64,000 nt of DNA from Blastocatellia bacterium (GTDB lineage: Bacteria > Acidobacteriota > Blastocatellia > Pyrinomonadales > Pyrinomonadaceae), in the NCBI GenBank assembly GCA_003168335.1, contig PMSM01000002.1, positions 372,001 to 436,000 on the forward strand. The letters are read 5' to 3'. The notes below the pieces were generated by a model, which made no database searches, was not told the DNA's origin, and saw only the letters and a list, made by a program, of their open reading frames with translations. This document shows, in pieces, positions 1-64,000 of the stretch. A program made the translations under genes and the position numbers. Position 1 is the stretch's first letter. Each line of letters begins with the position of its first letter.

Positions 1-107
1 GCTGCGCTTACCTGGCCGGGCTTGCTGAGAAAGCTCGATCGGATCGACCCTTCATATAAGGAATAGTGGGTTATCGGGGCGACCGATCTCCGGCCTGGTG
101 CAACGAT

Positions 108-3100
108 CTACGCAACTTCTCGAGTCTGAGTGCTGAGCAGATAGATCGCTTCCATCACGGCCGTGTGTACGTCGGCCGGCAGAGTCTCACGAGCAGCCAG
201 GCTGCGAAACGCCGGAAGGATTTGAGGCTGGTTGCTGAGAGCGAGCAACTTGACGGCGGTGAGTTGCACTTCGCGATTCGGATGTTTGGCGATCGCCTGC
301 ATTAACGGCTGAACTTCGCCGGCTTTGGCCATCAGGAAAAGCATAGAAAACGCATCGTACGTTCGATCGCGGCCTTCGCCCGTCAGGCTGTTGATGGCGT
401 CTGCCGCCAATCCCGATCCCGCGATCGCTGCGCCGATCTTTCGCCGTCGTTCCGGCGCGGCTTCCCTTAAGGCGCGAGTAAACGAAGCGGACAGGTCGGG
501 GTGCAAATGGTAGAGTGCGCGCGCGGCTGCATTGCGGACTTCGACACTTGTGTCGTCGAACGATCTAGTGATCAGGCGAAACGCATCATCGCCGCCGGCC
601 TCTGCCAGATCAGCCAAAGCCGCCGCCCGTTCAGATGAGTTTGCGCTTTGCAGGCGCTCAGCCATCTCGGGTGAAAACGACGGATCGTCGCCATTGGAGG
701 CGGGCCCGCTTTTGGCTTTGATGGCTGAGGGCGTGGTTGTTGAATGTCCGGCTGTGCTTTGATCCGGATCGACAGGTTCCAAGACAACCAGATCCGCGGT
801 TGTCTCGGCCGTCACGAATTCGATTTCCTTGCTCGCGGCAACCCGATTGGTGGACTGGTCCATGTCGATTACGAGCCAGGGGCGTTCACCCGATTCGCTC
901 GACGGAGCGGCCGGGGCGAGCGCGGCTGCGAGGGAGCTTGGATCTGACGACAAGAGCCTATCGCCGGCGACCTCAACTTCTGAAATAACATTGACGTGGT
1001 CTTGTTTTGCCTGGCGGAGCCCGTCGATTCTTGAATTGAGCGTGTGCTCTCTCGCATTTCGCTGCTCTGCTTCGGTCTGCGCCTTTTCGCAAATGGCTTC
1101 GAGTTGACTCAGCCGCTGCAGTTCCTCATCGGCCCGACGTTGCGCTTGCGCTTCAGCTTGCCGGACCGCTTCTTCGTGGCCGGGAAGGCGAGCTTCAGCT
1201 TCTTTGACCCGGTTAATCAGTTCGGTTTCAGTTTGGCTGAGCGTTTCGATCTCGGCAACGATCTGCTGCTCTGTTTCCGCCAGTTGCTTCACCCTGGCTC
1301 TGGCCGATTGGCGAGCTTCTTCCTGCGCGCGCAGCCGGCTATCAGCCTCTTCGATCCGTCTTACTTGCTCCTCTTCGGCGACTCGTAGCGCTTCGATTGT
1401 GGCGTTGAGCTGCTGTTCTTTCTCAGCCCGTCGTTGGGCGCCCACCTTACCGCCGTGAAGCGCTTCTTCCTGCGCGCGGAGACGGAGTGCAGCTTCCTCG
1501 ACAAGTTTGAACCCATCGTCCCGGCGCTTACGCGCAGCTTCTAACTTGAGGTTGATCTGTTCGAACTTCTCGGCGTGCTGTTGCACTTCGGCTTCAGCCA
1601 GATAGCAGGCCTTCACCTGCGCCGCCAGTCGCTCTTGTATCCCATCGATGCGTTTGACGTGCTCTTCTTCCTGCTCGCGCAGAACACCTACGGCAACGGT
1701 GAGCTGTTGTTCCTGTTCGAGGAGCAACTCCGCTTCTTCCGTGGCCAGGCGGCGAGCTTCCTCGAGCGCCGGAATGCGGGTCTTGATCTCCTCGATCCGT
1801 TCGAGCTGGGCCTGTTCAGCCCGGCGCAAACTTTCGATTTCTTCATTGAGCCGTTGTTCTTTTTCAGTTTGCTGTTTGGCTTGAGCTTCGGCTAGCTGCC
1901 GGGTCTTTCCCTGCTCGACAAAACGAGATTCGACTTCGACGATGCGTTTGAGCAGATCCTGCTCTGCCTGGCGCATCGAGTTAGTCTCAGATTTAAGTGA
2001 CTGTTCCTTTTCAGCAAGTCGCGCTAATTCCGCTTCCTGTTCCTGTCGCAAGTTTTCGGCACTGGCGACCAGGGCCTGGGTTGCTTCAATTCGTTTCACT
2101 TGCTCTTGTTCAGCTTGCCTTAGCGTTTCAACCTGAGCTTTAAGCTCCGGTTCTTTCTCGGCCCGCTCGCGCGACTCTGCCTCGATCTTCCTGCCGATCG
2201 CTCGCAACTCTTCCAGCTGCTGCTCCTGTTCCTGGGCCCGAGCCTGCGCTTCGGTCTCAGCGCGCTGATGCGCCTCCTGTTGAGCGTGAAACCGAGCCTG
2301 CGCTGCTGCGGTGCGCTTGAGCTGTTCTTCCTCACCCTGATGCAGTGCTTGAATCTGAGCGTTGAGGGATTGCTCTTTCGCGGCTCGCTGTTGCGACGCG
2401 GCTTCGGCCTCTGCGCGCGCGGTTTCCAGCTCAGCCAGCCTTTGCTCGTCCTGTTCGGCGCGCAGCTCGGCTTCGATTCTGGCTCTGAGATGCGCTTCTT
2501 CCTGAGTTCGCAGACGGGCCTCGGCCTCGCCGATGCGGTTCCGATGTGCTTGTTCCTCGACCCGCAGCTTGTCGATAGTCGCGTTTAGACTTTGTTCCTC
2601 GCGATTTAGCTCTTCCGTTTTGGCGACAACTGACTGGTGCGCTTCTTGCTGCGCGCGAAGTCTGGTTTCAGCCTGGCCTATCAACGCGCACTGCTCTGCT
2701 TCCGCCTGGCGTAAACCTTCGAGTTCAGTGTGGAGTTCGCGCTCCTGCTCGGCCAGTCGGTTGGCTTCCAACTCTATCCTCTGCAGTGACGCCCCCAGCC
2801 CCAGTACCTGGGCGTTTGCCTGCTGGAGCTTTCCAATCTCATCCTGCCCAGCTCTTTCCAGGGCTTCGATCTCGGCCGCGAGTTGCTGTGCCTTTTCGGT
2901 GTGCTGCGCCACGGCCAGTCTGGCTGACTGTTGAGACTCTTCCAAAGCTCGGACGCGCGCTTGAGCTGCGGCGACCTGCTGCAGTTGAAGTTCGTCAGCG
3001 CTTTGCAGCGCTGCGAATTCCGTCTTGAGCTGTTGTTCTTTCTCAGCCTGGCGTTTCGTTTCAGTTTCAGCTCGGTGTCGCGCTTCCAGTTGGACCAGCA

Positions 3101-3866
3101 GACGCGCTTCGATTTCTTCAACGAGCCTGAGTTGTTCCTGCTCGGTCGTTCGCTGCGCTTCGATTTCGGCGCTGAGCCATTGTTCTCTTTCGACTCGCTG
3201 CGTTGCTGCGGCTTCAGCCTGGCGACAAGCTTCCTGCTGTGCGCGGAGGTTGACCTCAGCTTGCTCTATGCGCTCGAGTTCTTCCTGCTCCGACATGCGC
3301 AGCGCATCGATCTCAGCATTCAGTTGTTCAACTTGCCGGGCTCGCTCTTGCGCATCCGTCTCAGCCTTTTTGCGAATGGCCAGCAGCTCCGCCAGTTGCT
3401 GTTCTTCCGCCAAGGCACGGTCATGCGCTTGATCTTCCTCGCGCCGGCGCGCTTCTTCGGCCGCCCTGCGGTGAGCCTCTGCTTCAGCTTTCTTCTTGGC
3501 GGCCTGCACTTCGGCGCGGCGTCGCTCGAGTTCCAGTTCGGCCTGCTTTAAGGCTTCTTCTTCTTTGCGAAGATCGTCGTCAGGGACCACGGGGTATTCC
3601 ATCGATCTGGCTGTCGACCGTCGTTCCAGTTGGGCTCCGAGGTCCGCTGGGAATTGCTTAATTTCCGCGCTACCGACGAAAGCCTCGCGCGCGTGGGCGA
3701 GCTGCTCCAGATTACCGCTGGCCAACGCGGCCAGCAGCTGGTCGGCAACCATTTGCCGGCTCGACGCTTCTTTCTCGTAGTTTGCTCCAGAGTCGCCGTT
3801 GCGTCCGCCGGGCACACGGTCCTGATCGGGCTCAAATTTTGGGGGTCGTGAAGACGATTGGTCCAT
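108..3866 (-). CDS. Giant coiled-coil protein with C-terminal HEAT-like repeats
   Basis: Encodes about 1252 residues. I start at the ATG at 3866 rather than the TTG two codons upstream, because a GGAGG/GGAG purine stretch lies at a usable distance. The N-terminal ~100 residues are hydrophilic and there is no signal peptide or membrane segment. Residues ~100-965 are an almost uninterrupted, charged coiled coil rich in E, Q, R and A, made of regular 49-residue repeats and four 25-residue units (see the repeat entry). After a flexible linker rich in S, A and P, the last ~190 residues (from about SPEMAERLQSANSSERAAA) form alpha-helical HEAT-like repeats with AAALADLAE and VRNAAARALYHL patterns. 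A structural, scaffolding or mechanical role in the cytoplasm is inferred. I recognise no named family. It is divergent from the next gene, so it appears monocistronic. Confidence 0.9.
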   Translation of the reverse strand: MDQSSSRPPKFEPDQDRVPGGRNGDSGANYEKEASSRQMVADQLLAALASGNLEQLAHAREAFVGSAEIKQFPADLGAQLERRSTARSMEYPVVPDDDLRKEEEALKQAELELERRRAEVQAAKKKAEAEAHRRAAEEARRREEDQAHDRALAEEQQLAELLAIRKKAETDAQERARQVEQLNAEIDALRMSEQEELERIEQAEVNLRAQQEACRQAEAAATQRVEREQWLSAEIEAQRTTEQEQLRLVEEIEARLLVQLEARHRAETETKRQAEKEQQLKTEFAALQSADELQLQQVAAAQARVRALEESQQSARLAVAQHTEKAQQLAAEIEALERAGQDEIGKLQQANAQVLGLGASLQRIELEANRLAEQERELHTELEGLRQAEAEQCALIGQAETRLRAQQEAHQSVVAKTEELNREEQSLNATIDKLRVEEQAHRNRIGEAEARLRTQEEAHLRARIEAELRAEQDEQRLAELETARAEAEAASQQRAAKEQSLNAQIQALHQGEEEQLKRTAAAQARFHAQQEAHQRAETEAQARAQEQEQQLEELRAIGRKIEAESRERAEKEPELKAQVETLRQAEQEQVKRIEATQALVASAENLRQEQEAELARLAEKEQSLKSETNSMRQAEQDLLKRIVEVESRFVEQGKTRQLAEAQAKQQTEKEQRLNEEIESLRRAEQAQLERIEEIKTRIPALEEARRLATEEAELLLEQEQQLTVAVGVLREQEEEHVKRIDGIQERLAAQVKACYLAEAEVQQHAEKFEQINLKLEAARKRRDDGFKLVEEAALRLRAQEEALHGGKVGAQRRAEKEQQLNATIEALRVAEEEQVRRIEEADSRLRAQEEARQSARARVKQLAETEQQIVAEIETLSQTETELINRVKEAEARLPGHEEAVRQAEAQAQRRADEELQRLSQLEAICEKAQTEAEQRNAREHTLNSRIDGLRQAKQDHVNVISEVEVAGDRLLSSDPSSLAAALAPAAPSSESGERPWLVIDMDQSTNRVAASKEIEFVTAETTADLVVLEPVDPDQSTAGHSTTTPSAIKAKSGPASNGDDPSFSPEMAERLQSANSSERAAALADLAEAGGDDAFRLITRSFDDTSVEVRNAAARALYHLHPDLSASFTRALREAAPERRRKIGAAIAGSGLAADAINSLTGEGRDRTYDAFSMLFLMAKAGEVQPLMQAIAKHPNREVQLTAVKLLALSNQPQILPAFRSLAARETLPADVHTAVMEAIYLLSTQTREVA
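1059..3416 (-). repeat. 49-residue (147-bp) coiled-coil repeat array with 25-residue spacer units
   Basis: The coding repeat lies inside the coiled-coil gene. Reading the protein, I count 14 full units of exactly 49 residues (seven heptads) and one partial unit. Each begins like AEKEQQLN, continues with an IEALRxAEEEQ segment and an RIEEAxxRLRAQEEA segment, and ends near QAQRR. Four units of exactly 25 residues (for example starting AEQDEQRLAEL and ending near ASQQR) lie before unit 1, between units 6 and 7, between 7 and 8, and after 14. The order is B-A6-B-A-B-A7-B-A'. Constant unit length with diverged sequence points to old tandem duplication under length constraint. Confidence 0.85.
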
Positions 3867-4371
3867 GTTCAAATTTCTCCACCTCCAGCGAACACCGCGG
3901 CCGGAGAACGGCCTTGGGTTTCAGGCTAGTTATGAGACGGCTCAGCCTTATATTCTTCGGCGCCTTTGGCTAATCTGGGTTATTAGTTTACGACGTGATG
4001 TGTCGCAATAGCGAGGTTGACGATCCTATTCGTCCCGAGTTGCCGCCTCAGATGGCCGGGCCATCCAAGACTGTCTTGATTCTCGCAAATCTTGGGTGGT
4101 GAGGTCAATAGCGCTTTTTGACTCCTGATAGAGAGCGGCCCGGCACCTTGTACTCCGAAGACATGGATTCAGCGCGACGGGAATGGTCCCGAATGACGGG
4201 AAACCCTCAAATAAACGGGCTCTGAGCAATTCCGGCAGGGTCTTTGGTCAGGCGAGTATGGCGCGATTGACTCATTGCCGGGACGGCCATAATATCGCGA
4301 GCAAGTGCTTTGTCTTCTGGTCCTGTCGCGGGGCAGGGCGGTCGAATCTTTGGATAGGATTGGATAGAAGG
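3867..4371. other. Divergent intergenic region
   Basis: About 500 bases lie between the 5' ends of two divergent genes. It must hold promoters for both, but I could not assign -35/-10 boxes with confidence. Short ORFs here lack ribosome sites and codon patterns like the neighbours. The 5' extension of the next gene's frame (from 4183) has no signal-like or conserved sequence and is better read as leader. Confidence 0.4.
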
Positions 4372-5508
4372 ATGTACGCCATCGAGAATCCGGGAGCGGC
4401 CAGACGCGCCATCGCGGTTGGGCGTGCCGCCTTAGTCGTCTTGCTCCTGTTGGCGACTACCGCTATGGGGCAGGTAGGAGAGAAAAGCAATCGCCCAACT
4501 CCCGCGCCTACTCCCTCACGATCAGAGTCCCATCCATGGCCGGAACCGAGACCCGACTTACCGCGCATGCAGCCTTTGCCACACTCATCTGTAGTCGAAA
4601 TCAAGTCGTCTCTCACGGAACTCAGAGAGAATGTCGCACTTATGGAAGCCGTCAATGATGATTTGCAGCGAGCGATCACTGCGACCTCCTCGCCGGATTA
4701 CTTGTCAGTGGCAACGAATGCTACCGATATTAGGAGGCTTGCTATCAGGTTGATGAGGAATCTGGCGTTGCCACGAAACGCGGCCCAAACATCACCCGAG
4801 ACTCCCCTGCCCGGAGTGTCGGCCGACGAGCTGAAAGCTTCGATCATCGCTCTCGATGCGACCATCCAGGAGTTCTTAAAGGATCCTGTTCTGATACAGC
4901 CGCACACAGTAGACGCCGAACAATTGAACAGCGCCGCTGCAAAGTTGGAAACAGTGATGAACCGGAGCGCCATGGTACAAAAGGAGGCTGAGATGCTCGC
5001 GACCAATTCCGGCAAAGCGGTAACGAAGGCAACCCGACGCATTAAGAGCAGGCTCGTCACAAGTACGTCGATTCAACTCACCCTCGAATGCAGCGCGTGG
5101 TCTATGAGCGAATTGCTAAAGCACCCATCTCAGATCAAGAGTCACGGCTCAGTCAACATAGGCGCGAACGTCAAAACGAGTCGGCACAAACTGAGCGAGC
5201 AACTGCTGCTGCCGATCGATGATTGCGTGGACGGTGAAGCCTATGAAAAGACCATCACAGACCGAGTGCAGTACGTGGCAATTGTCACAGACTTTACTTC
5301 TTATGAAGTTAAGGGAAGGGTGTTTGCATACCGCGTGACTTACGAGATTGGTTTTACCAGGAGTGCCCAGGTGGCGAAACGCTTCCCGCAGCCGATTTCG
5401 TTCTACTATGTCGACGATGCCGGAGATGGCAGCTTCGAGCTTCTTAAAGGGTCCCCGTCGTTCGGACTTTTACCCGATTGGGCCGCGGAGCTGGCTCGAA
5501 AGCACTAG
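4372..5508 (+). CDS. Exported protein of unknown function
   Basis: 378 residues from the ATG at 4372. The frame is open from 4183, but the hydrophobic segment AALVVLLLLATTAMGQ lies directly behind this Met and reads as a Sec signal peptide ending near AMGQ. An AGAAGG purine run sits just before the ATG. The mature part begins with a Pro-rich linker (PTPAPTPSRS..PEPRPDLP), then a helical region of about 150 residues (SSLTELRENVALMEAVNDDLQRA), then a mixed domain near the C-terminus with FAYRVTYEIGF and FYYVDDAGDGSFELL strands. No family recognised. The C-terminal half could be a beta-rich ligand or surface domain, but that is a guess. Secretion to periplasm or outer surface is inferred. Confidence 0.7.
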   Translation: MYAIENPGAARRAIAVGRAALVVLLLLATTAMGQVGEKSNRPTPAPTPSRSESHPWPEPRPDLPRMQPLPHSSVVEIKSSLTELRENVALMEAVNDDLQRAITATSSPDYLSVATNATDIRRLAIRLMRNLALPRNAAQTSPETPLPGVSADELKASIIALDATIQEFLKDPVLIQPHTVDAEQLNSAAAKLETVMNRSAMVQKEAEMLATNSGKAVTKATRRIKSRLVTSTSIQLTLECSAWSMSELLKHPSQIKSHGSVNIGANVKTSRHKLSEQLLLPIDDCVDGEAYEKTITDRVQYVAIVTDFTSYEVKGRVFAYRVTYEIGFTRSAQVAKRFPQPISFYYVDDAGDGSFELLKGSPSFGLLPDWAAELARKH

Positions 5509-5545
5509 CAGCCAACTTGCCCTTTTCGCTTGGCATCGTTTTCTC

Positions 5546-8533
5546 TTAGAAGGTAAAGCGAATCGACGCGTCGATCAGGCGATTGTATGGAGGCGTACCA
5601 CCGCCGCCTCTGCCACCGCCAAACCCGCCAAAGTTACCGCCCGTTCCAGTTGAAATCCCGAAAAAGGGCGAACTCAGATTGCCATTGGGTCTCCCCAGGT
5701 TCGGATGATTGAGAATGTTCTGAAAGTTCATCGAGAATGTTAGGTTGTAGCGCTTGGCGGCTTCTCCACTGGCGCCGCCAAGACCGCCTCCTCCTCCTCC
5801 CCCGCCGCGACCACCGCCCGCGCCGCCGCGGCCTCCACCACCGCCGCCGATGCCGCCGGGAAATCCTCCTCCGCCGCGACCACCGCCTCCTGATCCGCCG
5901 CCACCGCGTTGGCCCTGCTGCGAGGCTGTGGTCTTTCGCTCGCCGCCAAAGCCAAACGTCTTGCTGATCCGCAAATTAGTGCTCAGCGAACCCGGACCCT
6001 GGCCATAATTGCGCGGAATGATTATCTCGCTTGCCGTCGGATTCGGATCGAACGCGCCAAAGCGGGTGATGACTACACCCGGCTTAGTCAGATCAGTCGC
6101 AAACGCAGGCCGCTCCGTAAACAAAGTGTCGCCATTCAGATCACGTCCGGTGGTGATGTTGAACGGCGCGCCTGAGGTGATAATCACGAAGGGATTGAAG
6201 CTGAGTCCCCAGGGGCCGCGATAACTCCCGACCACGGTCAAGCGATGTCGAATGTCGTTGGAGGCTCTGCCGTATTCGCCGCTCAGGTCGTACGAGTTTG
6301 CCGGAAAACTTCCCGTGCCGTCAGTATCGCTGCTGGCTTTAGCGAAAGTATAATTAACCGTAACGCTGCCTCTGCGGCTGAAACTGTTCACGACATTGAA
6401 AGTCAACATGTTCTGGTCGAAGCGGCCAGTTGATTCGTACTGAAAAATGTTATTCGCGCTGCCAAAGGGCCGCACGCCGCTATTGGGTATTAATGGATTA
6501 AAAGTTCCTGGCAGCGGCGCGTTAACGGCGAGCGTTCGCAATAGGTGAAGCGTGCGCGCGTGGGAAAAGGTTGCACTCACCTTGAGGTTGGGTAGCAACT
6601 GCCGTTCAACACTGATCGCCCCCTGCATTGTGTAGGGTGTGCGGAGATCCATCGCTAAACGGTCGATGGTTATCGGAGTGGAAAACGCCGTCAGCGTTGC
6701 GATCGATGGCACCGTGGGAAAAGAATCCAACACGGCCGGATTGGTGACAATGTATTGTTGTTGATTGGTACCGTTGAAGCGACTGGCAGCTAGCGTCAAG
6801 TTCTCGCTGACGCGATCGTAAAAGATGCCAAAACCACCCCGGATCACGGTCTTCGAAGCCTTCTGCAGGCTCGCTCCGGGCGCCCAGGCAAATCCAAAGC
6901 GCGGCGCAAAATTCAAACTACTCTTGATGTGGGTTTGGTTTTCATATCGCAGACCGAAACTCAGCGTCAGGTTTGGACGAAACTTCCAATCGTCCTGAAC
7001 GAATCCTCCGAAGTCTAACTGGCTCACCGTCGCCTGGGGATTTCCGGCCGCAATCGCGAACTGCGTCGCGCCGCCGCCCTGCGCTCGGATTTGCGCCGGC
7101 GTGAGGCTATTTTGCAAACCTTGCAGAGTAATCTGATAAGCCTGAATGCTGGTCAAGCCGGTTCCGGTCCGGCCGCTCGCGAACGTCCACGTGCCGCCAA
7201 AGTTATTCGGCGAGACGCTCGTGATGTGAACGTCGCGCAGCCGCGCGCCGAATTTCAGTGAATGCATGCCCATTACCCGCGAAGTTATGTTGGTCAACTC
7301 CCAGCGATTCTGATTATTCGAAGCCAGACCGATCTGCGAACCGCCGCCGGTGAATGCATCGGACACCTGAATCGTCGGAATCGCATTGTTCGCGTCATCG
7401 CCAGATGTTTGATGGACGAACTGGAAACGGGTCTCGTTGACAGTCGTCTTATTGAGGATGGCGGTTTCAGTTAGGCGCACGTTCTGTTCGGTGCTCGCAG
7501 TGTTGTACTTCCGAGACGCCAACGAGAAGCCGCCCACGCCGGCTACGTTTGTGTTATGCGTGTATTCGTAACGCGCCACCAGCGTGTTGCTGGAATTGAT
7601 TTGATAATCAATGCGCGGGCTGAATTCGGTCCGCCGCTCCGGCGTCAGAAGAGTGTCGCTGAACGGAACGATATTCAGACCTGAATCAAGAGTGCTGCCG
7701 TTGATAATCGCAAAGTTATTGAGGTCGCGCTTTTCGAAATCTACAAAGAACGACACCTTCTTCTTGGAAATGGGCCCGCTGAAATTTCCGCCGTATTGCC
7801 GCGAATTGTAAGGCACTCGCGTCGGCGCGAACGGATTGCGCGCATTCAGGACCATGTTGTTAAAGCCAAAAGAAGCTTGCCCGCGAAAGCGATCCGTGCC
7901 CGGCTTGGTGAGAATCTCAATGCGTGCAAAGCCCGGGCGATCATATTCGGCGGAAAACGGGTTCGCGTTAATCCGAATCTCGCGAATCGAAGACAGCGGC
8001 GGCATCGCTCCGCCCGAAAAACCATCGATGAAGATCTGTCCGCCATTGGGCCCGGCTGCCGGACCGGCCAGCGCCTGCAAAGCCGCGACGAGATCGTCTG
8101 GATCGTCAGGCAATGATTCGAGGTCGGCTCCTTTGAGCACGATGGCTCCGACATTGTTTTCAGGCTCGGTGTTCACCCCTGCACTATCGGCGGCCACCGT
8201 CACCTTCTGCTGTTCGATCGTAACTTTCAGAGTAACTTTCAGCTCTTGACTCCGACCGGCAATCACTTCGACATCCGCGTTCTCGTAGTTAGCGAAGCCA
8301 GGCGACGTTACTTTGATCGTGTATTTGCCGGGAGCGAGTCCGTTGAGCACAAAACTGCCGTCGCCGTTGGTGTTGACCGTCTTCGCAACGCCATTGACGT
8401 CAACAGCGACTACAGTTCCCCCCACAATGACGCCACCGAATTCGTCGGAAACCTGCCCCTTCAATGAGCTCGCGCCCTGCTGGCCGAGCGCGACGCCGGC
8501 ACAAAGCACGAGAATCAATAACAAACGTCCCAT
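5546..8533 (-). CDS. TonB-dependent receptor, Oar-like, with carboxypeptidase-regulatory N-domain
   Basis: 995 residues. An N-terminal signal peptide (LLLILVLCAGVALGQ) is followed by a carboxypeptidase-regulatory-like beta-sandwich at residues ~23-110 (GQVSDEFGG.. GDGSFVLNGLAPGKYTIKV), then a plug domain (~115-230) and a 22-strand-type barrel ending in the usual terminal Phe (DASIRFTF). The family sits in the outer membrane and takes up or binds large substrates using TonB energy. Oar-like members with this N-domain are abundant in Acidobacteriota. The substrate cannot be read from sequence. An AAGGAA ribosome site precedes the ATG. A Gly-rich insert lies near the C-terminus (separate entry). 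No TonB, ExbB or ExbD gene is nearby, so energy coupling must come from elsewhere. Confidence 0.93.
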   Translation of the reverse strand: MGRLLLILVLCAGVALGQQGASSLKGQVSDEFGGVIVGGTVVAVDVNGVAKTVNTNGDGSFVLNGLAPGKYTIKVTSPGFANYENADVEVIAGRSQELKVTLKVTIEQQKVTVAADSAGVNTEPENNVGAIVLKGADLESLPDDPDDLVAALQALAGPAAGPNGGQIFIDGFSGGAMPPLSSIREIRINANPFSAEYDRPGFARIEILTKPGTDRFRGQASFGFNNMVLNARNPFAPTRVPYNSRQYGGNFSGPISKKKVSFFVDFEKRDLNNFAIINGSTLDSGLNIVPFSDTLLTPERRTEFSPRIDYQINSSNTLVARYEYTHNTNVAGVGGFSLASRKYNTASTEQNVRLTETAILNKTTVNETRFQFVHQTSGDDANNAIPTIQVSDAFTGGGSQIGLASNNQNRWELTNITSRVMGMHSLKFGARLRDVHITSVSPNNFGGTWTFASGRTGTGLTSIQAYQITLQGLQNSLTPAQIRAQGGGATQFAIAAGNPQATVSQLDFGGFVQDDWKFRPNLTLSFGLRYENQTHIKSSLNFAPRFGFAWAPGASLQKASKTVIRGGFGIFYDRVSENLTLAASRFNGTNQQQYIVTNPAVLDSFPTVPSIATLTAFSTPITIDRLAMDLRTPYTMQGAISVERQLLPNLKVSATFSHARTLHLLRTLAVNAPLPGTFNPLIPNSGVRPFGSANNIFQYESTGRFDQNMLTFNVVNSFSRRGSVTVNYTFAKASSDTDGTGSFPANSYDLSGEYGRASNDIRHRLTVVGSYRGPWGLSFNPFVIITSGAPFNITTGRDLNGDTLFTERPAFATDLTKPGVVITRFGAFDPNPTASEIIIPRNYGQGPGSLSTNLRISKTFGFGGERKTTASQQGQRGGGGSGGGGRGGGGFPGGIGGGGGGRGGAGGGRGGGGGGGGLGGASGEAAKRYNLTFSMNFQNILNHPNLGRPNGNLSSPFFGISTGTGGNFGGFGGGRGGGGTPPYNRLIDASIRFTF
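5762..5925 (-). repeat. Gly/Arg-rich low-complexity insert in the TonB receptor
   Basis: Coding low-complexity DNA. About 55 residues are almost only Gly with scattered Arg, Ser, Ala and Pro (GQRGGGGSGGGG...GLGGASGE). They lie between barrel strands shortly before the C-terminal strands, where an extracellular loop would be. The complementary strand reads as Pro-rich ORFs, which are artefacts. Confidence 0.85.
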
Positions 8534-8669
8534 TCCAGATGGTTCCTTGTCTCTAGTTAAGAAAGTTGGCGGTACCCTGCCTTGTTAAGTAAGACGAAGA
8601 CAGGCGGATTTCGGTTACATAAGACGAGCATCGAGAGTGCATTGGCGGAAAGAAAACATCACGCGCGAA

Positions 8670-8757
8670 GCCACGGATTTACACGGATGAACGCAGATAC
8701 AGCATAGGCAATTGGCATGTCATCAGTGCTAATCCGTGTCTATCTGTGGCAAGTTAT
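8670..8757. repeat. Interspersed imperfect palindrome, ATCCGTGT/CACGGAT family
   Basis: An arm reading CACGGATTTACACGGATG is followed after about 50 bases by a partly complementary AATCCGTGTCTATCTGTGGC. Similar wording recurs at 49155-49199. It lies between the 3' end of the solute-binding gene and the 5' end of the TonB receptor gene. Confidence 0.55.
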
Positions 8758-9818
8758 CTTCCTCGCCCACGAATCTCAGTGTCCCAATAACGCAGCCATT
8801 CGTTGCCTTGTTTGCGTAACAACTCCCAATCAATCGGCATGCGCACAAACGGAGCATTCATCCAATCGGGAAGCTGCCGGCGATCGATGTCTCTGCGCAC
8901 GGGCAGGCGATAGTAGTTACGTCCTGATTGGATCAGGCTCTCAGGGGTGGTGACGAATTCATAGAAGCGCTTGGCTTCCTCCGCATTCGGCGCGCCCCGC
9001 ACAACAGCGATGGCGTCGATGACCACGGGAGTGCCGCTGGTGGGAATGTTGTAAGCAACTGGAAGTTTCTTTTGTTCCTGATACAGGCGCACGTCCGGCA
9101 GGTCCCACAGACTGATGACGCCTTCCTGGCGCGCCAGCTTCTGGATTAGCAAAGTCCCATCAGCCGTGTATTCGTGCACGTTGGCATCCAGCTTTCGCAG
9201 CCAGTCATAACCTTTTTCAGGCGAGTTCGTGTCTTTGTAATAGCGCCAGATCATTCCGCCAAAGATCGCGCGCATGGAATCCGACGGACTCGGACTGCGA
9301 ATCAGGATCTTGTCCCGCCATTTTGGATCGAGAACGTCGTCCCAGTCCTTCGGGGCGTCTTCGGCGCGCACAGCCTCGCTGTTGTAAACGATTACTTCCG
9401 GCGTTTCATAGGTGCCGTACCAGCGATCCTGAGCGTCGCGGGCAAAGTCGGGAACTTTGTCGGCCCATGAAGGACGATAAGGCGCGAGCAAATTCTCGTC
9501 AGCCGCGGTCTGAAACGTTGTATGCGCCGCACCCCACCACAGATCGGCTTGCGGGCGATTACGCTCGGCGCGCAGGCGCTCGAGAATTTCGCGCGATCCC
9601 ATGTCCAGAAATTGAACGTCAACTTCCGGATGTATCTGTTTGTAGCGCGCCACAAAGTCGCGCAGCATGTCCTGGCCGTGTGGCGTGTAGATGAGGAGCT
9701 TGTGTTGGTTATTCGAAGTCGAGGAGCGGCAACCGGAGGAGAGAAAAAGAGTAACGACAACGAGAATTAGTCCAGCGAGTTTCACAAGATTGCCTGAACC
9801 CGTATCGTGGATCACCAT
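8754..9818 (-). CDS. Extracellular solute-binding lipoprotein (ABC importer type)
   Basis: 354 residues from the ATG at 9818. The frame extends upstream, but those codons lie in an intergenic palindrome and encode a meaningless NLRNLCNLR string. A lipobox (LFLSSGC) follows a hydrophobic signal, so the mature protein should be lipid-anchored. The rest follows family 1/6 solute-binding proteins of the Fe(III)/thiamine/phosphonate-like class: LLIYTPHGQDMLRDFVARY, a DLWWGAAHTTF segment, KIVIRSPSPS-like pocket region and PVVIDAIAVVRGAPNAEEAKRFYEFV. Family members deliver a ligand to an inner-membrane permease. No permease or ATPase gene is adjacent, so the ligand is unknown and it may serve a distant transporter. 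Confidence 0.85.
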   Translation of the reverse strand: MVIHDTGSGNLVKLAGLILVVVTLFLSSGCRSSTSNNQHKLLIYTPHGQDMLRDFVARYKQIHPEVDVQFLDMGSREILERLRAERNRPQADLWWGAAHTTFQTAADENLLAPYRPSWADKVPDFARDAQDRWYGTYETPEVIVYNSEAVRAEDAPKDWDDVLDPKWRDKILIRSPSPSDSMRAIFGGMIWRYYKDTNSPEKGYDWLRKLDANVHEYTADGTLLIQKLARQEGVISLWDLPDVRLYQEQKKLPVAYNIPTSGTPVVIDAIAVVRGAPNAEEAKRFYEFVTTPESLIQSGRNYYRLPVRRDIDRRQLPDWMNAPFVRMPIDWELLRKQGNEWLRYWDTEIRGRGR

Positions 9819-9820
9819 TT

Positions 9821-9942
9821 CAGATTCCATCCGCAGATTACACAGATTCCGCAGATTCCAAAATATCAAACCCATGCCTGTTGTGAAGCGTCTTCGTCCT
9901 ATCGTCTTGTAATCTATGGAATCTGCGTAATCTGCGGATTAA
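9821..9942. repeat. Interspersed palindrome, CGCAGATTAC family
   Basis: The left arm CCGCAGATTACACAGATTCC (about 9831-9850) pairs with the right arm GGAATCTGCGTAATCTGCGG (about 9918-9937), with two mismatches over 20 bases. It fills the gap between the EF-G 3' end and the start of the solute-binding gene and even supplies the EF-G stop codon region. The same family appears at 45306-45421. Confidence 0.8.
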
Positions 9943-12032
9943 TCCTCTTCCGCCACCCGAATCCGGCCTTCGTCCTTCGCCTGCTGGATAATCTTCTGCG
10001 CAATCTGGCTGGGGACCGGATCGTAGTGCGAGAACTGCATGTGGAAACTACCGCGAGCGGCGGTGATCGAGTTCAGGGTCGATTGATAGTTGAGCATCTC
10101 GGCCATGGGCACCTGGGCTTTGACCACCTGCTGTTTCCCGCGCGTGTCCATGCCCTGCACCCGGCCACGACGTGAATTGAGGTCGCCCATGATGTCGCCG
10201 CTGTATTCCTGCGGAGCGTCGACCTCCACGTCCATGATCGGTTCCAGCAGTGCCGGCTTTACCTTTTCCATCGCGTTACGAAAGGCTTTGCGGCCCGCAG
10301 CGCGGAAACTGTGCTCGTCTGAGTCAACGTTGTGATAGGAACCGTCGATTAACTGCACTTTGAAATCGACCAGCGGATAACCGGCGATGGCGCCGTGCGC
10401 CGCAGCTTCAATGATTCCTTTTTCAATCGCCGGGCGAAACTGTTGCGGCACCGAGCCACCGAAGATTTTGTCTTCGTAAACAAAGCCGCCGCCACGCGGC
10501 ATCGGTTCAAAAACACACTTGCAATCGCCAAACTGTCCGCGACCACCCGTCTGTTTCTTATGGCGGCCCTGTACTTCAGCGCGCTGCGTGATCGTTTCTT
10601 TGTAAGGGACCTTCGGTGGATGCAGCATCACTTCGACGTTGTAGCGCTTCTTCAGTTTGTCGACGATTGTCTCCACGTGCACCTGGCCTGAGCCCGCGAG
10701 CAAGAATTCTTTTGTCTGCGCATCGCGGGTAAATGTCAGCGCCGGATCTTCTTCCAGGATCTTGTGAATCGCGACGCTGATCTTCTCTTCGTCCTGACGT
10801 GATTTCGGCTCGATGGCGAAAGCGATGGCAGCTTCGGGATACTGGACCGGATCGTAAATGATCTGATGAGCTTTGTCGCACAGCGTGTCGCCCGTCTGGG
10901 TCTCTTTCAATTTAACGCAGGCGATGATGTCGCCGGCATTCGCCTCGGGAACTTTATCGAGCTGTTTCCCCTGCATGGTATGCAATGCACCCAGACGCTC
11001 AGAGGTACTGCGCGACGAGTTGTAAACGGTCGCGTCGGTGCCGACCTTGCCGCTGATTACTCGCATCACATTGATGCGGCCGGCAAATGGATCGGCGATG
11101 GTGCGGAAGCAGTAAGCTGAGAACGGCTCGCTGCTCGAATACTTTCGCGTAGCGGAATCGCCGTTCTCGTCCTTGCCGCGCTCGGACTCGTGATGCGCCG
11201 GATCCGGAGCGAATTCGACGATGTGGTCGAGCAGAGTGGCCAGACCGACCAGGGTGGTGGTGGATACCGAGTAAACCGGGCAGAGTTTGCTGGCGGCGAT
11301 AGCCTTGCCAATATTGGGCAGAACATCTGCGTCATCGAGGGTTCCCTGCTCGAAATACTTCTCCATCAACGCGTCGTCTGATTCGGCTACCAACTCGACC
11401 AGACGCTCTCTGGTTTTGTCGACTACATCACGGCCTTCGGTTGGGATATCGATCTCTTTGGCCTTGCCGTTTTCGTCAAACGTGTAAGCCTTCATGTGCA
11501 CGACATCGACGATGCCGTTGAAGTCGTGCTCTTTCCCGATTGGCAAAGTGAAAGGAATGATCGCGCGGTTAAAAACTCTATGCGCGCTGTCCAGCGCAAT
11601 GCCGAGGTCGGCGTGCTCTTTGTCTAATTTGGTAACCACCATTATGCGCGGCAGGATGAACTCGTTCGCAAAGCCCCAGACCTTCTCAGTTTGCACTTCG
11701 ACGCCTTTGGCGCCGTCGACAACGACCAGGCCGCAGTCGGCCACTCGCACCGCCGGCCGCGCGTGCGAAATGAACGCGGCATATCCGGGCGTGTCGATGA
11801 AGTTGATCTTGGTATCGCGGTGTTCGGCGTGGGCCAGGGCGAGATTGAGCGTGATTTTGCGGGCAATCGAATCTTCTTCATGATCGGTCGTGGTCGTGCC
11901 CTCATCGACCTTGCCCCAGCGGGGCGTGGCGCCTGCGACGTAGAGAAGGGAACTAAGGAGTTGCGTCTTCCCGGCATCGCCGTGTCCAATGACCGCAAGA
12001 TTGCGAATTGCTTCGGTGGCGTAGACTTTCAT
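9939..12032 (-). CDS. fusA: Elongation factor G-like translational GTPase (EF-G paralogue)
   Basis: 697 residues, full EF-G length. The G-domain has P-loop GHGDAGKT (16-23) where canonical EF-G has GHxDxGKT, a DTPGYAAF switch II instead of DTPGHVDF, and TKLD instead of NKxD for G4. Later domains follow EF-G order: SAYCFRTIADPFAGRINVMRVISG (domain II), TFTRDAQTKEFLLAGSGQVHVE (III), QTGGRGQFGDCKC (IV) and PMAEMLNYQSTLNSITAARGSFHMQFSHYDPVP (V). The altered switch and G4 motifs and the lack of rps/tuf neighbours suggest the second EF-G type found in many bacteria rather than the str-operon copy. It may act in translocation under special conditions or in ribosome recycling. That is inference. Start ATG with AAAGGA upstream. 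Confidence 0.9.
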   Translation of the reverse strand: MKVYATEAIRNLAVIGHGDAGKTQLLSSLLYVAGATPRWGKVDEGTTTTDHEEDSIARKITLNLALAHAEHRDTKINFIDTPGYAAFISHARPAVRVADCGLVVVDGAKGVEVQTEKVWGFANEFILPRIMVVTKLDKEHADLGIALDSAHRVFNRAIIPFTLPIGKEHDFNGIVDVVHMKAYTFDENGKAKEIDIPTEGRDVVDKTRERLVELVAESDDALMEKYFEQGTLDDADVLPNIGKAIAASKLCPVYSVSTTTLVGLATLLDHIVEFAPDPAHHESERGKDENGDSATRKYSSSEPFSAYCFRTIADPFAGRINVMRVISGKVGTDATVYNSSRSTSERLGALHTMQGKQLDKVPEANAGDIIACVKLKETQTGDTLCDKAHQIIYDPVQYPEAAIAFAIEPKSRQDEEKISVAIHKILEEDPALTFTRDAQTKEFLLAGSGQVHVETIVDKLKKRYNVEVMLHPPKVPYKETITQRAEVQGRHKKQTGGRGQFGDCKCVFEPMPRGGGFVYEDKIFGGSVPQQFRPAIEKGIIEAAAHGAIAGYPLVDFKVQLIDGSYHNVDSDEHSFRAAGRKAFRNAMEKVKPALLEPIMDVEVDAPQEYSGDIMGDLNSRRGRVQGMDTRGKQQVVKAQVPMAEMLNYQSTLNSITAARGSFHMQFSHYDPVPSQIAQKIIQQAKDEGRIRVAEED

Positions 12033-12366
12033 AAAAGCGGATGAGTCCTTTCAGAGATCGATTTCCGGCGACAGACACCCGTCGGTTTCATTTGCCAATG
12101 AAAAACCGGGATGTGACTGCGGGTTGATGTCGGTAATTTAGCCGAGCGGGTGCGGGAAACGCAAGCGAGGGTTCGGATTCAACTAGCGATTCGATTTCAG
12201 CGCCGTTAGGCGCGAAATATTTATAGCCCTGTTCGCCTTAAACTAACTCCGCCATCAGGAGCGGGCCCTTCAGCTCCTGATGGCGCAGAAAACATTTCCT
12301 GACTCTTGTGCCACAAACATTTCGCCGCTACGCGGCTTCTCGAATCACGTGGCGTGGCCACCGTGT
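12033..12366. repeat. Intergenic region with palindromes (GCGAAATATTTATAG family)
   Basis: About 330 bases between two minus-strand genes. It contains GTTAGGCGCGAAATATTTATAG near 12210 (the last part recurs near 27120) and a hairpin pairing CGCCATCAGGAG with CTCCTGATGGCG at about 12250-12283. The right part, with ACATTTCGCCGCTACGCGGCT, resembles the same dispersed repeat group. The EF-G promoter should lie near 12033-12150. I see no gene. Confidence 0.55.
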
Positions 12367-12981
12367 TTACTCCGCCAACAGCGTCTTAATCACGCCCTCA
12401 GTCTCTTCATAACGCCCTTCGCCGACGTGCAGCCAGCGAATGCGGCCTTGCTTATCGAGTACGAACATTGTGGGCCACGCTGCGACGCCGTAAGCCTTCC
12501 AGGTTGTGTAATCATTGTCCGTGACGATCGCGTACTTGATCCCCAACGAAGGCACTTCGCGGCGAACGATGTCGATTACGTACTCGCTCTGAGTCTCAGG
12601 CGTGTGCACGCCGACGATGGTCAAGCCGCGATCGTGATACTTCGCGTCCCAATCCTTTACTGACGGCAGCGTGTTGCGACAGTTGTCGCAGCCAATGGCC
12701 CAGAACTCGACGAGCACTACATGGCCGCGCAGCTTATCCAGCGTCAACGGATCAGAATTGATCCAGTTGCCTTTAGCGAACTCAGGCGCGGCCGCAGCCC
12801 TGGACGCTGCAATCAGGGTGTCGGTTTCAAGATTCGAGAGGCCGCCGTTGGGCTCGGTCGCGGTGGATAGTCCACGCGCGATCGCCGGCTGAACCACACG
12901 TTTGTACTTAGCAATTGCCATAATCGTGAGACTCACGACCACGACCGTGATGATGGTGATGATTGAGACTCTCTTGATCAC
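12367..12981 (-). CDS. Membrane-anchored TlpA/ResA-like thioredoxin
   Basis: 204 residues, starting at a GTG preceded by GAGGAAGCA. One N-terminal membrane helix (residues ~5-25, VSIITIITVVVVSLTIMAIA) anchors a periplasmic thioredoxin-fold domain. The active site is C98-D-N-C101 in VEFWAIGCDNC, followed by the cis-Pro loop AAWPTMFVLDKQGRIRW. TlpA-type proteins reduce disulfides or support cytochrome c maturation. The CDNC dipeptide between the cysteines is unusual but within the CxxC rule. No ccm genes are nearby, so the partner is unknown. It stands alone, flanked by palindromic repeats. Confidence 0.88.
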   Translation of the reverse strand: MIKRVSIITIITVVVVSLTIMAIAKYKRVVQPAIARGLSTATEPNGGLSNLETDTLIAASRAAAAPEFAKGNWINSDPLTLDKLRGHVVLVEFWAIGCDNCRNTLPSVKDWDAKYHDRGLTIVGVHTPETQSEYVIDIVRREVPSLGIKYAIVTDNDYTTWKAYGVAAWPTMFVLDKQGRIRWLHVGEGRYEETEGVIKTLLAE

Positions 12982-13066
12982 TGCTTCCTCAGTTCAAAAC
13001 CATTCTGTTGCTCGCTGCTGCGGGCTATTGTATCGTGCTGTTTGGCTGAAACGATAATTGATTCTT

Positions 13067-13135
13067 GTTTAGAGGCGGGCTACTGCCGCCCAACGAACGA
13101 CAACGATCCTGGCGGGCGGTAGCCCGCCTCTAAAC
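13067..13135. repeat. Palindromic element, GAGGCGGGCTACTGCC family
   Basis: Arms GTTTAGAGGCGGGCTAC (13067-13083) and GTAGCCCGCCTCTAAAC (13119-13135) are perfectly complementary over 17 bases, with GC-rich partly pairing interior. It ends two bases before the DUF393 start codon, so a folded transcript could affect its translation. A related arm lies inside the decarboxylase gene at 51851-51875. Confidence 0.85.
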
Positions 13136-13137
13136 GG

Positions 13138-13539
13138 ATGCGTCAAAGCAGCACGATCGAAGTCTACACCGATGGCCATTGCAATCTCTGTCGCTGGATG
13201 CGCGCGCGGGTCGAGCGGTTGGATCGCCAACGGCGCATCGAGTGGCTGGACTACAACGATCCTCAGATCTTGCAACGTGCGGCGCCCCGCACCCGAGAGG
13301 AAATGGCAAACGGGATGCACACGCGTACGCCCGCGGGTTCTTGGAGTAAAGGCTACTTTGCCTGGATTGAAGTCATTCGCGTCTTGCCGCGATGGAAGTG
13401 GTTGGCGCCCATAATGGCGCTGTGGCCGTTTACGAAACCAGGACCGATTTTTTATCACTGGCTTGCCTCGCCTCGCTACACGCTCTTTGGCGTACCCCCG
13501 CCATGCGATGCCAGCGGCGCATATCAACTGCATCGGTAG
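13138..13539 (+). CDS. DUF393 thiol-disulfide oxidoreductase-like (DCC family)
   Basis: 133 residues. The N-terminus VYTDGHCNLCRWMRARVERLD carries the family signature D-G-x-C-x-x-C (D12, C15, C18) on a thioredoxin-like first strand. It continues with RRIEWLDYNDP, a FAWIEVIRVLPRWKWLAPIMAL segment and a C-terminal IFYHWLASPRYTLFG, all typical of DUF393. The family is presumed to act in thiol-disulfide exchange but is not well characterised. No ribosome site is clear because the preceding palindrome abuts the ATG. It is divergent from the TlpA-like gene. A long minus-strand ORF across it is an antisense shadow. Confidence 0.88.
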   Translation: MRQSSTIEVYTDGHCNLCRWMRARVERLDRQRRIEWLDYNDPQILQRAAPRTREEMANGMHTRTPAGSWSKGYFAWIEVIRVLPRWKWLAPIMALWPFTKPGPIFYHWLASPRYTLFGVPPPCDASGAYQLHR

Positions 13540-13550
13540 TAGCAGAGCGA

Positions 13551-13654
13551 TGAGGTCAGTACCGGGAGCGATAGCGACCGGGCCCCAAGGCTCCAGACTC
13601 CCGCGATCGCGAGGAAGAGACCCGGTCGCGCTACCGCTCCCGGTACGGACCTCA
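13551..13654. repeat. Palindromic element, CAGTACCGGGAGCG family
   Basis: Left arm TGAGGTCAGTACCGGGAGCG (13551-13570) continues ATAGCGACCGGG. The right arm beginning CCCGGTCGCGCTACCGCTCC (13621) and ending GTACGGACCTCA (13654) is complementary with two substitutions and a two-base indel. It lies just downstream of the DUF393 gene. Confidence 0.85.
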
Positions 13655-13799
13655 CCCTGACTCAAGACCAGTCGCGCTGACCGTGTGTGTGTCCTCCCGC
13701 CAACCTTAACGCTCTCGCAAGCATCCTAAAGCTGACCCCGACATCACCAACAGAGTAATTATGAATTGGCGAAAGTGTCGCCAGTTTTGAGGTGAAAGT

Positions 13800-14537
13800 A
13801 TGTCTAGAAAAGTTTCCGCGTTCCTGGTTGCGTCAATAATGGTAATGATGAGTGTGGGCGCTTCCTCGCTTATGAGTACCAGGGCGAACGCCAAGACAAA
13901 TGAGACTGAAGCGTTGCGCGTGCGCGACCCCTTTAACATTGCCATCCTGATCCAGGATGACCTGATTTCCCGCGTCGGCAACGAACTGGGTGTAACGCGC
14001 GATTTTATTCGTTCGCTGCCGGCGGGTTCACGAGTGATGGTCGGTTACATCACCGCCGGATCGCTCCAGGTGCGACAGCCGTTTACGACCGATCTGGATC
14101 GCGCAGCCAAATCGCTGCGGATTCCGATCGCCAGTACTTCGGCGTCGGCTTACAACCCTTACGTCGAAGTGATCGAAGCGCTCAAGAAATTCGATTCAAG
14201 TTGGCAGGGTCACAATGCGGTGCTACTGATCTCCGACGGGCTTGATACGTCGCATGGTTTTGATGCTTCGTCCGCAGGTTACACGTTGGACATTGACCGC
14301 GCGATCAGCGAAGCGAACCGGCGTAACACGGCGATCTTTTCTTTCTTTGCGCCGTCGGTCGGTTTGACCAGCCGCAGTTACCTCGCCGCCAGTTACGGCC
14401 AAAGTTCTTTGGCCCGCGTGTCGCATGACACCGGCGGTCGCGCCTTCTTCCAGGGCATGACCGGCTTCGTTACTTTTGATTCGTATTTTAGTCGTCTGCG
14501 CCAGGAACTTAACCGGCAGTACGCTACTGCTTCGTAA
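13800..14537 (+). CDS. Exported VWA-like protein
   Basis: 245 residues, with a GAGGTG ribosome site before the ATG. An N-terminal signal peptide (MSRKVSAFLVASIMVMMSVGASS) precedes a von Willebrand A-like fold: FNIAILIQDDL as strand 1, VMVGYITAGSLQVRQPFTTDLDRA, NPYVEVIEALKKFDSSWQGHNAVLLISDGLD for strands 2-4, then RNTAIFSFFAPSVGL. The MIDAS start motif DxSxS is absent (QDD instead), although the late SDG motif is kept, so metal-dependent adhesion is doubtful. Similar VWFA-related Acidobacteriota proteins are exported and uncharacterised. A terminator follows. Confidence 0.8.
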   Translation: MSRKVSAFLVASIMVMMSVGASSLMSTRANAKTNETEALRVRDPFNIAILIQDDLISRVGNELGVTRDFIRSLPAGSRVMVGYITAGSLQVRQPFTTDLDRAAKSLRIPIASTSASAYNPYVEVIEALKKFDSSWQGHNAVLLISDGLDTSHGFDASSAGYTLDIDRAISEANRRNTAIFSFFAPSVGLTSRSYLAASYGQSSLARVSHDTGGRAFFQGMTGFVTFDSYFSRLRQELNRQYATAS

Positions 14538-14564
14538 TCCAGGAGCAGGTCTCTCCCCACCAAA

Positions 14565-14597
14565 GACGCCGCGGGAGGAGACTCCGGCGGCGTTTTT
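14565..14597 (+). terminator. Rho-independent terminator of the VWA-like gene
   Basis: The stem ACGCCGC pairs with GCGGCGT around a GGGAG..CTCC inner stem, followed by TTTTTT. It sits 28 bases after the stop codon. Confidence 0.8.
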
Positions 14598-14607
14598 TGT
14601 AACGGTG

Positions 14608-14720
14608 CCGGGAGCACGGACGTCTCGTTCGCACAGCCCCGCAAGGCGCTCAAGATCTTCTGGATTGACTAATATTCGCGCTACGCGCTCAATGCGGACG
14701 AGGACGTCCGCGCTCCCAGC
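14608..14720. repeat. 113-bp palindromic element, GGGAGCGCGGACGTC family, copy 1
   Basis: Ends read as inverted repeats (GGAGCACGGACGTC.. and ..GACGTCCGCGCTCCCAGC). The interior includes CGCGCTACGCGCTCAATGCG. In reverse complement it aligns end to end with the element at 34081-34193, which is also 113 bases. The rest of this gap (14721-14924) shows no gene or further structure I can name. Confidence 0.85.
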
Positions 14721-14924
14721 GAAATCGGGCCTCCCGCTTGGCGCTTACTTTTCGACGAAAAACTCTGGCGCTAGGCGCGGACCCGGTGGTAAAGTGAGGC
14801 GTCACAAAATCAGGCCAATCGCCCTGCTTGTCCCTGGCCTCTGTCATGACTGCCAATCGAGCCGCAAAGCTTCATCTCTGGATCCCGGCGGACTTCATGT
14901 CCGGGGCTAAAATCTTCCCGACCA

Positions 14925-15335
14925 ATGACCGAAAATAAAGGCCGCGAGTATTGCCTGATCGTTGAAGGCGCATATCTAACCGAAGGCGATGCCGAGCACG
15001 CGCTGCGCGATCCATTCATCGAAGATTGGGTCGAGCAGACGGGCCACTTCAAGATTCACAACATGAACGAGATTCAGGTGACGGCGGGCGTGACGTTGGG
15101 CTCACTGGGAGTGGTCATGCTGGATGAGCGCGTCTTTGAAATCGCGAGTGTCGATGCTGAGCATCCCCTTACCGAACATAAAGCCAAAGGCGTGGCCGAA
15201 GCCGTGCGCCGGCAGGACATGTTTGACGAGGTGAACGTCCAGCCACGCGACGAAGAGGTACGTCGGCATCCGAGTGATGACGAGTTTGCGGTCGAGCCGC
15301 GGGAAGAAGACGACCCGGGTGCTTCGGAGCAATGA
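14925..15335 (+). CDS. Hypothetical acidic cytoplasmic protein
   Basis: 136 residues, no signal or membrane segment, strongly acidic, with a C-terminal tail of D/E/R residues (DDEFAVEPREEDDPGASEQ). The central part (IQVTAGVTLGSLGVVMLDERVFEI) suggests a small beta-rich core. Family not recognised. It is the first gene of a tight operon: its stop codon overlaps the start of the next gene by ATGA, and that gene overlaps the macro-domain gene the same way. The three products are therefore probably made in step. No strong ribosome site is seen for this first gene. Confidence 0.65.
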   Translation: MTENKGREYCLIVEGAYLTEGDAEHALRDPFIEDWVEQTGHFKIHNMNEIQVTAGVTLGSLGVVMLDERVFEIASVDAEHPLTEHKAKGVAEAVRRQDMFDEVNVQPRDEEVRRHPSDDEFAVEPREEDDPGASEQ

Positions 15336-15823
15336 AGAAGTCAACGAAGATCTGGTTGGGCATCGCCACGATTTGGCCCGTCGTCTACATCTTTCTCTTT
15401 GTCGCGGTGATCTTCTCGGTTTTCATTATTGCCGCGCTCAATCCCGGCCCGCATGTTCCGGTTGATAACTCTCCTGCTTCTATCCTTTTTCCGATCGGGT
15501 TCATGGGATTCTTCGTTCTTCATATGCTCACGATTATGGGCACCCTGGCGCTGACGGTGTTCTACATCATTCGGGTCTTTAAGACTGAGCAACTTGATCA
15601 GAACATGAAGATCATGTGGATGCTGCTGCTTTTTTTCATGGGGATGCTGGCTCAACCTGTCTTTTGGTATCTGTATATCTGGCGGGACGCGCCCGACCTG
15701 TCGCCCAATCTGTCGAAAGAACAGCAAATGGTTGGTTCGGGGTTTCAGCATCCGTTGACGGCGACCAATAGTTCGCGTGAAGCTGAATACTCTCCGCCGC
15801 GTCAGCCTCCTGATTGGCGATGA
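15332..15823 (+). CDS. Small integral membrane protein of unknown function
   Basis: 163 residues with three predicted membrane helices: ~7-34 (IWLGIATIWPVVYIFLFVAVIFSVFIIA), ~50-82 (ILFPIGFMGFFVLHMLTIMGTLALTVFYIIRVF) and ~92-115 (KIMWMLLLFFMGMLAQPVFWYLYIW). Charged loops and a soluble C-terminal tail follow. ATGA overlaps join it to both neighbours, which is strong support for a real gene and for translational coupling. No family recognised; the layout resembles small uncharacterised membrane proteins with a PVFWYLYIW ending. Confidence 0.8.
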   Translation: MKKSTKIWLGIATIWPVVYIFLFVAVIFSVFIIAALNPGPHVPVDNSPASILFPIGFMGFFVLHMLTIMGTLALTVFYIIRVFKTEQLDQNMKIMWMLLLFFMGMLAQPVFWYLYIWRDAPDLSPNLSKEQQMVGSGFQHPLTATNSSREAEYSPPRQPPDWR

Positions 15824-16398
15824 AGTTTCGGGCAATTGAAATGAGCGCAACAGACAAGACCTTTCTCGATGGCCGCGTCCAGGTCGTGGTGGGCGACATC
15901 ACTAAACAAGACGTCGAGGCAATTGTGAACGCGGCTAACTCGTCGTTGCTCGGTGGTGGCGGCGTTGACGGCGCTATTCATCGCGCCGGCGGGCCGGAGA
16001 TCCTCGAAGAGTGTCGCGAGATTCGTCGCACACGCTTTCCGGAAGGCTTGCCGACGGGCGAAGCTGTGATCACGACCGGCGGAAAACTGTCCGCGCTTTA
16101 CGTGATTCACACGGTGGGGCCGATCTTTGGTGAGCAGCACGGAAAGGAAGCCGAGCTGCTCGCAAATTGTTATCACAATTCGCTGACGCTGGCGGTCGAA
16201 AAGAATTTAACTTCAGTTGCTTTTCCGGCCATCTCGACCGGCGTCTATGGTTATCCGCTGGACCAGGCAGCCGAGGTTTCATCGCGAACAATCGAAAACT
16301 TTCTGGCGACCGATCGGCAATTGAAGGAAGTGCGGCTGGTCTTTTTTCAAGCTCGCGACGCAGAAGTGTTTCTGCGGAATCAGAAGTTCAGCGAGTAG
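15820..16398 (+). CDS. Macro-domain protein (O-acetyl-ADP-ribose deacetylase type)
   Basis: 192 residues from the ATG at 15820, which overlaps the preceding stop as ATGA. It shows the macro-domain core VVVGDITKQDVEAIVNAANSSLLGGGGVDGAIH near residues 22-54, the phosphate loop and PAISTGVYGYPLDQAA at ~130. Bacterial YmdB/MacroD-type proteins bind ADP-ribose and remove the acetyl group from O-acetyl-ADP-ribose or ADP-ribose from proteins. The conserved Asn and Asp (NAAN, GVD) are present, so activity is plausible. An internal ATG at 15841 (MSATDK) is an alternative start. Third gene of the overlapping operon; a perfect palindrome follows. Confidence 0.93.
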   Translation: MKFRAIEMSATDKTFLDGRVQVVVGDITKQDVEAIVNAANSSLLGGGGVDGAIHRAGGPEILEECREIRRTRFPEGLPTGEAVITTGGKLSALYVIHTVGPIFGEQHGKEAELLANCYHNSLTLAVEKNLTSVAFPAISTGVYGYPLDQAAEVSSRTIENFLATDRQLKEVRLVFFQARDAEVFLRNQKFSE

Positions 16399-16410
16399 GA
16401 AGGCAACGTA

Positions 16411-16476
16411 TCAGAAGCCCGACCGTCAGGGATGGCGATCCGGGAGACAGGCCCTCCCTGACGGTCGGGCTTCTGA
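16411..16476. repeat. Perfect palindromic element, GCCCGACCGTCAGGG family, copy 1
   Basis: Left arm 16411-16432 and right arm 16455-16476 are perfectly complementary over 22 bases (core AGCCCGACCGTCAGGGA), with a 22-base loop. It lies 13 bases after the macro-domain stop codon, so it could end transcription. A degraded copy is at 54127-54190. Confidence 0.9.
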
Positions 16477-16521
16477 CACTCCGAAGTTGACCGATTGCCC
16501 AAGTTTTGCTAAACCACTCAT

Positions 16522-16550
16522 TCTTTTTGGCGGCGCTCGCCGCCTTCTTC
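16522..16550. terminator. Hairpin with flanking T/A tracts ahead of glgP
   Basis: GGCGGC-GCTC-GCCGCC (16529-16544) is preceded by TTCTTTTT and followed by TTCTTC. It could end transcripts from the macro-domain operon before the phosphorylase gene. The T-run is interrupted, hence the modest confidence. Confidence 0.4.
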
Positions 16551-16594
16551 ATGTTCTGAGCTGATAATGCGCATCTGATTTTGGAATCCAACGA

Positions 16595-18751
16595 ATGTCT
16601 ACTGAGATAGAAACTGATATCGAACCAATGACCTCACCGCGACCGCGTATGCTGCCGCCGCCGCTGCAACCTCTGCAGGCTCTATCGTGGAATTACTGGT
16701 GGAGTTGGGCTCCGGACGGCAATGAAGTGTTTCGCGATCTCGATCCGGCACTCTGGCAGCAGTGCGAGCAAAATCCACGCACGCTGTTGGCGCAGATTTC
16801 CGATCTAAGACTGGCGCAGGTGGCCGCCGATCCGGCTTTCGCCGATCGAGTCCAACGTCTGTCGGCAAAGTTCAGCGCTTACCTGAGCGACACGGGCCCG
16901 TGGCCCAAGCTGCAACTTGCCCCTCGAATCACCCCGGAGAATCCAGTCGCATATTTCTGCGCTGAGTTCGGCATACACAACTCTCTACCGCTTTATTCAG
17001 GTGGGCTCGGAATCCTGGCCGGCGATCATTTGAAGTCGGCGAGTGATTTGAACTTGCCTCTGGTCGCGGTCGGTTTGTTCTATCGCTTTGGTTATTTCCG
17101 GCAACGCCTGCGCCGCGACGGGTGGCAGGAAGAGATCTATCGAGAAAATCACTCAGACGAGCTGGCGTTGCACCTCGTTAACGACGCTGAAGAGAGCCCG
17201 CGGCTGATCGAAGTCGTCATGCGCGGCAGAGTTGTCCGCGCCCAGGTGTGGCGGGCGGACGTTGGCCGCGTGCGGCTTTACCTGTTGGATACAAACGTAG
17301 CTGAGAACGATCCGACCGACCGCCTGGTGACGGGACATCTTTACGGCGGCGATCGCGAAACGCGCCTGGTGCAGGAGATGATGCTGGGGATTGGCGGCTC
17401 GCGTTTGCTGCAAGAACTGGGAATTGATCCGGGAGTCTTTCATCTCAACGAAGGGCATTCGGCCTTTCTTACGCTCGACCTAGCGCGAGAGTTGATCGAA
17501 CGCGAGGGCCTGAGTTTTGCTGCAGCCGCAGACCGCGTGCGCGAGCGTTGTGTGTTCACCACGCACACTCCGGTAGCGGCCGGGCATGATGAATTCGAGG
17601 CGGCGCTGGTGCAGAAGTGTTTTGGTGATTGGCCGGAAACTGCTTTGGGACTAGCGCGCGAAGAGTTTCTAAAATTGGGCCGCGGGAATGGCGATGCGAA
17701 CGGGTCGTTTGGATTGACGCCGCTGGCCCTGCGCATGTGCCGTTCGACCAATGGCGTTAGTCGAAAGCACGGCGAAGTCTCGCGCGAGCTCTGGCGGAAG
17801 ATGTGGCCCGATCTCAGCGCCGGCGATGTGCCCATCACATCGATTACGAATGGCGTGCATCCGTCGACCTGGGTGGCCCCGTTGCTGCGCCGCCTTTATG
17901 AACAACGCGTCGGCGCAGATTGGATCGAGAGGGCCCGGGACGCAAACGTCTGGGCCTACGGCGTGGAAAGGATTTCGGACGAGGAGCTGTGGCAGGCGCA
18001 TTCGCTGTTGAAGCAGCGACTGGTCGCCTATGTTCGCGACCATTCGTTTGACGCCCGCCTGGCTCGCGGGGAAAACGAAGACTACATCGAAGCAGCGCGG
18101 ACGATGTTCGATCCACAGATTCTGACAATCGGTTTCGCCCGGCGCGTGGCCGGTTACAAGCGTTGGGATTTGCTGCTGAGTGATCCTGAACAGCTGACGA
18201 AACTCATCAACGATCCTGACCGTCCGATCCAATTTGTCTTCGCGGGTAAGGCCCACCCGCAGGATCAGGAAGCGAAGCCAGTACTGCAAAAACTTATCGA
18301 ATGGCAGCGCGACAGTTCGGTGCGTCATCGAGTGGCATTCATTGAAGACTATGATCAGGAAACTGCGCGACAGTTAGTGCAGGCGGTCGACGTGTGGATG
18401 AACGTACCGCGCCGGCCCATGGAAGCATCGGGCACCAGCGGGCAAAAAGTTGCGATTAATGGCGGCTTGAATTTTTCCGTGCTCGATGGCTGGTGGCTCG
18501 AAGCCTACGACGGCGATAACGGGTTTGCGATTGGAGACCTGAGCGAGTTAACCGATGAAGAAGCTGATCGTCGCGAGGCTGAATCGATGTACACGATCCT
18601 CACTGAGGAAGTTGCGGCCCGCTACTACGACCACGATGATGGAGCTATACCGCGTCGCTGGGTCGCGATGATGAAACGATCGATGCAGACTCTCGTGCCG
18701 CTTTTTAGCAGCGATCGAATGGTGGCCGAGTATGCCGAACGAATCTATTGA
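16595..18751 (+). CDS. glgP: Alpha-glucan (glycogen) phosphorylase, GT35
   Basis: 718 residues of the shorter bacterial alpha-glucan phosphorylase type with a DUF3417 N-domain (LQPLQALSWNYWWSWAPDGNEVFRDLDP). It phosphorolyses alpha-1,4-glucans to glucose 1-phosphate. Family marks include YFCAEFGIHNSLPLYSGGLGILAGDHLKSASDLNLPLVAVGLFY, HLNEGHSAF, VFTTHTPVAAGHD, ITNGVHPSTW, GFARRVAGYKRW and the PLP-binding loop EASGTSGQKVAING, with the Schiff-base Lys at about K618. The regulatory sites of eukaryotic enzymes are missing, as usual here. The last 20 bases overlap the CPBP gene. No other glycogen genes are nearby. Confidence 0.96.
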   Translation: MSTEIETDIEPMTSPRPRMLPPPLQPLQALSWNYWWSWAPDGNEVFRDLDPALWQQCEQNPRTLLAQISDLRLAQVAADPAFADRVQRLSAKFSAYLSDTGPWPKLQLAPRITPENPVAYFCAEFGIHNSLPLYSGGLGILAGDHLKSASDLNLPLVAVGLFYRFGYFRQRLRRDGWQEEIYRENHSDELALHLVNDAEESPRLIEVVMRGRVVRAQVWRADVGRVRLYLLDTNVAENDPTDRLVTGHLYGGDRETRLVQEMMLGIGGSRLLQELGIDPGVFHLNEGHSAFLTLDLARELIEREGLSFAAAADRVRERCVFTTHTPVAAGHDEFEAALVQKCFGDWPETALGLAREEFLKLGRGNGDANGSFGLTPLALRMCRSTNGVSRKHGEVSRELWRKMWPDLSAGDVPITSITNGVHPSTWVAPLLRRLYEQRVGADWIERARDANVWAYGVERISDEELWQAHSLLKQRLVAYVRDHSFDARLARGENEDYIEAARTMFDPQILTIGFARRVAGYKRWDLLLSDPEQLTKLINDPDRPIQFVFAGKAHPQDQEAKPVLQKLIEWQRDSSVRHRVAFIEDYDQETARQLVQAVDVWMNVPRRPMEASGTSGQKVAINGGLNFSVLDGWWLEAYDGDNGFAIGDLSELTDEEADRREAESMYTILTEEVAARYYDHDDGAIPRRWVAMMKRSMQTLVPLFSSDRMVAEYAERIY

Positions 18752-19544
18752 CCGTATTTCTAGTGAACAGCCGCAGCGGTTCCCCTGGCGGGTTCTGTGG
18801 TTCCTCCTGATTGCATCTCTTCTCAGCGCCGCGGCGGCGATCCCGTTTGTTTTCGATGTCTTTCGTCCTCTGATTGAGAACTCACCGCCAATCTCGATCC
18901 CGCTTCCACTTCTCGTGGCAATTGGCGTCGCTCAAAATCTTCTGCTGCTTAGTGTGATTATTGGCGTTGGTCTCTTGCTGGCGCGAAAGCTGGGCCTCGG
19001 TGCGCCTTTGCTTGAGAGCTGGCTTTATCGCGAAGACTCGCCGGCGAGCGTGCGAGATTCGTTAAAGTCAGGCGTCCTGGTCGGAGTGGGCGTCGGCATC
19101 ATCTTAGTGCTGGTGATGCTTGTCTTCGCGACGCTCATGCCCGAGCTGCCTTTCGTAAAGGCTGCGCAGGCTCCCATCTGGAAGCGGCTGCTCGTCTGTT
19201 TTTACGGAGGCGTGGACGAAGAAGTTTTGACGCGGCTGTTTCTGCTGACTTTATTTGCGTGGTTGGGTGTCAGGCTTTTTCAGAAGCAGAAGGCGCGGTT
19301 ATCAACGACGACTTTCTGGATCGCGAATCTAATGACCGCGGTTCTTTTTGGGCTAGGTCATCTGCCGGCAGCGTCGCGAATCATGCATATTACGCCTGAA
19401 GTCGTCATCCTCGCTTTGGCGTTGAATGGCATCGCCGCAGTTTCGTTTGGCTACCTTTATTGGAAGCGAGGTCTGGAAGCTGCGATGATCGCCCACTTCT
19501 GCGCTGACTTTATGCTGTATGTGGTTGGCGTTACGTTGCTGTGA
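18732..19544 (+). CDS. CPBP-family intramembrane glutamic protease
   Basis: 270 residues and about seven hydrophobic segments. The CPBP (CaaX protease/bacteriocin-processing, Abi) motifs are present: EEVLTR (E163-E164, R168) in the first motif, FGLGH (H210) in the second, and a third near NGIAAVSFGYLYWKRGLEAAMIAHFCADF with its H and D. These residues form the membrane active site in Rce1-like enzymes. It overlaps the end of glgP by 20 bases in another frame, so its ribosome entry lies inside the phosphorylase coding region and translation is probably coupled. A link with glycogen use is not obvious. The substrate is unknown. Confidence 0.9.
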   Translation: MPNESIDRISSEQPQRFPWRVLWFLLIASLLSAAAAIPFVFDVFRPLIENSPPISIPLPLLVAIGVAQNLLLLSVIIGVGLLLARKLGLGAPLLESWLYREDSPASVRDSLKSGVLVGVGVGIILVLVMLVFATLMPELPFVKAAQAPIWKRLLVCFYGGVDEEVLTRLFLLTLFAWLGVRLFQKQKARLSTTTFWIANLMTAVLFGLGHLPAASRIMHITPEVVILALALNGIAAVSFGYLYWKRGLEAAMIAHFCADFMLYVVGVTLL

Positions 19545-19565
19545 AGCAATCTTCCGCTTGGACCA

Positions 19566-19640
19566 GGAACGATCCACGAAGTCACACTAAGCCGCACGAA
19601 CCCCCAATTCTGCTTCGTGTTTTTCGTGGATCGTTTTTGG
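19566..19640. repeat. Palindromic element, GATCCACGAA family
   Basis: AACGATCCACGAAGTCACAC on the left pairs imperfectly with GTGTTTTTCGTGGATCGTTT on the right. It lies right after the CPBP stop codon and may serve as terminator between this gene and the kinase operon. Confidence 0.7.
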
Positions 19641-19719
19641 CTTCTGAGCCGCAATCTCCCAAGTCAAGGCACGACCTCCTATTGGCTCCTATCGGTCGAT
19701 TGAGTAAACTAACTCCCGC

Positions 19720-21756
19720 ATGAAGTACTGCACGACTTGCAACGAAAAATTTGATGACAGCCTGAGCTTCTGCCCCACCGACGGCGAGGTCCTGGAAGAA
19801 GATTCGTCGGCGCTGATCGGCAATGTGCTGGACGGTCAGTACCAGATCGAGGCCTTGCTGGGAAAAGGTGGCATGGGCGCGGTTTATCGCGCGCGGCACA
19901 TTCTGCTCGGCGATCGGGTGGCGATCAAGTTGCTGCCGCCGGAAATGCGCAGCAACACTGAATGGCTGCGCCGCTTTCAACGTGAAGGACAGGCTGCCCG
20001 CCGCTTTCGTCATCCCAACGCGGTCACGGTTTACGATCTCCGCACCTCAGCTGATGGCACGATCTATCTGGTCATGGAATATGTCGAGGGCAACACTCTC
20101 GACGCGGAACTGAGGAAACGGGGAAAGTTCACGCCGGCGGAAAGCGTGGCGGTGCTCGATCCGATCATGGGCGTACTCAACGCCGCGCATGCCATGGGCG
20201 TCGTGCATCGCGATCTCAAACCCGAGAACATAATGATCGGCAGAGCGAGCACCGGCGGCGAGCCGGTCGTGAAGTTGCTCGATTTGGGAATCGCCAAGTT
20301 GCGCGAAGTTGCCGGCGCTGAGAAGACAGGAAGTACGAACCTGACGATCGCCGGGCAGATGCTCGGCACTCCGTATTACATGTCGCCCGAACAGTGGGGC
20401 GAGTTGCCGGATGATAATAATTCTGAGATTGACGGACGGGCAGACATCTACAGCCTCGGCGTGGTGTTCTACGAACTGATTACCGGTCAGCGGCCGTTCA
20501 GTGGCGTAACGCTTTCAGAGCTGCGCCGCCAACACGTCAGTATCACACCGCCGTTGCTGCGCGAAGTTGACGCCGGCGTCCCGGAAGGTTTTAGTCGCGC
20601 CATCGCGCGCGCGATCGCCAAGGATCGCAGCCAAAGACAGGCGACTGCCGGCGAACTGGAAAACGAGTTGCGGAGTGCTTTGGCCGCGGAAGGGATTGCA
20701 CCGTCAACTTCATTCACTTCGGCGATCCTGGATGGATCAGTTGCGTCCGGCTCTCGTCCGGACACGGCGCGCGGTCCGCTGACCGCGGCTGAACGGACGG
20801 CCGCGACTATGGTTGGCGAATCGGCGCCCACCGGAATTGGGGACTTTGCCGCTCCGCACAACGCGGTTCCGTCCGCTGATATTGCGAGCCAGGCGGCGAC
20901 CATGCCCACCGTGATGGCCAGTCCAAAGAAAATCGTCGAGCCGGCGTTCTCAGGTGGACCCCAGCCAACGATGGCGGTGTCCAGTCAACTTGGCGTCGTC
21001 GTGTCGCAGTCTTCCGCTCAGCCCCAGCGTCGCTCATCGCTTCCTTTCGTCGCGGTGGGCATCGTGGTCCTGCTACTGATAGTCGGCGCGGGCGGTTACG
21101 CGTTAATTCATTTCATGGGGACCAGCCCGAATAGCAGTGCTGCGCGAACTGATCCGTCAAACGGCAATAATGGAACGAGTGGAACCGACCTGGCCGCAGG
21201 CGGGCACGAAATTGGTCGTTACTGGCTCGAGGTGAACTCCTCGAATAAGTCCGATGCGATTCGCGCGGGCGAGTCGTTGTCGATGGATTCAGGTCAGCAG
21301 TTCAAGTTTCATTTCTCGCCGAGTGAAAACGGCTATTTCTACATCATCGGGCCGGGCAACAAGAATGTGCCGACAACTTTTCTGACGGCCAAACCGGCCG
21401 CGGACTTCGGGGTGAGGACCAACGAAGTTAAGAGCGGTCAGGATTTCGCTTTTCCCGCCGAGACCAGCAAGAGCACAAACTGGCTCAATCTCGATAAGAC
21501 TGCCGGAACCGACGAGTTCACGATGATCTTCTCAACCAAACCATTGGACGCCCCCGATTTTCTGAGTAGCCCGGCATTGCACGAACTCACTCAGGATGAG
21601 CAGAAGCAACTGGATGCTGTTCGCGAGCAGTTCAAAGCGAACTCGGTAGGCGCCGAGGTCATCAAAACCGGCGCGTCGCCGTTCGTTTCGGTCAAAGTGC
21701 CGCAAAATGCAGAAGGGACGCCCGTCATATTCAAGGTACGACTTGAACACAAGTGA
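19720..21756 (+). CDS. Ser/Thr protein kinase with N-terminal zinc ribbon and C-terminal DUF4384-like domain
   Basis: 678 residues. Residues 4-18 form a C-x2-C...C zinc-ribbon-like start (CTTCNEKFDDSLSFCPTDG). The Pkn2-type kinase domain runs ~40-320: glycine loop GKGGMGAVY (48-56), VAIK (K70), HRDLKPEN (163-170), DLG (188-190, in place of DFG), SPEQWG and DIYSLGVVFYELITGQRPF. A low-complexity linker (330-437) leads to one membrane helix (~440-465). The outer part (~497-678) resembles DUF4384: GQQFKFHFSPSENGYFYIIG and a late FTMIFSTKPLD. It is probably an inner-membrane receptor kinase sensing something outside and phosphorylating cytoplasmic targets. It leads the plus arm of the kinase-protease locus; the next gene starts 28 bases on. 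Confidence 0.94.
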   Translation: MKYCTTCNEKFDDSLSFCPTDGEVLEEDSSALIGNVLDGQYQIEALLGKGGMGAVYRARHILLGDRVAIKLLPPEMRSNTEWLRRFQREGQAARRFRHPNAVTVYDLRTSADGTIYLVMEYVEGNTLDAELRKRGKFTPAESVAVLDPIMGVLNAAHAMGVVHRDLKPENIMIGRASTGGEPVVKLLDLGIAKLREVAGAEKTGSTNLTIAGQMLGTPYYMSPEQWGELPDDNNSEIDGRADIYSLGVVFYELITGQRPFSGVTLSELRRQHVSITPPLLREVDAGVPEGFSRAIARAIAKDRSQRQATAGELENELRSALAAEGIAPSTSFTSAILDGSVASGSRPDTARGPLTAAERTAATMVGESAPTGIGDFAAPHNAVPSADIASQAATMPTVMASPKKIVEPAFSGGPQPTMAVSSQLGVVVSQSSAQPQRRSSLPFVAVGIVVLLLIVGAGGYALIHFMGTSPNSSAARTDPSNGNNGTSGTDLAAGGHEIGRYWLEVNSSNKSDAIRAGESLSMDSGQQFKFHFSPSENGYFYIIGPGNKNVPTTFLTAKPAADFGVRTNEVKSGQDFAFPAETSKSTNWLNLDKTAGTDEFTMIFSTKPLDAPDFLSSPALHELTQDEQKQLDAVREQFKANSVGAEVIKTGASPFVSVKVPQNAEGTPVIFKVRLEHK

Positions 21757-21784
21757 CATGGGAGCTATTCGGAGGAACCCCAAA

Positions 21785-22690
21785 ATGAAATCGAAAAGTC
21801 TTATCATGTTGTTAGCGATCGTTGCTTTCACCTGCGGCCTTTTGATAGTCAACGCGCAAGAGCCTGACGATGAAGTCCGGGGCGCGTTTCTCAGCTCGCG
21901 ACCAAAGACGACGAACTCGAACGCAACGCGCAGACGAAGGCCGCCGCGCAACTCGAACAGCAATGCGTCGTCAAACACATCCACTAACACGAATACAGGT
22001 AAGCCGGCCAACGCGAACCTTACCTCTAACCGAAATAGCTCTGCGATGAATGGGCGGGCGCAGGCCATCGGTCTCGGTTACACGCTCTTCATGCGCGACC
22101 CGAATGGCCGCAGCGTACGCGTCGAGCCGGGGCACGAATTCCACAACGGCGATCGCGTGCGGATCTCGCTCGAGCCAAATGTTGACGGCTATCTCTACGT
22201 CTTTCATACCGAGGGCGATGGTCCGCCGGAGATGATTTATCCCGACAGGCGGCTTGACGCCGGAGAAAACTGGATAGAAGCGCACGTGCCGCTCGAAGTT
22301 CCTTCCAGCGAAGAGAGTGACCAGCGTTTCCACTGGTTCGTATTCGATGCCAACCCGGCCAACGAACACCTCTACATTGTCGTCACGCGCGAACCTTTGA
22401 ATTCAGTTCCGGCTGGCGCCGAACTGGTTAGTCTCTGTCTGGCGAACAAGGACAAGTGTCCCTGGCATCCATCCGCCGAAGTTTGGGCGCAAATCCAGGA
22501 CGCAACCAAAGCGGAGGTAAAGGTCGTCACCAGCAAGACGTTCGGCCAGTCCCAAACTGACACTGAGAAGGTGGCTACGACGCGAGGCCTGGGCCTGGAC
22601 AAGAGCGCACCGGAACCAGCCGTGATTCGGATGAACGCCGCCACGAATACACCAGTGCTGGTAACGGTTTTGGATCTGATTCATAAGTAA
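21785..22690 (+). CDS. Exported DUF4384 protein
   Basis: 301 residues from the ATG at 21785, which has GGAGGA nine bases upstream and opens a clear signal peptide (SLIMLLAIVAFTCGLLIVNAQ). A linker rich in N, T and S (~35-95) precedes a DUF4384 domain: GYTLFMRDPNGRSVRVEPGHEFHNGDRVRISLEPNVDGYLYVFH, then PPEMIYPDRR and LYIVVTREPLNSVP. The DRVRISLEPNVDGYLYV line matches those in both kinases and in the minus-arm DUF4384 gene. The role of DUF4384 is unknown. From its place it may be an exported partner or ligand-binding unit for the kinase's outer domain. Confidence 0.88.
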   Translation: MKSKSLIMLLAIVAFTCGLLIVNAQEPDDEVRGAFLSSRPKTTNSNATRRRRPPRNSNSNASSNTSTNTNTGKPANANLTSNRNSSAMNGRAQAIGLGYTLFMRDPNGRSVRVEPGHEFHNGDRVRISLEPNVDGYLYVFHTEGDGPPEMIYPDRRLDAGENWIEAHVPLEVPSSEESDQRFHWFVFDANPANEHLYIVVTREPLNSVPAGAELVSLCLANKDKCPWHPSAEVWAQIQDATKAEVKVVTSKTFGQSQTDTEKVATTRGLGLDKSAPEPAVIRMNAATNTPVLVTVLDLIHK

Positions 22691-22751
22691 AGCGGCAAAG
22701 CCGCTGTTTCCGCTAGTCCTGCTTAGGCCCACCAGGCCGGAGAGTGAAGTA

Positions 22752-25604
22752 ATGAAATTGAGAAGTTCGATTACGGTGTTGGTGATAGGTTGTTCTTTGA
22801 CGTTCATATCCTCGCGGCTTTTTTCAAACGCGGCAGGTGCGCCTCCTCGAACTCTCATTCAGCCGCAATCCGACCCCGGCACCTCTCTCGATCGTGGTCG
22901 CGCAATGCTCAGACAAGGCCATGCAGATCAGGCGCTCGGCTATCTTGAAACGGCGCTCAATGCTTACACCCAGTCAAACAACTCTCGCGGCATTGCCGCC
23001 ACCGAGGACGCCCTCGGTGATCTCTACATGATCCAGGGCCAGTACAAGGTGGCCCTCGATCACTATCAGAAAGCTTATCAGTCGTTCGTGACCGCGCGCG
23101 GCAAGGATGAATCCGGTCAGGCCGCGGCCAACACCGTCGCCAGCCGGGCCGGATCCACGGCGAGCGCCGCGACGGAAACCGCAGGCAGCGCCGTCGACAA
23201 CGGTTTTAACGCGAACCTGATGCTCGCCAAGATTGGCGATACGAATTACCGTCTGGGCCAAATCTCAGAAGCGAGTACGGCTTACCTGACGATGAACGTC
23301 AAGAAGCCCGAGAGCGCGGCCACGAAAGCCACGCGCCGGTTGGGCGGGCTGGGCGGCATCGTCGGCAGCATCTCGACGGGGAATGTCAGCATCGCGACCC
23401 CGACCAGCTCGGCAATTGGTTTACTCGAAACGAAGAAAGAGTTCGATGAATATCGCGTGGCGATCGTTTATATGACCTACGAGCTGGGCACTGGACGGCT
23501 GGCCTTCGCGAATAACGATCTCGAAACCGCCCGCAAACATTTTCAAAACGCGCTTGATGCCGGCGGCGGAGCGTTGCCGGTGGTGGCGAATCTGGGCCAG
23601 ACGCGTCGCTTCCGCACGGCCGCGCGCACCAGCCTCGGCGACGTCGCACTGCGCGAGGGTCGTTACAAGGATGCGGCGAAAATGTTTACCGACGCCGCGA
23701 CCGGAGCGCAAAAGGACAATCGCCTCGATCTGATGTGGCCGGCGAAACGTGGTTTGGGCCGCAGCCTCTGGTTACAGGCCGGACAGGATCCGAAAGGCGG
23801 GAAGCTGCGTGAAGATGCCCTGGACGCGTATCGCGAAGCGCTGAAGACGGTCGAAACGATTCGCGCCGGCAGTTTGCGCGCGGACGAATCGCGCTCGACG
23901 TTTTTGGCTACGACCAAAGACGTCTATGACGAAGCGGCCAGCGCCTTCGCCGAGATGGCTTTGCTGAATTCGCCTTCCGGCGGAGCGCTGAGCGGCAAAG
24001 CGCTCGATTACGCGGCCGAGTCTTTCAGAATCACCGAAGCCGGACGCGCGCGATCGCTTTTGGACATGTTGGGCGAGGTGAACGCGCAAATCACCGAAGG
24101 CGTGCCGGCGGATCTGCTCAAGCGCAAACAGGACAATCTCGATCGCCAGCAGGAAATTGCGGAGCAGCTTACCGGCATCAGCCTCTCCGGCGATCAAAAA
24201 CAGAAGCCCTCTCAGCTCGAAGGAGATCTGGACAAACTCCAGACGGAATCCGACGACATCGAGAATCAAATTCGCACCGCCAGTCCGCGTTATGCCGCGC
24301 TAACGGGGGCGCAGCCACAGTCGCTCGTCGACGTACAGCAAAAGGTGCTTGACGATGGCACGGTGCTGCTGGAATACAGTCTTGGTAATGACAGTTCGTA
24401 CTTGTTCGCGGTAAGCCGATCCAGCGTTTCGCTTTTCAAACTGGCACCTCGGTCAAATTTGAACAAGCTGGCCACGGATTTTCGCGCGCAGTTGATTCCG
24501 CCAAAGTTGCAGCGACGGATTGTCGGCATCGACGTGGCGGCTGATCAACAGCGCGGACTCGGGTTGGTCGAAGGTCCGGCGGAAAATCTGGGCGCCTTCA
24601 TTAACGCATCGAGTGCGCTTTACCAGGCGGCAGTCGCGCCGGCCGCAAGCATTCTGGGGGACAAGCGTCTGCTGTTCGTCACCGATGGCGCGCTGAATTA
24701 CGTGCCGTTCGAAGCCCTGATCAAAACGAGCGACGGTGCTGACTATGCCTCGCTTAGCTATCTGATCAAGACGAACGAAATTGTTTACGCCCCGTCGGCT
24801 TCAGTCATTGCCGCCATCCGGCAGCAGCGGGGCAGTAGCTCGACCGGCTCAGCTAAGAACCTGCTGCTGGTTGCCGATCCGGTTTTCAATACGGACGACC
24901 CTCGGTTGAAAGGCAACAGCGCTGTGCAGACTTCCGGCGAAGCGCGGGGCCTGGGTCTCGGGCTTGAGAGCGCAATCAATGATGTTACCGATTCGCCTGC
25001 GCCGGCCGGCGGTTTGCGTCTGGCGCGTTTGGTGGGCACGCGCGTCGAAGCGGAAGAGATTGGCAAGATCGCAAAGGCAGGCGGCGTCCAGACTGATCTC
25101 TGGATCGATCTGAATGCCAGCGAAGACAACGTCCGCAGCCGCGATATGACGAACTATCGCGTCATACATATCGCCACACATGGTCTTTTGGACGCGCAGC
25201 GGCCGCAGTTCACCGGAGTGGTGCTGTCTCTGGTCGGTAACAAGAACTCGGACGGTTTTCTGCGCACCGACGAAATTTTCAATCTGCGGATGAACCCGTC
25301 GCTAGTGATGCTTTCCGCGTGCGAGACGGGACTGGGAAAAGAGAAGCGCGGCGAAGGCGTGATCGGTTTGACGCGCGCCTTCATGTACGCGGGCGCTCCC
25401 ACGGTTGGCGTCACGCTGTGGTCGGTAGCGGACAAGTCGACTGCCGAACTGATGACCGACTTTTACCGGCGCTTCCTCAGTTCGGACAAACCCGCCGCCG
25501 CATCGGGCTCGATGCGGGACGCGCAGCTCGCCATGATCTCAGGCAAGAAATACAGCGCGCCGTTTTACTGGGCGCCGTTTGTTTTGGTGGGTGAGTGGCG
25601 GTGA
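22752..25604 (+). CDS. Exported TPR-CHAT caspase-like protease
   Basis: 950 residues, with GGAGAG before the ATG and an N-terminal signal or anchor (ITVLVIGCSLTFISSRLFS). TPR-like repeats at ~45-120 (AMLRQGHADQALGYLETALNAY; LGDLYMIQGQYKVALDHYQKAYQ) and again at ~230-330 precede a helical spacer and a C-terminal CHAT domain from ~600. The caspase-clan dyad is visible: His810 in HIATHG and Cys857 in LSACETG, followed by GVIGLTRAFMYAGAPTVGVTLWSVAD and PFYWAPFVLVGEW. CHAT proteases cleave protein targets, as in Craspase/TPR-CHAT and separase-like systems. The target here is unknown. Last gene of the plus arm, stopping 26 bases before the converging hicA remnant. Confidence 0.93.
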   Translation: MKLRSSITVLVIGCSLTFISSRLFSNAAGAPPRTLIQPQSDPGTSLDRGRAMLRQGHADQALGYLETALNAYTQSNNSRGIAATEDALGDLYMIQGQYKVALDHYQKAYQSFVTARGKDESGQAAANTVASRAGSTASAATETAGSAVDNGFNANLMLAKIGDTNYRLGQISEASTAYLTMNVKKPESAATKATRRLGGLGGIVGSISTGNVSIATPTSSAIGLLETKKEFDEYRVAIVYMTYELGTGRLAFANNDLETARKHFQNALDAGGGALPVVANLGQTRRFRTAARTSLGDVALREGRYKDAAKMFTDAATGAQKDNRLDLMWPAKRGLGRSLWLQAGQDPKGGKLREDALDAYREALKTVETIRAGSLRADESRSTFLATTKDVYDEAASAFAEMALLNSPSGGALSGKALDYAAESFRITEAGRARSLLDMLGEVNAQITEGVPADLLKRKQDNLDRQQEIAEQLTGISLSGDQKQKPSQLEGDLDKLQTESDDIENQIRTASPRYAALTGAQPQSLVDVQQKVLDDGTVLLEYSLGNDSSYLFAVSRSSVSLFKLAPRSNLNKLATDFRAQLIPPKLQRRIVGIDVAADQQRGLGLVEGPAENLGAFINASSALYQAAVAPAASILGDKRLLFVTDGALNYVPFEALIKTSDGADYASLSYLIKTNEIVYAPSASVIAAIRQQRGSSSTGSAKNLLLVADPVFNTDDPRLKGNSAVQTSGEARGLGLGLESAINDVTDSPAPAGGLRLARLVGTRVEAEEIGKIAKAGGVQTDLWIDLNASEDNVRSRDMTNYRVIHIATHGLLDAQRPQFTGVVLSLVGNKNSDGFLRTDEIFNLRMNPSLVMLSACETGLGKEKRGEGVIGLTRAFMYAGAPTVGVTLWSVADKSTAELMTDFYRRFLSSDKPAAASGSMRDAQLAMISGKKYSAPFYWAPFVLVGEWR

Positions 25605-25630
25605 GGCGTGTTCTTGTTCGATGCCAGGGC

Positions 25631-25841
25631 TTACAGATGGCCTAGAAACTCATCAACGCTCATTCCTGCCTGATCGATAATCGAGCGAAGTGTACCCGGC
25701 TTAATGTCAGTCGAATGATAAGGAACTGTCACTCGCATCGGACCTTTCACATAGGTCCGATGGCGATTTGCGCACCGTGAAGCCGGCACGTTCGAGTGCT
25801 CGTACGACTTGGCGAGGTTTCAGGAACTGGAGTTTCTTCAC
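25631..25841 (-). pseudogene. hicA: Frameshifted hicA toxin gene
   Basis: Starting at a GTG that overlaps the hicB stop (GTGA), the first frame reads VKKLQFLKPRQVVRALERAGFTVRKS and then runs to an early stop. The second part is in another frame, HRTYVKGPMRVTVPYHST..PGTLRSIIDQAGMSVDEFLGHL, ending at TAA 25631-25633. Together these make a typical ~70-residue HicA double-stranded RNA-binding-type mRNase, including the catalytic His region (SH/HR) and VTVPYH. The total span is 211 bases, 3n+1, and the break lies near 25761-25768, just where the GSH motif should be. Either the toxin is dead or a base is miscalled in the assembly. Confidence 0.82.
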
Positions 25842-26122
25842 GCGACTCTGACGCGAACTGGCGCGATAATCGTCTCATCAATCGGAATCTGCAAACCGTC
25901 TTCGATCAAACTCTCCAGATAACATGTGATGGCGTCTGCGGCCATCGCGCGCGCTTCGTCGAAGGTGTCCCCCTGAGTTACCACACAGGGTAACGCCGGG
26001 CAGGTGACCAAAAACCCGTCAGGATCATTCGGAGTGATGACGACCGTATAGGTGTATTGACCAATCCTAACAATAGCCTTGGGAGTACGACGAACTTTGC
26101 CTGGTTTAGTAGCTCTCTTCAT
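25838..26122 (-). CDS. hicB: HicB-type antitoxin
   Basis: 94 residues from the ATG at 26122; the longer open frame upstream runs antisense to the DUF4384 end and is not conserved-looking. The HicB partial-RNase-H fold is clear: YTVVITPNDPDGFLVTCPALPCVVTQGDTFDEARAMAADAITCYLESLIEDGLQIP. There is no C-terminal HTH/RHH DNA-binding domain, so this is the short HicB form. HicB proteins neutralise HicA mRNases. Here the order is antitoxin first, toxin second, and the toxin gene is frameshifted. It starts 28 bases after the minus-arm DUF4384 gene and may be co-transcribed with it. Confidence 0.9.
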   Translation of the reverse strand: MKRATKPGKVRRTPKAIVRIGQYTYTVVITPNDPDGFLVTCPALPCVVTQGDTFDEARAMAADAITCYLESLIEDGLQIPIDETIIAPVRVRVA

Positions 26123-26150
26123 GAGTGTTGAGTATGACAGCTCTCCCAGT

Positions 26151-27092
26151 CTATCTCGCATAACGCAGCGGCACCGTAACCAACAGCGGTCCGCCGGCCC
26201 TTCGCGCCACCCGATAGACAGTCTGTGGTGGCGGGCCGGTCTGAGTGAGTTGCCGGCCCTTGGCCGCGCCCGCTTGCTTCTCTTCATTAGTCCACGTGCG
26301 GCCGGCGCCGCCAACTAATTCCAGTCGCTCGGCCACACCGCCCCAGAGTTTTTCCCAACCAGTAACTTGTGTGCTCGTCATCTTCAACGGCTGATCGCCG
26401 ATTTGTAAATTTAGCGGCTGTGTCAACAGGATGATGGTTAGCACTTCCGCAATCTGGTCGCGGCGATCTCCGGCAGGTTGAGCAGTGAAATAGCTGTACC
26501 TGTCTTCCTGCGCTGGAATGTCGATCAGCTTCCCGGGCGCGACGCGATTATCGCCTCCGCGCGTGTGCAGGGTGGGAAAAATCAACATCGGATCGCCGAG
26601 TGAACCGTCGGCGTATTGTTCGCGATCGATGATGTAAAGAAAGCCCGGCCGCGGAGCCTCAATGGTCAGGCGCACGCGGTCTCCGATGTTCAGGGGCGTA
26701 TCGGCTTCAATTCTTTCCGGCGTCCATTCGGATTGCTTGAAGCCATCAAGCACCAGCACGCGCCCACCCGTGTCCGTTGACTGTGACGGGCGCAGACGCC
26801 AAACGGTGACGCCGATTTCTTCAGACGATGGCGTAGATTTGCTTCGGCCCGGCGCGCGCAGGGAACCAGTGCGTCGATAGATCGGAGCTTTGATCGTGGC
26901 GCCGGCACGCGCGCCGCTAACTCCCGCGGTAATGTCGCCGCTCGGTCGCGCTTTGTTAAAGCGATCGAGGACGATCTGACGCGAGGAAGCGTCTTCATCC
27001 TGCGCGATGCTCTGTTGTTGGGCCAGAGAGAGGCTGCAGGTCAAGCAAGACAGAGCGGCCAGCGCCCAGGTGATTGATGGAATCCTATTCAT
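26151..27092 (-). CDS. Exported DUF4384 protein, minus arm
   Basis: 313 residues with a Sec signal peptide (ITWALAALSCLTCSLSLAQQ). After a basic, low-complexity linker (~30-95), the domain reads VTVWRLRPS..., then LNIGDRVRLTIEAPRPGFLYIIDREQYADG, MLIFPTLHTRGGDN, a PGKLIDIPAQ segment, and ILLTQPLNLQIG. This is the same strand pattern as the plus-arm DUF4384 protein and the kinase C-termini. It is predicted to be periplasmic or surface-exposed. Its gene follows the kinase gene with a 181-base gap containing a palindrome, so it may have its own promoter or be the operon's third gene. Function unknown. Confidence 0.85.
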   Translation of the reverse strand: MNRIPSITWALAALSCLTCSLSLAQQQSIAQDEDASSRQIVLDRFNKARPSGDITAGVSGARAGATIKAPIYRRTGSLRAPGRSKSTPSSEEIGVTVWRLRPSQSTDTGGRVLVLDGFKQSEWTPERIEADTPLNIGDRVRLTIEAPRPGFLYIIDREQYADGSLGDPMLIFPTLHTRGGDNRVAPGKLIDIPAQEDRYSYFTAQPAGDRRDQIAEVLTIILLTQPLNLQIGDQPLKMTSTQVTGWEKLWGGVAERLELVGGAGRTWTNEEKQAGAAKGRQLTQTGPPPQTVYRVARRAGGPLLVTVPLRYAR

Positions 27093-27099
27093 GTGATTT

Positions 27100-27243
27100 A
27101 AGCTCTGTTAGGAGCGAAATATTTATAGAACAAGGTCGGGTTTTTTATCCAAGCTCCTTTAGGAGCGAAACGTACATTGCGCTCCTAAAGGAGCTACCTA
27201 ACTTGAGCGGACCGATACTATAAACATCGCGCCCCTAACGGGG
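27100..27243. repeat. Palindromic repeats, CTCCTTTAGGAGCG / GCGAAATATTTATAG family
   Basis: GTTAGGAGCGAAATATTTATAG (near 27112) repeats the wording at 12210. AGCTCCTTTAGGAGCG and its complement CGCTCCTAAAGGAGCT flank a short spacer (about 27150-27196). ATAAACATCGCGCCCCTAACGGGGCT follows. The set fills the gap between the kinase and DUF4384 genes. Confidence 0.75.
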
Positions 27244-27273
27244 CTAACAGGAAAACGCTTCCGTGCTCCAGCC

Positions 27274-29109
27274 TTAATGATGCTCCAGCTCAATGTAGTT
27301 TACCAGCACCTCACCTTTACCTTTCACAATGGTTTGCTTCCTGGCGGAATCCTTCGTGACCTCGGGTTGCGGCGATGAATGCTGCTGCAAAAAGTCGCGC
27401 ACGGCGCGTGCCTGGGGGGCGTCCCTGATCTCGCCAGAATCGACATCGTTAACCCGGTTCGCGACAGCTTCCAATTCCTTGACCGGCGATTTAGAAAAGA
27501 CTGCCCAGAACTTTTCGGTGCCCTGATGATCGTCAAACCGCATCCAGGCGGTCTGGAGTTTCTGATCGGCAGTGACACGCGGCGATCCGCTATTCGTCTT
27601 CGCCTCGGGGAAAAGCAGGTTGTAGGTCACGGCATCGCCGGCGGCCGGGCCTTCGTTCAGCAGGTAAAGATAACCTGCCTGAGGACTGGCGAGGTTCATG
27701 CGAAACTTCCAGCCATTCTCAAAAACTTCCCGCCCCGAAGATTCGAATTCATCCTGATAGGGTTTGCCGTCGCGCATTTTCTGCACGGTCAGCGAGTAGA
27801 CCAGGGACTGCTCGCGCGTGCCGAGTAGCGAGCGCCGCTTCCATATCGTTACCCCGCCGCCCGCGATCGCGATCAGCAGTACCAGGCTAATACCGATTTT
27901 CAACCATGGTCGTCGAGCCGGGTAATCGCCGGTTTCAATCGCGGGATAGACCGAGCCGTCGACCGCATTAACCTGGGCCGGTTCATAGCGCGCTGCTATC
28001 GTCTTCGAGGACAGATCGGCAGTCTGTCGCGCCGGTGCATTCTCACCGGTCGCCATCTGCGTCGACGGGATCGGCGCCCGGTCGATCCGGTTTTGATCGG
28101 CCGTAACGGTATCTTCGGCGAGTGCTCGGGCCAAAGCATCGCCGAGTTCGCGCGCGTTCTGGAAACGATCTTTCGGATCAAAACTGAGAGCGCGCAGGAT
28201 TATCTGACAGGCCGCTGCCGAAAGGCTGGGTCGCAAGTCAGACGGTTTCACGCGCACGCCCGCGCGTTGCATCTCCAGTAGCTCAAAACCCGTTTCGGGA
28301 TTAAAAGGTTTGCGCCCGGTAACCAGTTCGTAAGCGATCGCTCCCATCGCGTAGATGTCCATTGCCGCCGAAACCGGACGGCCGCTCAACTGCTCAGGCG
28401 CCATGTAAGAAACTGTTCCTGCGGTGGCGCCGGTGACGGTGCTCGGAGCGACCACTGAATCTTTCAGCTTGGCAATTCCGAAATCGATGATCTTTACCTG
28501 CTGTTCGCCGCCGCCGTAGCTGTGCAGCATGATGTTTTCCGGTTTCAGATCGCGGTGAAAGATGCCTTTGTCGTGGGCGGCGCTAAGCGCTCTGCCGATC
28601 TGTTTCATCAACTCAGCGGCGCGTTCGAGCGAGATGCCTTCCGGTTTTATTTGAGAGCGCAACGTGGCGCCGTCGATGAATTGCATCACCAGGTATGGTT
28701 TGCCGTCGGGAAGTTCGCCGGTGTCGAGGATGCCGACCACTCCGGGATGGTCGACGCGCGCGAGCGCTTCCTTTTCCTGCTGGAATTTCTGTACGACCCA
28801 GGAGTTCTGAAACGATTTTTCAAGCAGCACTTTGATCACGACCGGCTTGTCGTGAAGCTTCCGATCTCGAGCCAGGTAAACTGCACCCACGCCGCCCTGA
28901 CCAAGTTCCTTCTGAATGGAATAGCGACTGTCGAGCGTCACGCCAATCAAGCTCGCTGGCGCAGGCATAGAAGTCGCGTTGAGAGTCGCGCGGCTTTGAT
29001 CGACGGTGATCGTTGGCGCGGAGACATCAGAAACAGGCTCAGGCACATTCGGACTGTCCTCGCCTGAAGGACCGGGCGTCACCGTCTCGGATTGATCCTT
29101 AAGAGTCAC
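27274..29109 (-). CDS. Ser/Thr protein kinase with C-terminal DUF4384-like domain, minus arm
   Basis: 611 residues from a GTG; no good ribosome site is seen and no Met follows until residue 48, so the start is uncertain. The kinase domain is ~62-335: GQGGVGAVY (71-79), VVIKVL (K93), HRDLKPEN (185-192), DFG (209-211), APEQLSG and DIYAMGAIAYELVTGRKPF. A linker and a membrane helix (~402-423) lead to an outer domain with FRMNLASPQAGYLYLLNEG, LLFPEAK and KFWAVFSKSPVKELE, matching the DUF4384 pattern. Unlike the plus-arm kinase it lacks the zinc ribbon. It starts 33 bases after the caspase gene stop, suggesting one operon, and probably signals from the envelope. Confidence 0.94.
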   Translation of the reverse strand: MTLKDQSETVTPGPSGEDSPNVPEPVSDVSAPTITVDQSRATLNATSMPAPASLIGVTLDSRYSIQKELGQGGVGAVYLARDRKLHDKPVVIKVLLEKSFQNSWVVQKFQQEKEALARVDHPGVVGILDTGELPDGKPYLVMQFIDGATLRSQIKPEGISLERAAELMKQIGRALSAAHDKGIFHRDLKPENIMLHSYGGGEQQVKIIDFGIAKLKDSVVAPSTVTGATAGTVSYMAPEQLSGRPVSAAMDIYAMGAIAYELVTGRKPFNPETGFELLEMQRAGVRVKPSDLRPSLSAAACQIILRALSFDPKDRFQNARELGDALARALAEDTVTADQNRIDRAPIPSTQMATGENAPARQTADLSSKTIAARYEPAQVNAVDGSVYPAIETGDYPARRPWLKIGISLVLLIAIAGGGVTIWKRRSLLGTREQSLVYSLTVQKMRDGKPYQDEFESSGREVFENGWKFRMNLASPQAGYLYLLNEGPAAGDAVTYNLLFPEAKTNSGSPRVTADQKLQTAWMRFDDHQGTEKFWAVFSKSPVKELEAVANRVNDVDSGEIRDAPQARAVRDFLQQHSSPQPEVTKDSARKQTIVKGKGEVLVNYIELEHH

Positions 29110-29142
29110 AATTACGAGGTTGCTGGGTGAGGATTCTAAGGT

Positions 29143-31596
29143 TCACTTGTTTACGCGCGCCATCCGGCAAGCTTCAATAATGGAGTTAATCACGTCGGTC
29201 GTGATGTTCGAGCCGGGCTTCACTGGGGTAAAGAAACCGCCGCTCGCCGGCGTTACTGTGTAGAACAGTAGTTGACGTTCTTTACCGTTGACCGGGGTCA
29301 GGTAGAGATTCACATGTCCCAGCGCAAAAGCCGATTGACCCTGTTCCACTCGTTTGATTTCCGAGCATTGCACCGTCAAACGTTTCTTTTCGTTTTGTTT
29401 TCTGGGCTCGAATGAGATGGTGCCCGGAGTCACGGTCAGCGTGCCGGCCGTACTCGCAGCGTCCACCACGTCAAAGAGATGCGTGTTGCGGGCCCGCTCA
29501 GCCTCTGCGGCAGACAGGTTTGCTTTCTCTTTTTCGCGCGCTTCACCTTCCAGCATCGCCACCCGGCCGTTCGCTATTTCGACAAAAAGTCCGCTCGGAA
29601 ATTTATTTACGTAGGCTTTGAAATCTGATGGGTTATGGCTGTCTTTGATGGCATTCCAGTAAGTCATCTCGAGCGAGTCTCCGGATGACATATTGCTCGC
29701 GGATCTGCCGGGTTGCGCCCGGGACCTGGCGAGCGCGGCAAATTGGCCGTCGGGATACTTGTCTAAGTAAGCTTTGAAGTCGTCGGGATTCGTGCTGCTC
29801 TTGATCGATTCCCAAAAACTCAATTCGATGGCCGCCGGATCCACCATCGCCACGTTGGGCGTATTTGTGTTGGCGGCATTCGAAGCAGAGTTTGTTACTG
29901 CCACGACCAACTCGTCGGCGCGATAACCTTCGATCATCGCGAACGGTCTTTGCTGTTTAGTCGAGCCGAGATCGATGGCGATTCGCTTGGGCACGGTGTC
30001 CTGGACATACTTCACCAGCTGAGAAAGTGTAACTTCGCCTTTGTCGTTCGCGGCCCCGCCTTTCAATCCTTCGACGACGGCCCAGCTAAAATAGCCTTGC
30101 TTCTTTTCCGTGTATTCATAAGCTCGTTGGCCGATGCCCGTGGCATAGACCGTCGCAAAGGCCTGCACCTCGTGGTTGCGGACGTCGAAATTGAAGCCGT
30201 TGGTGTAGGCGGCGCTCAAGGGATTCGGCGCGTCGGCGCGTCCGCCCGGATCGTTGCGACAAGCATCCAGAAGCACGACGACTTGTCCGACGCCGGTTTC
30301 CTTAATCCGCTCCTTCACGCGATTGACGCTGATGGCCGTCTCTTCCAGGAAAGAAATTTGATCGCTGACTTGAGCGTCAGCCGGCAGCAGAAACGCCTGT
30401 CCGCCTCGCTCCATTCCGTGGCCGGCGAAAGAAATCAGCAGCAAGCCATCCTTGGGAACCGCGGTGCTGAGGTTCGACAAACGACGCAGAATATTGACGC
30501 GGGTTGGTTGGCGTTCAGTCGGCTGATCGGTTGAGAGCAGGATCACCTGATCTTGCGGAAAGCCCGCATAACGCACCAACGCATCCGCTATCAAGCGCGC
30601 ATCGTTGTCTGAGCCTTTGAGTGGACTAATCTGCGGGTCCGTATATTTATCCACGCCGATCACCAACGCCCAGCGTTTCGATTTCACCGGCAAGGTGCTG
30701 ACCTGATCAAGTTGTGAGGCAGCGGAATTGGCCGGCGACGATGAAGTGGATGCGGACGTCTGGGCCGGCGGCAGTTGCTGCAACTGTCTAGAGACAGGCT
30801 CAGTCGTCGAAGTTGGCGATTGTGATGAAGTCTGCTGGTTGGCCGGTTCTTGCGCCGTTGGTTCCTTTGTTAGAGCTGCTGTGCTGGTGGATGGAGATGT
30901 CTGTGTTGACGCCGTTGCAGCCGGGGCCGTCTGAATCTCTTTTTCCAGCTTGCGCGCTAGTTTTGGATCGATTGTGTTTAATTTTTTCAGTTGTTCGTTG
31001 GCAAGATCGGATTTGCCCAGCCGCGTATAAGCCTGGCCCAGACCGTAATAAGCCTCGCCGTAATCAGGCTTAATGCGAATCGCGCTCTTCAGAAAACTTA
31101 TCGACTTTTCAAAATCTGCCCCGCGCAAGTAGGCGTAACCAATACCGTAATACGCTTCGGCAAAATTTGGGTCGAGGCTGGTAGCTTTGACCAGCGGGCC
31201 AAAGGCCTCGCCATGACGACCCATGGCGTTGTAAAAGTAGCCGAGATCAAATTGCGCCAAAGCGTCGTTCGGCGCCAACCTCACTTGCTCCTTGTAAGCG
31301 ACCAGAGCTTGTTCAGAGTTGCCACTGTTGAAATACGCATCACCGAGCCCGCCATAAGCCGGCGCATAATTGGCGTCCAGGCGAATTGCGAGCTTGTACG
31401 CATCAATCGCCTCCGGCCACTTCTTGTCATCGGCCATCTTGTCGGCTTCATCTACCAGGCCCGCGGCCCGACTGGGAGACTTCTGCGGGGCCCGGCCATG
31501 TTTTTGGGCGTACTCGCTAAGCGGTGCACCGCCAAAGAGAAAAGCGGAAACGATCAGAATCAGGATCGTCTTCGAAAAAGGGGCTGAGATCTTCAT
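29143..31596 (-). CDS. Exported TPR-caspase (peptidase C14) protein
   Basis: 817 residues with AGGGAG before the ATG and an N-terminal signal (ILILIVSAFLFGGAP). Four or five TPRs cover ~45-215 (AIRLDANYAPAYGGLGDAYFNSGN). A linker rich in S, T and Q leads to a caspase p20-like domain at ~305-500: RWALVIGVDKY, the His393 motif LISFAGHG and the Cys446 motif LLDACRNDP. This is the metacaspase/C14 dyad. The C-terminal part has two FKAYLDKYP.. / FKAYVNKFPSGLF repeats resembling tail modules of bacterial caspases, and a last beta-rich domain. It heads the minus arm. Bacterial C14 proteases of this layout are thought to act in stress or cell-death signalling; the target is unknown. Confidence 0.93.
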   Translation of the reverse strand: MKISAPFSKTILILIVSAFLFGGAPLSEYAQKHGRAPQKSPSRAAGLVDEADKMADDKKWPEAIDAYKLAIRLDANYAPAYGGLGDAYFNSGNSEQALVAYKEQVRLAPNDALAQFDLGYFYNAMGRHGEAFGPLVKATSLDPNFAEAYYGIGYAYLRGADFEKSISFLKSAIRIKPDYGEAYYGLGQAYTRLGKSDLANEQLKKLNTIDPKLARKLEKEIQTAPAATASTQTSPSTSTAALTKEPTAQEPANQQTSSQSPTSTTEPVSRQLQQLPPAQTSASTSSSPANSAASQLDQVSTLPVKSKRWALVIGVDKYTDPQISPLKGSDNDARLIADALVRYAGFPQDQVILLSTDQPTERQPTRVNILRRLSNLSTAVPKDGLLLISFAGHGMERGGQAFLLPADAQVSDQISFLEETAISVNRVKERIKETGVGQVVVLLDACRNDPGGRADAPNPLSAAYTNGFNFDVRNHEVQAFATVYATGIGQRAYEYTEKKQGYFSWAVVEGLKGGAANDKGEVTLSQLVKYVQDTVPKRIAIDLGSTKQQRPFAMIEGYRADELVVAVTNSASNAANTNTPNVAMVDPAAIELSFWESIKSSTNPDDFKAYLDKYPDGQFAALARSRAQPGRSASNMSSGDSLEMTYWNAIKDSHNPSDFKAYVNKFPSGLFVEIANGRVAMLEGEAREKEKANLSAAEAERARNTHLFDVVDAASTAGTLTVTPGTISFEPRKQNEKKRLTVQCSEIKRVEQGQSAFALGHVNLYLTPVNGKERQLLFYTVTPASGGFFTPVKPGSNITTDVINSIIEACRMARVNK

Positions 31597-31721
31597 AGTT
31601 AACTCCCTAAAGGCGTGTTATGAGGCTGAGCCTATGACTTATCGTCGCCAGTGTCAATGCGTGTATAGCGGGGGATTAGCCTTTGTGAGAACGTTGCTCA
31701 GTCAGCTAAGATGAGTTGGTC

Positions 31722-32075
31722 ATGAATCACCAAAGTTCACCCCAGTCGAATGGTTTCGTCGAGCTTGCGGATACGGATTCACTGGATCGTTTCCTGGCCC
31801 AGTCGAACGGTTCTCCGGCCATAATTTTCAAACATAGCGCCTCTTGCGGTATCAGCGCGCGGGCGCATGCGCAGATGTCGGAGCTTGAGCGGCCGGTGGG
31901 GCTGGTGATCGTGCAGCAGGCGCGAGGCGTGTCAGATGAAATCGAGTCGCGAACCGGGATCGCGCATGAAACGCCACAGGTTTTCATTATTCGCGATGGA
32001 GAAGTTCTGTGGACCGCTTCACACGGGCAGATAAAAGCTGAGGCCGTCGAAGCTGCGCTGCTTGAGAATCAGTGA
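31722..32075 (+). CDS. ytxJ: YtxJ-like thioredoxin-fold protein (DUF2847)
   Basis: 117 residues from the ATG at 31722; the upstream TTG at 31716 is less likely. The line IIFKHSASCGISARAHAQM with Cys42 and the later TPQVFIIRDGEVLWTASHGQI match the YtxJ (monothiol bacilliredoxin-like) family, which reverses bacillithiol mixed disulfides in Firmicutes and has relatives in bacillithiol-making phyla. The single active-site Cys is present. It is divergent from the caspase gene, and the 125-base gap must hold both promoters. A redox role is inferred from family membership. Confidence 0.82.
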   Translation: MNHQSSPQSNGFVELADTDSLDRFLAQSNGSPAIIFKHSASCGISARAHAQMSELERPVGLVIVQQARGVSDEIESRTGIAHETPQVFIIRDGEVLWTASHGQIKAEAVEAALLENQ

Positions 32076-32084
32076 GCAGGGCGG

Positions 32085-32290
32085 GGTCGGGGCAGCAGCC
32101 CGCGGTGAGATTTCGTCGCAGAGCGACGAGTGAATTTAGCCCAGCCTTTCAAGGCTGAGGAGGCATGAACCAATATCTCCCCGTCGCATAGCGACGGTTG
32201 ATGAGTTCAGTCGTCGCTGACGGGACGAGATCATTATCGCTGACGTCACCTGGCGTTGAAACGCCGGGCTAAAGTCATACCGAGGCTACG
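32085..32290. repeat. Cluster of short palindromes
   Basis: Several GC-rich hairpins lie in succession: CGTCGCAGAGCGACG, CCAGCCTTTCAAGGCTGAGG, CCGTCGCATAGCGACGG and GGCGTTGAAACGCC. They resemble the dispersed hairpins at 50400 and 52100. The open frame that begins inside the last one is not used as a start for the next gene. Confidence 0.7.
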
Positions 32291-32339
32291 CGTCGAGGGC
32301 GTCTTAGGCCCAAATGTTTTAGAGGAGCCCCAAAACAAA

Positions 32340-32663
32340 TTGGTCGAGATTGCCCAAAGACGGCAGGCGATTGAGCCGCGCGAGATTTCGCAGGAGAGTA
32401 ATACCGAACTGCGGATCACCTGGGCCGATGACCGGGTGTGCAACTATGACGCGGCCGCGTTGCGACGCGTATGTCCGTGCGCCCAGTGCGTGAATGAATG
32501 GACGGGACAGCGGACACTGAAGCCGGAAGTCATTTCGGACGAAGTCGAGATCAACGATCTCACGATCGTCGGCCGCTATGCGCTGAACTTTCGCTGGAGC
32601 GACGGTCACGAAACCGGCATCTATAGTTTTCAGTACCTCAGAGATCTTTGCGAGCAGAGATGA
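32340..32663 (+). CDS. DUF971 protein
   Basis: About 107 residues if it starts at the TTG at 32340, which has AGAGGAG upstream. The frame is open from 32256, but that stretch is repeat DNA. The DUF971 core is clear: LRITWADDRVCNYDAAALRRVCPCAQCVNEWTGQRTL and GRYALNFRWSDGHETGIYSFQYLRDLC. This domain also forms the N-terminus of gamma-butyrobetaine hydroxylase and occurs with Fe-S carrier (Mrp/ApbC) genes. The CPCAQC cysteines could bind metal. It is followed after nine bases by the receiver-like gene. Confidence 0.85.
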   Translation: MVEIAQRRQAIEPREISQESNTELRITWADDRVCNYDAAALRRVCPCAQCVNEWTGQRTLKPEVISDEVEINDLTIVGRYALNFRWSDGHETGIYSFQYLRDLCEQR

Positions 32664-32672
32664 CGCGCAGAG

Positions 32673-33086
32673 ATGAGACCCGAAGCTGAGACAATGACCC
32701 GGCGAATCCTGATCGTGGCTACGGACGATGACGAACGGGCCGTCATGCGTCAGGCGCTCGAGCCCCGCGACCTCGAGATTGTTGACGCCCTGGATTTCAC
32801 TCGAGCCTACGCCGTTCTGCTTGAGTCGCAGTTTGATTTGATTGTGATTCAGAGTGCCGGGTCGCCGCGGGATGGAATTGAACTCATCAAGCGTGTTCGC
32901 GCCACCCCACAGTTAACTGGTATCTTGATCCTGGTAATCGCAGAGTGGGGCACGGGCGAGCCAACCCTGGCGCTGTCTGCCGGCGCTGATGCCTATGAGC
33001 CAAACGAGCCAAAGCCGATTGACCCGAATCGTTTGCATACTTCTATTGAAAGACTGCTGAACCCGCAAGTGGCGACGGCAAATTGA
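32673..33086 (+). CDS. Receiver-like protein lacking the phospho-acceptor Asp
   Basis: 137 residues. It follows the CheY fold: ILIVATDDDERAVMRQAL (acidic pocket), FDLIVIQSAGSPRDGIELIKRVRA, ILILVIAEW and the KP motif in NEPKPIDPNRL. At the end of strand 3, where the phosphorylated Asp belongs, the sequence reads Q60-S. It is therefore probably a pseudo-receiver that works by binding, not phosphorylation. No output domain is attached. Start may be ATG 32673 or ATG 32694 (MTRRILIV). It sits between DUF971 and a zinc-ribbon gene with very short gaps, so an operon is likely. Confidence 0.82.
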   Translation: MRPEAETMTRRILIVATDDDERAVMRQALEPRDLEIVDALDFTRAYAVLLESQFDLIVIQSAGSPRDGIELIKRVRATPQLTGILILVIAEWGTGEPTLALSAGADAYEPNEPKPIDPNRLHTSIERLLNPQVATAN

Positions 33087-33093
33087 GAAACCT

Positions 33094-33360
33094 ATGAATG
33101 AACGCGATTTTTTTAATGAGAAGCAGGAATCAAAGACCGCGAGTTTTAGCTGTCCGCACTGTCGCGCCCGCAACGATTACGAAGTACGCTGGCTGAAGCG
33201 AACCAAGAAGCCCGCGCCACCACGCGGCGCCGGTGAACAGGACAAACGCCAATTTCAGAATTCGCGCGACTATATGGTGCGCATCGATGACATGCTGGCT
33301 TGCCGCACTTGCCGCAAACGTTTCGACATTCCGAGTTCACAGTCGGTAGTTTTTATCTGA
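33094..33360 (+). CDS. Small zinc-ribbon-like protein
   Basis: 88 residues with two CxxC pairs: SCPHCRARN near residue 20 and LACRTCRKRF near residue 72, separated by a basic linker (KRTKKPAPPRGAGEQDKRQ). The pairs could form one zinc ribbon. No family assigned. It follows the pseudo-receiver gene by seven bases and likely shares its transcript. Interaction with nucleic acid or a protein partner is possible but not shown. Confidence 0.72.
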   Translation: MNERDFFNEKQESKTASFSCPHCRARNDYEVRWLKRTKKPAPPRGAGEQDKRQFQNSRDYMVRIDDMLACRTCRKRFDIPSSQSVVFI

Positions 33361-33711
33361 ACGTCGGAGCAGAGACTCAAGTCTTATTAGCGGTCTGCTG
33401 ATCAGGTTCGGCGTCCGCTCCCTCAAAGAGGCCTTGCCCTATACGGCGGTTTGTGGCACTCTAACTCTTGCCCTCCTAGCTTACCGAGCATTAAAGAGAC
33501 TCTGGAAAAGCGATATGCAAGCCAAGGCAGCGAGTGTTGCCCGGCGAATAGAGATTGGTTGTGGAGGGATAATTCTGCAACCAAAACCGGATGAGCGGCG
33601 TCTAAACGTTGCTTTCCCAAAAACAGAACAGGTCGAAATAGCGACGGAACTTTCAAGCAGAGATTTCGTTAATCCGAATCAAGAAACAACCTGCTCCTCG
33701 AAACCAAGATT
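33361..33711. other. Intergenic region without a convincing gene
   Basis: About 350 bases. Two opposing open frames (33434-33730 plus, 33423-33656 minus) are present. Neither has a ribosome site, a recognisable domain or biased composition. No long palindrome was seen here. Confidence 0.4.
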
Positions 33712-33933
33712 ATGTCTGAGAAAAAAGTAGTAAGAGTAGTGAAGCGCGCTGAGCGAAGCAGCCGCAAGCCCGGCAGTGCCCGGGTGGCCCGCGAAGCCGC
33801 GCGTAAGACCGCTACCAACATGGTGACTAACGTCACGAACTGGGTAACTGAATTCCAACAGAAGCAGAGCGTCGAAACCGCCAAAGCTGTAGAGAGCCTC
33901 ATTCGCTCTCGGCAGCAGCCAAACGAGGCCTAA
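33712..33933 (+). CDS. Small basic protein of unknown function
   Basis: 73 residues. The first third is Lys/Arg-rich (EKKVVRVVKRAERSSRKPGSARVAREAARKTA), followed by an amphipathic helix (NMVTNVTNWVTEFQQKQSVETAKAVESLI). It could bind nucleic acid or associate with a membrane surface. No family recognised. It lies alone, and the ribosome site is weak. Confidence 0.55.
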   Translation: MSEKKVVRVVKRAERSSRKPGSARVAREAARKTATNMVTNVTNWVTEFQQKQSVETAKAVESLIRSRQQPNEA

Positions 33934-34080
33934 TCAAGCTCGCCCTCCGGGATTAATTCCGTCCCTATTTAGTCGTCAACCAACAGAAAAAGTTTTGCAT
34001 AAGTTGAAGCCGGCTCTGGTCGACGTGCGCCTTTCGGAGAGTACGCGCAGGTTCTATTGTCCGACAAGGTTAACCTCTTT

Positions 34081-34193
34081 GCTGGGAGCGCGGACGTCGC
34101 GTCCGCACTGAGCGCGTAGCGCGAATGTTGGTCCTGCCCAAAAAGCCTCGAGCGCCTGCGGCGCGGTCCGGACGGGACGTCCGCGCTCCCAGC
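34081..34193. repeat. 113-bp palindromic element, GGGAGCGCGGACGTC family, copy 2
   Basis: Terminal arms GCTGGGAGCGCGGACGTC and GACGTCCGCGCTCCCAGC are perfect inverted repeats of 18 bases. The interior (GAGCGCGTAGCGCGAAT...AGCCTCGAGCGCC) matches the reverse complement of 14608-14720. Equal length and matching ends suggest a defined mobile or REP-like unit. Confidence 0.9.
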
Positions 34194-34298
34194 AAATTGT
34201 AGCCTGATGGTTTGGAAGAGGACCATCCGGCCAACCGATTGACACTCGCCGCCCGCGGCGATAGCATCGCGAGGGAAACTCGCCCGGGGAAGAAAGCG

Positions 34299-34490
34299 AT
34301 GAAGTCTTCGCGCTCTCGGAAGCGAAAAAAATCGATCATCGATTCCATTCGCAGCCCTCATGCGCTTCCCGGTCACCCGCTCACACAGGCTAAACCTGAC
34401 GAAAAGGCGCGGCCGGCCGGACGCAAAGCGAAACACATACCCGGACGCCAGGCGGACTACGAAAGCCGCTCCGAAGAAACTGACATGTGA
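34299..34490 (+). CDS. Short Lys/Arg-rich hypothetical protein
   Basis: 63 residues from the ATG at 34299, with GGGGAAG upstream. It is very basic at the start (MKSSRSRKRKKSIIDSIRS) and hydrophilic throughout. Its stop lies just before the DinB start, so the two could be co-translated. Low complexity makes coding status uncertain. Confidence 0.45.
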   Translation: MKSSRSRKRKKSIIDSIRSPHALPGHPLTQAKPDEKARPAGRKAKHIPGRQADYESRSEETDM

Positions 34491-34504
34491 AAGGGCTTTT
34501 GCCT

Positions 34505-35029
34505 ATGAATGAAATCGGCCGACCCTTCATTGCGAGTTCGCGCGCGTACTTTGCCGAGGACTACCTGCCGAAGATCGAGCGTTGCCTGGAATTGCTTACC
34601 GACGAGCAAATCTGGTGGCGCGCAAATCCGCAGTCAAACAGCATCGGAAATCTCCTCCTGCATTTGAGTGGAAACGTCCGCCAATGGATCGTTTGCAGCT
34701 TGGGCGGCGCTCCGGATCAACGTGATCGAGATTCAGAGTTTGCCCAACGCAGCAGCATTCCGCGCCATGAGCTGTTAGCTCGACTAAAGCAAACGCTCAG
34801 CGAAGCTGACGCCACTCTGGCGAAGTTCGACCCGGACGAGCTGCTCGAGCGACGAGTGATCCAGGGAATGGATGTCACGGCACTCGAAGCGATTTTTCAC
34901 GTGGTCGAGCACTTCTCGATGCACACCGGACAGATAATCATGATGGCCAAGATGTTCGCCGAGGTCGATCTGGAGTTCTACGATTTCACGGACACGAAGG
35001 CAGTGCTGACGTGGAAGTCGGCGCCGTAA
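34505..35029 (+). CDS. DinB/DUF1572-family protein
   Basis: 174 residues from the ATG at 34505, which has AAAGGG ten bases upstream; a GTG at 34487 overlapping the previous stop is an alternative. It is a four-helix-bundle protein with the DUF1572 pattern: YLPKIERCLELLTDEQIWWRANPQSNSIGNLLLHLSGNVRQWI and IFHVVEHFSMHTGQIIMMAKM. Three His residues (LLHLSGN, HVVEHFSMHTGQ) are positioned to bind a metal as in DinB/YfiT thiol-S-transferase-like proteins. Relatives use bacillithiol or mycothiol, which agrees with the YtxJ-like gene 2.5 kb away. The exact substrate is unknown. Confidence 0.85.
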   Translation: MNEIGRPFIASSRAYFAEDYLPKIERCLELLTDEQIWWRANPQSNSIGNLLLHLSGNVRQWIVCSLGGAPDQRDRDSEFAQRSSIPRHELLARLKQTLSEADATLAKFDPDELLERRVIQGMDVTALEAIFHVVEHFSMHTGQIIMMAKMFAEVDLEFYDFTDTKAVLTWKSAP

Positions 35030-35140
35030 CTTCCCGTCCGCGGTTGCGATAGACACCGAATTTTGTGCTACGATTCCCGCCGGCCAGTAATCTTGAGTTA
35101 AGACGCAATAATTGAATCACACCTGGAGGCCCCGTTTCTG

Positions 35141-35419
35141 ATGACTTACATCGTTGCCGAACCCTGCGTGAACTGTCGCTATACCGATTGTGCTCTGGTT
35201 TGTCCCGTGGATGCGTTCCATCTTGACGATGACATGTTGGTGATTCATCCCGAAACCTGCATTGACTGTGACGCGTGTGTCCCTGAATGCCCGGTCGAGG
35301 CTATCTTCGTCGAAGACAAATTGCCGTCGGAATGGTCGCATTTCACCAAGATCAATGCGGATAGGGCACTGAGCGGCTTGCCCACGATCAACGTCAGACT
35401 GGATCCCTTATGTCAGTAA
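35141..35419 (+). CDS. fdxA: 7Fe ferredoxin (3Fe-4S/4Fe-4S)
   Basis: 92 residues, typical FdxA. It opens [26 protein letters not shown], followed by [16 protein letters not shown], giving the cysteine sets for two clusters. The tail [26 protein letters not shown] matches the C-terminal extension of this family. It carries electrons at low potential in the cytoplasm; the partner cannot be told. GGAGG lies upstream of the ATG. It stands alone with about 110 bases of upstream space for a promoter. Confidence 0.93.
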
Positions 35420-35628
35420 GAGACCCGGTAATTCAAGGCCGAAGTGAAAGTAATTCAGACAGGCGCGCCGGCCGCGGCCAACCGAAGCGGCGGTCGCGCC
35501 CTCTTAGTATTCCGGAACACGCCTTGCGGGTGAGTTTTCGAGTTTCAGACCTCCAATTCGTTGCCGCTTGTTTCACCGCACGCGGTACCCGGCCGCTGGA
35601 GTTTGAATTTTAGGATTTGAAATCTGAA

Positions 35629-35934
35629 ATGAGAGAGAGCACAAAGCGTTTAGTAGGTGGATTAGCGTTGGCGGCAGGAGCAATGGGAGCGTTTGGTGCA
35701 GTCGTGATGAGAAAGAACCGCAAAGCAAATCGCGCCGGCCGCCGTGAAAGAGATAGGGCCGCCGATTGTTGGGCGCGACCGGGAATGGAAGTGGTTTTTC
35801 GGGCTGAAGTAATGCCCGGGCGGCACACTCCTGAACGCACCTTTCACGTCACGAGTTTACTACCCAGTGGACGCGTGCTTTTGGATGGAGTCGCCGGCGA
35901 ACACGCCGAGAAAGAATTTCAACCGATTAGATAA
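35629..35934 (+). CDS. Small membrane-anchored hypothetical protein
   Basis: 101 residues from the ATG at 35629 (a TTG lies 12 bases upstream). A short hydrophobic segment at ~9-28 (LVGGLALAAGAMGAFGAVVM) is followed by a basic stop-transfer stretch (RKNRKANRAGRRERDR) and a small beta-rich domain (MEVVFRAEVMPGRHTPERTFHVTSLLPSGRVLLDGVAGEHAEKEF). The domain should face the cytoplasm. Family not recognised. A palindrome follows at 35951. Confidence 0.65.
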   Translation: MRESTKRLVGGLALAAGAMGAFGAVVMRKNRKANRAGRRERDRAADCWARPGMEVVFRAEVMPGRHTPERTFHVTSLLPSGRVLLDGVAGEHAEKEFQPIR

Positions 35935-35950
35935 GGCTGGATCTGGAAAA

Positions 35951-36022
35951 ATTAGCCGCGAAAAGGCACAGAAGGCACAAGACGAAATTTGCTCTTGCGC
36001 CTTTTGTGCTTTTTTGTGGCTG
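35951..36022. repeat. Palindromic element between convergent genes, AAAGGCACA family
   Basis: AGCCGCGAAAAGGCACAGAA..CACAAGA on the left pairs with TCTTGCGCCTTTTGTGCTTT..TGTGGCT on the right. It lies between two convergent genes and has a T-rich right side, so it probably acts as a two-way terminator. Its wording resembles 19566-19640 in style but not in exact sequence. Confidence 0.7.
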
Positions 36023-36050
36023 GTCCGTTCTCTTACGGTGTGAGGATCCT

Positions 36051-36827
36051 TCACCATTCATAGACCCGACCGATTTCCATCACACTCAGATTATTCATTT
36101 CCAATTCCGTCAGTTCGCGGGCGACGGTTTCTCGATAGGCTGGTTTCAGGTGCACCGCCAGAATGTCCATGCCGTTGTGGCTGAGCTTGCGCAGTTCATC
36201 CCGCAACATGACCGGCGTGAGGTGCTTCGAGGCTTCAGCCAGCCCGCGCATTGAGTTCGGGAACGAGGCTTCGATGAACAGCGCTTCAAGGTGTGGCGCC
36301 CGGCTGGCGACTTTCCAAAACTCTTCCGTCTCGGCAGTGTCTGAACTGAAAGCGACTGTGACTTTGCTGTCAGAGACGAGCAAGCCCACCGTAGGCACAA
36401 TGTGATTGACGGGAATCGCAATCACTGTCAAATGTGCGACCTGGAATTCTTTGCCGATCTCAAACGGCACATATTCCATCACCCGCCCTCGTTCGTTCTT
36501 CAGCTCGTCAAACCGCGGATAAACATTGTCGTTAAAGACGTCGCGCTTCAGCAGATCGATTACCTGCTGAGTCGCATGAATGCGGATCGGTTGTTCCAGT
36601 TCGCCGAAAAGATCGTCGACGAAGATCGGCAAGCTGGCAATGTGATCCATGTGGGGATGCGTGACGATGACGTCGCGTACGGTGCGGCGCTGGGCTTCGC
36701 TCAGCGCAATGCCGATGCTGCCGGCGTCAACCGAAACGCGATCGTCAATGAGGAAGCAGGTCAGGCGTTGCGCCGCGTTAGCGTGCCCGCTGTCATCGAA
36801 CGAGCTGGGTAATAGTTGAATGTGCAA
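36051..36827 (-). CDS. MBL-fold hydrolase, class II cyclic-nucleotide phosphodiesterase-like
   Basis: 258 residues from a TTG at 36827; the first strand MHIQLLPSSF is what the family expects, so this start is kept. The metal motif THPHMDH is at residues 56-62, with later metal His/Asp in PVNHIVPTVGLLV, SSDTAETEEFW and AVHLKP. The layout matches class II 3',5'-cyclic nucleotide phosphodiesterase-like and RNase Z-like MBL proteins. Whether it cleaves cAMP, cGMP or another compound is not clear. It has the same direction as PrsW, separated by a 100-base gap. Confidence 0.86.
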   Translation of the reverse strand: MHIQLLPSSFDDSGHANAAQRLTCFLIDDRVSVDAGSIGIALSEAQRRTVRDVIVTHPHMDHIASLPIFVDDLFGELEQPIRIHATQQVIDLLKRDVFNDNVYPRFDELKNERGRVMEYVPFEIGKEFQVAHLTVIAIPVNHIVPTVGLLVSDSKVTVAFSSDTAETEEFWKVASRAPHLEALFIEASFPNSMRGLAEASKHLTPVMLRDELRKLSHNGMDILAVHLKPAYRETVARELTELEMNNLSVMEIGRVYEW

Positions 36828-36927
36828 GTATCAGGTGTTGTTGGGTTCAGAATCTATCCAAGAGCGCCCCAAGTATAAGCCAACCACGGTCAAGGCGCTA
36901 AAGTTTTCCGCCGCGTCGAATCCTCTC

Positions 36928-38112
36928 TTAGCTCGGACCCTTCTGACGGTAACCAAGTTTTTGGCGCAACTCCTGCAATGTATAAAGGTATGAGTGCTCG
37001 CGCTCCTGCGCCAAATTCGGATTGCGGCCAATCCCGCGCGCCACGCGACTGCGATGAAACGCCAGCTCACTGGCGATTTGGTTACAGCGCATACGTGTTC
37101 GCCATACCGGAAAACCCTGCGTCTTAAGCGCGTTCCATGACATTCCCATACGGCCACGAATCGTGCAGAGCATTTCGTATTCCTCCGGCTCGAAAAAACC
37201 GTTTTGAAAATCCGGATAAAGAAACTGCCGTACGATACGGCCTTCGCGGCGCAACGAGAAAAAGACCACCATGAGAGTTACGATAAAAGCAGGTCCCATG
37301 ATGCCAAAGTAGGCGGCAAAAAATCCAGCCGTCCCGCCGTAGGTGGCCGAGCCGTTCCAGGTTGCGTGCATCAGAACTGCCAGCATGAAACCCAACACCG
37401 GAGCCACGAGCTTGATGAACCCGTTGTTGGTTTGCCGGGCCCAGCCGAGTCCAATTCCAGTCATGCTGGTGAACAGCGGGTGAGAGAAAGGCGCAGCCAT
37501 TCCGCGGATGATGAAGATTACGGTCAACCCGCCGAGTCCGCCTTGCAACGCCCTGCCGTAGTAGAGGACGTTCTCAGTCATGGCAAAACCGAGACCGACC
37601 ATGCCGGCGTAAACTATTCCGTCAAGGACGCCGTCGAATTCATCCCGCTTCCACAAAAACAGAATTAGCAGGATGCAGGCCTTGGCGCTCTCTTCGACAA
37701 TTGGCGCCGAGATTACGGCCCCAAAATTTTCGCCGATCTGTTGGTCGTGGGTGGCGACCGCGGCCATGATTGACAGGCCGGTATTAAAAATGAAGGCAAT
37801 GAAAACCGCGACCAGCGCGCCCCAGAAAAATGACGTGGCCAGCATCCACAGAGGTTCAGATTCGTAACGGTCGATCCAGAGCAGCAGCATCACATAGATC
37901 GGCACCGGTAAGCTGGCGCAAATCAATCCGATAATCAATTCGACCAGGCCGGTCTCTGCCCCAATCAGGGCCAGCACGATCAGGCCCAGCAAAGCCGCAA
38001 CCATCACCGCCAGCGCTGCCAGAAGAATTTTGAAGACGCTCTGATGACCTGAAGACTTGATACCAGGCGGAATCGGAGGGCGAGCGGCATTGGGGGTGAA
38101 TGCGTTATTCAT
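36928..38112 (-). CDS. PrsW-family intramembrane metalloprotease
   Basis: 394 residues with about eight membrane helices between ~28 and ~330 and a soluble C-terminal tail of ~90 residues. PrsW motifs are visible: SAPIVEESAK (E140-E141), FDGVLDGIVYAGMVGLGFAMTENVLYY (159-185), a late HPLFTSMTGIGLG and LMHATWNG with the putative metal His residues. In Bacillus, PrsW cuts an anti-sigma factor in response to stress, but in other phyla the substrate is usually unknown. The N-terminal region is Pro-rich. The C-terminal tail (EEYEMLCTIRGRMGMSWNAL..) is not part of minimal PrsW and may bind a partner. Confidence 0.92.
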   Translation of the reverse strand: MNNAFTPNAARPPIPPGIKSSGHQSVFKILLAALAVMVAALLGLIVLALIGAETGLVELIIGLICASLPVPIYVMLLLWIDRYESEPLWMLATSFFWGALVAVFIAFIFNTGLSIMAAVATHDQQIGENFGAVISAPIVEESAKACILLILFLWKRDEFDGVLDGIVYAGMVGLGFAMTENVLYYGRALQGGLGGLTVIFIIRGMAAPFSHPLFTSMTGIGLGWARQTNNGFIKLVAPVLGFMLAVLMHATWNGSATYGGTAGFFAAYFGIMGPAFIVTLMVVFFSLRREGRIVRQFLYPDFQNGFFEPEEYEMLCTIRGRMGMSWNALKTQGFPVWRTRMRCNQIASELAFHRSRVARGIGRNPNLAQEREHSYLYTLQELRQKLGYRQKGPS

Positions 38113-38199
38113 TTTGTTTGGTCGAATCTTAGGCTGAAATTCAGGCGCAGTATATCCACATTTCGAGAAAGCGGCCAGAGTCGCGGCGCACCCAATGCT

Positions 38200-38973
38200 T
38201 CAGCGCGCGCACGTGAGCGCGCGGCCACCATCGATCTGGTAAGTCGCGCCGGTTATCCAGGCAGCCCTTTCTGAAGCCAGATAGAAAACCAACTCGGCTA
38301 TCTCCTTTGGATCGCCTACACGTCCGAGGGGGTGGGTTGTCTTTGAGTGCTCCAGAAAGCGCTCGTAAGCTTCTTCACTCATCCCACCTCGTTTATGAAT
38401 TTCCGTGACGACGACCCCGGGATTCACAGCATTGACCCTAACGCCTTTAGGCGCGAGTTCGAGCGCCGCGCAACGCGTCAACTGGTCGACGGCGGCCTTG
38501 GACACGCAGTAAGCCAGAACGCCGGGAAAGGAACGCAATCCGGTAACACTCGAGACATTGACGATGTTGCCTTTGGTTTTGATCAGGTGTGGCGTGGCCA
38601 TCTGCATCAGCTGAAACACAGCCCGCACGTTGACGTTCATCATTGCGTCCCAGGCCGCGAGCGAAGTATCTTCGATCGAGCCGGCGGAAATGTGACCGGC
38701 CGCATTTACCAGCACGTCCAGACGGCCAAATCTGCGGACAGTCTCATCGATCGCATGTTGGGCCTGGTCGCTATTAGTTACATCGACTGCCAAAACCAAC
38801 GGTTCGCCTCCGGCAGCCTTCACCGCTGTCTCAACATCGCGAAGCGCGGTGTGGTTCCGGCCCAGCGCGACGACGTGTGCCGACTGTGCGGCAAACTTCA
38901 CGGCGACGGAGTGCCCAATTCCTGAAGTGGCTCCGGTCACGAGGACGACTTTGTCTGCCAAGCTATCTTCCAT
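38200..38973 (-). CDS. Short-chain dehydrogenase/reductase
   Basis: 257 residues from the ATG at 38973, with AAGGAAGG upstream. A classical SDR: cofactor loop TGATSGIG near residue 14, NAAGH, catalytic Ser in NVSSVTG, Tyr and Lys in AYCVSK, and the substrate loop NPGVVVTEIHKRGGM. The C-terminal ASERAAWITGATYQIDGGRAL is typical. There is an Arg-side-neutral ALGRNH after strand 2, which hints at NADP(H) use. The substrate is not predictable. It heads a minus-strand group with PrsW, 87 bases apart. Confidence 0.94.
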   Translation of the reverse strand: MEDSLADKVVLVTGATSGIGHSVAVKFAAQSAHVVALGRNHTALRDVETAVKAAGGEPLVLAVDVTNSDQAQHAIDETVRRFGRLDVLVNAAGHISAGSIEDTSLAAWDAMMNVNVRAVFQLMQMATPHLIKTKGNIVNVSSVTGLRSFPGVLAYCVSKAAVDQLTRCAALELAPKGVRVNAVNPGVVVTEIHKRGGMSEEAYERFLEHSKTTHPLGRVGDPKEIAELVFYLASERAAWITGATYQIDGGRALTCAR

Positions 38974-39179
38974 CAATCCTTCCTTTCTCTACGCTATAAT
39001 GACCGGCTTATCCAAAGCGTTGGATCGCGAAGTCAAACAGAATTCAGCGCGACATATTGACATACGCGACCACAGATTGACTATAATTTCGCGCGGGCAG
39101 AATTCACAGGCGAGTCAGACCGGCTTAAGTTGTCTGAAAAATGAATCTAAGTCAGTAGGATGCCGCCAGTCTCAGTAGA

Positions 39180-40217
39180 TTGATTTCCCCAGTTGAGTTC
39201 AGGCAGAAGAGGTTGTCGATCGAATCACAAGAACCCGGTTCTTACCCGTCGAAGCGCTCAGGCATCCGGCGAGAATCTTCGTTCCCCAGACCTGGCGGTC
39301 CGGTGCGGGCGCCGTCGGTGTCTGGCTTTATGACGGCTGCGGCGGCTGCCTCTGCGGTTTTGTTCTTTGTGCTCTGGTGGATGTTGCTGGGCGAAGAGAA
39401 CCCCTGGGTACCCGCGGGTTTGGCTGCCAGCGTGGTGATGCTGTTAGCGGCCTCAGCGCGGCTGGCAGTAGCCAGGCGAGCTCGAACACGCTATGTGCGC
39501 GATCAACATAGCCGCGAATGGGGTGGCCGTTCAATGCAGAGGCCATCGGGCAAGGTGATGCAGTCGACGAGCTTGCACTCTGCCGGCCTGCGCGCGCTCC
39601 AAAGACAGTCCGCCGATGCCGATGCCAGGGACCTACCTCCGCAGGCGCATCGCGACCTCTATGTTCTTTGCACGGATTATCTGAACGGTGCCGAGCAAGC
39701 TTTGCAATCGCCCAGCTTGCCGGCCGAGGGGCGGCTGGCTTTGCGCACCGGGCAGGAGCGGGTGCGAACTCTGCAAAAGCATCATCTGCTGACGTGGGCC
39801 AGGGGCTCGGCACGGGCTCTCACACACGAGGCGCAGCAGCGAGTTCGCCTTTATGAAAAGGTCGAGACCGCCAATCGCGCCCTGGAGTGCATTGATTCGG
39901 CTTTGAAGGTTTATCCCGACGAGGAGGAACTCAAAATCTCGGCTCGTGCCGTGCGCGACTTCATCACTTCCAGCAGAGTAGCGCACTGGGTCGAGCTGGC
40001 AGAGAGGGCTGCGTTTAAGGGCTATTACCGAAGGGCGATCGATCGCTACCGCGATGCCTTGTTTTATCTTACTCGGGACGGCCCGGATCAGGACCGCGAA
40101 GCAGGAGCAGAACGGATCACGCGGGAGATTGATTTGTTACGAGCACGCTTGGCCGCAGAGCGGGCCACCATCAATTCGCCCCGGCCGACCAATAGTCCAA
40201 AGGAGCAGGGGAAATAG
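39180..40217 (+). CDS. Membrane protein with cytoplasmic helical domain, unknown
   Basis: 345 residues if translation begins at the TTG at 39180; no better start is obvious and the first ~45 residues are low in structure, so the true start may be a GTG near 39303. Two membrane helices (MTAAAAASAVLFFVLWWML at ~51-70 and VPAGLAASVVMLLAASARLAVA at ~77-98) are followed by a long helical, charged domain with TPR-like stretches (VETANRALECIDSALKVYPDEEELKI; AERAAFKGYYRRAIDRYRDAL). It precedes the zinc-ribbon and polysaccharide-export genes in the same direction, so it may belong to that group. No family recognised. Confidence 0.7.
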   Translation: MISPVEFRQKRLSIESQEPGSYPSKRSGIRRESSFPRPGGPVRAPSVSGFMTAAAAASAVLFFVLWWMLLGEENPWVPAGLAASVVMLLAASARLAVARRARTRYVRDQHSREWGGRSMQRPSGKVMQSTSLHSAGLRALQRQSADADARDLPPQAHRDLYVLCTDYLNGAEQALQSPSLPAEGRLALRTGQERVRTLQKHHLLTWARGSARALTHEAQQRVRLYEKVETANRALECIDSALKVYPDEEELKISARAVRDFITSSRVAHWVELAERAAFKGYYRRAIDRYRDALFYLTRDGPDQDREAGAERITREIDLLRARLAAERATINSPRPTNSPKEQGK

Positions 40218-40276
40218 CGCCACGCTTTGGCCTCGCGGCTAATTCAGCACTCCAAGACCGAGAGCAGGGAACCGAA

Positions 40277-40456
40277 ATGTTCAAAAGAAAGTGTCCAAGG
40301 TGCGGGAGCACCAAGATTCGACCGGGCTATCGGCGTATGCCCTGGTTCTTGCGAATGTTTGGCATCCACCATCTTTTGTGCGATCATTGCAACTGGTTAT
40401 TCACAGGATTCGGCCTTCCGGGGATGGGCACGCACAGGTCAAAGAGACGAAACTAA
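40277..40456 (+). CDS. 59-residue zinc-ribbon protein
   Basis: A short gene with GGGA seven bases before the ATG. It reads MFKRKCPRCGSTKIRPGYRR, then PWFLRMFGIHHLLCDHCNW, and ends in basic residues. Two CxxC pairs (CPRC, CDHC) about 27 residues apart make a plausible zinc ribbon, with a hydrophobic patch between them (WFLRMFGI). It lies 59 bases after the membrane gene and 112 bases before the export gene. Function unknown. Confidence 0.7.
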   Translation: MFKRKCPRCGSTKIRPGYRRMPWFLRMFGIHHLLCDHCNWLFTGFGLPGMGTHRSKRRN

Positions 40457-40568
40457 AGGCGGCTGCCCATCAGCAGGGTTGTTCTTAATTGCAGGCTTGG
40501 ATTCCTGTTCACCCATTGTTAGCTGCCTCCAGGCATTTCAATGAATTAACGACTTTTGAGGTTTAGCT

Positions 40569-41591
40569 ATGAGCAAGAAAACTCTGATCCTCTTTGCGGC
40601 TCTCTTCACTTTTGGTGCGGTTCTTTCTGCGTTGGCGCAGGATCAAAATCCCGGGCGGGTCTCAGGCTCTTCATCGGCGGCTATTGATAACCAGGGCGTC
40701 AGGGGCTATCTGCTGGGGCCGGGCGATGTTTTGGACGTGCGAGTTTTTGGCCAACCGGATTTAAGCTCTATAGTGGAAGTTGACGACAGCGGTCAGATTT
40801 CTTCGCTTCCTTTTTTGGAAACGCCACTCCCGGCGCAGTGTCGCACGGAAAAGGAAATCCAAATAGACATCACTAAAGCGTATTCGAAGTATATACGGAA
40901 CCCGCAGGTGAGCGTGCGCATCTCTGATCATAAAAGCCGGCCGCCGGCAACTATCTCGGGGGCAGTGCACGGTGCGATGCAGGTCACAATGTTGAGGCGC
41001 GTTCGCTTGCACGAATTGGTGACCAAAGCAGGTGGATGGACAGATCGGGCCAGCGGAACAATTCAGATTATGCATACACAGCCCGAGATGTGCCCGGATC
41101 CGGACGCAGTCTTTCAGAAAACGAGCGCTGCATCCACACCGGGAACCTTCGGGATCGAAGTCTTCAAGATTAGCGATCTAAAAATGGGTAAGGAAGAGGC
41201 CGACCCGTACATTCGTCCCGGAGACATTGTCATCGTTACTGAAGGCGAGCCTGTTTACATAACTGGTGCGGTAATGGGAGCGCGAGAGCTTGTACTGAAA
41301 GACCAACTCACCTTGGGGCGAGCCATTGCGATGGCTGGCGGAGTTCAAAGACTTGCGAAGTCAAACGAAATCCACATCTACCGTCAGAAGGAAGGAAAGG
41401 GCGGCCAGGACGACTTGACGTTCAACTACGACGCAATTAAGAAAGGCCAGGAGAAGGATGTCTTCCTGCAGGCTTACGATATCATTGACGTCCGAATGCA
41501 GAACCAGTTTTCACCCAAGAGCCTGGGAGATTTCTTCTTGAATATGACCAAAAGCAGCATGGGAATTCTACCTCAAAGGATAATCTATTAA
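40569..41591 (+). CDS. Polysaccharide export protein (Wza/GfcE-like, SLBB)
   Basis: 340 residues. A GAGG ribosome site and a Sec signal peptide (LILFAALFTFGAVLSALAQ) precede a polysaccharide-export domain from ~44 (GYLLGPGDVLDVRVFGQPDLSSIVEVDDSGQISSLPFL) and one or two SLBB-type domains (ATISGAVHGAMQVTMLRRVRLHELVTKAGGWTD; VYITGAVMGARELVLKDQLTLGRAIAMAGG). There is no lipobox, unlike E. coli Wza. The C-terminal part lacks a clear amphipathic helix. It probably forms the outer-membrane or periplasmic channel for an exported glycan. No Wzc-like kinase or glycosyltransferase is next to it. Confidence 0.9.
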   Translation: MSKKTLILFAALFTFGAVLSALAQDQNPGRVSGSSSAAIDNQGVRGYLLGPGDVLDVRVFGQPDLSSIVEVDDSGQISSLPFLETPLPAQCRTEKEIQIDITKAYSKYIRNPQVSVRISDHKSRPPATISGAVHGAMQVTMLRRVRLHELVTKAGGWTDRASGTIQIMHTQPEMCPDPDAVFQKTSAASTPGTFGIEVFKISDLKMGKEEADPYIRPGDIVIVTEGEPVYITGAVMGARELVLKDQLTLGRAIAMAGGVQRLAKSNEIHIYRQKEGKGGQDDLTFNYDAIKKGQEKDVFLQAYDIIDVRMQNQFSPKSLGDFFLNMTKSSMGILPQRIIY

Positions 41592-41613
41592 GTCGCCCAC
41601 TAAGTTGAACCTC

Positions 41614-41643
41614 AAAGGCTGGCAAACCGAGCCAGCCTTTCAA
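41614..41643. terminator. Hairpin after the polysaccharide-export gene
   Basis: AAAGGCTGGC (10 bases) and GCCAGCCTTT pair perfectly around a 7-base loop, 22 bases after the stop. The T tract is short (TTT then CAATT), so termination may be partial and the following small gene could still be reached. Confidence 0.65.
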
Positions 41644-41672
41644 TTGTCTTCGGCAAAACTGAGAACAGAAGC

Positions 41673-41918
41673 ATGAGTCAAAGAATAAGATCTAACAAAG
41701 CCAAGAGAAGTCGTGGGTTTACGTACCTCTGGATCTTTGGTCTGGCGGTTTTGGTTATCGGATTACTTTGGAAAGAGCAGACTTCGTTGCTTTACATTCT
41801 CGCCACCCTGGGCGTAACGGTATTGTTGGTGGTCGTGGCCATGGCCGACCTGGGACGCAGCGAGCGGTCGTCAGACACCAGGCCGCTGTCTGACCCCGGC
41901 GCAAAGTCCCGCAACTGA
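41673..41918 (+). CDS. Small two-helix membrane protein
   Basis: 81 residues. A basic N-terminus (SQRIRSNKAKRSRG) leads to two membrane helices: ~18-34 (YLWIFGLAVLVIGLLW) and ~41-60 (LLYILATLGVTVLLVVVAMA). The tail is hydrophilic. By the positive-inside rule the N-terminus is cytoplasmic. It lies 80 bases after the export gene with a hairpin between. No family recognised. Confidence 0.65.
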   Translation: MSQRIRSNKAKRSRGFTYLWIFGLAVLVIGLLWKEQTSLLYILATLGVTVLLVVVAMADLGRSERSSDTRPLSDPGAKSRN

Positions 41919-41971
41919 AAACGCCGGCGCGCTATCGGTGGCGCCGCGAGAGCCCACCGCGGGATTCCTGC

Positions 41972-42910
41972 TCAGAACCTTTCCAGGTCTCTTCCAATAA
42001 CAACCCTTTCGTTATAACCGCCGGCGCGCACGCCTGCCAGCAGTTCTTCATCGCTCGCCCCCATGCGGATGATGTGATCGAGAATGAGCAGCTTTGGCCG
42101 GATGCGACCGGCAAGAGCGCCAAGTTCTACGTCCGACGTATGGTACTCGCGGCAATAGCGCGGCCAGTCTTGCCCGCCCGGGCGATCCTCCGGCTTAAGA
42201 CGTGCCGCGGAATAGACTTCGTGGATCAGGATGTCGACCCCCTGAGCGGCTTTGACCAACTCTTCGCTCGGTCGAGTGTCGCCCGAAATCACGATCGAAC
42301 GATCGGCCGTGTCGATGCGATAAGCAAAGGCATTCTTCCAGGCTCCGTGCTGTACCGCAATCGCAGTGACGCGCACACCGTCTTTCTCATAAACAACTCC
42401 CGCGCCAATTTCATGCACAGCGACGCGATACCCGCCAGCCACTTCGTGCTCCAATCCGTTCGCGCGAATATTGATATCCTCTGAATACGCTGCCAGCAGA
42501 TGATTGGTCATTCTGCGCAAGCCGCGCGGGCCATAGACCGGGAACGGCGCGCGCCTGCGCATTACCCAGGACGTCAGAATCAGATCCGCATATCCCAGAG
42601 TATGATCACTGTGCAGATGGGTGATAAAGAGCGCCTCTGGCCCGTTGATAGGGAGCTTGGCCGCTTGCAAACGCCGCATCACGCCTGGGCCCGCGTCGAA
42701 TAAAAGTACCCGCCCGCCAACAACGACAGCGGTGGCCGGTCCCGAAAGTTCCGGGTCGGGATATGGCGTGCCCGTGCCCAGGAGGATCACTTCGGTTGAC
42801 GCGGTTCTGGAATTGGAAGGGAACGAGGTTGCGTTGTCCCGCGGAAATTTGGTGGGAAGAGCAAACAACCCAAGTCCCAGCGACAAGAAAATTGCCAATG
42901 CAGTTTGCAT
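41972..42910 (-). CDS. Exported MBL-fold hydrolase, RNase Z-like
   Basis: 312 residues from the ATG at 42910; the 23 codons upstream in frame lack a signal and are rejected. A signal peptide (QTALAIFLSLGLGLFALP) precedes the MBL fold. Metal motif THLHSDH is at 97-103, with FDAGPGVMRRL, ISGDTRPSEEL and LILDHI supplying later ligands. It resembles the RNase Z/aryl-sulfatase branch, and secreted members are often called MBL-fold metallohydrolases without a known substrate. An export signal excludes a tRNA role. It converges on the small membrane gene. Confidence 0.86.
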   Translation of the reverse strand: MQTALAIFLSLGLGLFALPTKFPRDNATSFPSNSRTASTEVILLGTGTPYPDPELSGPATAVVVGGRVLLFDAGPGVMRRLQAAKLPINGPEALFITHLHSDHTLGYADLILTSWVMRRRAPFPVYGPRGLRRMTNHLLAAYSEDINIRANGLEHEVAGGYRVAVHEIGAGVVYEKDGVRVTAIAVQHGAWKNAFAYRIDTADRSIVISGDTRPSEELVKAAQGVDILIHEVYSAARLKPEDRPGGQDWPRYCREYHTSDVELGALAGRIRPKLLILDHIIRMGASDEELLAGVRAGGYNERVVIGRDLERF

Positions 42911-43131
42911 ACAAATACGACTCCTTCCACTCCTTCGGTGGACGCTAACGTTGGCGGCGTGTCGAAGCCAGCTGATCAAGACACAGCTCTAAGCGCCGGT
43001 TGCTACTGAGATTCATTTCACTCAAACTGACCACTGCCGATGCGCCGTTCGGTTGGATTTTTCCGGCACCTCGATTAAAGTATGTCCGCCCAGACTCAAA
43101 ATTCAAAAGTTTTTCCGGAGGACCAATCCGA

Positions 43132-45303
43132 ATGAAGAAGATCAAGATAGCCCTGGCGTCGCTGGCCCTGATTGCCGTGGCCTTGTCCATGACACTTGCC
43201 CCGCTTCCGCGACCTGTAAGTGCGCACGATGGCGATATCCCAAAGCTTACCTATCCAGAGACCAAGCGCGGCGAGATAGTCGATGACTACTTCGGAACCA
43301 AAGTGCCCGATCCCTATCGCTGGCTCGAGGATGATAATGCGCCGGAAGTTGCCGCCTGGGTAGAAGCCGAAAACAAAGTGACGTTTGGCTATCTGAATCA
43401 GATTCCCTACCGTCAGCAAATCAAGGAACGCCTCACCAAGCTGCTGAACTATCCGAAATATTCTGCGCCGGCACGCCGCGGCGATTGGTTCTTTTTCACG
43501 AAGAACGACGGCTTGCAGAACCAAAATGTCTGGTACATGCAGAAAGGGCTCGACGGCACTCCGGACCTGCTGCTGGATCCGAATAAGTTCTCTGCTGATG
43601 GGACCTCACGTCTCGGCTCATTTACGCTTTCACACACTGGAAAGTACGTTGGTTACGGGATCTCGGAGGGCGGCTCGGACTGGAATGATATCTATGTTCT
43701 CGATGTCGCTACCCGGAAACCGTTGGCGGATCATCTGGAATGGGTCAAGTTTTCCGGCGCGGCCTGGCGAGGTGACGAGGGGTTCTATTACAACCGTTAT
43801 CCCACACCGGCCGCCGGCAAGAAGATGGCGGCGAAGAACGAATTCCAGAAAGTGTACTACCACAAGATCGGCACGCCGCAATCCGCCGATGAATTAGTCT
43901 TTGAAGACAATGAACACCCGGGTCGCTTTAACGGCGTCAACGTTACCGATGACCAGCGCTTCGAGATTCGTTCGCAATCAGATCCCGCGGCCGGCAAGAA
44001 GGGCAATTCGGTTTTCGTTCGCGATCTTTCCAAAGGCGAAAAGTCATTTACCCCAATTGTGGCTGAGATTGGCGACGATGACTACGGCATCGTTGATGAC
44101 ATCGGTGACAAGTTCCTCATCCAGACGAACCACAACGCTCCCAATGGCAAAATCGTACTATGGGATCCGAAGAACCCGCAGAACTGGACTGATGTCATCC
44201 CGGAAAAACCGGAGCCCCTCGAAGGTTCCAACATTATTGGCGGCAAGTTATTCATTACTTATCTGAAAGACGTAACTACCCGCGCTTATGTCTACAACCT
44301 CGCGGGCAAGCTGGAGAATGAGATCGCGATGCCGGGGCCAGGCTCTGCGGGAGGATTCGGAGGCCGCAACGACGACAAGCTTACCTTCTATAGCTTCACG
44401 TCGTTCAATTCCCCGCCGACTATCTACAAGTATGACATCGCCACGCGAAAGTCTTCCGTGTTTCGCACCGTCGATATTCCCGGGTTCAATCCGGCGGACT
44501 ACGAAACCAAAGAGGTTTTCTACAACAGCAAAGACGGCACGCGCGTGCCGATGTTCATTACCAACAAGAAGGGCATCAAGCTCGACGGGAATAATCCGAC
44601 GGTGCTCTATGGCTACGGCGGCTTCAACATCACCACGAATCCGGGATTCAGCGCGCTGCGCATCGCGATGCTCGAGCAGGGCGTTGTTTACGCGTCGGCA
44701 AACATTCGCGGCGGCGGCGAGTACGGCGAGAAGTGGCACGAAGCAGGAACCAAGCTCAAAAAACAGAACGTGTTTGACGACTTTATCGCAGCGGCTGAGT
44801 ACCTGATCAAACAGAAGATCACTTCGCCGGGCAAGCTGGCAATCCATGGTGGCTCAAACGGCGGCCTGCTGGTGGGCGCCTGCTCGAACCAGCGGCCCGA
44901 ACTGTTCAAGGTGGTCATCGAGCAAGCCGGCGTGATGGATATGCTGCGCTTTCATAAGTTCACCATCGGCGCGGCCTGGATCTCGGACTACGGATCGAGC
45001 GAGCAGAACGAAGCGCAGTTCAAAGCGCTGTACGCCATTTCGCCCATTCACAACGTCAAGCCGGGAACGAAGTATCCGGCGACGCTGATTACGACCGCGG
45101 ATCATGACGATCGAGTGGTGCCCGCGCATAACTTCAAATATGCAGCGGCGCTGCAAGCGGCGCAGGGTGGCCCCAATCCCATCCTGATTCGCATCGACAC
45201 GAAGTCAGGTCACGGCGCCAGCAGCACCACGAAGGCGCTTGAGCAAACCGCGGATCTGTATTCGTTTATCTTCTATAACCTGGGTGTGACGCCGAAGTGG
45301 TAA
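43132..45303 (+). CDS. Exported prolyl oligopeptidase (S9A)
   Basis: 723 residues from the ATG at 43132, with GGAGG about 12 bases upstream; the frame to 43000 is leader. A signal peptide (IALASLALIAVALSMTLAPLPRPVSA) precedes the prolyl oligopeptidase N-segment (YPETKRGEIVDDYFGTKVPDPYRWLED), a seven-bladed propeller (~85-440) and the hydrolase domain. Catalytic Ser575 lies in GGSNGG, the Asp in DHDDRVV and His694 in KSGHGA. It cuts short Pro-containing peptides and is exported here, so it likely scavenges peptides. A palindrome follows the stop. Confidence 0.95.
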   Translation: MKKIKIALASLALIAVALSMTLAPLPRPVSAHDGDIPKLTYPETKRGEIVDDYFGTKVPDPYRWLEDDNAPEVAAWVEAENKVTFGYLNQIPYRQQIKERLTKLLNYPKYSAPARRGDWFFFTKNDGLQNQNVWYMQKGLDGTPDLLLDPNKFSADGTSRLGSFTLSHTGKYVGYGISEGGSDWNDIYVLDVATRKPLADHLEWVKFSGAAWRGDEGFYYNRYPTPAAGKKMAAKNEFQKVYYHKIGTPQSADELVFEDNEHPGRFNGVNVTDDQRFEIRSQSDPAAGKKGNSVFVRDLSKGEKSFTPIVAEIGDDDYGIVDDIGDKFLIQTNHNAPNGKIVLWDPKNPQNWTDVIPEKPEPLEGSNIIGGKLFITYLKDVTTRAYVYNLAGKLENEIAMPGPGSAGGFGGRNDDKLTFYSFTSFNSPPTIYKYDIATRKSSVFRTVDIPGFNPADYETKEVFYNSKDGTRVPMFITNKKGIKLDGNNPTVLYGYGGFNITTNPGFSALRIAMLEQGVVYASANIRGGGEYGEKWHEAGTKLKKQNVFDDFIAAAEYLIKQKITSPGKLAIHGGSNGGLLVGACSNQRPELFKVVIEQAGVMDMLRFHKFTIGAAWISDYGSSEQNEAQFKALYAISPIHNVKPGTKYPATLITTADHDDRVVPAHNFKYAAALQAAQGGPNPILIRIDTKSGHGASSTTKALEQTADLYSFIFYNLGVTPKW

Positions 45304-45305
45304 GA

Positions 45306-45421
45306 GTCCGCAGATTACGCAGATAAATTAATCCGGGTAGGACAGTGGAATGCCTCAACGCATCCCTGGTCTACCCGGATGTTTTCTTGAAATCTGTGAA
45401 ATCGGCGTAATCTGTGGATCG
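45306..45421. repeat. Palindromic element between convergent genes, CGCAGATTAC family
   Basis: GTCCGCAGATTACGCAGAT at the left and GGCGTAATCTGTGGATCG at the right are inverted. An inner pair ATCCGGGTAGGAC / GGTCTACCCGGAT adds a second stem. It fills the whole gap between two convergent genes and may work as a two-way terminator. Same family as 9821-9942. Confidence 0.8.
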
Positions 45422-45427
45422 ATTCTT

Positions 45428-46198
45428 TCAAAACCGCAGCGACAAACAACTCAACCCACCATCCATCTTTTGAAACTCGGTCATGTCGAGCGCGATCGTT
45501 TGGCAGCCGAGTTCTCGTAACTTTGTTTCGAATCCCGGATAGCCACTTGCCACCAGGACCCGGTCATTGACCAGCACGCAATTGGCCGCGTACTCTTCGC
45601 CGACATTCACGCGCACAAGATCGAAATCAGCGAACTCCTTGCGGCCGGCCATCGCGTCAATCACGGCTAAGCGTCTATCGCCCAGATACGCCAGACCGCT
45701 CTTGAGATGCAGAATCCCGTCGATGCCGCGAATGTCCATGAAGCTCGACGTGTAGTTGAATGATGCCAGCATCTCAGCCAACTGCCGCCCGCCCGCTTCA
45801 TTCGTGCGCTCGGAAATGCCGATGAAGAAATGCTCGCCAGCGGCGCAGATGTCACCCCCATCAAGCGTTCCGGGGCGTTCAATGGCAGACATTGATGGGT
45901 AGAACTCGGACAGCGCGTCTCTGATGCTCGCAACTTCGCCCGCGCGGCTGGGCGCGCCGGGTTGCGTGAGAATTACGCCTCGCGGTGTCAGCACCGCTGT
46001 GTCTTCGACAAAAGTGGAATCCGGATACGCTGGATCGGTTTCGAGTCCGACCACGATCAGTCCACAATGCTCCAGCGCCGCGCAATAGGCTTCATGCTGC
46101 GCACGGGCGCGTTCGTAATTGGGAGCGCCGAGATCGGCCGTAGTCAGACCTTTAGAAAAATTCGGAGCAGGCGGGCGGACGATGGCTTTGGTAAACAC
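45428..46198 (-). CDS. Dimethylarginine dimethylaminohydrolase / amidinotransferase-fold enzyme
   Basis: 256 residues, normal for DDAH. Motifs: AIVRPP at the start, FVEDTAVL (E65, D66) for guanidine binding, LDGGDI, GILHLKSGLAYL with His164, and the C-terminal catalytic Cys251 in DGGLSCLSLRF. DDAH hydrolyses N-omega-methylated arginines to citrulline and a methylamine. Bacterial relatives may instead act on arginine-like compounds. Cytoplasmic; no arginine genes are adjacent. The start ATG lacks an obvious ribosome site. Confidence 0.93.
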   Translation of the reverse strand: MFTKAIVRPPAPNFSKGLTTADLGAPNYERARAQHEAYCAALEHCGLIVVGLETDPAYPDSTFVEDTAVLTPRGVILTQPGAPSRAGEVASIRDALSEFYPSMSAIERPGTLDGGDICAAGEHFFIGISERTNEAGGRQLAEMLASFNYTSSFMDIRGIDGILHLKSGLAYLGDRRLAVIDAMAGRKEFADFDLVRVNVGEEYAANCVLVNDRVLVASGYPGFETKLRELGCQTIALDMTEFQKMDGGLSCLSLRF

Positions 46199-46224
46199 TG
46201 CGATGCATCGTAACGCTGAAGGGG

Positions 46225-46443
46225 TTACTGGTGCACATCATCGAAGATGCTTCTTTCACCACTGCCAGCCCCGTAGGCATAGCCATCGTACGGATCGTAA
46301 TCCGGTTCGGATTGCGAATCATCCTCCTCCGCTTGTCGGATCGTCTCAGCGGTTTCCGCAATCCTACTTAGAGCTGTCATGATCGTGGAGCGAGACGCAG
46401 TCCCTTCGGGATACGCTTCATGGAACGTCGAGAGGGCATCCAC
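46225..46443 (-). CDS. Small acidic protein of unknown function
   Basis: 72 residues if it starts at the GTG at 46443. The frame stays open and protein-like for about 25 codons further upstream (..NTNYDGSEDPDEYFSPLV), so the start may be as far up as ~46518, with no ATG available. The product is helical in the middle (SRIAETAETIRQAEEDD) and then rich in D, Y and G (PDYDPYDGYAYGAGSG). Family not recognised. It lies 27 bases upstream of the DDAH gene and may be co-transcribed with it. Confidence 0.5.
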   Translation of the reverse strand: MDALSTFHEAYPEGTASRSTIMTALSRIAETAETIRQAEEDDSQSEPDYDPYDGYAYGAGSGERSIFDDVHQ

Positions 46444-46712
46444 TAAGGGAGAGAAATACTCATCTGGATCTTCGCTCCCGTCGTAATTTGTGTTGCGGCT
46501 GAGTTGCAGCAGTATAGGCTAAGGTTCGTACTTATCAAATCTCACTTTTGCTAATTGAACCATGCTCAATGTCTCTTTGGTAAGGGAGAATGCGATTGTT
46601 CGTGCTGCGGAGGACGGGAAATAAAAGAGGGGGGAAGCGATGCGCTCAGGCCCTCCCCTCAATCCCCTCCCAGAGGGAGGGGACGTAAAGCGAACTGCTG
46701 ACTGCTGACTCT

Positions 46713-46949
46713 TCAAGACGGAAGCCCACGCTTCTTCATCAGTGCCTCGACCTTGGGATCGCGGCCACGGAAGTTGCGATAAGCTTCGGCCGGATCGATC
46801 GTGTTCCCGACTGAGAAGATGTACTTGCGCAGTCGCTCGGCGACTTTCTTGTCGTACGGCCCAACCGCTTCACAAATGCGCCAAACGCGTCGGCAGTAAT
46901 CACGTCGGCCCAGAGATAACTGTAGTAGCCGGCCGAATAGCTGTCGCTA
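46713..46949 (-). pseudogene. C-terminal remnant of an M3 peptidase (Dcp/OpdA-like), frameshifted
   Basis: The minus strand reads YSAGYYSYLWADVITADAFGAF, the conserved C-terminal helix of M3 peptidases (oligopeptidase A, peptidyl-dipeptidase Dcp), then shifts frame to PYDKKVAERLRKYIFSVGN, TIDPAEAYRNFRGRDPKVEALMKKRGLPS and a stop at 46713. This matches the family's end (for example LxxRGL). The HEXXH zinc region and everything before YSAGYY is missing; upstream DNA does not match. It is a decayed gene end of about 75 residues. Confidence 0.82.
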
Positions 46950-47087
46950 CAACTCTTTCCCGTCTCATCTGCGCGATCTCTACCCTAAATGAGGGACGCG
47001 CTCACAGCTATGACAACCTAACTGTTGGTAAACGACGCGGCATGGCGGTTGCCCACTGTTTCTTCGGGAAAGGGAAGGTAAGAAATC

Positions 47088-47729
47088 ATGAAAAAAGAAA
47101 TCGGCGGCGCAATCTTAGCGTTCGCTCTTGTTTTTGGGGTAACGGCTGCTGCGAGCAGCTCGGCTCAGGCGCAAGATAGGAATGATCGGACTGACCGGAA
47201 TGATCGGAATGATCAGACCCAGCGCCGGGATCGGAACCGAAGTGACAGCCAGGATCGGAATCGGCGCGTTAGCCAGGCTCAGAGCCGGGATTCGCGGCGC
47301 GATAATGATGGCGATCGCAATGCCCGCACCAACGGCAACCGCAGCGGCGCGTACAACAACGGCCAGTACAACAACGGCGCGTACAACAACGGCCAGTACA
47401 ACAACGGTGCCTACAACAACGGTGCCTACAACAACGGCAGGTACAACAACGGCGTCTACAACAACGGCAACCGCGGCGGCAATTACAACAACGGTGCGAT
47501 GAATCAGGGTTATCAGGCTGGCCTGAACACAGGCGCGAGCGATGCCCAGCGAGGTCAGAGTTTCGACCCGCAAAGATCACACTACTTCAGGAACGCTTCA
47601 TCGCAGGCTTACCGGGACGGCTTCGTGCGTGGTTATAACGACGGCTACGGCCGATATGGCAACTCGAATGGTCGTTATGGAAGATACAACGGCGGAGGTA
47701 TCTTAGGCGGGATCTTCGGCCGACCTTAA
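47088..47729 (+). CDS. Exported YNNG-repeat protein
   Basis: 213 residues. GGAAGG upstream and a signal peptide (GGAILAFALVFGVTAAASSSAQA) support the start. The mature protein begins with a run of D, R and N (DRNDRTDRNDRNDQTQRRDRN), then eight back-to-back pentapeptides YNNG[A/Q/R/V], a ninth copy, and a C-terminal domain (YQAGLNTGASDAQRGQSFDPQRSHYFRNASSQAYRDGFVRGYNDGYGRYG) seen in other exported acidobacterial proteins. It is probably periplasmic or extracellular, maybe structural. Function unknown. A good terminator follows. Confidence 0.8.
   Translation: MKKEIGGAILAFALVFGVTAAASSSAQAQDRNDRTDRNDRNDQTQRRDRNRSDSQDRNRRVSQAQSRDSRRDNDGDRNARTNGNRSGAYNNGQYNNGAYNNGQYNNGAYNNGAYNNGRYNNGVYNNGNRGGNYNNGAMNQGYQAGLNTGASDAQRGQSFDPQRSHYFRNASSQAYRDGFVRGYNDGYGRYGNSNGRYGRYNGGGILGGIFGRP
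47349..47470 (+). repeat. 15-bp coding tandem repeat (TACAACAACGGC + one codon)
   Basis: Eight adjacent 15-base units, each TACAACAACGGC/T plus one varying codon, encode YNNGx. Near-identical DNA suggests recent expansion or slippage, and unit number may vary among strains. Confidence 0.9.
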
Positions 47730-47762
47730 GTCAGCTACGGCTGGACATTTCTAACTAACCTC

Positions 47763-47796
47763 GAATGCCGTGATGCAAGTCGCGGCATTTTCTTTT
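47763..47796 (+). terminator. Rho-independent terminator of the YNNG-repeat gene
   Basis: AATGCCG pairs with CGGCATT around an 11-base middle that can pair further (TG/CG), followed by TTTTCTTTT. It lies 33 bases after the stop. Confidence 0.75.
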
Positions 47797-47827
47797 GCGC
47801 TCGCCGCTTGAATTCTCATCACTGCTC

Positions 47828-48922
47828 TTATGGAGCCACGAACCCAGTCAGTGGATTGCCATAAAACGCACCGGTCTTCCATGCGTTCGGGTCCCATTGA
47901 CCGTCGGCGGCGCCGATGACTTTTACCGGCAGGATCATCGCCAGGCCACCCAGGGTATTCTTCTGGGTGATACCGTTGTCGACCAGTCGTCCGTCTGGTC
48001 CAACTGTGAACTTCGCTGAGCGCGCCAGGTCGCCATCGCGCAAAACTTTCACTTCGTATTCGCCAGGCTTCTGGTTCATGAAAAAGATATCCGAGGTGTT
48101 ATTGGCGCTGCTGGTGTCAGTGTTCCAGCCACGGACCGAGCCCCAGCTAAACGTCCAACGCTCCCAGCGCGTGTTTCCCTCGTGGGCGTTGGCAAAGACG
48201 GCGGCGTCATAGCCTGCGCTGCCACTTTGATCTTTCGTGCCGGCGATCTGTTTGCCGTTATAGAAGAGATAGGCCGCGAGCTTTGTGTTGTCTAACTCTC
48301 CGCGAAACCACATCGCGACTTTCAGCGGCGGCATGTTCGGGTCGGCCGGAGTGTTGAAATAAAGATAGCCAATGGGCAAGTTCCAGTCCTGATCGACGTA
48401 GTATTCAAATTGATTCTTGAATGCCGGCAGGTCGTTGCCGATATGAAACTTCGCCACCTTGAACTTGCCGCTAAACACGGTTTGATTTGTGCTGCTTAGC
48501 TCGTTCTTCAAACGAATAGTGAATCCAAACGTGCCGGTTGCGAGGGTCGTGCGCTTATCGATGTGCGTAACGATTGCCGGCGTTACTATCTTCTGCCAGC
48601 GCGTGGCGTCAATCGCAGGGGTTTCACACTCGACAGTATACCAGGGCGCGCCCGTTTCATTAGTGAAGTCGACGACGAAAGCGCTGCCGGTATTGATCGG
48701 GCCCACCACGACGAAACTCATCTCCGGCATCCAGCTCCAATAGTTGTCCGTGTCCGGTGCTTTCCAATAATGCAACAGACGATTTGCGCGGACGATGACC
48801 GAGGCCTTCAATAGCGTGGGGCCGGCTTGATTGGTGCGGGCAGTGCTCGTTGGAAAACCCGGACTGGCGATCATTACAAAGACAAATGCGGTCATCGCAA
48901 ATCGAGATAACTGACGTTTCAT
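47828..48922 (-). CDS. Secreted protein, paralogue A of a tandem pair
   Basis: 364 residues with a signal peptide (RFAMTAFVFVMIASPGFPTSTA). It aligns over its length with the gene at 49197-50291: NQAGPTLLKASVIVRANRLLHYW, YWSWMPEMSFVVVGPI, PIGYLYFN, MWFRGELDNTKLAAYLFYNGKQI, WTFSWGSVRGWNTDTSS, FFMNQKPGEYEVKVLRDGDLARSAKFTVGPDGRLVDNGI and the end LPVKVIGAADGQWDPNAWKTGAFYGNPLTGFVAP. The pattern is beta-rich with no catalytic motif I can name. Exported and soluble by prediction. Function unknown. Confidence 0.82.
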   Translation of the reverse strand: MKRQLSRFAMTAFVFVMIASPGFPTSTARTNQAGPTLLKASVIVRANRLLHYWKAPDTDNYWSWMPEMSFVVVGPINTGSAFVVDFTNETGAPWYTVECETPAIDATRWQKIVTPAIVTHIDKRTTLATGTFGFTIRLKNELSSTNQTVFSGKFKVAKFHIGNDLPAFKNQFEYYVDQDWNLPIGYLYFNTPADPNMPPLKVAMWFRGELDNTKLAAYLFYNGKQIAGTKDQSGSAGYDAAVFANAHEGNTRWERWTFSWGSVRGWNTDTSSANNTSDIFFMNQKPGEYEVKVLRDGDLARSAKFTVGPDGRLVDNGITQKNTLGGLAMILPVKVIGAADGQWDPNAWKTGAFYGNPLTGFVAP

Positions 48923-48939
48923 TTTCCCCCCGGCGTGTT

Positions 48940-49199
48940 AAGGGCGGCTTTGCCGCAGCACACTGCGGTAAGGCTAAGCCTTACCGTCTAAGGCTACTAC
49001 TATCTTGGTCGAGGCTACGCCTCGAATACGAGGCGTAGCCTCGGGTTGGTTTACCGCGGTAACGGTGAGGCAAGCCTCACCGCACTGGGCGGCGGCGGAG
49101 CCGCATTTGAGCAGATTCCACTCAAACGGGACGGCGAAACATCTCTTCATTCCTGCCCTCTCATCGGTGCTTATCTGTGTTCATCTGTGGCTAATCTCA
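48940..49199. repeat. Block of short palindromes between the two secreted paralogues
   Basis: Hairpins include GGCGGCTTTGCCGC, CGGTAAGGCTAAGCCTTACCG, GAGGCTACGCCTCG..CGAGGCGTAGCCTC and GGTGAGGCAAGCCTCACC. The end (TTATCTGTGTTCATCTGTGGC) resembles 8670-8757. No gene lies here. Confidence 0.75.
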
Positions 49200-50291
49200 A
49201 GGCGCGGTGAACCCGCTGAGCCCATTGCCGTACATCGCGTCCGTCTTCCACGACTGCGGATCGAAATTGACGTCCTGATCGCCAATAATCTTGACCGGCA
49301 AGACCATGCGAATACCGCCCAGGTTATTCTGCTTGGCGATGCCGTTATCGACGATGCGGCCATCCGGGCCCACGCTAAACGTCGCCGAGCGCGCGAGCTT
49401 TTGCTGCCGCAGGATCTTGATTTCGTAATCGCCCGGGTTCTTGTCCAGAAAGAACACGCCGTCCCAGTTGTTGGAGCTGGTGTCGTGGTTGTATCCGCGC
49501 ACTTTGGCAAACTGAAATTTCCAGACGCCCCAACGTCCCTGGGGATCGCCTACGCCGGTCGAAATCTGGTCTTCGTTATATCCCGGAGCGGTGCCGATCT
49601 GCTGCCCTTTGTAGAACAGGACGCCTTCCACCTTTTCGCCTTCATGCGTGCCGCGGAACCACATTTGAACGCTAAGGTTGGGAACGTTTTGGTCCTGGGT
49701 CGGGTCATACCAGATAAAACCGATGGGCAAGCGCCAGTCCTGCACGACATAGAACTCCTGCTTTCCTTTGTATTCGGGGATGGCCTGATCAGGCGCATAA
49801 GTTGCGACTTTGAACTTGCCGGAAAAGAGCACGTCGTTGCTTCCCGCCAACGCGTTCTTCAATGTGATTTTGAACGGGAAGAGCCCTGTCTGTGTGATGG
49901 CTTTCTTTTCGAGCTCGCTCTGATCCAGATCGGGGCCTTTGATCGTTATCAACTCATCATTGCCCACTTCCTGTGTCGGCAGCTTGAAACTGACCCATGG
50001 CTTGCCGTCCGGCGTCGCCACTTCAAACATCCACTGGCTGCCGCCTGGCACGGGACCGAGAATCTGGAAATTGACTTGCGGTGTCCATGACCAGGTGTTG
50101 TATTTCGGTTCGGCCGCGGTCGGGTTGGACCAGTAGCGCAAATAGCGCTTAGTGCTGATGGCTACAGTGCGTTTGAGCAGAGTAGGGCCACCAGCCTGGT
50201 TAGCCGAGGCGCGGTTAGAGAAAACAAAAGCTGAACCTATGAGCAGCCAGAGCAGAAGGGCAAAGAGAACTGGGGGTTTCTTCCTCATCAT
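49197..50291 (-). CDS. Secreted protein, paralogue B of a tandem pair
   Basis: 364 residues from the ATG at 50291 (GGGAGACG upstream), the same length as paralogue A. Signal peptide VLFALLLWLLIGSAFVFSNRASA. Shared blocks: GGPTLLKRTVAISTKRYLRYW, TWSWTPQVNFQILGPV, LPIGFIWYD, MWFRGTHEGEKVEGVLFYKGQQIG, WKFQFAKVRGYNHDTSS, FFLDKNPGDYEIKILRQQKLARSATFSVGPDGRIVDNGI and LPVKIIGDQDVNFDPQSWKTDAMYGNGLSGFTAP. The high similarity and adjacent position show a tandem duplication. Upstream gap 50292-50621 carries hairpins. Function unknown. Confidence 0.83.
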   Translation of the reverse strand: MMRKKPPVLFALLLWLLIGSAFVFSNRASANQAGGPTLLKRTVAISTKRYLRYWSNPTAAEPKYNTWSWTPQVNFQILGPVPGGSQWMFEVATPDGKPWVSFKLPTQEVGNDELITIKGPDLDQSELEKKAITQTGLFPFKITLKNALAGSNDVLFSGKFKVATYAPDQAIPEYKGKQEFYVVQDWRLPIGFIWYDPTQDQNVPNLSVQMWFRGTHEGEKVEGVLFYKGQQIGTAPGYNEDQISTGVGDPQGRWGVWKFQFAKVRGYNHDTSSNNWDGVFFLDKNPGDYEIKILRQQKLARSATFSVGPDGRIVDNGIAKQNNLGGIRMVLPVKIIGDQDVNFDPQSWKTDAMYGNGLSGFTAP

Positions 50292-50399
50292 CGTCTCCCT
50301 ATCTTCAATTCTCAACTGGAGTAAACGCTTGCCAGGGTGGCGCAAATACTAAACGCATTGGGAGAAAGTAGTCAACGAAAGTTGCGAGGCAGGCAGGTC

Positions 50400-50600
50400 G
50401 TGTTAACGAAATCGCGCGCTTTCTTCACGCTGAAGGCGTGAGATGGAATAGCCAGGGCAACGCCCCTGGAAGACATTCGATTAGAATTCATTTGAGCCCT
50501 GAAGGGGCGGAATTAGATTCATCGCGCTGACTAGGACGAAGAGATTCCGCGCCCTTGGCGCTGCCAATTCAATATCAACTATCGGATAGCCTCTCTGAAG
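50400..50600. repeat. Short palindromes upstream of the decarboxylase
   Basis: CTTCACGCTGAAGGCGTGAG, CAGGGCAACGCCCCTG and GAGCCCTGAAGGGGC-type hairpins lie in the divergent gap. They belong to the same loose group as 52086-52380. Promoters for both flanking genes should be here but were not resolved. Confidence 0.6.
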
Positions 50601-50621
50601 ACAACGCTCTAAACTAAGAGC

Positions 50622-52085
50622 ATGGCCAAACTCGATTCCGACTTTCGCAACACTCTAGACACCGCCTTCAATCACGCTGTTTCCCATCTCGAGAATCTCG
50701 ATCAAACGTCAGTCGCCGCCACGGCCGACCTCGAGACTCTGCGCGCGCGGATCAACAAGCCGCTGGCGCGCGCCGGCATAGCGCCCGATCAAGTCATACA
50801 GGAACTGAATGCGGATGTAGCCGGCGGCTTGCTCGGTTCCGCGGGTGGCAGGTTCTTCGGCTGGGTGATTGGCGGCGCGTTACCGGCGGCTGTGGGCGCT
50901 GATTGGCTGACGTCGGTGTGGCAACAAAATTCGGCGCTCTACGCCTGCTCGCCGGCCGCAGCCGTAGTGGAAGAGACAGTCGGAGTTTGGTTGAAAGAAA
51001 TCCTCGGCCTGCCACCGAAGGCGAGCTTTGCTCTGGTGACCGGTTGTCAGATGGCGCACGTCACCTGTCTCGCCGCCGCGCGGCATGCGTTGCTTCAGAA
51101 GCGTGGTTGGGACGTCGAGTCGCAGGGTATGTTTGGTGCGCCGCGGATTCGGATTCTTTCAAGCTGTGAGTGTCACGGTTCATTCGAACGCGCCGTGCGT
51201 CTGCTTGGCTTTGGTCAGGCACAGGTCAAACTTCTGCCCGTCGATGATGAAGGCCGGCTGATCCCCGGAGCTTTGGAAGATGAGTTAAGGAAAGACTCCA
51301 CGGCGCCGACACTCGTGCTGTTGCAGGCAGGTGACATCAACATCGGTGCTTACGATTCATTCGAGACATTGATTCCAATCGCGCACGCATCCGGGGCGTG
51401 GGTGCACGTCGATGGCGCGTTTGGTTTGTGGGCGGGGGCGAGCCCGCGTTTGCGCCACCTGGTGAAGGGAATCGAAGCGGCCGATTCATGGGCCACCGAC
51501 GGACACAAGTGGCTCAACGTACCTTTTGATTCCGGCTTTGCGTTCGTGGCTGACAGGTCAGCTCATCGTGCTTCGCTTTCAATTCGCGCTGCCTATCTGA
51601 CTCACGCCGCGGACGCGCGCGATCAAGTCGATTGGAATCCTGAATGGTCGCGCCGCGCGCGCGGCTTTCCGGCTTACGCGGCGCTGCGCCAGTTGGGCCG
51701 GGACGGCGTGGCAGAGTTGATCGAGCGCTGTTGCCATCACGCGCATTCACTGACCACGCGTATCGGCGCCTTACCCGGCGCAGAAGTTCTGTGGGAACCG
51801 ACGATCAACCAGGGCCTGGTGCGTTTTCTCGCTCAAAAATCTAACCCATCGTTTAGCGGCGGGCTACTGCCCGCCGAAGAGGCTAACGACCGCCGCACGG
51901 ATGAAATAATCGCCGCGATACTAAAGACAGGCGAAGCATTTTTTGGCGGCACGACCTGGCGCGGCCGCCGCGCCATGCGAGTGAGCGTCACCAACTGGCG
52001 CACCACCGAAGCCGACGTCGATCGCGTGGTGAAGGCGGTGGCGAGTGTTTTGTCAGTACCACCTGCGTTAGCGGGTCGGTCTTAA
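50622..52085 (+). CDS. PLP-dependent group II decarboxylase-like enzyme
   Basis: 487 residues. Fold type I PLP enzyme of the glutamate/aromatic decarboxylase group: NQNSALYACSPAAAVVEETVGVWLKEILGLP-like N-part, GCQMAHVTCLAAARHALL, WVHVDGAFGLWAG (PLP-stacking Asp and Ala), and the Schiff-base Lys296 in ATDGHKWLNVPFDSGFAFV. It probably decarboxylates an amino acid; the substrate is open. Near residues 408-418 the sequence NPSFSGGLLPAEEAND is encoded by an arm of a dispersed palindrome (separate entry). The last ~70 residues (FFGGTTWRGRRAMRVSVTNWRTTEADV) are normal for the family, so the insert did not break the gene. Confidence 0.92.
   Translation: MAKLDSDFRNTLDTAFNHAVSHLENLDQTSVAATADLETLRARINKPLARAGIAPDQVIQELNADVAGGLLGSAGGRFFGWVIGGALPAAVGADWLTSVWQQNSALYACSPAAAVVEETVGVWLKEILGLPPKASFALVTGCQMAHVTCLAAARHALLQKRGWDVESQGMFGAPRIRILSSCECHGSFERAVRLLGFGQAQVKLLPVDDEGRLIPGALEDELRKDSTAPTLVLLQAGDINIGAYDSFETLIPIAHASGAWVHVDGAFGLWAGASPRLRHLVKGIEAADSWATDGHKWLNVPFDSGFAFVADRSAHRASLSIRAAYLTHAADARDQVDWNPEWSRRARGFPAYAALRQLGRDGVAELIERCCHHAHSLTTRIGALPGAEVLWEPTINQGLVRFLAQKSNPSFSGGLLPAEEANDRRTDEIIAAILKTGEAFFGGTTWRGRRAMRVSVTNWRTTEADVDRVVKAVASVLSVPPALAGRS
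51851..51875. repeat. Intragenic copy of a GGCGGGCTACTGCC palindrome arm
   Basis: GTTTAGCGGCGGGCTACTGC.. here matches the left arm at 13067-13091 (GTTTAGAGGCGGGCTACTGC..) with one change, but keeps the decarboxylase frame open. It is also a short palindrome (GGCGGGCTACTGCCCGCC). Confidence 0.75.
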
Positions 52086-52413
52086 GATGTTTTAGCGGAA
52101 GGGCTCTACCAGCCTGCGAAGCAGACGGCATTGAGTAGCCCCGGGCATAAAGCCCGGGGAACGAGCAGCGAGAAGATTCAGAGCCCCGTTAAGGGGCGGC
52201 AGGTACAGAACCGCTCGCGGTAGCGAGCGGGTAACGTTGCTCGTAAGACCCGCTTGCTACCGCAAGCGGCTCCGTACCAATTTCTGTCGCCCGCTTTCCG
52301 GGCTTGCTGTCGGTAATGACGTTCGAACCCCGGACTTACGCCGGGCTACTAACATGCCGCCCGCTATCGCGGCTCGTTGAGCCCTTTACCTTCCTGGTTG
52401 CGGTCCCGGCTGT
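52086..52413. repeat. Intergenic block of palindromes
   Basis: About 330 bases. Hairpins include CCCCGGGCATAAAGCCCGGGG, GCCCCGTTAAGGGGC, CCGCTCGCGGTAGCGAGCGG, GCTTGCTACCGCAAGC and CCCCGGACTTACGCCGGG. They are arranged one after another between two convergent genes. A GTTCGAACCCC string inside is part of these and not a tRNA T-arm. No gene seen. Confidence 0.75.
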
Positions 52414-53088
52414 TCACTTCTTAGTTTTATCGCTATGCCAAATCTTCTTCTGCGCACTCTTCTTCCGGCGCTTGACCCCGCGGCGAGGCGGCAACTTCTT
52501 CGGATCGCCCGTGCCGGCTTTCTTCACAACGCCGCCTTCGTCTTCCGCGATTTCAGTCAGCGTGCGTTTGGTCAGCACTGAGTACGGTTGGGTTTCGCTG
52601 ATGTCTTCGCCTTCTGTGGCGTACTCGTCGCGATGCTTAATAAGAAGCCATTGCCGATCGCGCGTGCGCACGAGCACGAACGAACCCTTCAGCTTTTTGC
52701 CGAGCACGGTGAATTTGAGGTCGCCCTTGGCTAGGCCCTTTGAAACTCCCTCCGAGTTCTCGGGCGCATAGATGCCATGGTCCCAGACCATCACGGTGCC
52801 GCCGCCGTATTCGCCCTCGGGAATTACGCCCTCAAAGTCGGCATAGTCGACCGGGTGATCTTCGACCTGCATTGCCAGACGCTTCACCGCCGGATCCATC
52901 GAAGGACCTTTGGGCACGGCCCATGATTTCAAGACGCCGTCGGCTTCGAGACGAAAGTCGTAGTGCAATTGCGTCGCGCGATGCTTTTGCACGACAAAGA
53001 CGTTGCCCAGCTCGGAAGTTTTCTTCTCCGGCCCGGGCTCGGGCGTTTTATTGAAGCGGCGTTTCTTTTTGTATTCGGATAATGACAT
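52414..53088 (-). CDS. Stand-alone LigD-type DNA 3'-phosphoesterase
   Basis: 224 residues. It matches the phosphoesterase (PE) module of bacterial DNA ligase D: FVVQKHRATQLHYDFRLEADGVLKSWAVPKGPS (H36, H42, D44, R46), then MQVEDHPVDYADFEGVIPEGEYGGGTVMVWDHGIY and GSFVLVRTRDRQWLLIKHRDEYA. The PE module heals 3' ends in non-homologous end joining. No ligase or polymerase domain is attached, and no Ku or ligD gene is in the window. The C-terminus is a Lys/Arg-rich tail that may aid DNA binding. Confidence 0.93.
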   Translation of the reverse strand: MSLSEYKKKRRFNKTPEPGPEKKTSELGNVFVVQKHRATQLHYDFRLEADGVLKSWAVPKGPSMDPAVKRLAMQVEDHPVDYADFEGVIPEGEYGGGTVMVWDHGIYAPENSEGVSKGLAKGDLKFTVLGKKLKGSFVLVRTRDRQWLLIKHRDEYATEGEDISETQPYSVLTKRTLTEIAEDEGGVVKKAGTGDPKKLPPRRGVKRRKKSAQKKIWHSDKTKK

Positions 53089-53124
53089 GGACGCGAGTTT
53101 CAGGTTTCAAGTCAGGAAAAGAAC

Positions 53125-53196
53125 GTCCGACAAACTTCAGTTTGTCGCCGCTCTCGATTTGCTCAAGCTGAAGCGACAAACTAAAGTTTGTCGGAC
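53125..53196. repeat. Palindromic element, GTCCGACAAACTTCAGTTTG family
   Basis: Arms of 24 bases (53125-53148 and 53173-53196) are inverted with one mismatch; each arm is itself partly palindromic (CAAACTTCAGTTTG). It lies between rnhB and the phosphoesterase gene. Confidence 0.88.
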
Positions 53197-53244
53197 ATCC
53201 AAAGCGGTGTCGCGCTACGCTTGCCACCGCACTCCAAAATCGGG

Positions 53245-54105
53245 CTATCGCCCGGCGCCTACTGCCGCGTCGGCTTTCTCAGGGAACAACTCGTTCTGAA
53301 CTGGATCGAGGCCGAGGACTTCGCGCACCGGCGCAAAACTTCTGCGATGAATTGGCGCCGCGCCGAGTTCTTTTAGCAGGCGGCAATGCTCCGGCGTGGG
53401 ATAGCCTTTGTGCGTGGCGAAGTTATAGCCGGGATGCACAGAATCAAATTCAGCCATCAGAGCGTCGCGGGTGGTCTTGGCGATGATCGAGGCGGCCGCG
53501 ATGCTGGCGGAAAGTGTGTCGCCTTTGATGATGCCGCGCTGCGGCGTTGAGCAGTGGGGGATGCGTCGCGCGTCAACCAGAACAAAATCGGGCGGCGACG
53601 TCAGCCCTTCAACGGCACGTCGCATGGCGAGCAAGCCGGCGTGATAGATGTTGAGGGTGTCGATCTCTTCAACTTCGGCGCGACCGGCGCACCATGCGAC
53701 TGCGTCCTGTTTGATCTGCTGCGCCAGTTCATCGCGCACCGCCATATCAAGAATCTGTTTTGAGTCATTCAAGCGCTGCAGTTTGTAGTTGCGCGGCAGA
53801 ATCACCGCGGCCGCAACCACCGGCCCGGCCAACGGCGCCATTCCCGCTTCGTCAACGCCGGCGATAAGGTTGAATCCCTGATCCCAGAGTTCGATCTCAA
53901 AGCGAAGAAGATTGTGCAGGCGCTGGCCTTCGGCTCGATTCTTACGCCGGCGTTCTCGGATTTGTTTTGCGAGATGATGCGCGCCCTGGCGCGCGTCGCA
54001 CTCGAGAGCTTCGACCACACCTTTGGGGACCGGTCGGGCGCGATCGACAAACCGCTCCTTAAGTTCGGGAATCGATTTGGCTAGAAGTTGGTCGAGTGAT
54101 GACAT
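53245..54105 (-). CDS. rnhB: Ribonuclease HII
   Basis: 286 residues, longer than the ~200 of E. coli RNase HII because of an ~80-residue N-terminal helical extension like that in Bacillus. Catalytic residues: D85-E86 in GVDEAGMAPLAGPVVAAAV, the Asp in DFVLVDARRIP, and the C-terminal HPGYNFATHKGYPTPEH. The usual DEAGRGPLAGP has GM for GR here, a change next to the ribonucleotide-recognition GRG motif that could affect specificity. It removes RNA from DNA-RNA hybrids and misinserted ribonucleotides. Following genes are 3'-end repair related. Confidence 0.94.
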   Translation of the reverse strand: MSSLDQLLAKSIPELKERFVDRARPVPKGVVEALECDARQGAHHLAKQIRERRRKNRAEGQRLHNLLRFEIELWDQGFNLIAGVDEAGMAPLAGPVVAAAVILPRNYKLQRLNDSKQILDMAVRDELAQQIKQDAVAWCAGRAEVEEIDTLNIYHAGLLAMRRAVEGLTSPPDFVLVDARRIPHCSTPQRGIIKGDTLSASIAAASIIAKTTRDALMAEFDSVHPGYNFATHKGYPTPEHCRLLKELGAAPIHRRSFAPVREVLGLDPVQNELFPEKADAAVGAGR

Positions 54106-54126
54106 AAATGCAAATCCGAAGACGTG

Positions 54127-54190
54127 TCAGTAGCCCGACCGTTAGGGCGGGCTGCCGGCGATACAGGCCCTTGCTGACGCGGCTTCTGAT
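54127..54190. repeat. Palindromic element, GCCCGACCGTCAGGG family, copy 2 (degraded)
   Basis: TCAGTAGCCCGACCGTTAGGGCGGG at the left and a mutated CTGACGCGGCTTCTGA at the right recall 16411-16476. It fills the gap between rnhB and the glycosyltransferase. Confidence 0.75.
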
Positions 54191-54191
54191 A

Positions 54192-55901
54192 CTACTGCTT
54201 CCCTCGCAAAGCCGCGAGCGACTTCTGATCCAAAACATAAACGTAGGCCGCCGGAGTCGGGCCTACGGCGATCGTAAACGCAGGTTGGCTTGCCTGGCGC
54301 AGCCGCGCCAGCATCGCCTGGTTGCTTAAATAGGTCCGGCCGCGCGCGTCGATCAGTAAATCCCCGGGCGTCAACTTTTCCAGGTCCGCGGGATCAGACG
54401 AGTCAATACAAGCCAGGTCGGGACGATTCGCCCGCTGCGCGTAATAAGCGGCGACGGATTGCAACTCGCTGGCGACCTGGGTGCCGGGCTGAGCGCGCTT
54501 TGCAATCTCAATCATCGCATCTTTCATCTGAGCGTCGTAAAACTCGTCCTGCGGAAAGTACGTCCCGGCCTGCGCCGGGCCACCGCCCAGCACGCTCATA
54601 TATAGACGATAATGCGGCGTGGCTGTTACCGCTGACCAGAAAGCCGAGATGATTACCACCGAGGCCAGGGCGGAGCGAGAATAAATTCCAATGGCTTTGT
54701 TATCAAACGCGCGGGCGCAAAATCTTCCCAGCTGTCGGGCCGTAAACTGAACCCCAATCGCAGCGGTGATCATTAGAGCCGGCAAAACAGACGTGAGGTA
54801 CCGAGTGAACTTGCCGCCGGGAACGGAAAACGCCAGGAACCATAACGACAGCCAAAGCAGCAGGAAATACCTACCGTCTCCGCTCTTTTGTTTGAAGAGC
54901 AATCCCAGGCCAAGCACAAAGCTTAGCAAGGTCAGGACCGGCAGCTTGGTGACGATCAGGACCAGATAGAAATACCACGGCTCGCCGCTTAACCAATCCG
55001 TGAATCGATGCCGATAAAGCCGTCCCAGGAATTCATAGCTGTCGTGCCCCATGGTGCGGCCACTGGTGAAATTCGACATAGCTTGCCACGTTCCCGGCAA
55101 CAGGATGGTCGGATTACAGATTAGAAACACGATGCCCATCACGAGAAAGAATTTCAGGAAACGCTTTTTTCCGATGACCCAGCGGGTGCCTGGAATCCTT
55201 TGGAACGTGTAGTTATAAGCCACGCTGATCGCCAGCATTGCCGGCACGTACTTTGAGGCGAGCATGGCGCCGAAGGCGGCGGCAGTGGCCCAATAGAAGC
55301 GTTCGGGGCGGCGCTCGGGCTGGCTTTCCGCGACGCGCTGCCCTCGCAGCCAAAAGAAATTTGCGAGCATGAAGAAGAAGATCAGAAAAGTATCTTCCTT
55401 CGCGATGCGATTGAAGCCGATTGCCAGTGGATCAAAAGCCCATAAGGCGGCGGAGATAAGACCCACTTCCAGACCGAACAACTCTGAAGCCACCAGAAAG
55501 ACCAGCACTGCGGTAAAAGTTCCAAAGAGAGCGCCCGGAAAACGCAGAGAGCTTTCTATTGCAACATTCAGTTCAGGATGACCGGCAACCAGCGAGGTCC
55601 GGTTCCATCTCTCGGCGACGATTACGCTGACGGTCAGCAACGCTTTCATCAGCAAGGGATGCTCACCATTCGCCGACGTGAGGCCCTGCGCGCGATATTC
55701 GTTGACGGCGTTGAGCTTGTTCAACTCGTCTTCGCTCAGGCCTTCACTGCTCAATGCGTTGACCCGAAAGCCGAAGCCGACAAGTACCAGGATACCAAGG
55801 GCGGTGACCAGCAAAACACGGCGAACAGAATGCGTGCCGGCTCCAGCGAACAATTCGGGTCTTAGTCCGGCGGTTACTACAGGCAGGGCAGGGAACGACA
55901 A
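54192..55901 (-). CDS. GT39/ArnT-like membrane glycosyltransferase
   Basis: 569 residues from a TTG at 55901 with GGAGG ten bases upstream. About ten membrane helices; the first (~31-45, VTALGILVLVGFGFR) is followed by the catalytic loop with SEDELN acidic residues as in GT39/ArnT proteins. Then FGTFTAVLVFLVASELFG, DPLAIGFNRIAKEDTFLIFFFMLANFFWLRG and a large C-terminal periplasmic part (~450-569) with LTPGDLLIDARGRTYLSNQAM. It should move a sugar from a polyprenyl-phosphate carrier onto a protein or lipid in the envelope. The acceptor is unknown. Confidence 0.9.
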   Translation of the reverse strand: MSFPALPVVTAGLRPELFAGAGTHSVRRVLLVTALGILVLVGFGFRVNALSSEGLSEDELNKLNAVNEYRAQGLTSANGEHPLLMKALLTVSVIVAERWNRTSLVAGHPELNVAIESSLRFPGALFGTFTAVLVFLVASELFGLEVGLISAALWAFDPLAIGFNRIAKEDTFLIFFFMLANFFWLRGQRVAESQPERRPERFYWATAAAFGAMLASKYVPAMLAISVAYNYTFQRIPGTRWVIGKKRFLKFFLVMGIVFLICNPTILLPGTWQAMSNFTSGRTMGHDSYEFLGRLYRHRFTDWLSGEPWYFYLVLIVTKLPVLTLLSFVLGLGLLFKQKSGDGRYFLLLWLSLWFLAFSVPGGKFTRYLTSVLPALMITAAIGVQFTARQLGRFCARAFDNKAIGIYSRSALASVVIISAFWSAVTATPHYRLYMSVLGGGPAQAGTYFPQDEFYDAQMKDAMIEIAKRAQPGTQVASELQSVAAYYAQRANRPDLACIDSSDPADLEKLTPGDLLIDARGRTYLSNQAMLARLRQASQPAFTIAVGPTPAAYVYVLDQKSLAALRGKQ

Positions 55902-56244
55902 ATCTTCGGATCCTCCAGGAACAGCGAAAGCTTAACGTTTATCAAGGTATGGGGCAACTCGCTAAAATTCCCAGGCTTGCAATCTAAGACGTTGAGAAGG
56001 GCCGCAATGCGTTCAGCGCAAGGCCGGCAGTGAGCTTTTGTGACTCCGAAACGAACTGAGACAAGGGTTGGCACGCGGAATATCACCCACCAACTCGCGA
56101 AAGCAGCTTGCAATTACCTCAGAAATGGGCGACTATGAGCGCTTGTTTTAAGACCCCCAGCGCCTTCGTGAGTTTGGACGCTTAAGTAAACGCGGAAGGG
56201 GCTCTAATCAGCAATTTCAATCATTTAGTGGAGAGATAACAGAT
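55902..56244. other. Divergent gap with one doubtful small ORF
   Basis: About 340 bases upstream of two divergent genes. A minus-strand frame of ~78 codons (55877-56113) is open and Cys-containing (AHCRPCAERIAALLNVLDCKPG), but it starts at a TTG without ribosome site and runs into the glycosyltransferase start, so I do not call it. GGAGAG precedes the radical SAM gene. No long palindrome was found. Confidence 0.4.
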
Positions 56245-57519
56245 ATGGCACCACCGCTACTTCAGCAAGAGAATGCCCCTGCTTCCTCGGCGCCGCCGTC
56301 CAGGTTGGATCAGAAACTTCATCAAATCCTGTACAAGCCTGAGACGCGAACTACGCTGGAAGTGAAGCCGGAGGCGGAAGTTCTGCCGGAGCCTCCGTAC
56401 CCGATTCACGCCAATCCGCAGCCGATGACCAAGTCGGAGTATCAGAAGCTGAACGCAATCCGCACCTGGAAAACCTGGGGCTCGCCCTATTTCAAGTCGC
56501 GCTGGTACAGCAACGACCTGCGGCCGATCATTCCGTATCTGTTCACTGAGTGGAAGTGCAATCTCGATTGCCACTACTGCTGGTCTTATAACAATAAAGT
56601 CAAAGGCATGACCGAAGACACAGCGAAGCGCTCGATCGATTGGCTGCATTCGATTGGTTCGCGCGTGTTGGCGCTAATGGGTGGCGAGCCGCTGCTGCGG
56701 CCGAAGTTCATTCATAAGATCGTCCATTACAGCGCGAAGAAAAACATCTTCGTCTACCTGCCAACAAACGGCCGCCTGATGAAGCCCGAAGTGATCGATC
56801 GCCTGGGCGACGCGGGTATCGCCACCGTCAATCTGGCGGTTGATTCAGTCAAAGACCGAAAGTCTCTGCCGAAAGCGCTGGATCCAATTCGTCCGTACTT
56901 TGAGTATCTGGTTAAGCGGCAGCATCACTATGGCTACACGGTGATGTTCAATATCAATATTTGCCGCAACAACATGGATGACGTCAAAGAGTTGACGGAG
57001 ATCGCGCACGACGCCGGTATTGCGACCGACTATCACATCAACGAAACGCCGATGATGGAGCAGGACCACTTCAAGCACCTTGACGAGAACGTCACGTACC
57101 TGACGCCCGACGACTGGTCAAAGGTCGACGACCTGCTGGCTTATCTCGACGACAAGCGGCACAACGAAGGCTACAAAATGGTCAACCAGAGCAAGCACAT
57201 GCAGGAGATGAAGAAACTCATGCGCGGTGCAGTGCCGCCCTGGAATTGCCGCGCGGGTCAGAACTCTCTAATCATTCGCACGGATGGAACCCTGGCGCCG
57301 TGCTTCCCCATGTATTCGGCCACGCACGACTGGGGCACGATTGAGAATCCGAAGTTCGACCACGCCCAATTGGACGAGATGAAGAAGGAGTGTTCGACGC
57401 ACTGTCTGTCGACCTGCAACTACATCCTCGCCCACTGCTATGACACCAAGCGCGTGCTGAAGTGGGTGGCCAAGCAGGCCATGCACGGCTTCAAAGGATC
57501 GACGGACACGATTCAGTAA
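56245..57519 (+). CDS. Radical SAM protein with C-terminal Cys-rich (SPASM-like) domain
   Basis: 424 residues. After a Pro-rich N-terminus, the radical SAM cluster motif is C105-N-L-D-C109-H-Y-C112 in FTEWKCNLDCHYCWSYN. The LMGGEPLLRPKF (GGE) and AGIATVNLAVDSV lines follow the SAM-binding strands. The C-terminal part has CRAGQNSLIIRTDGTLAPCFPMY and CSTHCLSTCNYILAHC, cysteines that would bind one or two extra Fe-S clusters as in SPASM/twitch enzymes. Members modify peptides, proteins or lipids. No precursor peptide gene or known pathway gene is next to it. An intrinsic terminator follows. Confidence 0.92.
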   Translation: MAPPLLQQENAPASSAPPSRLDQKLHQILYKPETRTTLEVKPEAEVLPEPPYPIHANPQPMTKSEYQKLNAIRTWKTWGSPYFKSRWYSNDLRPIIPYLFTEWKCNLDCHYCWSYNNKVKGMTEDTAKRSIDWLHSIGSRVLALMGGEPLLRPKFIHKIVHYSAKKNIFVYLPTNGRLMKPEVIDRLGDAGIATVNLAVDSVKDRKSLPKALDPIRPYFEYLVKRQHHYGYTVMFNINICRNNMDDVKELTEIAHDAGIATDYHINETPMMEQDHFKHLDENVTYLTPDDWSKVDDLLAYLDDKRHNEGYKMVNQSKHMQEMKKLMRGAVPPWNCRAGQNSLIIRTDGTLAPCFPMYSATHDWGTIENPKFDHAQLDEMKKECSTHCLSTCNYILAHCYDTKRVLKWVAKQAMHGFKGSTDTIQ

Positions 57520-57540
57520 CGATCGCGCTAAGCGAAAAAG

Positions 57541-57576
57541 CAAGGCCCACGGCAATTGTCGTGGGCCTTTTCTTTT
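57541..57576 (+). terminator. Rho-independent terminator of the radical SAM gene
   Basis: AAGGCCCACG and CGTGGGCCTT pair perfectly (10 bp) around GCAATTGT, followed by TTCTTTT. It is 22 bases after the stop and also faces the 3' end of the WG-repeat gene. Confidence 0.9.
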
Positions 57577-57601
57577 CGCAATGCTAACTTCAGCGATCGA
57601 G

Positions 57602-58699
57602 CTATTTCGTTGGTCCCCAGACTATCTTTCCCGTCTTGTCAACGTAACCGAACAACAGTCCGTCTTTGGTCATCGTCTCAACGCGGGCGAGGCCGCCGGA
57701 GAACGAGGAAGCGTATCGGAAGTTTCCTGAGATTACGGTCTTGCCTGACTTGTCAATGAAGTAAGCCTGGTCGCAATTGTGAATGGCGGCCAGTCCTTCG
57801 GAGAATGGCGCCGCGGATTCGAACTGCGCAGGAATAACAAGCTTGCCGGTCTTGTCGATGTAGCCCCACAACATCGTGGAGCCCGACCTGTTGCCGTCGG
57901 CGTCCCGCGGACACCAAACTACTTCGCCCTTTATCTTGACCGGCGCCAGACCTTCGCTGAAGGCGCCGGCATCTTCAAACTTTGCTTCGATCAACAGTTT
58001 ACCGGTCTGATCGATGAATCCGGACTTGCCGCCGGTCGCAATTGCCGCCAGGCCCTCGGACATCGAATGGTAGCTGGGACCATAGTCGATCGCCGGGCTC
58101 GGCACCTTTTTGCCGGTTCGATCAAAGTAAGTCACGCCACCTCTTAATAAAACGCCGACTACACCCTCATGAAATCCCAGGGTCACATCCAACGGCACCT
58201 CGAAAAGAATCTTTCCGGTGTGATCGATGAAGCCGCCGCGATCACCATCCGTGACGGCGGCCAGTCCTTCGCTGAAATCTTCCGCGTGCGTGAACTTCAA
58301 AGGGATAACGAGTTTGCCAGTCTTATCGATGTAACCCCACTTGCCCGGATTCGAAATCACTCCGATGTTGGGAATCCTTCTCTGCCCGATGTTGACGGCG
58401 GCCAGACCTTCCGAGAAATCATCGACGATGTCGAAGTCAGGCTTGATCACTACCTGACCGGCTTCGTTAATGAATGCCTTCTGGCGTCCGCTGGTCACTA
58501 AAGCCAGGCCTTCGTGAAACTCATTCGCTCCATCAAACTGTAGTGGGACAATTATCTTTCCCGTGCGATCGATATAACCAAACTTGCCGGCCCGCTCGAC
58601 CGGAAAGAGCGATTTCGACTCTGGCCGTTGCCCGCGCAAGCTTGAAGCAAACAAGCAAGCGAATAGAATCAAGCCGGCGAATATGCCTGTCTTTCTCAT
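57602..58699 (-). CDS. Exported WG-repeat protein
   Basis: 365 residues from the ATG at 58699, where the signal peptide (KTGIFAGLILFACLFASSLRGQ) begins; the 22 upstream codons are rejected. Nine WG-type (KWG) repeats follow, with cores such as GYIDRTGKIIVPLQF, AFINEAGQVVIKP, GYIDKTGKLVIPLKF and GYVDKTGKIVWG, each paired with FxEGLAAV. The repeats should make a beta-propeller-like or elongated binding surface in the periplasm or outside the cell. Ligand unknown. It lies 17 bases downstream of the membrane-protein gene, so the two may be co-transcribed. Confidence 0.9.
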   Translation of the reverse strand: MRKTGIFAGLILFACLFASSLRGQRPESKSLFPVERAGKFGYIDRTGKIIVPLQFDGANEFHEGLALVTSGRQKAFINEAGQVVIKPDFDIVDDFSEGLAAVNIGQRRIPNIGVISNPGKWGYIDKTGKLVIPLKFTHAEDFSEGLAAVTDGDRGGFIDHTGKILFEVPLDVTLGFHEGVVGVLLRGGVTYFDRTGKKVPSPAIDYGPSYHSMSEGLAAIATGGKSGFIDQTGKLLIEAKFEDAGAFSEGLAPVKIKGEVVWCPRDADGNRSGSTMLWGYIDKTGKLVIPAQFESAAPFSEGLAAIHNCDQAYFIDKSGKTVISGNFRYASSFSGGLARVETMTKDGLLFGYVDKTGKIVWGPTK

Positions 58700-58716
58700 T
58701 GGAAGTTTCAATTTTC

Positions 58717-59139
58717 CTAAACGTCCTGCGTTCGGCTGAAAATGCTTTGCGAGAATGTTGGCCACGCATCACGCAGGTAAAGCGAAAACGGAAGCCACCA
58801 GATCAAATCGTTAGTCAGGCACAAGACGATGGTTGACCGGGGCCACGTGCCGTTCCAAATTAACCCGGCCAAACCAATCGGACCAAGTACCTTTCCCGCT
58901 AAACCGACCGCCGCCAGGAGCCAACCGTGCTCGGGAGCTCGGGCGACTTCAAGGTAGAGAATTCCGTACAAGCCCACCACCATCCCAAGACACGCAAAGA
59001 TCTGCGGGTGGTTCAGCGGCGGCAGGCCAGCAAAGCGAAAGAGCCATTGCGGATCCCATCCCGCGTACAGTCCCCACGCGATGTTGTAGATTCCCGCGGC
59101 GCAGAAAACCAGGCGATGAAATTTTCGTCGGGCTAGCAT
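58717..59139 (-). CDS. Small integral membrane protein of unknown function
   Basis: 140 residues with four predicted membrane helices: ~10-27, ~43-64 (NHPQIFACLGMVVGLYGILYLEV), ~71-95 (HGWLLAAVGLAGKVLGPIGLAGLIW) and ~102-120 (STIVLCLTNDLIWWLPFSLYL). Relatives occur in many environmental bacteria as an uncharacterised four-helix protein; I do not recall a family name with certainty. It is followed at 17 bases by the WG-repeat gene. Confidence 0.75.
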   Translation of the reverse strand: MLARRKFHRLVFCAAGIYNIAWGLYAGWDPQWLFRFAGLPPLNHPQIFACLGMVVGLYGILYLEVARAPEHGWLLAAVGLAGKVLGPIGLAGLIWNGTWPRSTIVLCLTNDLIWWLPFSLYLRDAWPTFSQSIFSRTQDV

Positions 59140-59244
59140 AGCGAGCGCGGAAGATCCTACATCCTTTTCACGGATTGGCTAGTCCCGCAGGATGATGACA
59201 TTACCGGGAAGAAGAGCGCGGCAAATCTGACTGACGCGAAATTC

Positions 59245-59679
59245 CTACGACGTTTTCCGACCGTCGATGAGTTGAGGCGTAATGCGATAAAGAGCAATAT
59301 CGACGGCCCGTCCCAAAGCATCAAGCTCAGTGGCGCTGATCGCGGGGGTCAGCGAAGGGTTTCGCTCAGTGATGAGTTTCATGGCCCGTTGCATTTCTTC
59401 GGCGTTGGTTAACTGCTCGGCCTTACCGATAACCATCACACTGCGCCAATGCGTACTGTCGGTTATTTCTTCAACCTGCAAACAGACTTGCGGGTTGGCT
59501 TCAATGGACTGAGTCTTCATTCCTGCGGTCGTAAAGAAATAAAGCTCCTTGCCGTCGTAAGCGTATTGCATGGGCACTACGTAAGGCCGGCCATCACGCG
59601 AACAGCCAAGATGGCCAAAGCTTTCGCGTTGTAGCAGCGCGTGCATTTCCGCGGGCGCCATGTCTTCAACTTTTAGCAT
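59245..59679 (-). CDS. Pyridoxamine 5'-phosphate oxidase-like flavin-binding protein
   Basis: 144 residues with AGGAG before the ATG. The split-barrel fold reads FGHLGCSRDGRPYVVPMQYAYDGKELYFFTTAGMKTQSIEANPQVCLQVEEI..HWRSVMVIGKAEQL. This is the PNPOx-like group that binds FMN, F420 or heme; true PNP oxidase residues are missing. Its start overlaps the end of the molybdopterin-subunit gene by 14 bases, so it is translated from the same operon. It might handle electrons or cofactors for the molybdenum enzyme, but that is inference. Confidence 0.9.
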   Translation of the reverse strand: MLKVEDMAPAEMHALLQRESFGHLGCSRDGRPYVVPMQYAYDGKELYFFTTAGMKTQSIEANPQVCLQVEEITDSTHWRSVMVIGKAEQLTNAEEMQRAMKLITERNPSLTPAISATELDALGRAVDIALYRITPQLIDGRKTS

Positions 59680-61873
59680 TAGTAGTCACTCCTTTAGGAA
59701 CCAATGGCAGAGATCTTAAACGCATACCGGTTGCGTTGAAGATGGCACTACCGACCGCGGGCGCCAGGCCGACGATCGGCGTTTCACCCGCGCCGGCCGA
59801 CGGAATGTCTTTGCAATCGAGGAGCACGACTTCAATCGATGGCATATCGATGAAACGCGGCACGCGATAGCTGGAAAATTTTGGGTTGAGGATCTTGCCG
59901 TTCTCGAATTGAATCGACTCGAACAATGCTCCTCCAATCGCCATCGTGATCGCGCCTTCAATCTGGTTTTTCAGGTGGAGGGGGTTAACGACGGCGCCGC
60001 AATCAAAGGCCTCTACCACCCTCACGATTCTCACCTGCGGGTTCTGTTTGTCCGCGTCTTTACCTGAAGGTTTGTCGATGGCGATCTCCGCGCAAGTCGC
60101 GACGTAGCCGTTCTTTTCAAAGCCGCAAGAGATGCCGAAGCCGTGACCCGCGGCAGGCTTTGTCCGGCCCCAGCCGAACGCTTTCGCCGCGGCTTCCAGT
60201 ACGCCGCGCATTCTTTCGTCCTTGAGGTTCTTGAGACGAAACGCCAGCGGATCCATGTTCAGAGAGTGCGCCAGCTCGTCGATGTGCGTCTCGCGAGCAA
60301 AGTGATTTGCCGTCGCTGCCAGTCCCCGATACGAGCCCTGGCGCAGCGGCGAGTTTGACGGGTGAAACTGGATGTCGTTATTCGGAATGTCGTATTTGAT
60401 CTGAATGCCCGAGTTGCCCGAGTTGTAGTTGTGAAACTCCCACGCGGTTATCGTGCCGTCAGACTTAACTCCACTCTTGATATCGATCACGCCGGCAGGT
60501 CGAAAGTAAGCCCAGGTGAATTCCTCTTCGCGCGTCCAAACAAGCTTGACCGGTTTACCGGTAGCCTTGGCGAGACGGGCGGCTTCGATCGCGCACTCGC
60601 CGGTATGTTTGCCGCCGTAACCTGAACCTGTGTCAGGAACCATGACCCGAACTTTGTCTTCAGCGATATGGAATGCCCCGGCCAGCTCGCTGCGTACTCC
60701 GAACGGTCTTTGCGTACCGGTCCAGACAGTGAGCTTGTCGTCCTTCCATTCCGCTACCGCGGCGCGCGGCTCGAGCGGCGTATGCGCGATGTACGCCACG
60801 GTGTAAGTCTGCTCGATCTTCTTGTCAGCGGCCGCCAGGCCATCGGCCAGCGAACCCTGCGGGCGCGAGCCACCGCCACCGCCCTCGCCTCCACGTCTCT
60901 CTGTTGTCGGTTTTCGCAAAACATCGAAAAGCTCTGCGTTTGAAGGCTGACCCGGCGATTTCCAATCCACGGCAATGACGTTCGCCGCTTTCGTCGCGGT
61001 CTGGCTGTCGGCAGCGACTACGCCAATAAAGTTGCCGTCATGCACAACCTTCGCGCCAGGAATTGCTTCAGCGGCTTTGGTGTCGACCGAAACCAGCGTC
61101 GCGTTGAAGGTCGCGGGGCGAACAACCTTTCCGTACAGCATGCCTTCGCGTTTGATGTCCGAAGCATACTCGTGCCTTCCGGTGACAAAGTTCCGGGCAT
61201 CGACTTTCGCGATCGACGTGCCGGCGATCGTCCAATCCTTAGGCGGAGTCGTCGCGATATTGTCGGGGATGACCTTGACCAGCTTCCTGCCCTTTGCGAC
61301 CTCGGCTAACGACAGCGACTTTGACTTGTCGTGATTGACGAAACGCGCGTCGACGATAGTCACGGAAGCGGGCTCGACACTTAATTGCTGCGCGGCAAGA
61401 TCTATCAGCATCTCGCGCGCGGCCGCGGCCGCCTTGCGCAATCGCGGCGCCATCGTCGGCGTGGAAAGGCTGCCGAATGTTCCCATATCGAAAGGTGTGA
61501 CATCGGTGTCGCCCATGACCAGGTGAATTATCCCAACCGGAACATGCAGTTCTTCGGCGACGGCTTGCGCCAGGGACGTGCGAATGTTCTGGCCCATCTC
61601 GACCTTGCCGGTAAAAACTGTCACGCCGCCATCTTCGTCGACATGAATCCACGCACCGATGTCGTTGGGCAGCCGATCGTTTCCGCCGCGTCCTGATTCT
61701 CCCTGCCCCCGTTGTTGAGCCAGAGCGCGACTCAGCGGGACGATGAAGATGATGCCGGCGCCGAAGGCTTTGATGAAATCGCGGCGATCGAAATGAAATT
61801 TGTAACTCGGCGTCTCGAAGAGTTCGTAACGCTCAGTCTCGATCTCGTCAATTCGGTCGCGTTCGTCGGTCAT
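59666..61873 (-). CDS. Molybdenum hydroxylase large subunit (xanthine dehydrogenase family, IorB/CoxL-like), Tat-exported
   Basis: 735 residues from the ATG at 61873, which has GGAGG upstream and overlaps the preceding stop as ATGA. It carries a Tat signal (DRRDFIKAFGAGIIFIVPLSRALAQ, R30-R31). It follows the aldehyde oxidase/isoquinoline 1-oxidoreductase beta-subunit: GKVEMGQNIRTSLAQAVAEEL, MGDTDVTPFDMGTFGSLSTP, TGRHEYASDI, YGGKHTGECAIEAARLAK, RQGSYRGLAATANHFARE and late GEGETP-like SAGAGETPIVGLAPAV. The conserved catalytic Glu region at the C-terminus is present. The enzyme hydroxylates an aldehyde or N-heterocycle in the periplasm; substrate unknown. Confidence 0.93.
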   Translation of the reverse strand: MTDERDRIDEIETERYELFETPSYKFHFDRRDFIKAFGAGIIFIVPLSRALAQQRGQGESGRGGNDRLPNDIGAWIHVDEDGGVTVFTGKVEMGQNIRTSLAQAVAEELHVPVGIIHLVMGDTDVTPFDMGTFGSLSTPTMAPRLRKAAAAAREMLIDLAAQQLSVEPASVTIVDARFVNHDKSKSLSLAEVAKGRKLVKVIPDNIATTPPKDWTIAGTSIAKVDARNFVTGRHEYASDIKREGMLYGKVVRPATFNATLVSVDTKAAEAIPGAKVVHDGNFIGVVAADSQTATKAANVIAVDWKSPGQPSNAELFDVLRKPTTERRGGEGGGGGSRPQGSLADGLAAADKKIEQTYTVAYIAHTPLEPRAAVAEWKDDKLTVWTGTQRPFGVRSELAGAFHIAEDKVRVMVPDTGSGYGGKHTGECAIEAARLAKATGKPVKLVWTREEEFTWAYFRPAGVIDIKSGVKSDGTITAWEFHNYNSGNSGIQIKYDIPNNDIQFHPSNSPLRQGSYRGLAATANHFARETHIDELAHSLNMDPLAFRLKNLKDERMRGVLEAAAKAFGWGRTKPAAGHGFGISCGFEKNGYVATCAEIAIDKPSGKDADKQNPQVRIVRVVEAFDCGAVVNPLHLKNQIEGAITMAIGGALFESIQFENGKILNPKFSSYRVPRFIDMPSIEVVLLDCKDIPSAGAGETPIVGLAPAVGSAIFNATGMRLRSLPLVPKGVTTNAKS

Positions 61874-62349
61874 TTCGCCACCTCCTTTGCCGTGCCGGAG
61901 GCAATTTGGATCGCCTCTACAATTCGCTGATACGTGCCGCACCGGCAGATGTTGCCGTTCATTCCACTAATTATTTCATCTCGGCTCGGACGGGGGTTCT
62001 TAGTAAGCAGCGCCGCGCCCGACATGATCATGCCCGAAGTGCAGTATGCGCACTGCATCGCGTCCGCTTTGATGAAAGCTTCCTGTAAAGGATGCAACTG
62101 GCCATCTTTCTCGAGGCCTTCGATCGTCGTAATCTGTTTGCCCGTGGCGCGCCCGACTTGCGTGATGCACGAACGCGTCGGCTGTCCGTCGAGCAGCACG
62201 GTGCAGGCGCCGCATTGTCCTTCGCCGCAGCCGTACTTGCTGCCGGTTAATCCAAGATCGTTGCGGAGGACGCTGAGCAGACTGACGGTCGAATCCACAT
62301 CCAGCGTCATCTTCTTTCCATTTACGTTGAGCGCGGTGACTCTGGCCAT
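61870..62349 (-). CDS. (2Fe-2S) subunit of the molybdenum hydroxylase
   Basis: 159 residues from the ATG at 62349 (AGAGGT upstream); the 29 codons before it are leader. Two Fe-S domains: plant-ferredoxin type C41-x4-C46-x2-C49...C61 (YGCGEGQCGACTVLLDGQPTRSC) and the four-helix type C100-x2-C103 / C135-x-C137 (MQCAYCTSGM; GNICRCGTYQ). This matches IorA/CoxS/xdhC-type subunits. It passes electrons from the molybdopterin subunit. There is no FAD (CoxM-like) subunit gene in the operon, as in the IorAB type, so electrons should go to a cytochrome or other acceptor. It has no Tat signal and would be exported with its partner. Confidence 0.95.
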   Translation of the reverse strand: MARVTALNVNGKKMTLDVDSTVSLLSVLRNDLGLTGSKYGCGEGQCGACTVLLDGQPTRSCITQVGRATGKQITTIEGLEKDGQLHPLQEAFIKADAMQCAYCTSGMIMSGAALLTKNPRPSRDEIISGMNGNICRCGTYQRIVEAIQIASGTAKEVAK

Positions 62350-62474
62350 AACAGACCTCTTTCGGCTTTTCGAACTTTCAAGACTGCTGATCGGTTGGAG
62401 CTGTAAGTATACATCCGCCTTTGCGAGTTTGCCCAAATGGTGATTAAATCCCGCGTGACATTTGAATTAGACTA

Positions 62475-62717
62475 ATGGAAGCCGACAGCACAGCAGCGCG
62501 TTTCGCGGTTTGTATTAATAACATCGGTTATCCAGATGATTTGAAGGTCAGAACCGTCTATCAGGTTTTGCCGGATGAGTCAGCTGCGAGAAGCAACCGC
62601 ATCAGAGTCGTGGATGAAACCGGCGAGGATTATTTATATCCGGCCGACTACTTTGTGCTTATTGACGTACCTCCTGAAGCGCAGAAAGCATTGAGACAAA
62701 CGCCAACCTGTTCCTAG
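62475..62717 (+). CDS. Small hypothetical protein
   Basis: 80 residues, no signal. It reads FAVCINNIGYPDDLKVRTVYQVLPDESAARSNRIRVVDETGEDYLYPADYFVLIDVPPEAQKAL, a compact beta-rich pattern recalling short proteins found beside toxin or regulatory genes, with a YLYPADYFVLIDVP ending. Coding look is good. It diverges from the hydroxylase operon by 125 bases. Function unknown. Confidence 0.72.
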   Translation: MEADSTAARFAVCINNIGYPDDLKVRTVYQVLPDESAARSNRIRVVDETGEDYLYPADYFVLIDVPPEAQKALRQTPTCS

Positions 62718-63017
62718 AGCCAATTCGCTGGAGGCCGAAGAAGTCCGCGCAGCGGACGGATGATAATAGCCCACGATTCATCGGTGGGATCTACTCGCGA
62801 TTAGTGCGGAAGTCCGCGAAGCTGACGACTGAATTCTCCTCTTCACTATTTGCGACTCAGGATTTACTATTCACGGAATCTTTCAGCCGTCCGTTTCACG
62901 GACTGACAAGGATTTATGCGCGGTTACCCCAGCACTGAAGTGCTGGGCTAGTTTCAATCGTCCGCTTCGCGGACTCTACCCTTGATCTAGAACTTGTAGT
63001 TCCCATTCGGAGACACA
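62718..63017. repeat. Intergenic region with TCCGC-type palindromes
   Basis: About 300 bases. GTCCGCGCAGCGGAC, GTCCGTTTCACGGAC, CCCAGCACTGAAGTGCTGGG and GTCCGCTTCGCGGAC hairpins are visible. The hydrolase promoter should lie in the right part. No gene seen. Confidence 0.7.
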
Positions 63018-64000
63018 ATGAAACCAAATCGCTTCTTCAAGTTTCCCATCGCCGCTCTGTTCTTAGTCTTAAGCGCGGTTGCCTCTTTTTCGCAAGGCCC
63101 GGGTGGGCAGATGTCTGCGCAGCAGCGCGAGCTGGCCGATTACGTTAAGAGTCATTACAGCAAGCGCGAAGTGATGATTCCGATGCGCGACGGGGTGAAG
63201 CTCTTCACTTCGATCTACGAGCCCAAGGATACGAAGGAAAAGTATCCGTTCATGTTCGACCGGACCTGTTACAGCGTCGCGCCTTACGGCCTGGACAAAT
63301 TTCGCACATCGCTTGGGCCCGACGATCTGTTTGCCCGCGAAGGCTACATCTTTGTATATCAGGATGTGCGCGGGCGTTACATGAGCGAGGGTGAGTACGA
63401 GGACGTGCGGCCATACATCCCCAACAAAAAAGGAAACCAGATCGACGAAACCAGTGATACCTATGACACGGTCGATTGGCTCGTCAAGAATATTCCGAAC
63501 AATAACGGACGCGTCGGTGTCTACGGCATCTCGTATCCCGGGTTTTACACGTCGATGGCCGGCATCGATGGCCATCCCGCAATCAAAGCAATCTCGCCGC
63601 AGGCGCCGGTCTCTGACTGGTTTCATGGCGACGACAATCATCACAACGGGGCGCTATTTCTGGCGCAGAATTTCTCCTTCTTCACTGGTTTTGGCCAGCC
63701 GCGGCCGACACCGACCTCGAACAATGATTATGTGAAGCGATTCAATTACGGCACGCAGGACGGCTATAAGTTTTATCTGGCAATGGGAGGGATGAAGAAT
63801 TCCGGAGACGCGTTCGAGAAGCAGTTTGGCTTTCGCCTCAAGTTTTGGGACCAAATGATGCAGCATCCGAACTACGATCAGTTTTGGAAGGACCGCAACA
63901 TTTTTCCGAACTTGAAGAACATCCACGCCGCGGTGATGACGGTCGGCGGGTGGTACGACAACGAAGATCTATTCGGCGCGCTCGGAACCTATCAGAGTAT
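63018..64000 (+). CDS. CocE/NonD-family hydrolase (partial, cut by window end)
   Basis: At least 327 residues; the frame is still open at base 64000. A signal peptide (FFKFPIAALFLVLSAVASFSQ) precedes the alpha/beta-hydrolase. VMIPMRDGVKLFTSIYEP, FVYQDVRGRYMSEGEYEDVRPY and the nucleophile elbow GVYGISYPGF (Ser172) are diagnostic of CocE/NonD (X-Pro dipeptidyl-peptidase S15-like) enzymes. The C-terminal jelly-roll domain must lie outside. It probably acts on esters or peptides in the periplasm. Confidence 0.92.
   Translation, partial: MKPNRFFKFPIAALFLVLSAVASFSQGPGGQMSAQQRELADYVKSHYSKREVMIPMRDGVKLFTSIYEPKDTKEKYPFMFDRTCYSVAPYGLDKFRTSLGPDDLFAREGYIFVYQDVRGRYMSEGEYEDVRPYIPNKKGNQIDETSDTYDTVDWLVKNIPNNNGRVGVYGISYPGFYTSMAGIDGHPAIKAISPQAPVSDWFHGDDNHHNGALFLAQNFSFFTGFGQPRPTPTSNNDYVKRFNYGTQDGYKFYLAMGGMKNSGDAFEKQFGFRLKFWDQMMQHPNYDQFWKDRNIFPNLKNIHAAVMTVGGWYDNEDLFGALGTYQS

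Follow-up and report, generated by a model that had tools for sequence, protein, structure and literature searches.

In Acidobacteriota from soil, receptor-like Ser/Thr kinases and free exported proteins that carry the same domain, DUF4384, are encoded in type-matched pairs, and this pairing is new here. We give slightly better than even odds (probability about 0.52) to the reading that the free protein acts in the periplasm as the cognate partner of the kinase outer domain, and that both share a pathway with an exported protease of the caspase clan. The window (the whole stretch of 64,000 nucleotides analysed, from a genome of 5.16 Mb) contains two convergent, parallel signalling operons, each encoding a Ser/Thr kinase, a free DUF4384 protein and a TPR caspase-clan protease. 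The gene order is K1, F1 and TPR-CHAT in the plus-strand cluster, and TPR-C14, K2 and F2 in the minus-strand cluster:

27274-29109, minus strand: K2, the gene flagged by the first-pass annotation; Hanks-type Ser/Thr kinase with one membrane segment and a C-terminal DUF4384-type outer domain (Pkinase 160.4 bits, DUF4384 13.9 bits; KIN-TM-D4 architecture)
28159-28923, minus strand: K2 catalytic domain, residues 63-317 (Pfam Pkinase; HRDLKPEN and DFG motifs in the translation)
27841-27897, minus strand: K2 predicted membrane segment, about residues 405-423 (hydropathy scan and sequence)
27274-27828, minus strand: K2 outer domain, residues 428-611, predicted Ig-like beta-sandwich (AlphaFold2; profile match to the free DUF4384 families)
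26151-27092, minus strand: F2, free exported DUF4384 protein that begins with a signal-like segment (DUF4384 30.6 bits)
29143-31596, minus strand: TPR and caspase-like (Peptidase_C14) protein with a signal-like N-terminus, 5' of K2 in the same cluster (Peptidase_C14 73.2 bits, TPRs)
19720-21756, plus strand: K1, second Ser/Thr kinase, with membrane segment and C-terminal DUF4384 (Pkinase 153 bits, DUF4384 33.2 bits)
21785-22690, plus strand: F1, free exported DUF4384 protein (DUF4384 42.7 bits)
22752-25604, plus strand: TPR-CHAT caspase-clan protein with a signal-like N-terminus (CHAT 227.2 bits, TPRs)

K1 and K2 both have the architecture of receptor kinases (kinase domain, single membrane segment, C-terminal outer domain), the hydropathy scan placing the membrane segment between kinase and outer domain; that the C-terminal domain lies outside the membrane is inferred from the cytoplasmic kinase. 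This arrangement resembles that of PknB-like receptor Ser/Thr kinases, with an N-terminal kinase, one membrane segment and a C-terminal outer module. However, PknB proper has PASTA repeats, which a Pfam scan did not detect in K1 or K2, and the receptor Ser/Thr kinase PknS is described as using TPRs as its extracytoplasmic sensor (PMC13147305), whereas the outer module of K1 and K2 is DUF4384, with a free homologue encoded next door. Signal-like N-termini were read from the translations of F1, F2 and both proteases; a crude hydropathy scan flags only part of them and misses the rest. F1 likely starts at ATG 21785, behind GGAGG and 28 bases past the K1 stop. Between K2 and F2 (27153-27194) lies an inverted pair of CGCTCCTAAAGGAGC-like palindromes, of which the genome holds 18 exact copies (reversed control, 0), and which looks like a REP-type repeat. 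Just 3' of F2 we also observed a HicB-like antitoxin ORF (25838-26314, minus strand; PF15919, 41.6 bits), whose true start is probably later since the ORF as called overlaps the 3' end of F2.

Kinases bearing DUF4384 are already published and are not new here: the domain is reported as often located in kinases (PMC6426788), and it is listed in orthocaspases (PMC7475262, PMC8283722). The passages that name DUF4384 in the papers examined describe neither a free partner nor type-matched pairing, and a literature search joining caspase or orthocaspase with kinase found nothing. The window operons resemble orthocaspase/CHAT systems in that each contains a caspase-clan gene, and some such proteins elsewhere carry DUF4384; the window proteases differ in having signal-like N-termini and TPRs and in being separate from the DUF4384 proteins.

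The first-pass annotation proposed that kinase outer domains and free DUF4384 proteins share one fold. All four motifs that it quoted were found in real ORFs (FRMNLASPQAGYLYLLNE in K2, FKFHFSPSENGYFYIIG in K1, VRISLEPNVDGYLYVFH in F1 and VRLTIEAPRPGFLYIID in F2), and its coordinates span just one of these genes, K2. K1, F1 and F2 reach the curated Pfam cutoff for DUF4384 (PF14326), 27 bits, with the scores given above. The K2 domain misses it (E 0.06) yet spans the whole model (2-81), and we therefore term it a DUF4384 homologue rather than a Pfam member. Pairwise similarity was weak: BLASTP of K2 against the two free proteins gave E values of 3e-5 and 4e-7 (a single comparison each), and phmmer with the K2 outer domain reached neither free window protein in round 0. 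Whichever of K1, K2, F1 and F2 served as the query, iterated profile searches recovered the other three. Profile-profile comparison was decisive, with probabilities between kinase-borne and free groups of 97.7% (K1-F1), 96.7% (K1-F2), 98.8% (K2-F1) and 97.9% (K2-F2), at E values from 3.8e-10 to 6e-17, and within-class probabilities of 99.4% (F1-F2) and 98.8% (K1-K2). By comparison, 16 controls pairing the four groups with kinase, CHAT, C14 and TPR profiles gave at most 0.6%, and 80 column-shuffled profiles at most 5.1%. The K2 domain is thus homologous to both free DUF4384 families, in agreement with the annotation, and the lack of profile similarity that the annotation had named as a refutation was not observed. 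All are homologous to PF14326; here, however, the full common unit is about 160 residues long and reaches the C-terminus of the kinases, not the 81 residues of the Pfam model, and it comes with a free type-matched partner.

Structure prediction agreed with this result. AlphaFold2 gave confident models for both the K2 outer domain (pLDDT 93.9, pTM 0.89) and F2 (part 26151-26831; pLDDT 93.3, pTM 0.90). Their strands follow one another in the same order, and those of the core fall at positions that the profiles align. Secondary structure is identical at 115 of 178 residues along the profile alignment, with close agreement in the core and a looser fit in the helical part. These models indicate that kinase-borne and free DUF4384 adopt a common predicted Ig-like sandwich fold. 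We rejected the possibility of a known fold that would point to a function: with a threshold of E ≤ 0.001, Foldseek matched neither model to a PDB structure, searching PDB sequences with profiles gave nothing at E ≤ 1, and the best VIA-align Z scores were only 6.8 and 7.2 for the two models, within the stated background of the tool. Pycsar AGS-C, RhoGDI and the Wzt sugar-binding domain are likewise Ig-like sandwiches, which both models reach at Z 5.7-7.2; these values are background for unmatched models, and we claim no family relation.

The related loci come from Acidobacteriota, Pyrinomonadaceae and Blastocatellia among them. A tree of 108 domains has one deep split that divides kinase-borne from free DUF4384 (the single mixed row comes from a kinase truncated where its contig ends), with two main types on each side: KA and KB among kinases, FA and FB among free proteins. 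The two classes are thus old, distinct branches. We extended the set by 37 loci to 143 distinct domains, having dropped identical domain sequences and domains shorter than 90 residues, and counted as a neighbour any free DUF4384 lying at most 7 kb away on the strand of the kinase. Such a neighbour was found for 51 of 70 kinases, and for 34 of the 40 with at least 4 kb of sequence on both sides; the other 6 well-flanked kinases had no such neighbour. Both members belonged to main types in 40 of the 51 pairs, with 17 KA-FA, 23 KB-FB and no crosses (Fisher's test, 1.1e-11, which ignores relatedness); in the remaining 11, one or both members fell outside the main types. Profiles derived from this first set were then used to score 40 further stretches (L167, a repeat of L105, was left out of the counts). 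Nine of the 11 kinases with a free neighbour in these stretches matched: 4 KB-FB and 5 KA-FA, the latter including two kinases that share one free gene. The other two were a KB kinase with an unassigned free protein and a weakly scoring KB kinase (26.9 bits) with FA.

The matched types are co-inherited while catalytic domains and proteases are exchanged. Ten kinases with a KB-type outer domain carry a catalytic domain of another type (C); in the five C-type kinases that are paired, the catalytic identity to K2 is 33-35%, against 47-82% in the other paired kinases. In L088, FA-type partners accompany a kinase with a KA-type outer domain but a B-type catalytic domain. L163 and L164 hold KA-FA pairs next to C14 rather than CHAT, and the catalytic domain of their kinases belongs to none of the three types. 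With distances for dnaN (the species marker) and the catalytic domain removed, the partial distance correlation of outer domain with free protein was 0.73 for KB (n = 19 of 23) and 0.41 for KA (n = 11 of 17), rows that lacked a usable dnaN or a complete catalytic domain being left out (4 of 23 KB, 6 of 17 KA). The catalytic domain, with marker and outer domain removed, gave 0.09 (KB) and -0.06 (KA). The kinase outer domain therefore tracks the free protein beyond the species marker and its own catalytic domain. The sequences are related and few, and Mantel probabilities are rough. Without the C-type kinases the KB value drops to 0.57, and once L088 is removed the catalytic and outer domains of KA kinases track the free protein about equally well (0.57 and 0.61, respectively). 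The B- and C-type catalytic domains each occupy one side of a branch (99.7 and 99.0), in groups named after the trees were seen. On the outer-domain data, AU tests rejected a clade of the B type alone (p = 0.00067) and likewise one of the C type alone (p = 0.0024). For B and C catalytic domains as sisters, the AU test favoured neither way (p = 0.44, with L088 and the rows without a called DUF4384 that sit among B-type kinases excluded as confounders).

The preferred reading, in which the free protein is the cognate partner of the kinase, would work as follows. The free protein would meet the kinase outer domain directly, DUF4384 to DUF4384, or via a ligand that both hold, and this meeting would set kinase dimerisation or activity. 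The exported caspase-clan protease, whose activity is putative, may act in the same pathway, since DUF4384 also occurs fused to C14 (L056, L060, L062, L065 and L091) and to CHAT (L046), as well as adjoining caspase-clan genes in the window. In a comparison of catalytic type with protease class, C-type kinases accompany 7 CHAT and no C14 proteases and B-type kinases 5 CHAT and 9 C14 (Fisher p = 0.007, ignoring relatedness and leaving out 16 of 37 KB kinases that have no protease within 7 kb). Across 10 KA loci with CHAT, with the species marker removed, the kinase-CHAT correlation was 0.63, outer domain with free protein 0.37, and other combinations 0.28-0.31; with so few rows, this is suggestive. 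The annotation's idea that receptor and soluble protein bind the same partner or form hetero-oligomers gains only indirect support, from the type-matched pairing and correlated divergence. Its premise that this argument is separate from gene order does not wholly hold, as the strongest evidence is the co-inheritance of neighbouring genes.

Linkage is the main alternative to a cognate partnership, though we consider it rather unlikely. The kinase gene comes first, 5' of its free neighbour, in 46 of 51 pairs, and the gap is below 400 bases in 38 of the 51, so the outer-domain end usually adjoins the free gene; a single crossover could carry both as one DNA block without functional pairing, leaving the two products with independent envelope roles. 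Several loci, however, hold a whole protease gene between the pair, of differing class (CHAT in L048, L069, L092 and L094; C14 in L049, L063 and L081), with gaps of 3-7 kb and types still matched, which weakens the crossover argument without removing it. Also counting against the partnership are the 6 well-flanked kinases that lack a free neighbour, the free genes in stretches with no kinase-borne form, and the kinases L189 and L190, which themselves bear an FA-like domain. A generic role, with DUF4384 an Ig-like module that binds the envelope (sugar, peptidoglycan or protein) and recurs in many exported proteins, seems to us improbable; by itself it does not predict type-matched pairs. It does accommodate the fusions to caspases, CHAT and a kinase-cyclase, the occurrence of the domain in Thermus, Deinobacterium and Thermotoga genomes, the commonness of the sandwich fold, and the free DUF4384 genes found in stretches examined that have no kinase-borne DUF4384 (e.g., L168, L181 and L196).

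The first-pass annotation also suggested a decoy, that is, a soluble receptor mimicking the binding face of the kinase and titrating its ligand. A shared fold, export and a gene beside the receptor would suit such a role, but we give it only a slim chance: the split between classes is old, and the free protein is no copy of the neighbouring receptor. Among columns conserved in both members, the residue is the same at only 10 of 28 (KA/FA) and 8 of 15 (KB/FB), mostly fold-core G, Y, L, P and N, versus 26 of 31 between the two free types. We rejected recent duplication as the source of a decoy, since trees and conserved residues give it no support. With so few conserved residues in common beyond the fold core, two complementary faces would fit the kinase-borne and free forms better than a decoy. 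An analogy that we advance tentatively, and think unlikely, would make DUF4384 an extracytoplasmic like-with-like plug joining receptor kinase, free adaptor and caspase-clan protease, and so a beta-sandwich counterpart, outside the membrane, of the way receptor, adaptor and caspase are connected when animal cells die. Death-fold adaptors (CARD/DD) have a helical fold, whereas the K2 and F2 models are beta-sandwiches.

Of 60 near relatives, 42 have DUF4384, as do 39 of 297 genomes sampled across the phylum. In the genome of the window, the domain is carried by 3 kinase genes out of about 38 (a total derived from 41 matches, since three genes were counted in two pieces), and each of the three has a free DUF4384 gene beside it. 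The third (L073, 8340-11303, minus strand; 987 amino acids) combines kinase, guanylate cyclase domain, membrane segment and a DUF4384-type outer domain, detected by our own profile and absent from the Pfam list at E 0.01; its neighbours are the free DUF4384 gene and C14 genes. Elsewhere, a protein of 1313 amino acids with two membrane segments (L130, 5248-9189, plus strand) has a DUF4384 that groups with kinase-borne forms, and no kinase domain was found in it. Two kinases (L189, 7162, and L190, 7152, both minus strand) have outer domains that score as free FA type; a C14 gene lies next to each, and the 16 kb examined contain no gene for a free DUF4384 protein.

Together, these data give a domain of unknown function a testable role, as cognate partner of a receptor kinase in caspase-like protease operons. 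If the proposed binding is true, these bacteria would have a signalling route with a matched receptor and soluble homologue, and the swapped catalytic halves would provide a natural set for tests of specificity.
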